Below are positions 1-35,373 of a DNA stretch of 35,373 bases, piece after piece. The notes beneath the pieces were generated by a model. The model was not told the origin of the DNA and ran no database searches. It worked only from the letters and a program-made list of their open reading frames with translations. Position 1 is the stretch's first letter. The number at the start of each line of letters is the position of its first letter. This DNA comes from Frankiales bacterium (GTDB taxonomy: Bacteria; Actinomycetota; Actinomycetes; Mycobacteriales; Geodermatophilaceae). A program made the translations under genes and the position numbers. The DNA lies in assembly GCA_025465155.1 (NCBI GenBank), contig JAODNJ010000570.1:1-35373 (forward strand), in the 5' to 3' direction.

Positions 1-127
1 AGTTTGTGCTCGAGCAAAGTCACACTCTCACGTCTGCGGATCTCGCTTACAAAATCGTGAGCAATGCGCCGACCGCCGCGCCGATCATCGTCGATTTCTA
101 CATTCGCGTCGGCGTCTCTTTCCGGTC
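1..127. repeat. Terminal direct repeat, left copy
   Basis: These 127 bases are identical to the last 127 bases of the window (35247-35373). The reading frame of the tail fibre gene continues exactly from the right copy through this one. The length equals a common maximum k-mer size in short-read assembly, so the duplication most likely marks a circular contig and not a physical terminal repeat. The unique genome would then be 35,246 bp. Confidence 0.95.
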
Positions 128-1493
128 GTACTTCGCCTCGGTGCGCCTCGCCGCACCCATCAATCTCTGGACGTTCCACGCCGGTGAGGCGCTGATTCAG
201 ACACTGCCGACTGGCACCGCTTCGGGCATGACGGCGATCGTCGCGCCAGACACCACGTGGGCACAGCCCGCTATCCGCTCGATCGACAATTTCGATCTGA
301 ACTTCGTCACCAACCCCGGCCGCTACCACGGCTCGGGCCTCGGCAACGCGCCCGACATTTCGCCGTGGTTCGTCGACGTGCAAGCGTTCGGTGGGCACAC
401 GTACCAAACACTCATGAATGACGGCAATTCGGGCGCGACGTATCAGCGATTCAACGCGGGCGGCAACTGGTCGGGGTGGATCGCAATTGCCGATTCGGCC
501 GGCGCATTCGTCGGCGAGATCCGCGCCGGCCGCTTGGCCGGGGTCAACCAAGATTTCAGTCAGTCCGATCTCAACGGCTTGCAGACCGCCGGTTGGTACA
601 AGGGTTACGGGTTCACGAATTCCCCTCTCGGCGGTACCGGGTGGTTCTACGTAGACGTGCGAGTCGCGGGCGCTGGTGGCTACGTCTATCAGCGCGCCAC
701 CGCCTTTACCGACCAGACCGGCTCGACTTTCGAGCGTCAGCTGGTCAACGGCACGTGGACCGCGTGGACACAGATTGCCGACACGGCCGGCGCGGTCGAC
801 CCCACGGCCCGCGCTGCGGCAGCTGTGAAGCCGGTTACGTCGGTGGCCGGCAAGACGGGCGCTGTCACGCTGGCAAAAGCAGACGTCGGCCTCGGCAGCG
901 TCGACAATACGGCTGACGCCGCCAAGCCGATCTCTACGGCGCAAGCGGCTGTCAACGCGGCCAAAGCCGACCTGGTCGGCGGCGTCGTGCCCACCGCGCA
1001 GATCCCGGCGCTCGCGCTGACAGCGACGCTGGTGGTCGCCTCTCAGGCCGCGATGCTGGCGCTGACGACGGCGCAAGTACAGCCGGGCGATCTGGCCGTC
1101 CGCACAGACGGGGCCGGCACGTTCATTCTGACGGCGACAGACCCGTCCGTATTGGGCAACTGGACGCGCCTCAACGCCCCGACTGACGCGGTGGTTTCGG
1201 TCAACAGTCAGGTCGGCACGGTCGTTCTGGCAAAGGCAGATGTCGGGCTCGGCAGCGTGGACAACACGGCCGACACCGCCAAGCCGGTATCGACGGCGCA
1301 AGCTGCCGCGCTCGGCCTCAAGGCCCCGCTTGCTAGTCCTACGTTCACCGGCACGGTGGCGGGCGTCACGGCGGCCATGGTCGGCGCTGTGCCCACGACA
1401 GGCGGGATTTCGAAACTGGTGCAGATCACGCAAGCGGCTTACACCGCTCTTGCGACCAAAGACGGCGCGACGCTTTACGTCGTGGTCGGCTAA
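1..1493 (+). CDS. Large tail fibre / receptor-binding minor tail protein, C-terminal part (gene starts at 34532)
   Basis: This is the C-terminal two thirds of a 735-aa protein. The frame is open from the first base and joins seamlessly to the ORF starting at 34532 once the 127-bp overlap is collapsed. From about residue 330 to 500 (full numbering) there are two related domains with the W-x-D/V-x-V and Q-rich pattern of pyocin-knob-like fibre domains, each ending in a W-x-x-W-type strand followed by IADxAGA. Two copies of a collagen-like or tail-fibre segment (LAKADVGLGSVDNTAD at about residues 529 and 648) follow, each introduced by a G-x-V-T/V-L strand. Such repeats are common in actinophage fibres that trimerise at the tail tip and bind the host surface. 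The stop codon overlaps the next gene's ATG (TAATG), which implies translational coupling. The family is recognised by pattern only, and receptor specificity is unknown. Confidence 0.85.
   Translation, partial: FVLEQSHTLTSADLAYKIVSNAPTAAPIIVDFYIRVGVSFRSYFASVRLAAPINLWTFHAGEALIQTLPTGTASGMTAIVAPDTTWAQPAIRSIDNFDLNFVTNPGRYHGSGLGNAPDISPWFVDVQAFGGHTYQTLMNDGNSGATYQRFNAGGNWSGWIAIADSAGAFVGEIRAGRLAGVNQDFSQSDLNGLQTAGWYKGYGFTNSPLGGTGWFYVDVRVAGAGGYVYQRATAFTDQTGSTFERQLVNGTWTAWTQIADTAGAVDPTARAAAAVKPVTSVAGKTGAVTLAKADVGLGSVDNTADAAKPISTAQAAVNAAKADLVGGVVPTAQIPALALTATLVVASQAAMLALTTAQVQPGDLAVRTDGAGTFILTATDPSVLGNWTRLNAPTDAVVSVNSQVGTVVLAKADVGLGSVDNTADTAKPVSTAQAAALGLKAPLASPTFTGTVAGVTAAMVGAVPTTGGISKLVQITQAAYTALATKDGATLYVVVG
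870..946 (+). repeat. Intragenic fibre repeat, copy 1
   Basis: This 77-bp segment encodes LAKADVGLGSVDNTAD plus a short AKP-x-STAQA tail. It recurs at 1227-1303 with mostly third-position differences, so it is an internal duplication under protein-level selection. It also offers a substrate for recombination within the fibre gene. Confidence 0.85.
1227..1303 (+). repeat. Intragenic fibre repeat, copy 2
   Basis: This is the second 77-bp copy of the unit at 870-946. Reading frame and length match exactly, and most substitutions are synonymous. It is followed by the ASPTFTGTV-type segment usual at the end of such fibre repeats. Confidence 0.85.
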
Positions 1494-2926
1494 TGCCGAG
1501 CTACGTGGGCAGCACCGCGCCTAGTTCGTTCTACGTGGGCAGCGTCAAATGCACGGCGGTCTACATGGGTAGCACGCTGATCTGGCCGCTGACGTTCGAC
1601 TCGGGTAAAGGCGCGAACGTCGCGCAGTACTCGGACACGTTCACCGGCACCAACGGCGCTGCGCCGGCCGCCAGCTGGACAGTCGTCAAAAACGTCGGCA
1701 CGGTCACGATCCAGTCGAACGCCATGGTCATCGCGCCACCGGCGACCGCGTGGGCTGTCGGCGTCGGCGCGGCCCTCACCGGCCCGCTGATCGTCTCGGA
1801 TGCGAACTATCAGTTCGACTACACCATGACCAACCTGGCACAGCAATACCCGGCCATTGTGGTGCGCGCGACCACCTCGGCGCTGTCGTCTTCGGGTGCT
1901 GGTGCCGGCCTGCCCGCTACCGGCATCGGCATCATTCTCGAGCCGAACGAAGGCCAGCTTGAGATTCAGACGCTTTACAATAACGCCGTGCTCGCGGTGG
2001 TCCCGTTCACGTTCGTCTCGGCCACAATGTCGATGGAAATCGACCTGACGAATAAGACTCTCAGTATCAAAATCTGGACGAAAGGCGCGGCCAAGCCGAC
2101 CGCGTGGACGTACCAATCGCCCATCATGTTCGATGAGTCGGCCGGGTTCATGATGTTCACCGCTGCCAACGGCCCGGCCGCCACCGCCGAGAAGATCACG
2201 ATCGACAACTTCGTTGCAACGTCGCCCGCCTACACTCTCGGCTCGGCTGTGCCGGCACCGACCGCCGCTGTGACCGGTTTCAACCTGGTCTATTCGGAGA
2301 ACTTCGACACGGCCGCCGCCGCCAATTCGAGTGTCGGCACGAACACGTCGCCATTTTTGACTGCCTATGCCAACTCGGTACAGGCCTACACCGACGCGAG
2401 CCCCTATTACGCGTCGTCACAGTTGAGCGCCCACGACGGCGTGCTGGACGTCACCATGGACGGCACGCACGGCGCGGCGGCCGTCTTCGGCACAGCGGCG
2501 ACCGCCTACGCCCGCAACGGCGGCAAATTCTCGATGCGCGCGAAAGCGCTGGGGGCGATCGGTAACGGTACGGCCGTCATGGTCTGGCCTTCCAGCGACG
2601 TATGGGACGAAGGCGAGATCGACTACCCCGAATCGAATTTCGAGGTCGAGCCGTTCGTGCATCAGCACATCATGAACGGCAGCGGGGACGACACCGCCGA
2701 GAACCTGACCTACGGCACTGGTGCGACCTGGCGCGAGTGGCACGTCTACTCGGTGGAATGGGTGCCCGGCGTTTCGCTCAAGTACTACCTAGACGATGTG
2801 CTGGTGGCCTCGAGCACCACGCAAATCCCGACCACCGCCCACCGATACATGTTCCAAGTCGGCAACTACGGGTCGGCTGGTCACCTGTATATCGATTGGG
2901 TGAACATCTACGCGATCGCCCCTTAG
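1493..2926 (+). CDS. Tail protein with C-terminal GH16-like (concanavalin-fold) domain
   Basis: The product is 477 aa. The N-terminus has three copies of a Y-V/M-G-S motif within the first 30 residues, a pattern often seen at the tail-attachment end of actinophage tail-tip proteins. Residues about 45-250 look like a beta-sandwich (laminin G/concanavalin-like). Residues about 265-477 resemble glycoside hydrolase family 16: a W-D-E-G-EIDYPE segment (E375, D377, E380) corresponds to the family's E-x-D-x-x-E catalytic signature. Downstream WHVYSVEWVPG and YYLDD match the conserved GH16 core that precedes the last strands. I infer a virion-borne enzyme or lectin that binds or cuts a surface beta-glucan or galactan-type glycan during adsorption. 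The gene starts inside the fibre stop codon (TAATG). It ends with TTAG, overlapping the stop of the convergent nuclease gene. GH16-like fold confidence is good; catalysis is unproven. Confidence 0.8.
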   Translation: MPSYVGSTAPSSFYVGSVKCTAVYMGSTLIWPLTFDSGKGANVAQYSDTFTGTNGAAPAASWTVVKNVGTVTIQSNAMVIAPPATAWAVGVGAALTGPLIVSDANYQFDYTMTNLAQQYPAIVVRATTSALSSSGAGAGLPATGIGIILEPNEGQLEIQTLYNNAVLAVVPFTFVSATMSMEIDLTNKTLSIKIWTKGAAKPTAWTYQSPIMFDESAGFMMFTAANGPAATAEKITIDNFVATSPAYTLGSAVPAPTAAVTGFNLVYSENFDTAAAANSSVGTNTSPFLTAYANSVQAYTDASPYYASSQLSAHDGVLDVTMDGTHGAAAVFGTAATAYARNGGKFSMRAKALGAIGNGTAVMVWPSSDVWDEGEIDYPESNFEVEPFVHQHIMNGSGDDTAENLTYGTGATWREWHVYSVEWVPGVSLKYYLDDVLVASSTTQIPTTAHRYMFQVGNYGSAGHLYIDWVNIYAIAP

Positions 2927-3741
2927 AAGCCGGGCACCGGCTCGGCGCTGTCCACGTAGATTCGGTAAGCGCCGTGCGCGTCACGGCTTGCGCCCACCGG
3001 CAAAAGCATCGTCGGGCCGAGCGGCGCAGGGTGCTCCGGCTTCGTCGCGGCCGTAGCGGCCAGCGGCGGGGGCGTGGGCTTACGACCGGCACCACCTACG
3101 ACGAACAGGCCGCCCGCATCGCCCCGAGCGCTTAGCGAGGCACTGACGGGCTCGGGGGCGATTAGGCCGTCCTCCGGCTTGACCCATAGCCCGGTTGCGG
3201 GCGGCGTCGTCAGGTAGTGCCAGGCGGCGAGAAGCTTCGGCGGCGAGTCGTAACCGGCACCGAGAAGATCGTGATTGCAGTTGCTACACAGCAGGCCACG
3301 CACGGCACCGGTGCCGTGGTCATGGTCGACGGCGAAGCGCTTCTTCTTGCCGGGCCGGTTGCGGCAGATCGCACACCGGCCGCCCTGTAGCGCCAGGAGT
3401 TCGTCATAGCCTTCGGGGGTGAGGCCGTAAACCTTCTCGATCATCGCGCCGTGTGTCTTCGCTGACACGCACGCGCGGCATCGGGTGGCGCTCTTGCCGA
3501 AATCCACGTCATCGCGGAACGTCTGGCAGGCAGCACACCACGACGTGCCGGCCGGGGCCGCCGCCAAGATCGCCTTGGATCGCTTCACCCGAAGTGGTTT
3601 GGGGATCATCGCCAGGCGGCGGCGGCATTCGGCAACCTGTACGTCGATCGCTTCGTGCCGCAACGCGCAAACCGTGCAGCGCTGCCTCGGAAGATCTTTC
3701 GGTCTCACGTGACATTCGATGCACGGTTTCGCGTTGCTCAT
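2923..3741 (-). CDS. Recombination endonuclease VII-like HNH/His-Me finger nuclease with extra zinc knuckles
   Basis: The product is 272 aa from the ATG at 3741, chosen because it overlaps the upstream stop codon (TAATG) and has GGAA upstream; longer in-frame starts would run over two real genes. Residues about 105-175 match the endonuclease VII family (T4 gp49-like): YGLTPEGYDELLALQGGRC, paired CxxC motifs at C123/C126 and C152/C155, the catalytic VDHDH at 138-142, and the RGLLC-x-x-CN motif ending at N156. Unusually, the N-terminal 95 residues carry four more CxxC pairs (C7/C10, C22/C25, C69/C72, C88/C91), probably two further zinc modules. The C-terminus is Pro/Ala-rich and low complexity. 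The expected role is resolving branched DNA before or during packaging. It is the last gene of the early operon and overlaps the convergent tail gene by four bases. Confidence 0.88.
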   Translation of the reverse strand: MSNAKPCIECHVRPKDLPRQRCTVCALRHEAIDVQVAECRRRLAMIPKPLRVKRSKAILAAAPAGTSWCAACQTFRDDVDFGKSATRCRACVSAKTHGAMIEKVYGLTPEGYDELLALQGGRCAICRNRPGKKKRFAVDHDHGTGAVRGLLCSNCNHDLLGAGYDSPPKLLAAWHYLTTPPATGLWVKPEDGLIAPEPVSASLSARGDAGGLFVVGGAGRKPTPPPLAATAATKPEHPAPLGPTMLLPVGASRDAHGAYRIYVDSAEPVPGF

Positions 3742-3881
3742 TAGGCTGTCGGTTCCTGATAGTCGGGGTGCTGCCCGTCGATGTGTGTTTCGACTCTTTC
3801 GCGAGCGGCCTCGAGGTCGCGGCCGGCAACCGTGACGGCGTACTTGCACCCCACGACGGGGCACGAAACGGTGTGCTTCAT
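3741..3881 (-). CDS. Tiny C2H2-like zinc-finger protein (46 aa)
   Basis: This ORF has ATG at 3881 and TAA at 3741-3743. The start overlaps the upstream stop (ATGA) and the stop overlaps the endonuclease start (TAATG), so it is locked into a coupled series. The product begins MKHTVSCPVVGCKY and has C7, C12, H33 and H38, the spacing of a degenerate C2H2 finger with a helix (LEAARERVETHI) between the ligand pairs. Many actinophages encode single-finger proteins of this size in early operons; their function is generally unknown. I infer a small zinc-stabilised nucleic-acid or protein-binding module. Specific function cannot be assigned. Confidence 0.7.
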   Translation of the reverse strand: MKHTVSCPVVGCKYAVTVAGRDLEAARERVETHIDGQHPDYQEPTA

Positions 3882-4027
3882 TCGTCGGCCTCGGGGTCAT
3901 CCTTGATATCCGCGACGTCGGAGTGCTTCGCGGCCTGGTGAGTGTCAAGCCAACCGTTGAGTGTTTCCCAGGTGAAAGCCGGGCCGGTCGTCGACCAATC
4001 GCAGAAAGCGCAAGTGATCGTAATCAC
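3878..4027 (-). CDS. Tiny C2H2-like zinc-finger protein (49 aa)
   Basis: This is a GTG start at 4027 whose last two bases overlap the TGA of the upstream gene (GTGA), followed by 49 codons. The product has C6, C9, H30 and H35 with a Trp/Leu-rich helix between them (WETLNGWLDTH), and an acidic tail. It is a diverged relative in layout of the 46-aa gene downstream: Cys pair, about 20 residues, His pair. Together with the endonuclease these make three consecutive zinc-binding products. The zinc-ligand spacing and coupling support a real gene; function is unknown. Confidence 0.65.
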   Translation of the reverse strand: MITITCAFCDWSTTGPAFTWETLNGWLDTHQAAKHSDVADIKDDPEADE

Positions 4028-4584
4028 GACTTTTTCGCCTTCTTCTTCTTGACGTAGGCCGATACGGGCGGCATGAAATCGGCGTCCATGTCGTCGGCGT
4101 CAGAGTTCTCGGGGGGCTCGCCACTCTCTTCGGCGTCGTCGGCGTCTTCGGCGGGGCGCTCCGACTCGCGGGGCGACCCTGACGTCTCGAGCGTCAACGC
4201 CTCGAAATACAGGTCGACGTCGCTCGAGGTCGCCTCGTTGGGCAGGACGCGGGCGTAGTGCGTGCCGTCACCTTCCCAGCGGATGTCATCGATGTGACCG
4301 AAGTTGCGATCGTCCGGGCTTGTGGGGTCGTCCCATGACACGTAGTCGCCGACCGCGAAAGGGCGCGCTTCCGACTCTTCGTCGACCACCGCTTCGGGGT
4401 AGAGCGTGCCGGGGTAGTTGGCCTCGATCCACGCGTCGAGCACGTCGGCGATGCGGTTCAGGCTTCGCGCCTGGTCGATGTTGGCGAGAGCGTTCGCGGT
4501 GGCGATATCCGCGTCACGGATCGCCGGGTTGGTCTTGCCGAGTGCCGTGGCGATGTTCGCTTCGGCGTTGTCGTAGTCGAGCAT
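4024..4584 (-). CDS. Hypothetical protein with SH3-like core and acidic tail (186 aa)
   Basis: The ATG at 4584 has an AAAGG ribosome binding site 9 nt upstream. Residues 1-55 are predicted helical and Ala-rich. Residues about 74-115 (FAVGDYVSWDDP, then RWEGDGTHYARVL) read like a small SH3 or KOW-type beta-barrel. Residues about 130-170 are strongly acidic, and the last ten are lysine-rich (VKKKKAKKS). I do not recognise the family. The charged ends resemble those of the two upstream gene products, which suggests a shared physical context such as DNA or a replication complex. It overlaps the next gene by GTGA. Confidence 0.8.
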   Translation of the reverse strand: MLDYDNAEANIATALGKTNPAIRDADIATANALANIDQARSLNRIADVLDAWIEANYPGTLYPEAVVDEESEARPFAVGDYVSWDDPTSPDDRNFGHIDDIRWEGDGTHYARVLPNEATSSDVDLYFEALTLETSGSPRESERPAEDADDAEESGEPPENSDADDMDADFMPPVSAYVKKKKAKKS

Positions 4585-4601
4585 TCTGTGACCTTTCGTA
4601 A

Positions 4602-4648
4602 GGCGGGGCAGACCGTAGAGGTTCGGGCCAGCTACGGGCTGCCCCGCC
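4602..4648 (-). terminator. Strong GC stem-loop between early genes
   Basis: GGCGGGGCAG, one mismatch, CCGTAG pairs with CTACGG, one mismatch, CTGCCCCGCC, around a 13-nt loop. That is 16 pairs in total, just after the stop of the 189-aa gene. No U-tract follows on the minus strand. It may be a terminator, a partial attenuator or an mRNA end-protecting structure. Confidence 0.7.
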
Positions 4649-4665
4649 GTGAGGATGATGCGAGG

Positions 4666-5235
4666 TTACTTCTTGGCTTTCTTGGACTTCTTGCCGTCGT
4701 CGCTGGGGGTGGCGAACGGGTCGACCGATGCGAGGTAGGCCTTACCGGCTTCCACCTGGTCGTCGTCGGCGTCCTCGAGCACCCACGCTTTGTTCTTGCC
4801 CTGACCCTTGTCGGTGTCCTGCTCGAGCACGCCCAATACCATGTCGGTGCCGATGTAGCCACGAAGAGATCCGCGCACCCATCCGCCGTACGCCCAGATG
4901 TTCTTGTGAACGACGCTCTTCTCGGGCTTCTTCTCGTTGATCTCCACGACGTCGCACACGATGTGTTGCTTGACTGCGCCGGGCGTCTTCGAGAAGGTAT
5001 CCGGGTGGTCTTCTTCCCGGTACGGGGTGATCAGGAACAGCTTGCCGATGTGGTCTTCCACCTCGAGCGACCACCCATCGCCACCGGTGGCCGGTGCCTC
5101 GGAAGGCTTCGCGAAACCGGCGCTCGGCTTCGACTTCTTGGCGGGTTTCGCTTCCGGCTCGGCGGCCTTCTTCGACTTCTTCATCTTCGTCTCTTCGACG
5201 GGGGCTTCGGTCTTCTTGCTCTTGTCTTTTGCCAT
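4666..5235 (-). CDS. Conserved early phage protein, possible OB-fold/ssDNA-binding type (189 aa)
   Basis: I chose the ATG at 5235 (AAAGAGA upstream) over upstream in-frame starts because it begins MAKDKSKKTEAP, almost the same as the start of the exonuclease gene before it. Residues 1-45 are a Lys/Ala/Pro linker. Residues about 57-165 form a compact beta-rich domain (HIGKLFLITPYREED, IVCDVVEIN, IGTDMVLGVLEQ, AWVLEDADDD). From memory, this pattern is common in actinophage proteins encoded near recombination exonucleases. The C-terminus is lysine-rich again (GKKSKKAKK). Its place directly after a Cas4/RecB-like nuclease would suit a single-strand-binding or annealing partner, but that is inference. 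Both sides are bounded by strong stem-loops. Confidence 0.8.
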   Translation of the reverse strand: MAKDKSKKTEAPVEETKMKKSKKAAEPEAKPAKKSKPSAGFAKPSEAPATGGDGWSLEVEDHIGKLFLITPYREEDHPDTFSKTPGAVKQHIVCDVVEINEKKPEKSVVHKNIWAYGGWVRGSLRGYIGTDMVLGVLEQDTDKGQGKNKAWVLEDADDDQVEAGKAYLASVDPFATPSDDGKKSKKAKK

Positions 5236-5250
5236 GATGCTTGTCTCTTT

Positions 5251-5263
5251 CATTCGGGGGTGT
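5251..5263 (-). promoter_or_regulatory. CACCCCCGA leader motif
   Basis: In the sense direction this reads ACACCCCCGAATG, 16 nt before the ATG at 5235 and just after the stem-loop at 5288-5328. It is a one-base variant (TACACCCCCGA) of an element found exactly at four other gene starts. Confidence 0.5.
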
Positions 5264-5287
5264 AGTGGTGACCAGTGATACAGCAGG

Positions 5288-5328
5288 GGGCGCGCGACGC
5301 GAAGGGTCACCGAACTCGTCGCGCGCCC
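5288..5328 (-). terminator. Perfect 12-bp GC stem-loop after the exonuclease gene
   Basis: GGGCGCGCGACG pairs perfectly with CGTCGCGCGCCC around a 17-nt loop, immediately 3' of the exonuclease stop. It separates the nuclease from the 189-aa gene. No U-tract is evident, so a processing or stabilising role is as likely as termination. Confidence 0.7.
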
Positions 5329-5331
5329 GGT

Positions 5332-7101
5332 CTAGGAGGCGTCAGCCCACGTCTTCGGGTCGGCCAGGTCGACAGTGGTGTCGATGCCTTTCTTGCCGGT
5401 GTTGCGGAAGGCGCGAACCTCTTCGGCCAGTTTGTTGCCGATGCGCCCGGTGCCCAGATCCACGACGTAGATCGAACACGTCGCCGTGCCGGCCGGAAGG
5501 TGGATCAAAAGCGCCTTCGTGCGTGACAGCTTGAGGTCGCGGCGCACGTCCGGCTCGGTGGGGTCGTACGCTTGCATGTCGGCGTAGTTGTCCAGCTGTA
5601 GCGGGATTTTCACGCCCATGTCGATGCGGCCGGTTTTGATATCGGCGACCATGCGCGATGCTCGAGCCGCGCCAGGCATTCGAGCCATCACGATTTTGTC
5701 GAGACGGCCAGCACGCTTCTTCTCGTCGTTGACGACCATCACTTCGTTCTCGAGCACCTTGAGGCCGGCGACCTGCATGGCACGCAAGTACGCTTCGACG
5801 TCGGCCAGGTCGGCAGGCGTGATCTTCCCGGCCGTAAGCAAATCGCCCACGGCGTCGATACCTTCGACGTCGGCAAGCTCGCACAGCGCGTGAAGCTCGG
5901 TGCCCTTGTTGGCCTTCACGTGGATACCGCCGACCTCTTCCAGTTCGACGATGATCGGGTCCACGCCGTCTTTGAAAGCCTTCTCGGCCGACGTGATCAG
6001 CCCGGCCAGTTCGCCAGTACCGATCTTGCCTTTACGGTCGGCCTTGCGCGCCTTGGCGATCGCCACGTCGCGATTGTGCACGAGGTCGCGCACCGTGCTC
6101 AGACGGTCGGCGATCTCGCCGGTGGCTTCGTCCGGCGTCTGATCGAAAAGGATGCCTTCGAGAAGAATGCGCTTCGCCCACTTTTGCAGCGCCGTCTTGT
6201 CTTCCAGGCAGTCGATGAACGTGGTCACGCGGGTGTAACCCTTGAGCTTCCCGTCCACCGGCGACTTGACGATGTACTGCCCGAGCCCGTTCTTTTCGTA
6301 GTCGGTCGGCTTCGCATCGCTCGGCACGGCAAACCCGCGCTCGGCGATCGTCTCGGCCTTCTCGGGATCGCCCACGATTGCCGGCGCGGTACCGGCGACG
6401 AACTCGCGGCCGTGGTCGGTCTCCACTTCGGTAACGGCCGTCTCGACGGCGACCAGGGCGGCGTCCATGTCGGCGACGAACGCTTCGTCGGTCGTCTGCG
6501 GCGGCGTGGTTTGCATTTGCACCATGCCTTTGACGCGGTGATCGCTTGCGGCCTTCTCGTCGTCGCTGGTGATGTAGCTACCGGTCGCCTTCCCGTAGGT
6601 GTCGTTATAGGTCTTCACAGCCTCGGCGTCGGCGCGGTCCACTTCGGCCAGGGCGGCCGGTGCGTCGATGCGCAGTTGCTTTCTGGCCGCCACGGTCGCT
6701 TTCAACTCGGCGTCGGTGGGCGGCGTGATGACGGCCTCGGCTTTCGCTTTCGCCTTCTTGGCGGATTCGACCGCGCCTTTCGACGACTTGCCGTTGATCA
6801 CGGCGTCGGCAGCGGCGATCACCGTTTCGGCGGCTTCCATGTCGCGGAGGCTTTCGACCGCCTCGGCAGCGGTCGCCTTCGGCGCCAGGGCGTCGCGGTC
6901 CGCTTTAGACAGCGGCTTCACGTCCGGCTCGGCGTCGTGCTTCTTGCCTTTCTTCTTCGCCTTCTTGGCGGCCTTCTTCTCGCGCTCGGCCAGTTCGGCG
7001 GCGAGCGTCGCTTCGCGCTCTTCCAGAGCCTTGCGCTCTTTCTTGGACAGCGCGGGCGCTTCGGTCTTGGCGTGCTTCTTCTTGCTCTTGTCTTTCGACA
7101 T
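5332..7101 (-). CDS. PD-(D/E)XK exonuclease, Cas4/RecB-like, with long charged N-terminal extension
   Basis: The product is 589 aa from the ATG at 7101 (AAAGG 12 nt upstream). Residues 1-130 are Lys/Glu/Ala-rich and probably coiled coil. Residues about 130-255 are helical and of unknown family. The nuclease domain occupies about 285-560: YTRVTTFI at the entry helix, H404 in GTELHAL, D468 in GRLDKI, the D487-I-K489 pair in VADIKTG, and Q502-x3-Y506 in QLDNY. These are the ordered motifs of the RecB/Cas4-type PD-(D/E)XK nucleases used by phages for recombination. No four-cysteine iron-sulphur cluster is visible, so it is closer to lambda-exo-like or RecB-like phage exonucleases than to true Cas4. 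The expected role is 5'-3' resection feeding recombination-dependent replication with its downstream partner genes. The long N-terminal extension is unusual. Confidence 0.85.
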   Translation of the reverse strand: MSKDKSKKKHAKTEAPALSKKERKALEEREATLAAELAEREKKAAKKAKKKGKKHDAEPDVKPLSKADRDALAPKATAAEAVESLRDMEAAETVIAAADAVINGKSSKGAVESAKKAKAKAEAVITPPTDAELKATVAARKQLRIDAPAALAEVDRADAEAVKTYNDTYGKATGSYITSDDEKAASDHRVKGMVQMQTTPPQTTDEAFVADMDAALVAVETAVTEVETDHGREFVAGTAPAIVGDPEKAETIAERGFAVPSDAKPTDYEKNGLGQYIVKSPVDGKLKGYTRVTTFIDCLEDKTALQKWAKRILLEGILFDQTPDEATGEIADRLSTVRDLVHNRDVAIAKARKADRKGKIGTGELAGLITSAEKAFKDGVDPIIVELEEVGGIHVKANKGTELHALCELADVEGIDAVGDLLTAGKITPADLADVEAYLRAMQVAGLKVLENEVMVVNDEKKRAGRLDKIVMARMPGAARASRMVADIKTGRIDMGVKIPLQLDNYADMQAYDPTEPDVRRDLKLSRTKALLIHLPAGTATCSIYVVDLGTGRIGNKLAEEVRAFRNTGKKGIDTTVDLADPKTWADAS

Positions 7102-7111
7102 CGGGGGTGTG
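7101..7111 (-). promoter_or_regulatory. CACACCCCCGA leader motif
   Basis: This is an exact copy of the 11-bp element. Its final A is the first base of the exonuclease start codon, and an AAAGG ribosome binding site lies just 5' of it. It therefore sits in the spacer between ribosome binding site and start. Confidence 0.5.
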
Positions 7112-7115
7112 CCTT

Positions 7116-7274
7116 TCAGTACGTGAGTTCGGAAATGAGAACGACCGGCCCGAAGACCAGGACGAGAAGAGCGGCCAGGCCGCAACCCGCCACGGCGATA
7201 TAGGCCAGCGCCACCCATACGGGGCGGCTGTGGGTGAAGAAGCGGCGGGCGTCGCCGCGCAGTGTGCGAGTCAT
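7116..7274 (-). CDS. Small single-pass membrane protein (52 aa)
   Basis: The ATG at 7274 overlaps the upstream stop (ATGA); TGA is at 7116-7118. The first 18 residues are Arg-rich (MTRTLRGDARRFFTHSR). Residues about 19-47 form one long hydrophobic helix (VWVALAYIAVAG, then LAALLVLVFGPVVLI). The positive N-terminus predicts an N-in orientation. It is encoded with early replication genes and not with the lysis genes, so a role at the host membrane early in infection is more likely than lysis. No family is recognised. Confidence 0.7.
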   Translation of the reverse strand: MTRTLRGDARRFFTHSRPVWVALAYIAVAGCGLAALLVLVFGPVVLISELTY

Positions 7275-7417
7275 TTCTTCATGCCCCACCGCGCGAGGTC
7301 GTCACCCGAGACGGGTATGGCGTACTCGTCATAACGGGCAACGACGCCGTTGAGATAGGCGGCGGCGGTCGAGAACGGAATGAGATTCTTCCGTGCGGCG
7401 GAGGCGGTAGAAGCCAT
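7271..7417 (-). CDS. Small hypothetical protein (48 aa), first gene after an internal leader
   Basis: The ATG at 7417 is preceded by GAAGGG as ribosome binding site within a leader that is repeated upstream of the gene starting at 10664. The product is MASTASAARKNLIPF followed by a short helical segment and ends WGMKK. No family is recognised. Its start opens a transcription sub-unit, because the leader is preceded by TTGAC boxes and the shared 11-bp control motif. It overlaps the membrane-peptide gene by ATGA. Confidence 0.65.
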   Translation of the reverse strand: MASTASAARKNLIPFSTAAAYLNGVVARYDEYAIPVSGDDLARWGMKK

Positions 7418-7422
7418 GATGA

Positions 7423-7459
7423 GACCCTTCGTTGTGGTGCGTTTCGGTGACAAGAGAAA
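7423..7459 (-). repeat. 37-bp repeated 5' leader, copy 1
   Basis: 36 of 37 bases match 10671-10707. In the sense direction it runs from TTTCTCTTGTCACCGAAAC to CACAACGAAGGGTC and supplies the GAAGGG ribosome binding site of the gene at 7417. The conservation outside coding sequence implies function in the transcript or as a binding site. Confidence 0.85.
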
Positions 7460-7471
7460 GTCAATCACACT

Positions 7472-7482
7472 TACCTTGACGA
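7472..7482 (-). promoter_or_regulatory. TCGTCAAGGTA control motif, site A
   Basis: This is the minus-strand copy of the 11-bp motif also present at 10730-10740 and 13946-13956. It lies inside the perfect palindrome region TTGACGAGTCAA (7476-7487), upstream of the repeated leader, and overlaps the last codons of the 46-aa gene. It probably marks an internal early promoter or operator. Confidence 0.55.
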
Positions 7483-7483
7483 G

Positions 7484-7624
7484 TCAAATGCGTTTCGAGA
7501 AGCGGCCTCGGCGATCGCGGAAGACGACGCGGCGCTTCGGCTTCCACTTCGGATCGTGGCGGGCCTCAAGCCACGCTTCTAGTTCCGGCGTCATCGGCCC
7601 GAAGCCGCGATAGTGCTCGTTCAT
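7484..7624 (-). CDS. Small basic protein (46 aa)
   Basis: The ATG at 7624 overlaps the stop of the upstream gene (ATGA); TGA is at 7484-7486. The product is MNEHYRGFGPMTPELEAWLE followed by a strongly basic half (KWKPKRRVVFRDRRGRFSKR). The Arg/Lys-rich tail suggests nucleic-acid binding. Short phage proteins ending in RRGRF-type sequence are frequent hypotheticals. Its 3' end overlaps the control palindrome at 7476-7487. Confidence 0.6.
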   Translation of the reverse strand: MNEHYRGFGPMTPELEAWLEARHDPKWKPKRRVVFRDRRGRFSKRI

Positions 7625-8247
7625 GGTCTCTCTTTCGTGTGCCAGTGATTCACGGTCATTGCCGCGCCGGTGGCGGCGTCGGCGTGCATGTTTGCGTGCA
7701 GCGTCAAAGCGTCCGTCGTGGCGGCGTACTGATCGCCCCCGACGCCGTGGAACAGCAACAGGTGAGCCGCCACGGTTGACAGGTCGATCGGTGGCACGTA
7801 GAAGCCGGCGTCTTCATCTTCCGCTTCGCCCACCAGAACAGCGCCCAGAATGTCGGCGACCGCTCGTTCCGCCTTACCGCGCGGAGACTCCCACGGCCCG
7901 CCTGACGCCTTATGGGGGCGCTTGGTCACTTCCGGGTCGCCTACCGGCAATGAGGCGCGCACCGGCTCGTCGGCGGCCTCCTGCTCGCGCTTGGTCGCCC
8001 ATCGCGTCTGCTGTTCGCCCAGACGACCCGAATTGGCGACCTCTCGATACAGCGGCTCTTTGCGCTTCTTCGGGGCCTTGACGATCTCCACGGCGTCTTT
8101 CGCTTTCACCGTGGAGGCGAACGTGCCGGCCGCCGACGTCACTTTGACGTCGATCTTCTTCCCGTCACGCTTCACTTTCACGACCACGAAGTCATTGCCG
8201 CGCACGGTGATGTGATCGCCTTTCCCGACGTCGGCCCACGTGCTCAC
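7621..8247 (-). CDS. Hypothetical early protein with SH3-like N-terminal domain (208 aa)
   Basis: GTG start at 8247, overlapping the upstream stop (GTGA). Residues 1-55 (DVGKGDHITVRGNDFVVVKV, KIDVKVTSAAGTF) look like a small beta-barrel of SH3/KOW type. The middle (60-130) is basic and low in structure (KKRKEPLYREVANSGRLGEQ). Residues about 130-208 are a mixed helical domain with several His residues. No specific family is recognised. It belongs to the coupled early series. Confidence 0.75.
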   Translation of the reverse strand: MSTWADVGKGDHITVRGNDFVVVKVKRDGKKIDVKVTSAAGTFASTVKAKDAVEIVKAPKKRKEPLYREVANSGRLGEQQTRWATKREQEAADEPVRASLPVGDPEVTKRPHKASGGPWESPRGKAERAVADILGAVLVGEAEDEDAGFYVPPIDLSTVAAHLLLFHGVGGDQYAATTDALTLHANMHADAATGAAMTVNHWHTKERP

Positions 8248-8474
8248 GAGATCGCCCCGGAACGGATTGCGAGTCGTACGGCGTGAGTCGTGTTGGCCGC
8301 GTCGAGGCGGTGGCGTGCTCGAGCGGAAAGCGTGTCCACCGTGGAGATCGCAACCCCCAGGGCGGCGGCCGTCTCGAGGCGGGTTTTCCCGTCCGCCATA
8401 AAGGCCAGCACCCGTCTCTCGGCGACAGTCAGCGGCGACCCTACAGGCGGCACGTAGTTCGGTTGGTCTCTCAT
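8244..8474 (-). CDS. Small LuxR/GerE-type helix-turn-helix protein (76 aa)
   Basis: The start is the ATG at 8474, which overlaps the TGA of the 29-aa ORF upstream and gives a protein that is almost only the DNA-binding domain. Residues 14-76 follow the LuxR C-terminal pattern: PLTVAERRVLAFMADGKT, then ETAAALGVAISTVDTLSARA (turn and recognition helix), then RHRLDAANTTHAVRLAIRSGAI. No receiver or ligand domain is present. Such stand-alone domains can repress or activate phage or host promoters. It is the clearest transcription factor of the early operon. Targets cannot be told from the sequence; the repeated motifs at 7472, 10730 and 13946 are candidates. Confidence 0.8.
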   Translation of the reverse strand: MRDQPNYVPPVGSPLTVAERRVLAFMADGKTRLETAAALGVAISTVDTLSARARHRLDAANTTHAVRLAIRSGAIS

Positions 8475-8560
8475 TCGTAATGCTCCGAGACGAGTTCGGC
8501 GACGTCGTGCAGAAGCGCGGCGGCGTACTTGGCTAGCAATTTGATCAATTCGTCTTTCAT
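8471..8560 (-). CDS. Micro-protein (29 aa) between coupled genes
   Basis: MKDELIKLLAKYAAALLHDVAELVSEHYE is encoded from the ATG at 8560 to TGA at 8471-8473. Both ends overlap neighbours by ATGA, so it fills exactly the gap between the 131-aa gene and the HTH gene. It is a single amphipathic helix in appearance. It may be a true micro-protein or simply a translational bridge that keeps ribosomes loaded for the HTH gene. Confidence 0.5.
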   Translation of the reverse strand: MKDELIKLLAKYAAALLHDVAELVSEHYE

Positions 8561-8952
8561 AATGCCTTCCCAGCATTGGCGTTGATCGACTCCCACTCTT
8601 CGAGCGTTTCGGGTAGCTCGTGATCAGACGCTTGGTCTGCTATGGGGTAGTGAATACCCGCTATTGGGTAGGGCCGTGTCTCAGGGATGGCGCTCACGAT
8701 AACCGCCTCGCGCTTGGCGAGTTCGGCCTGCGCGATAAATAGGGCCGCTTCCGTTCGAGTGAAGTCGGCCTCAGCCCTGTCTCGTTGTTTCCTTGTTGCC
8801 GCCAGGACCTCTTGCGACTGCTCAGCCCCCGCGTTGTGAGCGTCACGGGCCCACGCAAGCAGGCGTTCTCGGTCCGGCATCTGCCACGTGTCGTCGTCCT
8901 CGTAAATCCAGGTAAACCACGCGTCGGCCATTTGTTCATGGGCGTCGGTCAC
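8557..8952 (-). CDS. Hypothetical early protein (131 aa)
   Basis: I chose the GTG at 8952 because it overlaps the upstream TGA (GTGA), like its neighbours; a longer in-frame start would run far into the upstream gene. The N-terminal part (DAHEQMADAWFTWIYEDDDTW) and central helix (residues about 50-85, KQRDRAEADFTRTEAALFIAQAELAKREA in two heptad-rich halves) suggest a coiled coil. The C-terminus is acidic. The family is unknown. Confidence 0.7.
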   Translation of the reverse strand: MTDAHEQMADAWFTWIYEDDDTWQMPDRERLLAWARDAHNAGAEQSQEVLAATRKQRDRAEADFTRTEAALFIAQAELAKREAVIVSAIPETRPYPIAGIHYPIADQASDHELPETLEEWESINANAGKAL

Positions 8953-9203
8953 GAGGCCCACCGCGCGTAATGTTCGACGTTCGCGTACGGACGAAGCGCG
9001 TCCGCGACACGTGGGCGATCCAGCTTGGCGGCCAAGTCGTAGAGCTTTTTCGGCGTCGAGCCGACCGACGCGGCGACGGTGGGCGGCCACTCGCCACCCC
9101 TGATCAGCCATTCGGCCTCAGTCAGCATATGCTCGGTTTCGACACGCTGCGCCGCTGCCCACTTCTTGTGCGCTGCCGCTGCCGCCGTGATATCGCGGCT
9201 CAC
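8949..9203 (-). CDS. Small hypothetical protein with possible HTH (84 aa)
   Basis: GTG at 9203 overlapping the upstream stop (GTGA). The first 30 residues form an Ala-rich helix with a heptad pattern. Residues about 37-70 (EWPPTVAASVGSTPKKLYDLAAKLDRP has a helix-turn-helix outline) could bind DNA, in the style of small phage regulators that test V-A-x-x-V-G-x-T-P spacing. No close family is recognised. Confidence 0.7.
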   Translation of the reverse strand: MSRDITAAAAAHKKWAAAQRVETEHMLTEAEWLIRGGEWPPTVAASVGSTPKKLYDLAAKLDRPRVADALRPYANVEHYARWAS

Positions 9204-9514
9204 CAGATCTTCCCAGCGTCGAACAGGACCGTGAAGCTGCCCGCATGAGCGAGAGCATTGGCGTCCAAGATGCTGCCGTCACGGAGCGACGCCCAGCGGT
9301 AGTCATGGCGCAGTTGCCACCGCGACCCGCTCGAGGAATGGACGACCGAGCCGGGCTCGGTGGGAAGCTCTGGCGGCAGCGGTTCCCATTCGCCGACGAC
9401 GCGGCGCACCGCTTCACCGCCCCATGACCTTTGCCCCGTTCGCGCGTCTTCGGAGCTTTCGTAGTGAACGACAGTGCCGTCTTCGTCGCGGCGGCCGTAT
9501 TCGTAGTTCGTCAT
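9200..9514 (-). CDS. Hypothetical early protein (104 aa)
   Basis: I chose the ATG at 9514, which overlaps the stop of the 74-aa gene (ATGA); upstream in-frame sequence overlaps that gene completely. The product begins MTNYEYGRRDEDGTVVHYES and contains W-x-L-R/W-A-S-L-type beta strands (GSRWQLRHDYRWASLRDGSI). It looks like a small beta-rich protein. Function is unknown. Confidence 0.7.
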   Translation of the reverse strand: MTNYEYGRRDEDGTVVHYESSEDARTGQRSWGGEAVRRVVGEWEPLPPELPTEPGSVVHSSSGSRWQLRHDYRWASLRDGSILDANALAHAGSFTVLFDAGKIW

Positions 9515-9735
9515 TTCTTGTGCTTCCGTTTCTGTCGGTGGCGGCCTCGAGGCTTCACCAAGGTGAGTTCGTGGAACAGGTACCACGTGCGGCGTTTGCC
9601 GCGCGTGATTTCGATCTTGTCGGGGTGCGGTGTGAACATCCATTCGGGGGTGTAGACGACCGCTGTGACAACGCCCGGCTTGCCTTTCTTGGCGCGCATG
9701 GTCGACCCGAGAAGGCCGGTGGCGGCGGTGGTCAT
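9511..9735 (-). CDS. Small basic protein (74 aa)
   Basis: The start is the ATG at 9735, four bases after the lipoprotein stop. A later ATG (MRAKKGKPG) is possible. The core (GVVTAVVYTPEWMFTPHPDKIEI, TWYLFHELTLV in separate strands) is beta-rich, and the tail is Arg/Lys/His-rich (RGRHRQKRKHKK). The basic tail suggests nucleic-acid contact. No family is recognised. A copy of the CACCCCCGA element falls inside its coding sequence at 9643-9652. Confidence 0.65.
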   Translation of the reverse strand: MTTAATGLLGSTMRAKKGKPGVVTAVVYTPEWMFTPHPDKIEITRGKRRTWYLFHELTLVKPRGRHRQKRKHKK

Positions 9736-9739
9736 CGCC

Positions 9740-10273
9740 TCAGTTTGTGAACAGGATTGCGGCATCGGTGCCGACACTCGGCGTCGCCGACAGTGTCAGC
9801 GTGGCCGGATCGGCAACCGAAAGGCCCACCTTCCACGTGACCGACGCACCAGGCAGGATCGGGGTGGACGGGGCTGAGTTGATCCCGGCGTCAGTGTCGA
9901 ACACTTTGGACGCTTCCACGCCACCCGACGACGCCGTGATGTAGGCCAAGCTGGGATCGAAATTGGCGGTGCCGGTGTTTGTGACGGTGATCGTCACCAC
10001 GACGTCGGCGGCCTGATCCGCGCCGGCCGCGTACTCGCTGGGGGTGAAAGCGACCGGCGCGGCAGCTGTCAACGTGACACCCGGCCATTTGGCCGTCATG
10101 CCAAACGTCGGGTTGGTCGCCTTGGCGGGCGGCGGCGTGGTCGCGGCGGCCGAATGCGACGTCTTGGCGGGTGCCGAAACGATCGACGGGGACGCGCTGC
10201 ACCCGGCCAGTGCGGCCACGGTGACGGCGGCGACCGCTGCGGAAATAAGCCAAGATTTCGTGTTGTCGTTCAT
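9740..10273 (-). CDS. Phage-encoded lipoprotein, candidate superinfection-exclusion factor
   Basis: The product is 177 aa from the ATG at 10273 (AAAGG upstream). It has a charged start (MNDNTKSW), a hydrophobic stretch at about 9-22 and a lipobox L22-A23-G24-C25, so it should be secreted and lipid-anchored outside the membrane. A Ser/Thr/Pro/Ala linker (26-55) is followed by an Ig-like beta-sandwich (about 56-177: GVTLTAAAPVAF, ADVVVTITVTNTGTANF, ILPGASVTWKVGLSVADP) that resembles the DUF4352-like folds of Gram-positive lipoproteins. Known phage lipoproteins block entry of a second phage; that role here is inference. It is encoded second in the early operon, which fits early expression. A stem-loop and the CACACCCCCGA element precede it. 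Confidence 0.82.
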   Translation of the reverse strand: MNDNTKSWLISAAVAAVTVAALAGCSASPSIVSAPAKTSHSAAATTPPPAKATNPTFGMTAKWPGVTLTAAAPVAFTPSEYAAGADQAADVVVTITVTNTGTANFDPSLAYITASSGGVEASKVFDTDAGINSAPSTPILPGASVTWKVGLSVADPATLTLSATPSVGTDAAILFTN

Positions 10274-10284
10274 GATGTTGCCTT

Positions 10285-10295
10285 TCGGGGGTGTG
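10285..10295 (-). promoter_or_regulatory. CACACCCCCGA leader motif
   Basis: This is an exact copy of the 11-bp element, 11 nt before the lipoprotein ATG and directly followed by its AAAGG ribosome binding site. The preceding CGCTT is shared with the copy at 25922, and both lie just after a GC stem-loop. Confidence 0.5.
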
Positions 10296-10305
10296 AAGCG
10301 GTTGA

Positions 10306-10330
10306 GGGGCGGCACAGGTCGCGCCGCCCC
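10306..10330 (-). terminator. GC stem-loop after the first early gene
   Basis: GGGGCGGC pairs with GCCGCCCC (8 bp, 9-nt loop), 3' of the 108-aa gene's stop. No U-tract follows. It could limit read-through into, or protect the transcript ahead of, the lipoprotein gene. Confidence 0.6.
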
Positions 10331-10337
10331 GGTGAAG

Positions 10338-10664
10338 CTAGAACGTGATGCGCTCGCCGTGACGAACGATGCCGACCAGATCGCCGAAGCCGACGAAGTG
10401 GACGCAACGCGCGAAAGCGTCGGTGAGAGACGGGGCGTTGAGGTACTCGCGGTGGCGAGTGTCGCCTTCGCCTTCGTTGTCGCGGCGGGAGAAGACGGCA
10501 ACGAAATCGAAGGTTTCCGGGTTGACCTCATAGAGGTCGTTCCCGATCATGCCGACCACGCCGGCCTTGACGAGGCGGTTGACCTCGGCCAGGAATTCGG
10601 GGGCCAATTCGGTGTCTTCGGGCAGTGCATTGAAAGTGGTGACGATTTCGGCGATGTTCGACAT
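10338..10664 (-). CDS. First gene of the early operon, hypothetical (108 aa)
   Basis: The ATG at 10664 has GAAGGG about 9 nt upstream within the repeated 37-bp leader. The product begins MSNIAEIVTTFNALPEDTEL. Residues 24-60 (APEFLAEVNRLVKAGVVGMIGND) look like an alpha/beta fold, and residues 70-108 contain a His/Arg-containing segment. As the first gene after a well-formed promoter it is probably among the earliest and most abundant phage proteins. No family is recognised. Confidence 0.75.
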   Translation of the reverse strand: MSNIAEIVTTFNALPEDTELAPEFLAEVNRLVKAGVVGMIGNDLYEVNPETFDFVAVFSRRDNEGEGDTRHREYLNAPSLTDAFARCVHFVGFGDLVGIVRHGERITF

Positions 10665-10670
10665 GGTGTT

Positions 10671-10707
10671 GACCCTTCGTTGTGGTGTGTTTCGGTGACA
10701 AGAGAAA
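10671..10707 (-). repeat. 37-bp repeated 5' leader, copy 2
   Basis: 36 of 37 bases match the leader at 7423-7459. It lies directly after the candidate -10 box and carries the GAAGGG ribosome binding site of the gene at 10664. Confidence 0.85.
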
Positions 10708-10736
10708 TCGTCTCACGAGGTGCATTGGGTCGTCAA
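10707..10736 (-). promoter_or_regulatory. Early promoter candidate driving the minus-strand operon
   Basis: TTGACG (10731-10736, minus strand) is followed after 18 bases by GACGAT (10707-10712). The predicted start lies in the repeated leader. The -35 box overlaps the TCGTCAAGGTA motif, which suits an operator position. Confidence 0.5.
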
Positions 10737-10740
10737 GGTA
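10730..10740 (+). promoter_or_regulatory. TCGTCAAGGTA control motif, site B
   Basis: The 11-bp motif lies in the 120-bp divergent region between the early operon and the RHH gene. It overlaps both the minus-strand -35 box and the plus-strand -10 box, so a bound protein could affect both promoters. Confidence 0.55.
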
Positions 10741-10744
10741 GAAT
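10739..10744 (+). promoter_or_regulatory. -10 box TAGAAT for the RHH gene
   Basis: TAGAAT matches the actinobacterial -10 pattern TANNNT. The predicted start at about 10751 gives a 34-nt leader with AGGAGA six bases before GTG 10785. No -35 match is evident. Confidence 0.5.
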
Positions 10745-10784
10745 CGGCATATTCCCGAAAAAACTTTGAAACAGGAGAGACACC

Positions 10785-10991
10785 GTGGCCCACTACAAGG
10801 CGAAAACCTCGAAATCGAAATACCCGATGCAACTGATTGTCATGATCACCCCGGCCATGCATGAGCGGATCACAGCCGACGCGAAAGCCGCCGACGTGTC
10901 AGTGTCCGAAGTGACCCGCGATTACCTCGAGGCCGGCATCGACGCGATCGATCTCGGAGCGCCGTTTCTCGATGACGCTCCGAACGTCTAG
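10785..10991 (+). CDS. Ribbon-helix-helix (CopG/Arc-like) DNA-binding protein, 68 aa
   Basis: GTG start with a strong AGGAGA site. Residues about 14-50 follow the ribbon-helix-helix outline: a strand (YPMQLIVMITP), helix one (AMHERITADAKAADV) and helix two (SVSEVTRDYLEAGI), in the M/V-x-V-x-L/I then S-x-S-E-x-x-R-x-x-L style of CopG proteins. The short acidic tail is disordered. It is a lone plus-strand gene between two minus-strand blocks, and its promoter overlaps the early promoter. It is therefore a good candidate for the regulator of this divergent region and of the other TCGTCAAGGTA sites. Its stop overlaps the convergent primase stop (CTAG). Confidence 0.7.
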   Translation: MAHYKAKTSKSKYPMQLIVMITPAMHERITADAKAADVSVSEVTRDYLEAGIDAIDLGAPFLDDAPNV

Positions 10992-13516
10992 CGCTTCTTC
11001 TTCGTGCGGGTCACGATGTCATCGAACGCGTCGTCGATTGTGGGCGTGCGATAGCGGACGCCGCGCAAGGCCACCGCGACAGGCGGCGGCGCGGTGAAGC
11101 TGGCATTCGGCGCGGACGGCTTCACTTTCAGGCCGAAACGCACCTTCATTTTTTCAACGCCGGGCAGGCTTGTGTGACCAGAGAAGCGGCTTGTGATCAG
11201 GCCGTCACTCCACGCGTGCTGTGAGCGCTGCTCCAAGAACCGGTTGAAATCGTCGCACAGCTGGCGGACTGGGATCGCATACCCCGGATCGATCACCAGG
11301 TGATCGCGCACGTACGCAAGAATCGGGTCGGCGTCGGTGCGCCATTCCAGCGTGTCCTCTGTGACCCTTTTCGGCGCGGCCGGCATGGTCATGCCGCCTT
11401 TGTACCAATCGACAGCGCCCGCCACCAGCCACGCCAGAACGGCCTCGTTCGGCTTGGACAGGCGACCTTTGAGGCCCGGATCTCCAAGCCGGTCTTTGGT
11501 GCCTTCGATCAGCATTCCCGGTTTCAGAAACGTCCACGGAAAATCGATCAGCATCATGCGCCGCCAAGTGCCGTGATCCGTCTCGGCGACAATCGGGGTG
11601 TAGTTGGTCGAAATGAATGACGAATGCGTGGCCGGGAATTCGACAGTGTCTTGCCGCATGCGCCGGGCGCGCAGTGTGTCCGTGCCCACCATGTCTTTGA
11701 GGCGTTTCACGTTCAGGTTGCGGCCTTCCGGCAGTTCTTCGATCACCGTGAACCGTGCGCCTTGTAAATCCATAAGCTCGGTCGGGTGGTCGCCCGGATT
11801 GGCGAGAAGCACGCGATCGGCGAGCGTGGTCGCGTAGCTGCCCAGCGTGGCGCGTGGGGCGTCCAGAATCGTCGACTTACCGTTCTCGCCGCCGCCGCGA
11901 AGAATCGGCATCACGGCATCGTCAGGCGTGCGCCCGGTGATCGCCTGCCCGAATCGGACTTGCATGTAGGCGGCCACCTTCTTCGACGGGAACGCCTCAA
12001 GCGCTTTCTCCCAGTCGGCCGACGTCGCGCCGGGCACATAGTCGCACGCGGCAATTTTCGTGAACATGTACGCCGGATCGTGTGGCAGGAGATCGCCCGT
12101 CCGCAAATCGACGACGCCGTTTTGCACGTTCAGAAGATCCGGGTCGGCGTCAAGATCGGCGACATCTTCGGCCAGGATGCCCAGCGCCAGGCGGGCAATC
12201 GCCATGATCCTCGAGCGTTGCAGCATCGTCGTGATCAGTGCGATGCGATTTTTCTCGTCACGCATGACAGCGCCGCGCACCTCGTCGGCAACGATCGGCT
12301 TGAGGATTTTGCGCACCGCCTCGAAAAGCGCCAGGTCGCTCGCTGCCGCCCAAACCCGGCCGTCGTAGCGGAGGATGCCCAGGCCATCGGTCATCGTCCA
12401 CAGCCCGCGCAAATGCTCGGCCACCTCTTCGGACATGGGGGAATCTTCGGTGTACCGCGCCGCGCCTTGAGGCCGATCGGCCGTCAAATCAAGGGCGGCC
12501 ACGGTAGGGCGGCGGATGTCGCGGCCTTCCGTGGGGTTTGCGTTTCGGCGCTTGATCTCTTTCCGCTGCGGCTTGGACAAGGCAAACGTGGTCACGGTGG
12601 GCGGCAGGCCGAACCGTGTGACGCTGCCGGCCGCCGCGTCATCCCACGACTTCGCCGATTCGGGGTAGTGCGCCAGGTAGGTCGCCCGAGCGGCGTCGTA
12701 CGCTTCGCCCACGCCGGCCTGCCCTGTCGTGCCGATTCGGATGAGTGTGGAAACCGCCTCGAGCATTTCGGCGTGACCCATGCCTTCGGTGGTTACCGCG
12801 TCGCGGGCCGCTTTTGCATCACCGCGCGGTTTGCCGGGGGTCTGCGCGTCCCGCCAGGCGTCAAACGTGTCGTCGCCCGTTCGGGGCGATCCTGAGGGCT
12901 TAGACGCCGTTTCGTGGCCTTCGCCGCCTTTGCGCGGTGGCGCTGATTTCAAACGAAGGCTGTGTTCCGGGCTCGGCGCGAGCGTGGGGGCGATCTCAAG
13001 CGCCGGGCCGTAGTAGACCACGTACCCTTCGCCGCCGCGCGTGTCCACGTGGTTTGACGGGAAGTTCTGGGAGACGGTCAACGGGATGTCGGCCGGCGCG
13101 GTGTAGACGTAGTGCTCGCCGCCGCTCGGCGTTCGGTAGTGGAACGTTTTCGGCAGGTCGTGGCCGTCCAGCGCAAGCTCTTTGTGGCCGGAACCGGTGC
13201 AGTCGGCACGGTGCGCCGTTTTCGCTGTCACGTTGGGCATCCCCAGCTGTCGGTCACAGCCTTTCTCGTCCACGTCGACGATGTTCAGCCCCGACTTGCC
13301 GGCGTGGATGCCGACCAGTGCGGCGGTGAATTCGCCGGTGAACCATGACGCGATCGTTTCGGCGTCGGTGGTCGCTTCGTCGCCCCACAGCACGTAAGGC
13401 CGTTTTGAGCCGTCCGAGCGGACCGGGAACACGTGCCAGCCGATCGCGGCCAGTGAAAGCGCGACGTCAAGGTTGGACGCGGCAGTCGGGGAAGTTTTCG
13501 GGGGTTTCTTCGGCAT
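10988..13516 (-). CDS. Replicative Prim-Pol / D5-type superfamily 3 helicase
   Basis: The product is 842 aa from the ATG at 13516 (GAAAG about 12 nt upstream). The N-terminal domain (about 15-185) is an archaeo-eukaryotic primase-polymerase: GWHVFPV at the entry, catalytic D81-V-D83 in LNIVDVD, SGGEH at 131-135, and DTRGGEGYVV at 158-167. A linker leads to the D5 N-domain, with the typical LLNVQNGVVDLRTGDLLPH at 461-479. The SF3 helicase has Walker A GGGENGKST (541-549), Walker B VIEE (591-594), sensor FISTNYTP (634-641) and an arginine-finger candidate in WRRM. The C-terminal region (about 700-842) resembles the winged-helix tail of P4/D5 primases. It should unwind the origin and prime replication while host polymerase extends. 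The adjacent intergenic repeats are its probable target. Confidence 0.93.
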   Translation of the reverse strand: MPKKPPKTSPTAASNLDVALSLAAIGWHVFPVRSDGSKRPYVLWGDEATTDAETIASWFTGEFTAALVGIHAGKSGLNIVDVDEKGCDRQLGMPNVTAKTAHRADCTGSGHKELALDGHDLPKTFHYRTPSGGEHYVYTAPADIPLTVSQNFPSNHVDTRGGEGYVVYYGPALEIAPTLAPSPEHSLRLKSAPPRKGGEGHETASKPSGSPRTGDDTFDAWRDAQTPGKPRGDAKAARDAVTTEGMGHAEMLEAVSTLIRIGTTGQAGVGEAYDAARATYLAHYPESAKSWDDAAAGSVTRFGLPPTVTTFALSKPQRKEIKRRNANPTEGRDIRRPTVAALDLTADRPQGAARYTEDSPMSEEVAEHLRGLWTMTDGLGILRYDGRVWAAASDLALFEAVRKILKPIVADEVRGAVMRDEKNRIALITTMLQRSRIMAIARLALGILAEDVADLDADPDLLNVQNGVVDLRTGDLLPHDPAYMFTKIAACDYVPGATSADWEKALEAFPSKKVAAYMQVRFGQAITGRTPDDAVMPILRGGGENGKSTILDAPRATLGSYATTLADRVLLANPGDHPTELMDLQGARFTVIEELPEGRNLNVKRLKDMVGTDTLRARRMRQDTVEFPATHSSFISTNYTPIVAETDHGTWRRMMLIDFPWTFLKPGMLIEGTKDRLGDPGLKGRLSKPNEAVLAWLVAGAVDWYKGGMTMPAAPKRVTEDTLEWRTDADPILAYVRDHLVIDPGYAIPVRQLCDDFNRFLEQRSQHAWSDGLITSRFSGHTSLPGVEKMKVRFGLKVKPSAPNASFTAPPPVAVALRGVRYRTPTIDDAFDDIVTRTKKKR

Positions 13517-13570
13517 GGAAGTGCTTTCGTGTGAGTTTGGCGAGTGGTGTCGTCGTGCCCCGGAAGGGGT

Positions 13571-13622
13571 GACGCGGCTCGAGCATGACCGGACAAGACC
13601 GACATCACATCCGAGCCGCGTC
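13571..13622. other. 11-bp inverted repeat in the primase leader
   Basis: GACGCGGCTCG pairs perfectly with CGAGCCGCGTC around a 30-nt spacer that contains two related GACCG-x-ACA units. It lies between the candidate promoter (13661-13690) and the primase start, so it would be transcribed as a leader hairpin. Function is unknown; it could be an operator, an attenuator or part of the origin. Confidence 0.6.
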
Positions 13623-13660
13623 GTGATCGCCAAATCACAGGTCACGAAGAGCCCGCCTAG

Positions 13661-13690
13661 ATCTTGCGGGATGCGGCGGGAAGTTGTCAA
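13661..13690 (-). promoter_or_regulatory. Primase-helicase promoter candidate
   Basis: On the minus strand a perfect TTGACA (13685-13690) is separated by 18 bases from CAAGAT (13661-13666). It is the best sigma-70-like -35 box I see in the window. The leader would be about 140 nt and include the hairpin at 13571-13622. Confidence 0.6.
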
Positions 13691-13730
13691 GACTTTAAGC
13701 CGAGAGATTTGGAGGTTCTTAAAGTAACTA

Positions 13731-13819
13731 TGTAACCGCTGTAACCGCTCTTACCTATCCTCTTCTCTATACATCATGACGCGCAAGGGTAAACCCGGAG
13801 AGCGGTTACATCGGTTACA
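13731..13819. other. Candidate replication origin: inverted pair of doubled TGTAACCG units
   Basis: The left arm (13731-13751) holds TGTAACCGCT followed by GTAACCGCTCT. The right arm (13799-13819) is its reverse complement with one mismatch, AGAGCGGTTACATCGGTTACA less one base at either end. Each arm thus contains two GTAACCG units, and a further GTAAC lies at 13724-13728. A 47-nt AT-richer spacer with CTCTATACATCATG separates the arms. The whole intergenic region is clearly lower in GC than its surroundings and adjoins the Prim-Pol/D5 helicase gene, as in P4-like replicons where the primase binds its own origin repeats. An operator for the primase promoter is the alternative. Confidence 0.55.
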
Positions 13820-13977
13820 CTTTTCGTTTTCTCGTTGCTAAGGGCGTAGCGCGTGCCGTGATCGCTCACAAGCGACGCGATTTCTCGATCCTTATTAGTG
13901 GCGCGAAATAAGCGGCGCTTAAATCCGTTTCTTATTCGGTAGTCATCGTCAAGGTAGGCGTGGTAAAGTCGTCGCAT
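13774..13977 (-). CDS. Doubtful small basic ORF (67 aa) in the control region
   Basis: An ATG at 13977 opens a 67-codon frame beginning MRRLYHAYLDDDYRIRNGF, basic and without recognised family. Its start shares CATG with the divergent start at 13976, and its stop lies between the arms of the inverted repeat. Codon use is less GC-biased than in neighbours, and no ribosome binding site is clear. It may be a chance frame through origin DNA; I keep it because the region otherwise has no gene. Confidence 0.3.
   Translation of the reverse strand: MRRLYHAYLDDDYRIRNGFKRRLFRATNKDREIASLVSDHGTRYALSNEKTKSVTDVTALRVYPCAS
13946..13956 (+). promoter_or_regulatory. TCGTCAAGGTA control motif, site C
   Basis: This exact 11-bp copy starts 30 bases before the start codon at 13976, just upstream of its -10 box. 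This is the plus-strand orientation, as at site B. Confidence 0.55.
13964..13969 (+). promoter_or_regulatory. -10 box TAAAGT, leaderless promoter
   Basis: TAAAGT ends exactly six bases before the ATG at 13976, so the predicted first transcribed base is the A of the start codon. No ribosome binding site is present. Confidence 0.6.
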
Positions 13978-14539
13978 GAGTACATACACGACCGGCGTCG
14001 GAGACGATCGCCATATCACCTCGATCGGGAAACCGATCCCCACGCACGCGCTGACACCTGGCGCGGAAGCCGCACGCGCCGCGCTGCGGGCCTTACCGCC
14101 GCTGCGGGTGACTGCGGACGGCACCGTCACGCGGAAGCTTCTGACACGCGACGAGGTGACCGCCGCCTACGTGCACCCCGAGCCGGAAGTGCCAGGTCAC
14201 GAGGTGAAGCCGGAGCAGCTGCGCGGGTCGCCTGGTGCGTTCGTCAAGTTCGCCTTGGCGGCCGGCGCGGATGTGAAAGCGACCGTCTCGCGCGGCACCA
14301 CGCCGCCGTCATGGGACGTCAACGCGCCCGACTCGAAACCGAATCCCGGCCCGCCTGTCGAGCCGTCTCAGTATCACGGCGACGTCGTGGATGCCGTTGT
14401 GGTGTGGGTCGTTGCCGGCGACATCGGCAAGCAACGCATGACGTGGATTCGCGCCGAGTGGAACGACGGCCTGTCGGTTGACGTCATGCTCAACGGCGCA
14501 CACGTGAAGCTGACTGCCGCAAAGGCGGCGCTGTCGTGA
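13976..14539 (+). CDS. Hypothetical protein (187 aa), first gene of the middle operon
   Basis: The ATG at 13976 follows a -10 box with leaderless geometry. The product has a Pro/Ala-rich N-terminal half and a C-terminal domain from about residue 85 (RGSPGAFVKFALAAGADVKAT, then VVDAVVVWVVAGDIGKQRMTWIRAEW and VDVMLNGAHVKL in successive strands). It looks like a beta-rich domain. No family is recognised. It leads a series of seven overlapping small genes before the terminase. Confidence 0.78.
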   Translation: MSTYTTGVGDDRHITSIGKPIPTHALTPGAEAARAALRALPPLRVTADGTVTRKLLTRDEVTAAYVHPEPEVPGHEVKPEQLRGSPGAFVKFALAAGADVKATVSRGTTPPSWDVNAPDSKPNPGPPVEPSQYHGDVVDAVVVWVVAGDIGKQRMTWIRAEWNDGLSVDVMLNGAHVKLTAAKAALS

Positions 14540-14685
14540 AGGTATGGGTCGTCATGGACTGGATAGCTTACGAAGGCCGCGAGTTGCGCGGCGTCTACGT
14601 CTCGTGTGAGGCGGCCGAGACGGCGATCCCGTCGTTGCCCATCTTCGGCGAAGCGGAAGTCGAAGAGCGGGAAGTGCTGTCATGA
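14536..14685 (+). CDS. Small hypothetical protein (49 aa)
   Basis: The GTG at 14536 overlaps the preceding TGA (GTGA), and the TGA at 14683-14685 overlaps the next ATG. The product runs MKVWVVMDWIAYEGRELRGV and continues YVSCEAAETA, ending in an acidic tail. Short phage proteins with a W-V-V-M...E...GVY-x-S pattern are frequent hypotheticals. Coding character and double coupling support it. Confidence 0.65.
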   Translation: MKVWVVMDWIAYEGRELRGVYVSCEAAETAIPSLPIFGEAEVEEREVLS

Positions 14686-14777
14686 ACGTCGATTGGACTG
14701 AATGGCTGGCAATCGGCATCGTTGCCGGATGCATCTTCGTGGCCGGCCTGATCGTCGGCGGGGTGATCGCGGTATGA
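14682..14777 (+). CDS. 31-aa single-pass membrane peptide
   Basis: ATGA overlap at both ends. The product is MNVDWTEW followed by one hydrophobic helix (LAIGIVAGCIFVAGLIVGG). It could be a small membrane effector or a translational bridge. The position before the terminase and away from the holin genes makes a direct lysis role less likely. Confidence 0.55.
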   Translation: MNVDWTEWLAIGIVAGCIFVAGLIVGGVIAV

Positions 14778-14887
14778 CGCTCACGATGCGTTACCTGTTG
14801 GCCGTCATGGCGTGGCGTGATCGCTCGCGGTGGTTCTGGTCTACGCCCGCCTCGAACGCGTGGCGCGAGCAATGGCACCGACGATGA
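14774..14887 (+). CDS. 37-aa Trp/Arg-rich peptide
   Basis: ATG at 14774 inside the previous stop (ATGA); TGA at 14885-14887 overlaps the next ATG. The product is MTLTMRYLLAVMAWRDRSRW followed by FWSTPASNAWREQWHRR, with six tryptophans in 37 residues. The composition suits a peripheral membrane or amphipathic peptide. Function is unknown. Confidence 0.5.
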   Translation: MTLTMRYLLAVMAWRDRSRWFWSTPASNAWREQWHRR

Positions 14888-15111
14888 GCCCCGACGAGAA
14901 GGCGAAGCGTGCCGAGATCCGCGAGCGCGCCATAACGAAGCGCCTCGGCGAAATGCTCGAGGACAGCGGCGACCGATCACACGGCACGCCTACCGGTTAC
15001 GTCTACGGGTGTCGCTGTGCGCGCTGCACGCACGCGAAAGGCGTGGCATCCATGAACGAGCGGGCGCGACGTCTGCGGAAGAAAGCGGAGGCATCACTGT
15101 GGGCGTACTGA
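14884..15111 (+). CDS. Small zinc-binding phage protein with HGT-x-x-GY-x-x-GCRC motif (75 aa)
   Basis: The ATG at 14884 is chosen for its ATGA overlap over longer in-frame starts. Residues 1-30 form a charged helix (MSPDEKAKRAEIRERAITKR). The centre reads HGTPTGYVYGCRCARCTHA, a pattern that recurs in many actinophage small proteins and probably binds a metal through the three closely spaced cysteines. A second basic helix follows. The role in infection is not known. Confidence 0.75.
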   Translation: MSPDEKAKRAEIRERAITKRLGEMLEDSGDRSHGTPTGYVYGCRCARCTHAKGVASMNERARRLRKKAEASLWAY

Positions 15112-15389
15112 TTGACGAGAAGACGCTCGACCAGATCGATTTCGATTTGATCGTGGCCGAAGACCTGATCGACGCCGTGCCGTGCGATTACGCCCGCGAT
15201 TCGTTCAGGTACAAGTCATGCGAAGCGGCGGCCGTAGTCGCCTTCACGTGCGGCCATTGCGGCGACACGTGCTTACTGTGCGAGCCGCATCGTGTGATGG
15301 TCGACGAAGCGGGTAGGCGCGGCAGTCTGTTCGCGTGCGCACTGTGCAAGCTGCCATGGCCGCGCCCGATTCCGTGGGTGACGCTGTGA
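15099..15389 (+). CDS. Small cysteine-rich zinc-ribbon-like protein (96 aa)
   Basis: The GTG at 15099 has GGAGG nine bases upstream and overlaps the previous gene by 13 bases. The first 40 residues are acidic (DEKTLDQIDFDLIVAEDLID). The rest carries ten cysteines: CGHCGDTCLLCEPH in the centre and CALCK near the end. The paired CxxC and CxH spacing suggests two zinc sites. The family is not identified. Confidence 0.7.
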   Translation: MGVLIDEKTLDQIDFDLIVAEDLIDAVPCDYARDSFRYKSCEAAAVVAFTCGHCGDTCLLCEPHRVMVDEAGRRGSLFACALCKLPWPRPIPWVTL

Positions 15390-15577
15390 AGCGGCGGAAG
15401 GTGAAGTGCGGCAAGACAGGCAAGACGCGCTACCGCGATCACATCGCCGCCAAGCTCGGTCTGGCGAACATTCAGACGTACGGCGACACGCGCGGGAAGA
15501 CGCCTCAGCGGGTGTACTACTGCCACGATTGCGGCGGGTGGCACCTGACTTCCCGACCGTCGAGTGGGTCGCGGTAG
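15386..15577 (+). CDS. Small zinc-finger protein (63 aa)
   Basis: The GTG at 15386 overlaps the preceding TGA (GTGA), matching the local style; an upstream ATG at 15356 is the alternative. The product has a basic start (MKRRKVKCGKTGKTRYRD), an Ala/Leu helix and a CHDCGGWHLTS segment, so C8 plus the CxxC...H form a likely zinc site. The YYC-x-x-CGGWHLTS ending is common in actinophage small proteins next to terminase or early genes. Its stop codon forms the first three bases of the terminase -10 box. Confidence 0.75.
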   Translation: MKRRKVKCGKTGKTRYRDHIAAKLGLANIQTYGDTRGKTPQRVYYCHDCGGWHLTSRPSSGSR

Positions 15578-15580
15578 AAT
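15575..15580 (+). promoter_or_regulatory. -10 box TAGAAT, leaderless promoter of the terminase operon
   Basis: TAGAAT ends six bases before the ATG at 15587 and contains the TAG stop of the previous gene. No ribosome binding site precedes the start. Confidence 0.65.
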
Positions 15581-15586
15581 GCGGCC

Positions 15587-16072
15587 ATGGTTACCCCGAG
15601 TGGACGCGAGATCATCCAGGCGCGCGTGTGGCGCGAGCAGGAATGGTGTTTCTCGTTGCGCTCACAACACCTGACAATCCGCATGATCAGGCGGCGCACG
15701 ATACTGCCGCCTGATCTTGGCGGGCTCGGGTATGACCTTTCGGAGCACGCGATCAAAGGTCTGATTCGCGGGTACCTCGAGCGCATGCGCGAAGTGGACG
15801 AAGAGTCGTTGGAAGAGCACCGTTCGCGCGAGCTTGCCGACCTCGACATGGTGCAGCGCCTGGCGCTCGAAAGCATGGCGCGCTATCAGCGTGCCGGCCA
15901 CTACGACGAGAAGGCGACAGACCGCTTCATGAAAGCGGGCGAAATGCGCCGCAAGTTGCTCGGTCTTGACGCCGTGGTGACGTCGCATATCGACGTCACG
16001 GTGACGGACGCCACCGATGCGGCGATCGCCGACCTGGCCGCCGAGTTGGATCGCGTCGACAATGGATCGTGA
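15587..16072 (+). CDS. terS: Terminase small subunit
   Basis: The product is 161 aa. It sits directly before the large subunit and overlaps it by 11 bases. The N-terminal half contains a possible HTH (HAIKGLIRGYLERMRE), followed by a long charged helix (residues 65-130, with EEHRSRELADLDMVQRL and ESMARYQRAGHYDEKATDRF) typical of the oligomerisation region of phage small terminases. It should recognise the packaging site and recruit TerL. The assignment rests on position, length and helical pattern more than on conserved residues. Translation probably starts on a leaderless mRNA. Confidence 0.75.
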   Translation: MVTPSGREIIQARVWREQEWCFSLRSQHLTIRMIRRRTILPPDLGGLGYDLSEHAIKGLIRGYLERMREVDEESLEEHRSRELADLDMVQRLALESMARYQRAGHYDEKATDRFMKAGEMRRKLLGLDAVVTSHIDVTVTDATDAAIADLAAELDRVDNGS

Positions 16073-17615
16073 CCCGGCGCTAGAGGTCGATCGGATCAAG
16101 GCGCGTTTGCAGGACGCCTACGATTACATGTCGTCGTTGGGCATCCATGACGGCGGCCGTGCGGCGCGCATCGCGGCGACACGTGACGATCCGACCGCGT
16201 TCGCATGGGTGTATCTGCGCCGGCACATCACCGACAAGAAGACGAAGCGCGTCACGTTCTCGCGCGTGCACATCGCGTGGGCGAAAAGCGCGCTGTCGTG
16301 GCGTGCGCCAAGCGATGAACCGATGGGCGATCGCCGTAGCGAGATCGCACCGCGCGAAATGGGTAAGACGACGTGGCACTTTCTCTTGCTACCCATGTGG
16401 GCGGCGGCGTTCGGCCACGTGTCGTTCATTGCGGCGTTTGCGGACACCGGCACGCAAGCGGAGACACACCTAGCCACTTTCAAATCGGAACTGGACGGGA
16501 ACGTTCTTCTGCGCAACGACTTCCCGGATCTGGTGCTTCCGAAGACGCGTGGTCGCGGCACCGTGGAGGCCGACCGCGTGTCGCTGTTCCACGCGAAGAA
16601 TGGCTTCGTGTTTGCGGCGGCCGGCATGGACTCATCGAACCTCGGACTCAAGATCGGCGATCGCCGCCCCGAGTTGATCATCCTTGACGACATCGAGCCG
16701 CACGAAGCGAAGTACGGGCCGGGCCTAGCCAAGAAGCGCCTTGACACGCTGGTGTCGGCGATCCTGCCGCTGAACATCTACGCCCACGTGATCCTGGTGG
16801 GCACGGTGACGATGGTCGGTTCGATCGTTCACCAGATCGTGAAGACGGCGTTTCATGCTGACGAATCCGAGCCCGAAGAATGGGTGGCCGAGCAGCGGAT
16901 CACGGCGCGGCATTTCGACGCGATTGTGACCGACGACGACGGCGAAGAGGTGTCGATCTGGCCGGAGAAGTGGCCGATCGCCTTCTTGCAGTCGATCCGG
17001 CACACGCGCACGTACGCGAAAAACTACGCAAACAATCCGCTTGGCGCAGACGGCGACTATTGGAACATGGAAGACATCGTGCGCGCGGCGACGCTGGCCG
17101 GCGTGACGCGCGTTCTCGTGAGCGTTGACCCTGCCGTGACACAGAAAGCGTCGAGCGACTTCACCGGCGTTGCCGTGATCGGGTGGTCGCCGTCGTTGAA
17201 TAAGTGCATCGTGCTCGCGTGCAAACAGGTGAAGTTGGCACCCGACAAACTGCGCCTTCTGGTGATCAACCTGGCCGCCGAGTTTGACGCCGGTCTGGTG
17301 CTGGTCGAGACCAATCAGGGCGGCGATCTGTGGAGCACGATTTTCTGGGGCATGCCGATCCCGCTCAAATGGGTGCATCAAACGGTGGCGAAAGAGGTGC
17401 GCGCGGCCGACGTCCTCAACCACTATCAGCGTGGCCGCGTGCTGCACCTCGAGGGTGCAAAGCTGGCCGAACTTGAGGGGCAGCTGGTCGCCTTCCCGAA
17501 CGCCCCGCATGACGACATGGTGGACGCGGTGGGCTCGGGCGTGCGCTACTTTTTGAGCCGCCCGAAGAAGAAACACAAAGGCGTTGCGGGTGCGGCGGTC
17601 GGTTATGCGGCCTAG
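16062..17615 (+). CDS. terL: Terminase large subunit
   Basis: The product is 517 aa from the ATG at 16062. The packaging ATPase has a modified Walker A PREMGKTT (97-104) and Walker B ELIILDDIE (204-212). The RNase H-like nuclease domain begins with D356 in LVSVDPAVT, then E416 in LVLVETNQGG, and the terminal HDDMVDAV at 483-490. The order and spacing are those of a complete terminase. It cuts concatemers and drives DNA into the prohead through the portal. The C-terminus ends in a short basic tail (RPKKKHKG). It is followed by a stem-loop terminator before the portal operon. Confidence 0.95.
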   Translation: MDRDPALEVDRIKARLQDAYDYMSSLGIHDGGRAARIAATRDDPTAFAWVYLRRHITDKKTKRVTFSRVHIAWAKSALSWRAPSDEPMGDRRSEIAPREMGKTTWHFLLLPMWAAAFGHVSFIAAFADTGTQAETHLATFKSELDGNVLLRNDFPDLVLPKTRGRGTVEADRVSLFHAKNGFVFAAAGMDSSNLGLKIGDRRPELIILDDIEPHEAKYGPGLAKKRLDTLVSAILPLNIYAHVILVGTVTMVGSIVHQIVKTAFHADESEPEEWVAEQRITARHFDAIVTDDDGEEVSIWPEKWPIAFLQSIRHTRTYAKNYANNPLGADGDYWNMEDIVRAATLAGVTRVLVSVDPAVTQKASSDFTGVAVIGWSPSLNKCIVLACKQVKLAPDKLRLLVINLAAEFDAGLVLVETNQGGDLWSTIFWGMPIPLKWVHQTVAKEVRAADVLNHYQRGRVLHLEGAKLAELEGQLVAFPNAPHDDMVDAVGSGVRYFLSRPKKKHKGVAGAAVGYAA

Positions 17616-17645
17616 ACTGCACGTGGGGCTCTGTCGGGCCTAATG

Positions 17646-17678
17646 CGAAGCGCCTCCGTCCGAAGCGGGGGCGCTTCG
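17646..17678 (+). terminator. Stem-loop between terminase and portal
   Basis: CGAAGCGCC pairs with GGCGCTTCG (9 bp), with further CC/GG pairs possible inside the loop. It lies in the 87-bp gap, ahead of a fresh promoter. No U-tract is present. Confidence 0.65.
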
Positions 17679-17690
17679 TGCGTCGTCGGG

Positions 17691-17696
17691 TAGGAT
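17691..17696 (+). promoter_or_regulatory. -10 box TAGGAT, leaderless promoter of the portal operon
   Basis: TAGGAT ends six bases before the ATG at 17703. The arrangement copies those at 13964, 15575 and 34520. Confidence 0.65.
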
Positions 17697-17702
17697 GCCG
17701 CC

Positions 17703-19436
17703 ATGACGAACGCGCCGGCACTTCTTTCGGATCTACAGGCAGACTTGCAGCGCGTTCTCGATTGGCTGGACGACCATGCCGACGAGTACCGGAAGCGCAA
17801 ATCGTTCTATGACGGAACGCGCGCCGAAGTGTCGACGTCGCCTGTCATCCGCAAGCTGATCGCGGCCGGGCAGATCCAATCCCCGATCGCCTTGGCGCAC
17901 ATCCCCGTTGACGCGCTCATGGACAAGGTGGAACTGGTCTCGATCACGTCGAAAGATTCGAGCGCTAAGAACGTGCTGTCGGCCCTGTGGGATGCGAACG
18001 ACGTCGAAGACGAGTCGGATGACTGGGCGACGAAGGCCGCCTACTTCGGCGATTACTACGTGATCAGCGATCCCGCCGACATGCTGGACGAGAACGGCAC
18101 GGCGTCAACGGCAACGATCATCGGTTCGTCGCCTGTCACAACGGTGATGCTGTACGAACCGCGTGACAGTCGCACGCCGGATTTTGCCGGCAAAGTGTGG
18201 AAGCACAAGAAGGTCTGGTGCGCGAGCCTGTTCTACGACGACGTGACTGTCTCGTTGGTCACGCTGGCCGCAACCGAATCGAACGGTTCGAAGGCGGAAG
18301 ACTTCGTGTTCGACCTCGACGACGAAGGCAACGAGGGGTCGGAGCGGCAGGCGCACCCTGGCGGTAAGCCGCTGGTGACGCACATCCCGATCGACGGGAA
18401 GCCGTACGGGAAGCCGGTGCACGGTAAGGCGTTCGGTCCCCAGGATGCGCTCACGAAGGTGTCGGCTGTCAACCTGGCGAACGTGGACGGTCAAGGTTTC
18501 GCTGCGCGGTGGGCGATCGCCGACCCCATGGCTGAGATCGACGACGATATCGACGACGACTTCGGCACGGCCGGGCCTGACACGCAAGCGGGCGATTGGT
18601 CGGAGGACGGCCTACAGTCGCCGACGACAGGCCTTTCGTCACAGCGTGTGCGCACCATGCCGGGCGCTATCTCGTTGCTTCGTGGCATCAACTCGGTCGG
18701 CCAGTTTGCGGCCACCGGTTCGGACGACTTTCTCAAAAACATGGATTGGTACGTTCGGATCATGGCGGTTGCCACCGGCACGCCGATCTTCGAATTCGAC
18801 ATGAACGGTTCGGCGATCTCGGGCGAAGCGCGCCGCCGCGCCGAAGGCCGCATCACGAAGCATGCGCGGAAGGTGATCCGGGCGCTGTCGGTCGCCTATG
18901 CGAACCTGGCGGATCTGAATCTTGCGCTTCTGGGCGTGACTGCCGACGTCGAGGTGACGTTCCGCCCGGTCGAAAATCAGACAGACAGCGACGGCCTCGA
19001 CCTGATCTCGAAGAAGATCGCCACTGGTGTGCCGATCGCGCAGGCGTTCCTCGAGGCGGGTTACACCGTCGAGCAGACCGACAAGTGGTTCCCGGAAGGC
19101 CAACCGAACATCGATCCGACGACGCTGACTGTGCTGGCGAAGGCGCTGTTCGATCTGGGCAACGCGAAGACGCTCGGCGTGATCAGCGACGTGGAGCTTG
19201 CCGACATGCTGCCGACGATCCTCACCGGTGCCCGCAACGAAGGGGACGGCCTTCTCGAAGTCGGCCCGCGCTTCGGTCCTGGCGGCGGAACGACCGGGCA
19301 GGGCGGCGCAACGCCGCCTCCTGGCGAGATCCCTGCCGGTACGGTGTTCACACCCCCCGTACCGGCAGCGGCGGCCGTCGTGCCGCCTGTCGTGCCCGCT
19401 GCCGCCAAGCCACCTGTCGTCGTACCGCCGAAATGA
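17703..19436 (+). CDS. Portal protein
   Basis: The product is 577 aa, the right size and position for an SPP1 gp6-like portal of actinophages. The N-terminal region (1-130) carries the start of the clip/wing region. The segment about residues 235-360 contains the usual FGPQDALTKVSAVNLANVD and later PGAISLLRGINSVGQF. The long stem helix lies at about 360-400 (ISGEARRRAEGRITKHARKV), followed by the crown. The last 60 residues are Pro/Ala/Val-rich and probably disordered. It forms the 12-subunit channel for DNA packaging and tail joining. It overlaps the MuF gene by ATGA. Confidence 0.88.
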   Translation: MTNAPALLSDLQADLQRVLDWLDDHADEYRKRKSFYDGTRAEVSTSPVIRKLIAAGQIQSPIALAHIPVDALMDKVELVSITSKDSSAKNVLSALWDANDVEDESDDWATKAAYFGDYYVISDPADMLDENGTASTATIIGSSPVTTVMLYEPRDSRTPDFAGKVWKHKKVWCASLFYDDVTVSLVTLAATESNGSKAEDFVFDLDDEGNEGSERQAHPGGKPLVTHIPIDGKPYGKPVHGKAFGPQDALTKVSAVNLANVDGQGFAARWAIADPMAEIDDDIDDDFGTAGPDTQAGDWSEDGLQSPTTGLSSQRVRTMPGAISLLRGINSVGQFAATGSDDFLKNMDWYVRIMAVATGTPIFEFDMNGSAISGEARRRAEGRITKHARKVIRALSVAYANLADLNLALLGVTADVEVTFRPVENQTDSDGLDLISKKIATGVPIAQAFLEAGYTVEQTDKWFPEGQPNIDPTTLTVLAKALFDLGNAKTLGVISDVELADMLPTILTGARNEGDGLLEVGPRFGPGGGTTGQGGATPPPGEIPAGTVFTPPVPAAAAVVPPVVPAAAKPPVVVPPK

Positions 19437-20323
19437 GCGCGGAGGTCGCGCTGATTCAACTCGAGCGCGAAGTGCTGCGGACGGCGAGCGTCGGCACCTT
19501 CTTGCAGCAAGTGGCGGCGCTGCAAGTGCTGGTGGCTATGGCGTCGCCGGGGCTCAAAGATGCGCTGTACGCGCTGGTGGAACCGAAAGTGGAGGCGACT
19601 ACGGCGGTCGCTATTCGCCAGGCGTTCGACATCGGCGCGGCGGATGCGTCACGGCTGATCTTGGCGGGCACGACGGCGACCGCGCTTTCGTCGTGGGATG
19701 TCGCGGCACCGCTCGGTTTGGGTGCCGGCATCGGCGGCCTTGACGCGGCGGCCACGACGTCACTTCTGACAGCGAAGCAACTGGCGACGGTGGGCGTCGA
19801 CGCGGCGGTGTACCTGGCCCCGGTGTTCGGTTTCGCGGATCGTTTGCAGCGCACGGTGACGCGCGAAATCATCGGCGGCGGGAACACTGGCACGGTGACC
19901 ATCGCGGCGGCCGAAAACCTGCCTACGGTGTGGATTGCCGAACGCAACGCGTGTGTCGTCTGCCTGGCATATGCGGGCGAAGTGGCAGATCCGGGCAAAC
20001 AGTTTCCGGGTGGCCTGACGTACGGCAAGAAGAGCTATTTCAACTTCGGCGTCGTCGTGCCACCGCGTCATGATCGTTGCCGATGCACGCTCGAGCCGCT
20101 GGTCTCCATGGATTACGCGGGTGCACTCAAGCGTGAGGCACAGCGTTCGGTGTTGCGCGGCTTCTCGTTGCAGTCGGAGAGCATGGCTGTGCGCGTCGAC
20201 GCGACTGATCGCCTTCTCAAGCGCAAGTCTTTGGACGCCCCGAAGAGCGTGATCGCGTACGCGCAGGCGGCCGTGAATCGTGGCTATTACACCCGCCGCA
20301 CCCCTGTACCGCCGAAGGCGTAG
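19433..20323 (+). CDS. MuF-like minor head / capsid maturation protein
   Basis: The product is 296 aa from the ATG inside the portal stop. The helical N-terminal region precedes a MuF-type domain with C174-x-x-C177 (NACVVCLAYAGE) and the closing PPRHDRCRC (H213, C216, C218), the conserved zinc-like motif of the SPP1 gp7/Mu F family. A few copies are usually bound to the portal and influence DNA delivery. No toxin domain is fused to the C-terminus. The C-terminal tail is basic. Confidence 0.85.
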   Translation: MSAEVALIQLEREVLRTASVGTFLQQVAALQVLVAMASPGLKDALYALVEPKVEATTAVAIRQAFDIGAADASRLILAGTTATALSSWDVAAPLGLGAGIGGLDAAATTSLLTAKQLATVGVDAAVYLAPVFGFADRLQRTVTREIIGGGNTGTVTIAAAENLPTVWIAERNACVVCLAYAGEVADPGKQFPGGLTYGKKSYFNFGVVVPPRHDRCRCTLEPLVSMDYAGALKREAQRSVLRGFSLQSESMAVRVDATDRLLKRKSLDAPKSVIAYAQAAVNRGYYTRRTPVPPKA

Positions 20324-20326
20324 TGC

Positions 20327-20332
20327 TAGGAT
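20327..20332 (+). promoter_or_regulatory. -10 box TAGGAT, leaderless promoter of the endolysin
   Basis: TAGGAT ends seven bases before the ATG at 20340, within the 16-bp gap after the MuF stop. Confidence 0.6.
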
Positions 20333-20339
20333 CGCCCGC

Positions 20340-21125
20340 ATGACACCCCCGAATGGCGCTTATGATCCGGCAACGCTTGTCGTTGCCCCCGGCTTCGTGC
20401 CGTACCCTGCCGCTGCGAACTTCATGCCGGTCTCGCACGCCACGCTCTCGGATCTGACCATGCCGGGCGTGCTCAACGATCTCATGCAACTGCGCCTGGC
20501 GTTCGCTGCGCATTTCGGTACCGAACTCACGTACGCGGAGGCGTATCGGACGCTGTACGTGCAGACGGTCCGCAAGGCCGAGCAGGCGAAAGGTGGATCG
20601 CTGGCGGCGATCCCCGGCACCTCGAATCACGGTGAGGGCGGCCGTGCGTTCGATTTCCGCAATACGATCGGCACGGCGGGCTCGGCGACGTCGAATTGGA
20701 TGATTGCGAACGCCCCGCGCTTCGGCTTCTTCCGCGATGTGCCGAGTGAATACTGGCACTATCACCACCCTTCGACGACGCCGGTCACGCCGACGTATGT
20801 CGCCCCCGCAAGCGAAGGCGCACCCGCGCCGCTCATCCCCGAACCGGAAGAAGAAACCGACATGTTCATTGCCCTTCTCGGCGGCACCGACTCTTTCAAC
20901 GCCACCGACTCGACCGGGGCGGCCGTCACGGTCAAGCCGGGCGATCAGTGCTTGGTTGCCCCCAGTTTCATCCGTCACATTTGGGACGGTGACGCGTACG
21001 CCGCGATCGTCAAGCCGATCACCGATTCCGGCGTGGTGCTGCGGACGGCGCGGTACGACACCGCGCAGGCGTTCGGTGCCATGTGGGAACTCTTCTCGGC
21101 GAAGAGCACCAAGGCCAACCTGTAG
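20340..21125 (+). CDS. VanY-like (M15) peptidase, probable endolysin
   Basis: The product is 261 aa. Residues about 35-145 match D-Ala-D-Ala carboxypeptidase or L-Ala-D-Glu peptidases of the M15/VanY family: the LRLAFAAHFGTELTYAEAYR helix, the metal-binding SNHGEGGRAFDF (H97, D105) and the second metal site WHYHHP (H140, H142). The usual spacing H-x6-D is one residue longer here (an extra Gly), which deserves checking. A Pro-rich linker (145-172) leads to an unrecognised C-terminal domain (FIALLGGTDSFNATD onwards), perhaps for cell-wall binding. No signal peptide is present, so release should need a holin. The location is odd: inside the head operon between MuF and scaffold, with its own leaderless promoter. 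A structural or virion-entry role is the alternative. Confidence 0.85.
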   Translation: MTPPNGAYDPATLVVAPGFVPYPAAANFMPVSHATLSDLTMPGVLNDLMQLRLAFAAHFGTELTYAEAYRTLYVQTVRKAEQAKGGSLAAIPGTSNHGEGGRAFDFRNTIGTAGSATSNWMIANAPRFGFFRDVPSEYWHYHHPSTTPVTPTYVAPASEGAPAPLIPEPEEETDMFIALLGGTDSFNATDSTGAAVTVKPGDQCLVAPSFIRHIWDGDAYAAIVKPITDSGVVLRTARYDTAQAFGAMWELFSAKSTKANL

Positions 21126-21136
21126 CACCCCGATCA

Positions 21137-21147
21137 CACACCCCCGA
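21137..21147 (+). promoter_or_regulatory. CACACCCCCGA leader motif
   Basis: This is an exact copy in the 39-bp gap before the scaffold gene, followed after four bases by the AAAGGA ribosome binding site. Confidence 0.5.
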
Positions 21148-21164
21148 GAACAAAGGATCAGCAC

Positions 21165-21848
21165 GTGATGTCACTCGATAACCGACACCTGTCGGCCATG
21201 CCCTTCTGGGCGAATCCCCGCCTTCGCACTGTCGCCGACCCGGAAGGCGGCGGCGGAAACGACGACGACGATGAGTCGAACGACGACGACGACGATTCAG
21301 ACGACGACGAAGATGACCCAGACGCCGACAAGACTGACGAAGAGATCCGCGCCGAACTCAAGTCGACACGCGACGCGCTCAAGGGTGCGAACGGCGTGTC
21401 GAAGAAGCGCAGGATCGCACTCAAGGCCAAAGAGGCCGAACTGATCGAGGCGCGGAAGCCGAAGGCTGTCACCACCGACCCGAAGACCGAAATCGACGTC
21501 GACGCGATCAAGAGCGAAGCGACTCGTGAGGCCATGGCGATCGCCGACACTCGAGCGAAGAAAAGCGAAGTGCGCGGGGCGCTGCGGGCGGCCGGCATCA
21601 AGCCGGAACGCATCGCGAAGCTGGTCGGCATGGTCAACCTCGACGATCTGGACGTGGACGACGACGAGGTGACCGGTGTCGACGACGCGGTGGACGAACT
21701 CAAGCGGGAATGGCCGGAACTGTTCGGCGTCGTAAAGACGAAGCGTCGGCCGGTTGCGGGCGGCGGCGACCGCGACGGCGACCGCGAAACGGCCTCCAAG
21801 AAAAGCGCGTCACAGCTGCAAGCCGAGCGACTGGCGGGAAAGCGCTAA
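21165..21848 (+). CDS. Scaffolding protein
   Basis: The product is 227 aa from GTG at 21165; the next codon is ATG at 21168, and AAAGGA suits either. Residues 28-55 are a dense Asp run, 60-130 a Lys/Glu/Ala-rich coiled coil (EIRAELKSTRDALKGAN, RIALKAKEAELIEARKP), and the C-terminus is basic (TKRRPVAGGG, then SASQLQAERLAGKR). Acidic N-terminus, long helix and basic C-terminal capsid-binding tail are the usual plan of scaffolds, and it lies immediately before the major capsid gene. The prohead would be built around it and it would leave at packaging. No protease domain is seen. Confidence 0.85.
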   Translation: MMSLDNRHLSAMPFWANPRLRTVADPEGGGGNDDDDESNDDDDDSDDDEDDPDADKTDEEIRAELKSTRDALKGANGVSKKRRIALKAKEAELIEARKPKAVTTDPKTEIDVDAIKSEATREAMAIADTRAKKSEVRGALRAAGIKPERIAKLVGMVNLDDLDVDDDEVTGVDDAVDELKREWPELFGVVKTKRRPVAGGGDRDGDRETASKKSASQLQAERLAGKR

Positions 21849-21856
21849 GGATCTGC

Positions 21857-21862
21857 TACTAT
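21857..21862 (+). promoter_or_regulatory. -10 box TACTAT for the capsid transcript
   Basis: TACTAT fits TANNNT. The predicted start, six or seven bases on, is at about 21869, two bases before the structured leader's first stem. The box lies only nine bases after the scaffold stop. Confidence 0.55.
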
Positions 21863-21868
21863 CTCCGA

Positions 21869-21966
21869 CTAAGGCCCCCTTAGGGCTCGGTGGGCTCGCG
21901 ATGAGCTAGGCGCTAACCGGCGCAAATCAACTTGTCGCCCCATCGGGGTAGAAGGGGGCCTTTTCC
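21869..21966 (+). ncRNA. Structured 5' leader of the major capsid mRNA with sequestered ribosome binding site
   Basis: AAGGCCCCCTT (21871-21881) pairs perfectly with AAGGGGGCCTT (21952-21962), enclosing 70 nt. The 3' arm contains the capsid Shine-Dalgarno (GAAGGGGG, 21951-21958), whose G-run ends eight bases before GTG 21967. The 3' arm is also followed by TTTT, as in an intrinsic terminator. Inside are possible hairpins GCTC/GAGC (21894-21906), GGCG/CGCC and CCCC/GGGG (21938-21948), the last two mutually exclusive. Two nested micro-ORFs (GTG at 21890, ATG at 21901, overlapping by ATGA) are present. It is the only late gene start with a long structured leader. I infer control of capsid synthesis or mRNA stability. 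No known riboswitch class is recognised. Confidence 0.65.
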
Positions 21967-22914
21967 GTGGCTCGCGCAAATGTCGATACCTGGCTTGTCG
22001 AAGATCGAGGTTCCGACCTCATTCAGCGAATCGGCTTCGCCTCCGTCGTGGAGACGAACTTCCGGTCGGTCCCCATGACCACCTACATCAAGAGCGAGCC
22101 TCGGATCGCCGATATGGACGTCGATGTCATCCCGAAGGGTGGCACGTACGGCGAAGACACTTCCGGCGTCGACGAGGTGCTTCTGACCACCTTCAAGTAC
22201 GGTAAGGCGCTGCGCCTGGCCGAAGAGGACTCGGAAGACACCACCGTCGTCAACGTGCTCGACGCGAAGAAGCTGTCGTGGGGTCGCTCGTTCGCGACCA
22301 AGTACGACAACGCGTCGATCGGCGTCGTGGCCGCGCAGAACGGCATCACCGTGCCGCACACCTCGATCTATCGCACGCTCTCCCAGGCGGACTCGACCAC
22401 CGGCTATGCGGCCGGTGCGAACCTCCTGTCGGGTGCCGCGCTCACGTACGACGAACTGTCCGCCCTGGTCGGTCTCGTCGAGGTTTCCGGGTACCACGAC
22501 GACTCGACGTCGCTGTTCTTCGCGCACCCCGCTTTCAAGGCGGCCATTCGTGGGATCAAAGACACGCAGGGTCACCCGATCTTCATCCCCAACCCGGTCG
22601 CGTCCGGCATCGCCGGCACGCTGTTCGGCTACCCGGTGAAGTTCACGAATGGTGCCAAGACCACGGCCACCGCCTCGAGCAACCCGACCGGCGCGGGCGG
22701 GGCGGCCGGCGTTGCCGGTAACCCCCTCTTCGGTTTCGGGAACACCGAACTTCTCCTGGCGGGCAAGCGTTCCGGCCCCGAGTCGGTCGTCATCCCCGGC
22801 CGTGACGGCCTGTCGGCCCTCACCGACGAGGACATCCTCAAGGTGCGCGCCCGTCGTGCGTTCACGGTCGCCATGCCGGCCGCCGTGGCGCTGTTCGAAC
22901 TCACCCACGCGTGA
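21967..22914 (+). CDS. Major capsid protein (HK97 fold)
   Basis: The product is 315 aa, GTG start after a GAAGGGGG site. It follows the scaffold, and the composition fits actinophage HK97-fold capsids: an N-arm with ETNFRSVPMTTYIKSEP, an E-loop-like segment DVIPKGGTYGEDTS, a central helix with DAKKLSWGRSFATKYDNA, and P/A-domain segments LTYDELSALVGLVEVSGYHDD, SLFFAHPAFKAAIRG and GTLFGYPVKFTN. The F-A-H-P-x-x-K and L-x-G-x-P-V patterns are typical of the family. No N-terminal delta domain is seen, which agrees with a separate scaffold. It should be the most abundant virion protein, and it alone has the structured leader. A GC stem-loop follows the stop. Confidence 0.92.
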   Translation: MARANVDTWLVEDRGSDLIQRIGFASVVETNFRSVPMTTYIKSEPRIADMDVDVIPKGGTYGEDTSGVDEVLLTTFKYGKALRLAEEDSEDTTVVNVLDAKKLSWGRSFATKYDNASIGVVAAQNGITVPHTSIYRTLSQADSTTGYAAGANLLSGAALTYDELSALVGLVEVSGYHDDSTSLFFAHPAFKAAIRGIKDTQGHPIFIPNPVASGIAGTLFGYPVKFTNGAKTTATASSNPTGAGGAAGVAGNPLFGFGNTELLLAGKRSGPESVVIPGRDGLSALTDEDILKVRARRAFTVAMPAAVALFELTHA

Positions 22915-22919
22915 TTGGT

Positions 22920-22946
22920 CGGGGCGCGCTCTAGGGCCGCGCCCCG
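22920..22946 (+). terminator. GC stem-loop after the capsid gene
   Basis: CGGGGCGCG pairs with CGCGCCCCG (9 bp, 9-nt loop), five bases after the stop. No U-tract follows. It may raise capsid mRNA stability or reduce read-through. Confidence 0.7.
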
Positions 22947-22973
22947 CCTGATCCTCACCGAAAGGATGCCGCG

Positions 22974-23402
22974 ATGAGCGACGAAGACAACAAAGACGAC
23001 GTGGAGATCGAAAACCCGAACTCCACGGTCGACGGTGCTGACACCGTGCCCGAGGAGATCGCCGGCAAAACCGCCGACTCCGACGAGAACGCGCTCGAGG
23101 ATTTCGTGAAGACGTTCGTGCTCGGGGGCGTGTCGAAGCTCGACGACTACGACCACGAACCAAACAAAATCGGCGTGCGCAACGAAGCCGTGCAGCGCGG
23201 CCTGCGCCCGACCGGTGACGTGTCCGAGCCGACCGTGAAGAAGATCAAGGCGTCCGGCCGCACGCCGGCAAGCGTCGAGGTCACCTACAGCGTGCCGGTC
23301 GAACCGGCGCACCTCGCCACCGAATCGACTTTCGTTTCGCCTCACAGCGAAGAGAAGGCCGAAGAAGCGGTCGAGGACGACAAGACCGAGGACGACGAAT
23401 AG
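22974..23402 (+). CDS. Acidic head-module protein, possible capsid decoration (142 aa)
   Basis: The ATG at 22974 has AAAGGA nine bases upstream. Residues 1-40 and 125-142 are very acidic; the middle (about 42-118, EDFVKTFVLGGVSKLDDYDHEP to ASVEVTYSVPVEPAHL) is a small mixed domain. Its place directly after the capsid gene, flanked by stem-loops on both sides, suggests a product needed in quantity such as a decoration or head-completion protein. No family is recognised. Confidence 0.78.
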   Translation: MSDEDNKDDVEIENPNSTVDGADTVPEEIAGKTADSDENALEDFVKTFVLGGVSKLDDYDHEPNKIGVRNEAVQRGLRPTGDVSEPTVKKIKASGRTPASVEVTYSVPVEPAHLATESTFVSPHSEEKAEEAVEDDKTEDDE

Positions 23403-23418
23403 TCGTTCTCCCATGGCG

Positions 23419-23453
23419 GGGCCGGCGCGAACCTCGGGGGTGCGTGCCGGCCC
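23419..23453 (+). terminator. GC stem-loop after the acidic head protein
   Basis: GGGCCGGC pairs with GCCGGCCC (8 bp) around a 19-nt loop that can close further. It lies between the acidic protein and the connector gene. No U-tract is evident in the first bases, though CTTCTTTC follows. Confidence 0.65.
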
Positions 23454-23475
23454 TTCTTTCACGAAAGGCAGAATC

Positions 23476-23991
23476 ATGAGCGACGCACCGGCCCCGCTGT
23501 GGGCGACCTTGACCGACATCGAGAATCTTCTCGGCGTCACGGTCGACGCGAAGGCGCGAATGGTCGCTGTCAACGCGATCGAGCTAACCACCGGCGCGAT
23601 CGAGGCGGTGCCGCGTCCGCTCATGTACGACCGCGACCGGTATTGGCTCAAGCTGGCCGTGTGCTATCAGGCGGCGTGGATCGCCTCACAGCCCGACTAT
23701 CTCGAGCGGAACGCTGTCACGGCCGTCTCTCAGGACGGGCAGAGTGCGACCGGCGCGAACGCCGAATGGCTGATCTTGGCCCCGTTGGCGCGCAAGGCGC
23801 TCAAGCGCGTGTCGTGGCGCGGCCCCCGCAAAATGGCGGTGGGCACGGATCGCACGACGTCGTTTGCAGGCGGCGACGATTCGATTGATCGCCCGCTTCT
23901 GCCAGGCGTGGTGACGACGGGCGGCCCGATCGGCCCCGACCCGCTGGGCGACATTTCCGACTACGGCGCGGCCTGGTCGCCGCTCTCGTGA
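23476..23991 (+). CDS. Head-tail connector, adaptor type (171 aa)
   Basis: The ATG at 23476 has AAAGG upstream. The first 85 residues (LWATLTDIENLLGVTVDAKAR, AVNAIELTTGAIE, WLKLAVCYQAAWIASQPD) are helical, and the pattern of D-I-E-x-x-L-G ... A-x-x-A-I-E-x-A resembles gp15/gp6-like adaptors that bind under the portal. The C-terminal part is Gly/Pro-rich. Position after capsid and before the stopper supports the call. It ends with GTGA, overlapping the next start. Confidence 0.75.
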   Translation: MSDAPAPLWATLTDIENLLGVTVDAKARMVAVNAIELTTGAIEAVPRPLMYDRDRYWLKLAVCYQAAWIASQPDYLERNAVTAVSQDGQSATGANAEWLILAPLARKALKRVSWRGPRKMAVGTDRTTSFAGGDDSIDRPLLPGVVTTGGPIGPDPLGDISDYGAAWSPLS

Positions 23992-24362
23992 CGTATCTTG
24001 CGACCACCCGCGCCGACGTGCTGCGCGGCCTGGCAACCGACGAGATCGGCAACGAAGTGGACGTCGATACACCGGTGGATGGCCTGACGAATATCCCGAT
24101 CAGCCTGATCGAGAAAAGCCGAAACGTCTACCTGCCGGAAACCGACGAACTGCGCACGATCCGCTACGGCATCGGCCGCGCACGGCCGGGCCTTGACATC
24201 CGGGAAGCCGATCGCCTCTTGGATCGGAACACCGGCCGCAAATGGTACGTGAACGAGGTAACTGGCGGCGGTCGCACGATTGCGGGCTTCGCTGACCTAG
24301 TATTGGACCTGAGAACGGGTGACGGGCCGTCAACGCCCGCCGTTTCCACCGAATCCGCCTAA
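23988..24362 (+). CDS. Head-tail connector, stopper type (124 aa)
   Basis: GTG start overlapping the previous stop. The protein is beta-rich (VLRGLATDEIGNEVD, GLTNIPISLIEKSRNVY, LRTIRYGIGRARPG, RKWYVNEVTGGG), like gp16-type stoppers that gate DNA between adaptor and tail. The assignment is by position, size and beta pattern. I see no conserved motif strong enough alone. Confidence 0.7.
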   Translation: MTYLATTRADVLRGLATDEIGNEVDVDTPVDGLTNIPISLIEKSRNVYLPETDELRTIRYGIGRARPGLDIREADRLLDRNTGRKWYVNEVTGGGRTIAGFADLVLDLRTGDGPSTPAVSTESA

Positions 24363-24388
24363 CTCGTCGAGAGAGGGAGAGTACCGCC

Positions 24389-24694
24389 ATGCCTGACATT
24401 CGCTACGTGTGGCACACTCCCGAATCCGAAGCGGCGATTCAAGAAGGCGTGTCGAAGTATTTCGACGAAACCTTGGGGCCTCGTGTCGTCGGCAACGCTC
24501 GGCGCACCGTGCCGGTCCGCACCGGCCACCTCGAAGAGAACATCGTCGACGAGGTGGGCCGCGACGGTGGCGTGATCACGCTGCGCGTCGGCACCGACGT
24601 GCCGTACGGCATCTACGTGGAACTGGGCACGTCGCGCATGGCCGCACAGCCATGGTTGCGGCCCGCCGTGCTGCAAGCTGGGGGCTCACGATGA
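24389..24694 (+). CDS. HK97 gp10-like tail-joining protein (101 aa)
   Basis: The ATG at 24389 has GAGGGAGA upstream. The centre reads ARRTVPVRTGHLEENIVDE and then TDVPYGIYVELGTSRMAAQPWLRPAV, the characteristic gp10-family pattern (R-T-G-x-L ... Y-x-x-Y-V-E-x-G-T ... A-x-P-x-L-x-P-A). The protein acts in tail completion or head-tail joining. It overlaps the next ATG. Confidence 0.88.
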   Translation: MPDIRYVWHTPESEAAIQEGVSKYFDETLGPRVVGNARRTVPVRTGHLEENIVDEVGRDGGVITLRVGTDVPYGIYVELGTSRMAAQPWLRPAVLQAGGSR

Positions 24695-25137
24695 GCGCTT
24701 TCACTGGCCCGTTCCGCTCCGACGCCGAGAAGGTGGCGATCGCGTGGACGAAGAAGCACGTCACCGGGATCGACGTGACGAAGGTCGCCTCTGTACTGCC
24801 GGACAAAGAGCCGGTCTTTTTGCAGATCCGGGCGCTTCTCGCTCGCACCGCCGTGCGCGACGTGAACGCCATGCGCTCTTCGGGATTGCAAGTCGACGCG
24901 TGGGCGGCGTCGGCGTCGTCACGGCCACAATGGGGCGACGCATCCCAGCTGATTGAGCGTTTCAAATCAGCACTTGACGAAGATCAGGCTTTCGGCGAAA
25001 CGCTCGACCTTGGCCCCAACTTCTTGCCCGTTCGCGTGCAAGCGCTTTACGCGGATCAGGAACCGCGTCGAGTGGAAGGCGACCCTTCCGGGTATGCCCG
25101 ATTCACAATGGACGTTTTCATGGATTGGATTCAGTAA
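24691..25137 (+). CDS. Tail terminator-like protein (148 aa)
   Basis: ATG overlapping the previous TGA. The alpha/beta pattern (ekVAIAWTKKH, PVFLQIRALLARTAVRDVNAM, ending YARFTMDVFMDWIQ) and the place between gp10-like and tail tube genes suit a tail terminator (lambda gpU/SPP1 gp17-like) that caps the tube at the head end. The final strand with D-V-F-M-D-W resembles other actinophage terminators. It overlaps the next gene by TAATG. Confidence 0.72.
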   Translation: MSAFTGPFRSDAEKVAIAWTKKHVTGIDVTKVASVLPDKEPVFLQIRALLARTAVRDVNAMRSSGLQVDAWAASASSRPQWGDASQLIERFKSALDEDQAFGETLDLGPNFLPVRVQALYADQEPRRVEGDPSGYARFTMDVFMDWIQ

Positions 25138-25352
25138 TGAGCGCTCTCAAGCACCACCTGACGACCACGATCGACCCGACGACCGAAATCACGGTCGACG
25201 AAAGCGAGTACACCGACCTCAAGCGCCTCGGCCTGGTCGACACGTACGCGAAAGGCCCGGATGCGGATTCCTGGCCTGCCCCTAAAGCCACCGACGCGCC
25301 GACCGGCGACGACGGTAAGACCCCCGAAAAGAAGAAGGGTGAGAGCGCATGA
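25137..25352 (+). CDS. Small hypothetical tail-module protein (71 aa)
   Basis: The ATG at 25137 uses the A of the previous TAA. The first 40 residues (LTTTIDPTTEITVDESEYTDLKRLG begins a possible small domain) are followed by a disordered charged tail (GDDGKTPEKKKGESA). The D-x-x-E-x-x-x-L-x-R-x-G-L-V pattern resembles the short peptide-like DUFs encoded before tail tube genes. Function is unknown. The end overlaps the tail tube start by ATGA. Confidence 0.68.
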   Translation: MSALKHHLTTTIDPTTEITVDESEYTDLKRLGLVDTYAKGPDADSWPAPKATDAPTGDDGKTPEKKKGESA

Positions 25353-25888
25353 GCGTTACCACGACCAACCTCATTCAGGGGCCTGCGTCCCTGTTCATCG
25401 GTGCGTTCGGCGCGACCGAGCCCACGTTTGCCACGCCCGCGATCCCGGTCGGCTTCGTCGACCTCGGCGCGACCAACGGCGGTTGCAAGCTGACGATCAA
25501 GCAGACGTACTCCGATAAGGATGTCGACCAGATCGCCGACATCCCCGGAACGACCCTCAAGAGCCGCGAGACGTCGCTCGCCACCTCGCTCGCGGAGGCG
25601 ACGCTTGCCAACCTGGCGATCGCTCTCAACGAACTGGCGGCGTCGGTGACGTCGGGCACGTTCACGCCTGGCACCGGCCAGCCGAACGAACCGAACTTCT
25701 CGTCGGTGCTCATGAAAGGCCTTGCCCCCAACGGCAAGACTCGCCTGGTCATCCTGCGCCGCGCGCTCAACACCGCGTCGACGGAAAGCGAGTGGAAGAA
25801 AGACGGCCAGACCCTCATCCCCGTCGAGTTCGCCGGGTACTACGTCTCCGACACGATTCGCCCGTTCACGGTCATCGACCTTCCGTGA
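25349..25888 (+). CDS. Major tail tube protein
   Basis: The product is 179 aa. GAAGGG lies nine bases upstream, and the ATG overlaps the preceding stop. The protein is beta-rich with the common opening QGPASLFIGAFGATEP and FVDLGATNGGCKLTI, then a D-x-D-x-x-A-D-I-P-G-T segment and a long central helix (SLAEATLANLAIALNELA), as in actinophage tail tube proteins of the gpV/YSD1 type. It stands before the chaperone and tape measure genes. It should be the most abundant tail protein, and a perfect GC stem-loop follows. Confidence 0.9.
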   Translation: MSVTTTNLIQGPASLFIGAFGATEPTFATPAIPVGFVDLGATNGGCKLTIKQTYSDKDVDQIADIPGTTLKSRETSLATSLAEATLANLAIALNELAASVTSGTFTPGTGQPNEPNFSSVLMKGLAPNGKTRLVILRRALNTASTESEWKKDGQTLIPVEFAGYYVSDTIRPFTVIDLP

Positions 25889-25893
25889 TCAAC

Positions 25894-25919
25894 GCGGGGC
25901 GGTCGACTGGCCGCCCCGC
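25894..25919 (+). terminator. GC stem-loop after the tail tube gene
   Basis: GCGGGGCGG pairs with CCGCCCCGC (9 bp, 8-nt loop), five bases after the stop. The CACACCCCCGA element follows immediately, repeating the order seen before the lipoprotein gene. Confidence 0.75.
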
Positions 25920-25921
25920 TT

Positions 25922-25932
25922 CACACCCCCGA
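25922..25932 (+). promoter_or_regulatory. CACACCCCCGA leader motif
   Basis: Exact copy, 15 bases before the chaperone ATG at 25948 and followed by GAAGAAAG as a weak ribosome binding site. Confidence 0.5.
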
Positions 25933-25947
25933 GAAGAAAGACGACAC

Positions 25948-26322
25948 ATGTCGAAAAGCAACTACAAAGAAAACGGCGACAAGCCGGAACGCTTCGGCGT
26001 GCTCAAGATCAACACGGCCGAAAGCGCGAAGCGGGTCGACGAGGCCGAGCGCATCGACCTGATCGAGATCGACGACGTGGTGTATTCGGTGCCGAACGTC
26101 CCGCGTGCGGAGGTCGCTCTCGAATACCTTCGGCTCACCGAAGAAGAGGGCACCGACAAGGCGCAGTGGTACCTCTTGCGCGAAGGCCTCGGGTCGGACG
26201 CGATCAAGGCGCTGGCCGCTGTCAAGGGCCTTGACGAAGACCTCTGGCACACTCTCGTCGAGCGTGTCGTGAAAATCATCATGCCGAAAAACAAGCGCAA
26301 GAAGCTCAAGGGAAAAGCCTAG
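25948..26322 (+). CDS. Tail assembly chaperone, short form (gpG-like)
   Basis: The product is 124 aa. It follows the tail tube gene and precedes the tape measure, the invariant position of the G/GT chaperones. The helical sequence (RAEVALEYLRLTEEEGTDKA, LREGLGSDAIKALAAVKGLD, WHTLVERVVKIIMPKNKRKK) fits. The end carries a slippery heptamer GGGAAAA two codons before the stop, so part of the ribosomes should continue into the overlapping frame. The chaperone coats the tape measure during tail assembly and is absent from virions. Confidence 0.88.
   Translation: MSKSNYKENGDKPERFGVLKINTAESAKRVDEAERIDLIEIDDVVYSVPNVPRAEVALEYLRLTEEEGTDKAQWYLLREGLGSDAIKALAAVKGLDEDLWHTLVERVVKIIMPKNKRKKLKGKA
26310..26316 (+). 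promoter_or_regulatory. Programmed -1 frameshift site GGGAAAA
   Basis: In the zero frame the bases read G-GGA-AAA, a canonical X-XXY-YYZ slippery sequence, followed by GCC and TAG. A -1 slip moves into the open frame ending at 26636. Confidence 0.88.
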
Positions 26323-26636
26323 AACGGTTCGCGCTGTGGGCGTGGGCTCGTGAAAACGTGGAAGACATCGAGAGCGATCTCTCGACGTTTCACCGGATTG
26401 ACGATGTCCTCGCCATGCGGGCCGACGATTTCATTTCGAAAGCACAACGGCTGGTCGCTTACCGTGGCGTAATGCGGGAACGGGCGATCGCACGTCAGCA
26501 CGAAGAAGAAAACGGCACCACCGATTATCACGCGCCAAGCTACTCCACCCCGAGCGAGAAGCCGAAAGAAGTGAAGTCCGACCGGGCGTCACTAGAAGCC
26601 GATCCCGTTCTTCGGGATCTCATCGACTGGGGTTGA
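26316..26636 (+). CDS. Tail assembly chaperone, frameshifted extension (gpT part of GT)
   Basis: After a -1 slip at GGGAAAA translation continues SLERFALWAWARENVEDIES and runs for 106 codons. This gives a 229-aa GT fusion (123 + 106 residues). The W-A-x-A-x-E-N pattern just after the slip is typical of actinophage T domains. The rest is helical (RIDDVLAMRADDFISKAQRL) with a charged tail. No ribosome binding site exists for an independent start, which supports expression only by frameshift. The extension should contact the tape measure or tube subunits. Confidence 0.88.
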   Translation, partial: SLERFALWAWARENVEDIESDLSTFHRIDDVLAMRADDFISKAQRLVAYRGVMRERAIARQHEEENGTTDYHAPSYSTPSEKPKEVKSDRASLEADPVLRDLIDWG

Positions 26637-26640
26637 CGCC

Positions 26641-29256
26641 ATGGGCGTGAAGCTGCTCGACATGTACGTGGATGTCACCGCCGACACCACGAAGACCGTG
26701 CCGGATGCCGTCTCGTCGATCCAGAAAGACGGGTCGAGCATTTTCGGCCGTGTGGGCGGCGTTCTGGGCAAAGGCCTGGTCGTAGGTCTCGGGGCCGCTC
26801 TTGTCGGCGCTACGGCCGTCACAGCGGCAGCGGGGGCCGCTGCGGGGTCGATCCTGTCGAAGGGTCTCGACCGTGCGCTTGACATTCAGGACGCGGAAGC
26901 CAAGCTTCGCGGTCTCAAGCTGGATGCGGGCGGCGTGACCGAAGTCATGAACGACGCTCTCGCCTCGGTGAAAGGCACAGCGTTCGGCCTCGGCGATGCG
27001 GCGACGATCGCCGCCAGTGCGCTCGCGGCCGGCGTCAAAATGGGACCGGATCTGACCCGTACCCTCAAACTGACTGCCGACGCGGCGACGATCGCAGGAG
27101 CGCCGCTGTCTGAGATCGGGGCCATGTGGAACAAAGTGGCGGCAGGCGGCAAGCTGACGACCGACGTCGTGCAGCAATTCCAAGATCGAGGCGTGCCCGT
27201 CTTGCAGTATGTCGCCTCCCAGTATCACGTCACGGCTGCCGCTGCACAGCAAATGGTGACAGACGGGAAGGTCTCGTTCGCTGACTTTCAAAACGCCATG
27301 GAAACCAACCTCGGCGGTGCTGCGCAGTCCTCCGGCGACACTGCTCGAGGCGCTTTCGACAACGTAAACGCGGCCCTTGGTCGCCTCGGCGTCGGCTTCG
27401 TTGCCGGCGCTGTCAACGCCGCCCCCGACCTTTTCAAATCCATGGCGGCAGCGCTTGACCGGGCGAAGGTCGCCCTACAGCCCCTGGCCGACAAGTTCGA
27501 CGAATTCTCGTCCGTCGAAATGTATAAGTTGGCGGCTTGGATCGACCAAATCGACTTCGGCGTGATGCTGGCAAACATCGAGCTTTCGGTAAACACGGCC
27601 GAAAACCGGTTCATCATTTTCCGTACCCGGATCGAAGGGTATTGGCAGGAGATCCGTTCCATGTTTTCGGGAAACACGGTCACCCCCAACATGTCGGGGG
27701 TCGGTGCCGCGCTCGGCAACATCCGAGACATCGTGGGGCCGCTTCTGCCGATCGCCGGGCAGGCCGCGAAGGCTATTGGCAAGATCGGCGGCTCGGTCGG
27801 CGATCTGCTCACCGCTGGGATCGGCCTCCTGCCTCCGATCCTCGACCTGGCGACGAAGGCGCTGACAAGCCTGTCCAAGCACCCGAACGAGATCAAGATC
27901 ATTTTTGCGCTCCTGGTCGCCGGATTCATCGCCTCGCGCTCGGCGGCGCTTCTTGACACGGCGGCGTCCCTGTCGAACGGCCTGGCAAAGATCATCAACT
28001 CGGGTGCCACCCGCGCGAACGCCTCGGCACAGATCGCCTTGGCGAACGAAATGCGCATCGCTCGAGGCGAAACGGCGATGGGAACGTTGCAGCTGACGAT
28101 TCAGAACGCGCAGTCGAACATCGCCTATGCCAAGTCGCTTCTCCTGGCCGGGGCAACCGGCGTGAAGAGCGCCGCCACGGCAGTCGCCACCGGCATTCAG
28201 TGGGCATTCAACGCTGCCATGGATGCCGGCCTCCTGCCGATCCTCCTAGTCGCTGCCGCGATCGCTGCGCTGATCGTCGTAATCATCCTGATTGTCACGC
28301 ACTGGTCCGAAATCGTCGCGTTTATCGAGGATGTCTGGGCGGGCGCGATGGAACTGGCGCGCCAGGTGATCGCGAACGTGGTCGATTGGATCGCTGCCAA
28401 CTGGCCGCTTCTGATCACGATCATCCTCGGCCCACTGGGCGCGATTATCGCGCTCGTGATCACCCACTTCTCCGAAATCCAAGCGTTTATCGGCGGCGTC
28501 ATCGGGTGGATTATCGCCGCCTGGACGACCGGTTGGAACGCGGTCTACGCGGCCGGGGCGTTCATTGTCGGTGCGATCATCGCCTACGTGTCCGGCGTGC
28601 TCGGCGGCATCATCTTCATCGTGCAGGCGATCGGTAACGGTGTGGTCGCCGCCTGGCGCGGCGCGTGGGGCCTTTTGACCGGCGTCGTGTCCGGCGTGGT
28701 CGGTGCCGTAGTTGGGGCCGCAAACGGCCTCGTGTCCGGCGTCACCGGCGTGATCAGTCGAGTGCTCGACATCTTCGCTGGGCTCGGCGGTCGCATCAAC
28801 GGGGCGATCGGCGACGTCGGCGGCATGCTCTCCGGAATCGGCGGCAAGATTATCGACGGCCTCGTGTCTGGCATCAAGGGCGCTTTCGGAAAGGTGAAAG
28901 ACGTCCTCTCGAATCTCACGTCGCTGATCCCCGATTGGAAGGGTCCGGCCGAGCTTGACGCCGTGCTTCTGGTCAACAACGGTGGGCTGATCATGGGTGG
29001 TCTCATGGACGGGATTGGCGCACAGATCCCGGCGCTGCGCAAGCAACTGGGCGGCATTACGGCCGACATCCCCGCGATGACGATTTCGCGGGGGTCGGCG
29101 GCCAACGCCGCGATGTCGCCTTCGCTCATGACGCGCACCGACACCACGCCCGCTTCGGTGAAGACGGTCAACAATTCGGTGGTCATCAACGAGGCAAACG
29201 ACCCGCTGGGCACCTCGGCACGCGTGCAAGCCGAGCTTACGAAATTCGGGAAGTAG
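26641..29256 (+). CDS. Tape measure protein
   Basis: The product is 871 aa, the longest virion gene and right after the G/GT pair. The N-terminal 70 residues include a Gly/Ala-rich hydrophobic segment (LGKGLVVGLGAALVGATAV). About 70-290 is a helical region with the MWNKVAAGGKLTTDVVQQFQDRGVPVLQYV pattern split across conserved tape measure motifs, here quoted as AAGGKLTTDVVQQF and DRGVPVLQYVA. About 520-710 is strongly hydrophobic with repeated transmembrane-like helices (LPILLVAAAIAALIVVIILIV is one) that may enter the host membrane. The C-terminus is cleaved or disordered. By the usual 0.15 nm per residue, a tail of roughly 130 nm is expected. No lytic transglycosylase or peptidase domain is visible. 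Confidence 0.92.
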   Translation: MGVKLLDMYVDVTADTTKTVPDAVSSIQKDGSSIFGRVGGVLGKGLVVGLGAALVGATAVTAAAGAAAGSILSKGLDRALDIQDAEAKLRGLKLDAGGVTEVMNDALASVKGTAFGLGDAATIAASALAAGVKMGPDLTRTLKLTADAATIAGAPLSEIGAMWNKVAAGGKLTTDVVQQFQDRGVPVLQYVASQYHVTAAAAQQMVTDGKVSFADFQNAMETNLGGAAQSSGDTARGAFDNVNAALGRLGVGFVAGAVNAAPDLFKSMAAALDRAKVALQPLADKFDEFSSVEMYKLAAWIDQIDFGVMLANIELSVNTAENRFIIFRTRIEGYWQEIRSMFSGNTVTPNMSGVGAALGNIRDIVGPLLPIAGQAAKAIGKIGGSVGDLLTAGIGLLPPILDLATKALTSLSKHPNEIKIIFALLVAGFIASRSAALLDTAASLSNGLAKIINSGATRANASAQIALANEMRIARGETAMGTLQLTIQNAQSNIAYAKSLLLAGATGVKSAATAVATGIQWAFNAAMDAGLLPILLVAAAIAALIVVIILIVTHWSEIVAFIEDVWAGAMELARQVIANVVDWIAANWPLLITIILGPLGAIIALVITHFSEIQAFIGGVIGWIIAAWTTGWNAVYAAGAFIVGAIIAYVSGVLGGIIFIVQAIGNGVVAAWRGAWGLLTGVVSGVVGAVVGAANGLVSGVTGVISRVLDIFAGLGGRINGAIGDVGGMLSGIGGKIIDGLVSGIKGAFGKVKDVLSNLTSLIPDWKGPAELDAVLLVNNGGLIMGGLMDGIGAQIPALRKQLGGITADIPAMTISRGSAANAAMSPSLMTRTDTTPASVKTVNNSVVINEANDPLGTSARVQAELTKFGK

Positions 29257-29265
29257 GGTCTCAAC

Positions 29266-30135
29266 ATGACGACCATCACAATCGGCGGGCCGAGCGGCAT
29301 CGTCTTCACCGGTACGAACATCGCGGCCGGGTGGATCTACGACGACAAGTCGCTTGATTCGTGGTACTCCCTGCCGTCGATCGTCGCCACGTTGAATAAG
29401 CGCCCGAACGCCCACGGCGATTACTCCCCCGATCAACTGTTCGCCGAAGGGGCTGTGCTCACCACGCAAGGCCAGTACTTCGGCACAAGCCGAGCCGACG
29501 CGGTGGCCGCGTACTCGAAAATCACCGGCCTTTTCAACGAAGGCTTTATGACCACGCAAACGGTCGAAGATGAGTTGGGGGTCAACTCTCGAGCCGTCTT
29601 CGTCAAAGGCGTAGACATCACGTGGGGACACGACTCGCATTTCTCGTTCACGGTGTCGGCGGTCGCCCCCGACCCGCGTCGGTATGGCCTCACCTTCTCC
29701 CAGACGTCAGGTCTCCCGTCCGGCTCGAGCGGCCTGGTGTGGAACCTCGGCACGTCACCGTCCGGCCTGTTCTGGGATTGGGGAACGCCGGGGCAGCTGG
29801 GGCAGCTGGCCTATACGAACGCCGGCAACGCGACCACGTACCCGGTGATCGCAGTCGGCGCAGGCGGCGCGTTCTCCAACGGTTTCCGCGTCACCGAAAT
29901 CGAGACGGGCCGCGAGCTCACCTATGGGGCGGCGACCAACACGAACGACGTCGTAACCCTTTCCTGCCGCACCCACCGCGCACGAATCAACGGCGGCGAC
30001 GTAACCGGGATGCTCGCCTCGCGCGAATGGTTCGACATCCCGGCGCACGCCACCCGGCACTATCAGCTTGATACACTCGGCGGCACCACCGGAACGCCGA
30101 CGTTCACTCTCACTTCCGCACCGGCGAGCATGTAA
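29266..30135 (+). CDS. Distal tail protein (Dit-like)
   Basis: The product is 289 aa. It is the first gene after the tape measure. The N-terminal domain (about 1-135: GIVFTGTNIAAGWIYDDKSLDSW, RPNAHGDYSPDQLFAEGAVLT, ending in HFSFTVSAVAPDPRRYG) matches the siphovirus Dit plan, with the AHGxY and V-x-A-x-D-P-R-R-Y signatures used by actinophages. The C-terminal galectin-like domain (about 140-289) has FRVTEIETGRELTYG and RTHRARINGGD. It forms the ring at the tube tip onto which the hub and fibres attach. AGTAGGG before the ATG serves as ribosome binding site. Confidence 0.85.
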   Translation: MTTITIGGPSGIVFTGTNIAAGWIYDDKSLDSWYSLPSIVATLNKRPNAHGDYSPDQLFAEGAVLTTQGQYFGTSRADAVAAYSKITGLFNEGFMTTQTVEDELGVNSRAVFVKGVDITWGHDSHFSFTVSAVAPDPRRYGLTFSQTSGLPSGSSGLVWNLGTSPSGLFWDWGTPGQLGQLAYTNAGNATTYPVIAVGAGGAFSNGFRVTEIETGRELTYGAATNTNDVVTLSCRTHRARINGGDVTGMLASREWFDIPAHATRHYQLDTLGGTTGTPTFTLTSAPASM

Positions 30136-30145
30136 GGATGCGATC

Positions 30146-31183
30146 ATGACACTGCACAGAGGCTTCGCGAAGAATGCCGCCACGACGCCCGCTGACACCC
30201 GACTCATGGATGCCGGCTCGCTGATCAGGAACGCGGACGGCAGCGTGCGCACCGGCGTTCTCGGATCGCCCCTGCCGCTCGTCACCGGCACGGCCGGAAT
30301 GAGCGTCAACATCGGTGCCGCGAACTTCGTGCAGAGTAAGAGCACGGCAGACGGCGCTATGCGCTTCGCAAACGACGGCGTGATTTCGCAGGCGCTGCCG
30401 GCCGCGCCCACCGCGAATTCCCGTTACGACGTCGTCTACGTCAAACAGGACGACGACACGACGGGCGACACGGACGCGCTGCCCGTCTCGGGCGTCGTCT
30501 CCGGTGCTGCCGCTGCCACTCCGACCGTGCCGGCCGTGCCCACCGGGGCGATCGCCTTGGCCTCGATCCGCGTGACGACCGGCATGACGGCGACCAGTGC
30601 CGCCGTCATCACCCCGCTTTTCGATGCCACGGCCGCCATGGGCGGCTCGATCCTGTATCGCACGCTCGCGGACCTGCAAGCGGACACGAAGGTGCAGAAC
30701 GCGCAAGTCGGGCAGGAGATCGGCAGCGGCGGCGAGTACATGCGCATCGCTGGCGCGTGGACGCCCACGTTCATTCCCAACTTCGTTCGTCACACGAAAG
30801 CGAAGTTTTCGACCTCGACTTCGGTGGGCGGCGGATCGGTGGTCCTCACGCACACCCCGGCGACCATGCCTTTCGCACAGCGCGTGGTCATCGAGTCGGT
30901 CTCGCACCCGCAAATGGGCACGGCCGGTTACTACTCGATCGGTGCAACAGCCACCGGCGCGGGCGTCTTCGTCGACTCGGACGGCGCTAGTGCGTCGACG
31001 ACCGGCGTTCCCAACTCGAGTTGGGTGCTCGCCGGCACGGCCGCCACCTATGTGCGCGTGTTCACGGTCGACATCCCGCCGAACGTCGCGTGCACGATCA
31101 CGCTCACCGACGACCAGTCTCAGACGGCGGTAAAACAAAGCTTCTTCTCGATCACGAAGTTCATGGCTGGCGAATTCGCGTGA
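30146..31183 (+). CDS. Minor tail protein, tip/spike type (345 aa)
   Basis: I chose the ATG at 30146 (TAAGGA upstream). The N-terminal region (about 1-150: FAKNAATTPADTRLMDAGSL, NIGAANFVQSKSTADGAM, RYDVVYVKQDDDTTGDTDAL, IALASIRVTTGM) follows the pattern of actinophage minor tail proteins that begin with a trimerising baseplate-like domain. The C-terminal region (about 225-345, FVRHTKAKFSTSTSVGGGSV to CTITLTDDQSQTAVK) is a beta-rich tip domain. It probably belongs to the receptor-facing tip. Functional detail is not available from the sequence. Confidence 0.78.
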   Translation: MTLHRGFAKNAATTPADTRLMDAGSLIRNADGSVRTGVLGSPLPLVTGTAGMSVNIGAANFVQSKSTADGAMRFANDGVISQALPAAPTANSRYDVVYVKQDDDTTGDTDALPVSGVVSGAAAATPTVPAVPTGAIALASIRVTTGMTATSAAVITPLFDATAAMGGSILYRTLADLQADTKVQNAQVGQEIGSGGEYMRIAGAWTPTFIPNFVRHTKAKFSTSTSVGGGSVVLTHTPATMPFAQRVVIESVSHPQMGTAGYYSIGATATGAGVFVDSDGASASTTGVPNSSWVLAGTAATYVRVFTVDIPPNVACTITLTDDQSQTAVKQSFFSITKFMAGEFA

Positions 31184-32340
31184 CAGGCGTCAACTATCGC
31201 ATCGCCGATTTCAAGACGGGCGGGCTGATCCTCGATCTTCCGGTGCTCGAGGGGTCGTCATGGTCGACGACTCTCGACAAGGCGGATCAGATCACAGCTG
31301 TGATCGACCTTCGCGATCCTGACGTGCAAGCGCTCGACATCGGGTCGACGACCACGCCGGACAAGACCGTCATTTTCGCCGAAACCGATGACGGCGCGAT
31401 TCTGGCGATCGGCCTCGTGCCGGATCGCACATGGGACGACGACGCGCGGCAAGTGTCGATCGACTGCGCCGGGCTGTGGAGCTATCCGGACGCTCGAGTG
31501 ATCGCCCCTGTCGCCGCCCGCACGACGCCGCTTGTGAATTCGGACGGTTCGCCCAATACGGCGCTTGACACGACGATCACCGATGTCGGGCCGGGCACAC
31601 GCGGCAAGCGGCTCATGCAACTGATCCTCGGGTGGCCGGGGGCGACCGCGCTGCCGTTCGACCTACCCGACGACGACGTGTTGCCGGCAGGGTCTTCGTC
31701 AGTCGCCTACTCGCTTCTCGATCTGAAAACGGTCGGGTCGGCGTTGACCGACATCACCGCGCAAGAATCTGGTGTCGATTTCGCGTTCGACGCCCACTAC
31801 GACTCGACCGGGATCGCACTCCGGTACGTCATGCGCGCCGGTACGGCGGCCTCGCCGCTTCTGGGCACGTATGTGGGCGTGTGGAGCGAAGGGGCCGCCG
31901 AGAGCGACGTCTACGGCCTCAAGGTGAAAGACGACGGCAAAGGGATCGCGACCGCCGTATGGATGACGGCCGGAAAATCCACCTCGAGCGTGATCGCCTC
32001 CCTGGCGTTGAACGATTCGCTGATCAACGACGACGGCTATGTGCCGTTCGACGTCGTGGACACGTCGCGTTCCACCGTCGAATTGCAGGCAACGCTCGAC
32101 GATTACGCGGCCGAAAACCTGTCTTACGGTTCCAAGCTGCGCCGGACGATCACGTTTTCGGTTCGGAAGACGGCGACCCCTGGTCTCGGCCAGTTCCGCC
32201 CCGGCGACACGGTGGACCTCGACATTTCGGAAGGCAACCTCTATCTGCCTTCCGGCCCGCTTCGGGTGCGCATTCTTTCGATCAAAGGTGACGAGACCGG
32301 CCAGTTCGCCGACGTCACCGTGGCAGACGTGAGCGCCTAA
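31180..32340 (+). CDS. Minor tail protein, tail hub type (386 aa)
   Basis: GTG overlapping the previous TGA. The N-terminal 100 residues (YRIADFKTGGLILDLPVLEGSSW, QITAVIDLRDPDVQ, ILAIGLVPDRTWDDDARQVS) and later RYVMRAGTAAS, YGLKVKDDGKGIAT and LRRTITFSVRKTA resemble the tail-hub (ReqiPepy6 gp37-like/gp27-like) proteins of actinophages. These close the tube and are the usual neighbours of Dit. No lysozyme or peptidase domain is fused. It is followed by the S74-like gene through TAATG. Confidence 0.8.
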   Translation: MTGVNYRIADFKTGGLILDLPVLEGSSWSTTLDKADQITAVIDLRDPDVQALDIGSTTTPDKTVIFAETDDGAILAIGLVPDRTWDDDARQVSIDCAGLWSYPDARVIAPVAARTTPLVNSDGSPNTALDTTITDVGPGTRGKRLMQLILGWPGATALPFDLPDDDVLPAGSSSVAYSLLDLKTVGSALTDITAQESGVDFAFDAHYDSTGIALRYVMRAGTAASPLLGTYVGVWSEGAAESDVYGLKVKDDGKGIATAVWMTAGKSTSSVIASLALNDSLINDDGYVPFDVVDTSRSTVELQATLDDYAAENLSYGSKLRRTITFSVRKTATPGLGQFRPGDTVDLDISEGNLYLPSGPLRVRILSIKGDETGQFADVTVADVSA

Positions 32341-33137
32341 TGCCGGGCGGAACGAGATCCGAAGTACCGAGCCCGCTCGCCGGGCTGATCGCCAAGCTGG
32401 ACGACCTGACGCGGCGAATCACCACGCTCGAAACGCCGACCGCTTCGGACAAGAATCAGACGGTCGCCAAGCTGCAATCGCTCGTGTCTGACATCCAAGC
32501 CGAGCTTGACGACTACATCGCCACCGGCACCTACAACAAATCACAGCTTGACACGAAATTCGCGGCCAAGCTGGATACGACGGGCTCGCTGCCGGCCGGA
32601 CAGGTGACCGGCACGCTCGGCAACGACATCAACAATGGCACCACGAACTCGTCGACGGTGGTCGGCGGCGTCGTCAAAACCACTAGCGGCCCGTCGACCA
32701 ACATCACGGCGACCCGCGTCGCTTCGTGGCTACAGTCGAGCGATGGAACGATCGGCACGGCGTCGTCGTCTCGGCGGTACAAAACCACGCCCACGCCTGC
32801 GGAGATCGCCCCCAGCGCCGTTCTGGCCGCGATGACGGTCTATCAGTTCTCCTACCTGGCCGAAGTGGCGAAACGTGACGACCCGGCCAGCGAAAACTAT
32901 GTCGGCCCGGATTATCACGTCGCTGTCAACGTCGGCGTCATGGCCGAAGATCTTCACGCGGCGGGCCTCTGGCAGTTCGTCGTTTACGCCCGCCAAGAAG
33001 GCGGCGACGAACTCAAGCTCGACGATGCCGGCCAGCCAATCCCAGACGGCGTGCATTACGAACTTCTGGCGCTCGCCTGCCTGGCAGTGCTCCACGATCA
33101 CGAAGACCGTCTCTCGAAACTCGAGGGCGACGCCTAG
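32340..33137 (+). CDS. Minor tail protein with C-terminal intramolecular chaperone (peptidase S74-like)
   Basis: The product is 265 aa from the ATG sharing A with the previous TAA. Residues 1-65 form a trimeric coiled coil (LAGLIAKLDDLTRRITTLE, TVAKLQSLVSDIQAELDDY). A short beta region follows. Residues about 142-265 match the S74 chaperone of endosialidase-type fibres: S143-S-R-R-Y-K148 fits the SxxRxK self-cleavage dyad, followed by the helix with LAAMTVYQFSYL, VGVMAEDLHAAGL and the final helix YELLALACLAVLHDHEDRLS. The chaperone trimerises the fibre and then cleaves itself off. The bulk of any receptor-binding region would be the small middle part, which is unusually short. Confidence 0.85.
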   Translation: MPGGTRSEVPSPLAGLIAKLDDLTRRITTLETPTASDKNQTVAKLQSLVSDIQAELDDYIATGTYNKSQLDTKFAAKLDTTGSLPAGQVTGTLGNDINNGTTNSSTVVGGVVKTTSGPSTNITATRVASWLQSSDGTIGTASSSRRYKTTPTPAEIAPSAVLAAMTVYQFSYLAEVAKRDDPASENYVGPDYHVAVNVGVMAEDLHAAGLWQFVVYARQEGGDELKLDDAGQPIPDGVHYELLALACLAVLHDHEDRLSKLEGDA

Positions 33138-33189
33138 ACACTCCTGTCCGTGTGAGAATGACAGCTAACGGATAGGGGCGCACGCGAAT

Positions 33190-33612
33190 ATGGACTGGTC
33201 ACAATTCTTCGACCTGGCCCCTCAATGGGGGGTAACTTTAGGCGTAGGATCGTCACCGTTTATCTACGCGATCCTCACGAATAAGCTCATCACCGGAAAA
33301 CAGCACTTGCGCGAAATGGCTCGAGTGCAAGCGAACGCCGATCAGCAAGTGAAGACGGCGGAAGAAAACGCGGCAATCCGAGCGACCACGGCGAAAGACA
33401 ACGCCGACAACGTGGTTGCGATCATTTCAGCCGAATTAGACCGAGCGAATGTTGCGCTTGGCAACGAACGCACTGCAAAAGAAGTGGAGCGCGACCGTGC
33501 AGACAAGCTTGCTAGTTCCCTCGCCGATCTCACAACCGAATTCGGGGCGGTCGCAGTTCACGCTCTCGAGTCTCTCCCCCAGATTGGAGACGTCAGTGCT
33601 CCCCGAACGTAA
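33190..33612 (+). CDS. Membrane-anchored coiled-coil protein (140 aa)
   Basis: The ATG at 33190 follows AGGGG about 13 nt upstream. Residues about 12-32 (WGVTLGVGSSPFIYAILTN) form a hydrophobic anchor. Residues 40-125 are a long coiled coil (MARVQANADQQVKTAEENAA, KDNADNVVAIISAELDRANV). The position after the tail genes and before the holin-like genes suggests a part in lysis, for example a spanin-like or antiholin function, but no family is recognised. It overlaps the next gene by 17 bases. Confidence 0.72.
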   Translation: MDWSQFFDLAPQWGVTLGVGSSPFIYAILTNKLITGKQHLREMARVQANADQQVKTAEENAAIRATTAKDNADNVVAIISAELDRANVALGNERTAKEVERDRADKLASSLADLTTEFGAVAVHALESLPQIGDVSAPRT

Positions 33613-33799
33613 CGACGACGACACTCTCACGAAAAGCGAACTCGAGGTGATCCGCTCACAGGCGGCTCGCGCCGCCGACGTGCCTTTACTCGACAAGGTG
33701 GCGGGCATCATTGCCACGCTACGCGCCGAGCGGACGACCAACCATTGGGTCGCAAAGTCGCGGCAGGCATTTCGCGATCAATCCAACGACGCCGCATAA
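33596..33799 (+). CDS. Small hypothetical protein (67 aa)
   Basis: The GTG at 33596 has TTGGAGA seven to eight bases upstream, which decides against the longer in-frame start. The product is helical and basic (TLTKSELEVIRSQAARAADV, LLDKVAGIIATLRAERTTN). No family is recognised. Its TAA stop lies inside the next gene's -10-like box. Confidence 0.65.
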   Translation: MLPERNDDDTLTKSELEVIRSQAARAADVPLLDKVAGIIATLRAERTTNHWVAKSRQAFRDQSNDAA

Positions 33800-33800
33800 T
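33795..33800 (+). promoter_or_regulatory. -10-like box CATAAT, possible leaderless promoter
   Basis: CATAAT ends six bases before the GTG at 33807. It is a weaker match than the others (C at position 1), but the spacing is identical. Confidence 0.4.
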
Positions 33801-33806
33801 AGCACC

Positions 33807-34145
33807 GTGAACAATTCCGATCCGCTCTTGTCTGTCGGCGACTTTATCTTCGCCGTCACGGTGTTCCCGACGATCGTTTTTCTCCTCGTCTACAGCGTCA
33901 CCGCGAAATGGTGGCGCGACCCGATCGGCCGGATGTTCGTCATCGCGCAGTCGGGTATCTTCGTCGTCTCGATCGTCGTCTTGCTCTCCCTCGTGCTCGG
34001 GCAGGATTACCCCGGCCGCGATTGGGTGCGCATCGTCGGTTATTCCCTTCACCTTGTCGGGCAGGTACTATTCGTCACGACGTACCTCCGAGAACGCCGC
34101 GACCCCACCGGCCGCCTTCCCAAAACACGAATGGACTCAAAATGA
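33807..34145 (+). CDS. Three-TM membrane protein, lysis-region (112 aa)
   Basis: The GTG at 33807 is preceded by a leaderless-type -10 box and no ribosome binding site. Hydrophobic helices lie at about 12-30 (FIFAVTVFPTIVFLLVYSV), 46-62 (AQSGIFVVSIVVLLSLVLG) and 75-92 (IVGYSLHLVGQVLFVTTY), with a W-W-R-D-P-I-G-R-M loop between the first two. This W-W-x-x-P-I-G-R pattern is common in actinophage membrane proteins next to holins. It may be a second holin or a holin regulator. It overlaps the holin gene by ATGA. Confidence 0.75.
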   Translation: MNNSDPLLSVGDFIFAVTVFPTIVFLLVYSVTAKWWRDPIGRMFVIAQSGIFVVSIVVLLSLVLGQDYPGRDWVRIVGYSLHLVGQVLFVTTYLRERRDPTGRLPKTRMDSK

Positions 34146-34453
34146 CCGACACTACTCCCGCCCCGACCCCCGAGCCCACGCCGACGCCGCTGCCCGCCGC
34201 CGTGGTCGCCACCCCCACCACCGAAGCGTCGAACGCCCCCGTCTCGCCCTGGTCCCTGGCCGGTGCGAAGAAAGCCTACGGTGCCGGAATCGCCGGTGCC
34301 GTGACGGCGGCCGGCACCGTCTCCCTGTCCGGCGTCTTCGCAGACGGCAAGCTGGACGGTGGGGAAGTCGCTCTCCTGGCCAGTACCATCGTAGGCGGCT
34401 TCGTGGTCGCCTTCTTCGGCGCATGGGTCGCCGAAAACAAGCCCTCGGCGTAG
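34142..34453 (+). CDS. Probable holin with Pro-rich N-terminus (103 aa)
   Basis: ATG overlapping the previous stop. The first 35 residues are Pro/Thr/Ala-rich (PAPTPEPTPTPLPAAVVATP). Two hydrophobic segments follow, about 46-66 (YGAGIAGAVTAAGTVSLSGVF) and 75-96 (EVALLASTIVGGFVVAFFGAWV), linked by DGKLDGGE, with AENKPSA at the end. The D-G-x-x-x-G-E-x turn between two helices and the short N-K-P tail resemble r1t-type holins of actinophages. It should open the membrane for the endolysin encoded far away at 20340. Confidence 0.75.
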   Translation: MTDTTPAPTPEPTPTPLPAAVVATPTTEASNAPVSPWSLAGAKKAYGAGIAGAVTAAGTVSLSGVFADGKLDGGEVALLASTIVGGFVVAFFGAWVAENKPSA

Positions 34454-34471
34454 TCCCGCGACGTCGAGCTA

Positions 34472-34516
34472 GAAGCGCCCCGCCCCCGATCCGATATCGG
34501 GCAAGCGGGGCGTTTC
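34472..34516 (+). terminator. Compound stem-loop after the lysis genes
   Basis: GAAGCGCCCCGC pairs with GCGGGGCGTTTC (12 bp with one G-U), and inside it CCCGAT pairs with ATCGGG. It lies between the holin stop and the fibre promoter. It is the strongest candidate for the main late terminator. Confidence 0.75.
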
Positions 34517-34519
34517 GTC

Positions 34520-34525
34520 TATACT
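34520..34525 (+). promoter_or_regulatory. -10 box TATACT, leaderless promoter of the tail fibre
   Basis: TATACT, near consensus, ends six bases before the ATG at 34532. No ribosome binding site is present. It gives the fibre and GH16 genes their own transcript after the terminator. Confidence 0.65.
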
Positions 34526-34531
34526 GCCCCC

Positions 34532-35373
34532 ATGGCGCTCCCTACCGATCTCACGTACGGCTACATTGTTGGCCGCCTTCTTCTGGCGATCGGCGACACT
34601 GCGGGCGATCCAGACCGCCTCCCTGACGGCGTGGCACCGACCGGCACCGTGAAATTCACGCCGGTGCAAACCGAGATCTTCACGGCACAGCCCGCCACCT
34701 CTGTCTTTCCGCAAGTCGTCACGTGCACCGTCGACACGGACGGCTATCTTCTGGACCCCACCGCCATGCAAGGCGTGTGGCTGGTCGCCGGCCAGTACAA
34801 AGTGTCTTTCGCCTTCCCGAACGTCACCGCCGACTCGTTCACGATCACCGTCACGGCCGCCATGACGCCAGAAAATCCGGGCGATCTCACGCTTCTGGCA
34901 CCGATCCCGTCATCCCCTGCCGTCGTCTTCGTCGTCAATCAGCAGGTCTATAACGACGCCGTGGCCGCGCGTGACGCCGCGATCGCGGCAGCGGCAGCGG
35001 CGGCAGCATCGGCGGCCGAAGCTGCGCAGGCGGTAGGCGTAGTCACGTTCGCCACGGCGAACACCTCCGATTCGCACGCGGGCTGGTGGGCTCGCATCGC
35101 CACGGCCTCGATCCCCGGCCAGTTCGCCGATGCGGGCGTGGTCGTCGACCTTCTCAGCCAAAGTGACGGCGACACGTACGCCGCCCACGAAGTGCTGCGC
35201 GCCCGCGTCAAATGGCAGAACGCCGGGGGTACAGATCCGCTCGTAGAGTTTGTGCTCGAGCAAAGTCACACTCTCACGTCTGCGGATCTCGCTTACAAAA
35301 TCGTGAGCAATGCGCCGACCGCCGCGCCGATCATCGTCGATTTCTACATTCGCGTCGGCGTCTCTTTCCGGTC
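34532..35373 (+). CDS. Large tail fibre, N-terminal part (continues at window start)
   Basis: ATG at 34532. The frame is open to the window end and, once the 127-bp overlap is removed, continues to 1493, giving 735 aa. The first 125 residues (LTYGYIVGRLLLAIGDTAGD, FPQVVTCTVDTDGYLLDP, ITVTAAMTPENPGDLTLLAP) form a beta-rich attachment domain. An Ala-rich coiled coil follows (about 138-165). Then comes a domain beginning VGVVTFATANTSDSHAGWWA. The gene is separated from the main tail operon by the lysis genes and a terminator, and it has its own promoter. The split at the contig end is an assembly cut and not a biological break. Confidence 0.88.
   Translation, partial: MALPTDLTYGYIVGRLLLAIGDTAGDPDRLPDGVAPTGTVKFTPVQTEIFTAQPATSVFPQVVTCTVDTDGYLLDPTAMQGVWLVAGQYKVSFAFPNVTADSFTITVTAAMTPENPGDLTLLAPIPSSPAVVFVVNQQVYNDAVAARDAAIAAAAAAAASAAEAAQAVGVVTFATANTSDSHAGWWARIATASIPGQFADAGVVVDLLSQSDGDTYAAHEVLRARVKWQNAGGTDPLVEFVLEQSHTLTSADLAYKIVSNAPTAAPIIVDFYIRVGVSFR
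35247..35373. repeat. Terminal direct repeat, right copy
   Basis: Identical to bases 1-127. Collapsing the pair joins the two parts of the tail fibre gene in frame without loss or gain. Confidence 0.95.

Follow-up and report, generated by a model that had tools for sequence, protein, structure and literature searches.

What does the leader of a phage capsid messenger do if it can pair with its own ribosome-binding site? The window, by which we mean the whole stretch of 35,373 nt that we analysed, is an entire contig (G000:C429) and corresponds to a tailed phage with terminase, portal, scaffold, major capsid protein (MCP) and tail genes, all on the plus strand. Between the scaffold stop codon at 21848 and the MCP start codon, a GTG at 21967, lie 118 nt, compared with gaps of 39 nt before the scaffold gene and 59 nt after the MCP gene in the open reading frame map. 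An earlier note on this DNA had described the other late genes as having no or short leaders; the present comparison of gaps covers the neighbouring genes. The features of the locus are the following.

21165 to 21848, plus strand: scaffolding protein gene, 5' of the MCP gene (PF06810, phrog_2303).
21854 to 21862, plus strand: extended -10 element TGCTACTAT, which contains TACTAT (21857-21862) and predicts an MCP mRNA start at about 21869.
21869 to 21887, plus strand: P1, the 5'-terminal local hairpin or hairpins that hold the anti-Shine-Dalgarno (anti-SD) strand (from position and a shuffle test).
21871 to 21881, plus strand: anti-SD strand AAGGCCCCCTT, the 5' arm of an 11-bp long-range stem (from complementarity and predicted fold).
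21893 to 21907, plus strand: H1, local hairpin GGCTC[GCGAT]GAGCT with a GNRAY pentaloop, a loop motif common in relatives.
21898 to 21938, plus strand: P2, long-range helix of GCGATGAG (21898-21905) with CTTGTCGC (21931-21938) (from predicted fold and covariation).
21909 to 21923, plus strand: P3, predicted apical hairpin in GGCGCTAACCGGCGC; seven type B leaders have an equivalent one.
21950 to 21962, plus strand: SD region AGAAGGGGG (21950-21958) and 3' stem arm AAGGGGGCCTT (21952-21962) (from predicted fold).
21967 to 22914, plus strand: MCP gene, HK97 fold (PF05065, E = 1.4e-8; phrog_10 major head protein).
22921 to 22945, plus strand: strong GC hairpin directly 3' of the MCP stop codon, with comparable strong hairpins in 10 type B relatives.

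The stem that drew attention to this gap is exactly as the earlier note gave it: AAGGCCCCCTT and AAGGGGGCCTT are perfectly complementary, enclose 70 nt and include the SD G-run, and the TACTAT box is present within an extended -10 element. The region 21857-21985 has a predicted folding energy of -58.5 kcal/mol (z = -2.81), which none of 200 dinucleotide shuffles reached, and the SD G-run has a predicted long-range pairing probability of 1.0. The mutually exclusive hairpins were also confirmed, since P1 can form as CTAAGG[CCC]CCTTAG (21869-21883) or as GGCCC[CCTTA]GGGCT (21873-21887), each of which excludes the long stem. P2, which can be extended by pairing of CTCGGTGGG (21886-21894) with CCCATCGGG (21939-21947), excludes H1. 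Two micro-ORFs that had been called nested, GTG GGC TCG CGA TGA (21890-21904) and ATG AGC TAG (21901-21909), both exist; they are not nested but overlap in different frames, and they are not conserved in frame. Leader-peptide attenuation was rejected, as, with respect to the MCP, the ATG of the conserved core is spread over the three reading frames (23, 18 and 14 of 55), and the lengths vary.

Relatives were collected in overlapping MCP searches: those of phage records contributed 8 and 19, those of viral loci 11 and 25, and a further one the best 80 of its 224 viral loci. After removal of leaders that were identical over 95 nt or shorter than 95 nt, 80 distinct leaders out of 131 were kept, with MCPs 31-57% identical to that of the window (the window itself excepted). 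The named relatives are Microbacterium phages (Wyvern, Isperia and OscarSo), Streptomyces phages and one satellite, the rest being viral contigs, and in a tree of the 80 MCPs the window falls inside a group of 27. For eight extended MCPs (Rooney, PHTowN, phiRKBJ001, Wentworth, Dryad, Yara, L228 and L242), the scoring apparently worked from an internal start codon; their true leaders lie outside it, and each was counted as a miss. The leaders of five more distant MCPs (L054-L057 and L027) were likewise outside the scoring. Only the window's own genome matched among 112 genomes of the family, and 5 of 397 genomes of the order did, the window's own included; one of these (L053, 36.7% MCP identity) is AT-rich upstream of the gene, and no such leader was seen there. 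We found no MCP relatives in the bacterial genome_contigs.

Nucleotide searches added little to this set. With the window leader as query, blastn returned no match in phages; the Wyvern leader retrieved Isperia and OscarSo besides Wyvern itself, and weak places at E 0.9 in four more records, which fall under annotated genes. Scans of viral_contigs with DNA patterns yielded 41 and 69 stretches, with an MCP of the window's family in only 4 and 7 of them. Some relatives differ in architecture. A very strong hairpin, apparently a different leader, precedes the N-terminally extended MCP in Rooney and its kin (L005, L020-L023), and four viral contigs (L211, L218, L221 and L241) retain a P2 core, CCCGUGAUGGGG..CCCAUCAC, 60 nt before an N-terminally extended MCP. 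The leaders of Zuko and KimJongPhill (L018, L019) are long, the gap there being about 230 nt; they offer alternative pairings, AAGCCCUC/GAGGGCUU, and another, separate hairpin, CCUCCUUCG/CGAAGGAGG, covers the SD.

We defined the promoter-like box as TGN or TG followed by TANNNT, ending 84-112 nt before the start codon. All 27 leaders of the window's MCP clade carry this extended -10 box, versus 1 of the 53 other distinct leaders, and it occurs at 114 of 9830 positions drawn at random from these loci (1.16%). In a set of 28 leaders, 19 had the box at that place and 9 more distant ones did not. P1, taken as a hairpin of at least 4 bp, begins 7-10 nt after the box in 27/27 clade leaders, with 8.0 expected from shuffles; these offsets were set after inspection of the leaders, and the eight clade leaders that had no part in setting them carry P1 in every case (2.1 expected). 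At six control offsets, a hairpin was present in 4-8 of 18 leaders, the 18 being those already seen to carry the box. The arms of P1 differ widely among leaders (GGCC, CACGG, CAUAGC, CGCC, GGUGC, GAGCG and others), and therefore the pairing is kept while the letters change. P1 energies are ordinary for such GC-rich DNA, so the case for P1 is carried by its position and its covariation. The MCP gene has its own predicted extended -10 promoter, and the messenger would therefore begin at the first arm of the leader.

Hairpins beyond the leader bear on the extent of this messenger. Those that follow the MCP stop codon are GC hairpins, very strong and with no clear T-run, in the window, L002, L003, L004, L012, L013, L028-L030, L033 and L040; no comparable hairpin follows the MCP gene in L008, L010, L011, L015, L006, L014, L018 or L019. 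By eye and uncounted, many relatives have a terminator-like hairpin after the scaffold stop and ahead of the MCP promoter box (L002 at about 2840-2880, L003, L004, L006, L011-L014, L028-L030, L033 and L040), making a terminator-promoter-leader cassette that is not seen in the window. The hairpin after the MCP gene and, in several relatives, those seen by eye before the box suggest that the capsid messenger may be separately transcribed and bounded.

We found that pairing of the SD (P > 0.5) with a strand more than 45 nt upstream, here called the lock, is predicted in 48 of the 80 leaders, some of these calls (L004, L012 and L040 among them) being marginal and due to strands other than P1. For this count the SD was called by simple motif rules, backed up by a search for purine runs; 7 of the 80 leaders have no SD-like run, and the lock is absent in 25 of the other 73. 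As scored on the MCP tree, 24 of 80 leaders are SD-free and 9 lack an SD call, so that hiding of the SD is not universal. When 15 of the 80 leaders were compared with mononucleotide shuffles, the shuffle means were 0.21-0.37; in 12 of these 15, at most 5% of 60 shuffles matched the leader, and L195, L229 and L180 were not unusual at the 5% level.

In type A leaders, the window's type, the SD pairs with the arm plus loop of P1 itself. Because the anti-SD strand lies in the first hairpin, the folds with a free and with a hidden SD are mutually exclusive. The anti-SD and SD strands are AAGGCCCCCUU/AAGGGGGCCUU in the window, AAGGCCCUUCC/GGAAGGGCCUU in L008, AAGGCCCCUC/GAGGGGCCUU in L010 and L015, AAGGGUCGCCUU/AAGGCGGCCCUU in L172 and AAGGGUCACCUU/AAGGUGGCCCUU in L183, and they change on both sides: CCCUU/AAGGG in the window corresponds to CUUCC/GGAAG in L008, CCUC/GAGG in L010, GCCUU/AAGGC in L172 and ACCUU/AAGGU in L183. 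A local hairpin of 4-6 bp uses the same anti-SD strand in the window and eight further leaders (9/9), namely L008, L010, L015, L051, L172, L180, L183 and L191; the type B leaders in the lock test do not have a metastable-type 5' hairpin in this form.

Because an arm is wrongly placed for L015, L051 and L050 in alignments A4 and A7, the lock was judged not by pair counts but by an own-versus-other test, in which each anti-SD strand was scored against the SD strands of 15 other leaders. The own partner was best for L008, L051, L172 and L183 and shared the top score in L010, L015, L180 and L191. The window's strand scored higher with the SD strand of one other leader than with its own (31 vs 29). 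The fit was weak in L033, L050 and L178, and there was none in the type B leaders of Wyvern, OscarSo, L013 and L028. The lock is scattered over deep branches of the MCP trees, with at least 11 state changes, and is therefore old, repeatedly gained and lost, or both. Two further pairings lie close to the ribosome-binding site. The AGGAGG of the SD region GCCCGCAGGAGGGC in L193-L249 also fits a local hairpin, GCCC[GCAGGA]GGGC, as a second way to hide the SD. Many leaders have a start-codon hairpin that pairs an upstream GCC with the GGC of AUGGC (UGCC..AUGGCA in OscarSo, AGCC..AUGGCU in L028), in which the flanking base seems to follow codon 2.

The middle of the leader holds a second pair of competing structures. 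In the window, the loop and 3' arm of the GNRAY hairpin also pair with the strand just before the SD, with 8 of 8 pairs, and this pairing is P2; H1 and P2 are thus mutually exclusive. In an own-versus-other test of P2, 7 of 10 loop-plus-arm classes, the window's included, were unmatched by any other class's partner; L178 had one tie, and L033 (bulged) and L180 failed. On these comparisons, P2 is a long-range helix that covaries across the leader family. H1 is predicted in the nascent RNA (closing pair P > 0.5) in 21 of 51 leaders that bear the motif, the window reaching 0.47. Streptomyces-type leaders have a nascent H1 probability below 0.1, and their GNRAY hairpin sits in P1 instead.

The Streptomyces-type leaders, 27 of which were selected by a GGTATATT-like box instead of the extended -10, share in their alignment an anti-SD strand, P2, a closing helix that contains AGGAGG, and a P1 whose loop is GUGAU, GCGAU or GUGAC. 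The stem of P1 changes on both sides while its loop is kept. In this alignment, 98.4% of cells pair, with both-side changes at 5 pairs and in 14 cells (shuffle means 2.4 and 4.3), and the covariation score is 0.125 vs 0.098 in shuffles (0/500 as high), slid versions of the alignment scoring at most 0.058. P2 is hardly tested in this group, since 12 of its 14 pairs are invariant. The seven type B sequences on their own showed modest covariation, at 2 pairs, with 15 of 500 shuffles as high. An inverted repeat, ATTCATC-ACCA-GGTGAAT, at columns 7-24 of alignment A8 (L198, L199, L239 and related leaders) extends over the -10 box and is possibly a DNA operator.

Covariance models extended these groups to a limited degree. 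Model R1, built from the seven type B sequences, also matched L033, L013 and, weakly, L012, and did not match the window or other type A leaders. Model R2, built from the Streptomyces-type leaders and run on 90 sources, matched L225, L233 and the outlier L047 (E 1.4e-7) and did not match the window leader; a weak match at 30448-30502 on the other strand of the window (E 0.087) was taken for chance. As both models miss the window leader, the window's membership in the family rests on anatomy. In 394 genomes of the class, R1 gave three matches at E <= 0.001, whose surrounding ORFs were, by eye, ordinary host genes. R2 had no match in 396 genomes of the phylum, which shows little because that sample holds no genome known to carry an R2-type leader.

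The earlier note had recognised no known RNA class, and for Rfam this is borne out, as no family fits: the whole window has no match at the gathering score, and 21800-22000 has none at E <= 5. Loci L198, L002, L049 and L210 gave nine matches at E <= 5, all below the gathering score; one of them (E 1.2, other strand) overlaps the L049 leader, and the one with the lowest E value (0.0039, L210 374-443) falls beyond the leader. A resemblance to the C/D box (GUGAUGA) seen by eye was discarded, the Rfam C/D-box matches falling outside the leaders, and one to hammerhead ribozymes was weighed by eye and dropped. A DNA operator palindrome is disfavoured because the arms covary while the loop stays.

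By comparing sequences we demonstrated both sets of pairings, the promoter-like box and, as a prediction, the hidden SD. The stem is real, and on this comparative evidence it is one case of a conserved leader family. Of the readings considered, control of translation, one of the options in the earlier note, is the best supported: the compensatory changes in related phages that it had proposed to look for were found in the lock and in P2, and a distant strand is predicted to hide the SD in 48/80 leaders. Our working model, to which we give an even chance of being right, is a bistable 5' leader of the MCP messenger that controls its translation, local hairpins forming first and a stabler lock later. 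Transcription from the extended -10 promoter would yield an MCP mRNA that starts at the first arm of the leader. In the emerging RNA, small local hairpins would form first, P1 at the 5' end tying up the anti-SD strand and H1 presenting its GNRAY loop. A more stable fold would then replace them: P2 forms, and the anti-SD strand leaves P1, the P1 loop serving as toehold, to pair with the SD and lock the messenger. Early ribosomes, bound while the lock is still open, would make capsid protein, and unused or aged messengers would be shut.

Minimum free energies of the growing chain place the local hairpins before the lock. In the window, most chains of up to 86 nt (-37.1 kcal/mol) are predicted to carry a P1-type hairpin, and those of 92 nt or more the lock (-54.7 kcal/mol at 98 nt). 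As the SD arm appears at chain lengths of 84 to 90 nt, there is no length at which the entire SD is exposed and unpaired; at equilibrium there is no open period, and the model needs a slow exchange. The passage from P1 to the lock may be slow enough for the SD to stay accessible for a while, and the leader may in this way affect translation.

The recurring GNRAY hairpin tied to the capsid gene is the most interesting part of the analysis and was absent from the original finding. A hairpin with this loop (at least 4 pairs, G-U allowed) occurs within 170 nt in 63 of 80 leaders, which are not 63 independent events, as the rule was derived from the leaders in which it was counted, many of which are closely related, and as a few matches (L230, L047 and L242) are not at the usual place. 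With Watson-Crick pairs only and 125 nt, it occurs in 55 of 80. It is tempting to see in it a protein-operated switch, in which a phage or host protein on the GNRAY hairpin, or on P2, sets MCP translation, for example as feedback by free capsid or scaffold protein. Such a switch would explain why the loop stays constant while stems and position change, at a Watson-Crick-only density of 5.8 per kb in the leaders vs 0.279 per kb outside them in these loci; why the Streptomyces-type P1 keeps its GUGAU, GCGAU or GUGAC loop under a stem that changes on both sides; and why L046, L048 and L049 have two GNRAY hairpins per leader. The binding protein is, however, hypothetical, the motif was defined on the same, often closely related leaders, the window-type loop is also constrained through its pairing in P2, and the 17/80 leaders that lack the hairpin, like the three misplaced matches, speak against it. 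We regard this switch as possible on a tentative footing. It can also be joined to refolding, since a capsid, scaffold or host protein on the GNRAY hairpin, as a candidate site, may favour one of the two states.

A 5' stabilising stem had been offered as a further function. Here the hairpin at the start would only guard an abundant mRNA from 5'-dependent decay, and the SD pairing would be incidental. Because all 27 clade leaders open with a hairpin, 7-10 nt after the -10 box and thus placed relative to the predicted start, such a role has some footing; the window and 10 type B relatives also have a strong hairpin behind the MCP stop, and Escherichia coli precedents such as ompA appear in the reference list of PMC3997798. 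As the sole function, it leaves the covarying P2, the GNRAY loop and the far-upstream pairing of the canonical AGGAGG SDs in Streptomyces-type leaders unexplained, and we consider it rather unlikely.

The suggestion of a transcription attenuator or intrinsic terminator before the MCP gene, which came from the GC stem followed by TTTT in the window, found no support. Within the last 14 nt before the start codon, TTTT occurs in 1 of 80 leaders, that of the window, and TTT in 8; the T's of type A complement the 5' AAGG of the leader, as the window's TTTT does, and L008 and L051 retain the helix although they have no T-run. We therefore think termination very improbable. Chance folding of GC-rich DNA, for which the ordinary local P1 energies and the frequency of four-pair hairpins in shuffles (0.06-0.54; in another estimate 0.19-0.54, with 1.0 for the window) might be cited, is scarcely credible against the tests of position, covariation, own-versus-other pairing and loop enrichment, all of which speak against it.

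Translational control by refolding has parallels in well-known systems. The leader of the MS2 maturation (A) protein gene uses long-distance pairing of the SD, delayed by a metastable hairpin. As there, an upstream strand hides the SD here and a small hairpin uses that strand first, with a transient open state (which we infer in our case) and a stable closed one. Unlike the MS2 leader, which belongs to an RNA phage genome, this one stands on the mRNA of a DNA phage, with its own predicted promoter, serves the MCP, and has a conserved P2 domain and GNRAY hairpin. The T7 gene 10 (capsid) transcript has its own promoter and a 5'-terminal stem-loop, and its leader is not known to hide the SD. Our leader shares with it the capsid gene, the promoter (here predicted) and a stem-loop at the mRNA start, and differs in its predicted hidden SD. 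The loops of the lambda boxB, or nut, hairpins are GNRNA; GNRAY hairpins resemble them in being short, close to the mRNA start and capped by five bases of GNRA-like sequence, and a boxB-type GNRNA hairpin with at least 4 Watson-Crick pairs occurs in 0/80 leaders. The MS2 coat-protein operator is a small hairpin through which a phage coat protein controls translation, and the candidate site proposed here is likewise a small hairpin, with a different loop.

The kinetic side of the model also has precedents. In the MS2 5' UTR, a transient structure permits translation before a cloverleaf forms, as summarised in PMC6733600, which cites van Meerten 2001. The same article describes the hok and aapA3 type I toxin mRNAs as having metastable hairpins and, later, a long-distance SD lock, the combination predicted here. 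For aapA3, it reports that nascent hairpins block early translation and that 3' truncation yields the active mRNA (PMC6733600); our leader would differ from aapA3 in that its early state would be the open one, and it is not known to be processed.

Among the titles and abstract openings that we covered, a body of literature outside which most subscription papers fall, no such capsid leader is described. An RNA or regulatory feature in the gap before the MCP gene is annotated in none of the 13 phage-record stretches examined, so that this is an RNA element without an Rfam match and without annotation in those public records. It is conceivable, if improbable, that these leaders form an undescribed actinophage RNA family, in which the GNRAY hairpin and a switchable SD lock make up a translational operator for capsid, scaffold or a host factor, and by which HK97-fold double-stranded DNA phages would set the supply of their shell protein through RNA refolding.

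The balance of capsid against scaffold and portal in tailed phages is usually attributed to promoter strength and gene order. Together, these comparisons suggest that capsid output in the window phage and related viruses may be controlled through RNA refolding. The window's clade includes the isolated Microbacterium phages OscarSo, Wyvern and Isperia, in which the leader is open to testing. A conserved leader that hides the capsid SD and carries a recurring GNRAY hairpin would offer a post-transcriptional point of control over the virion's most abundant protein.
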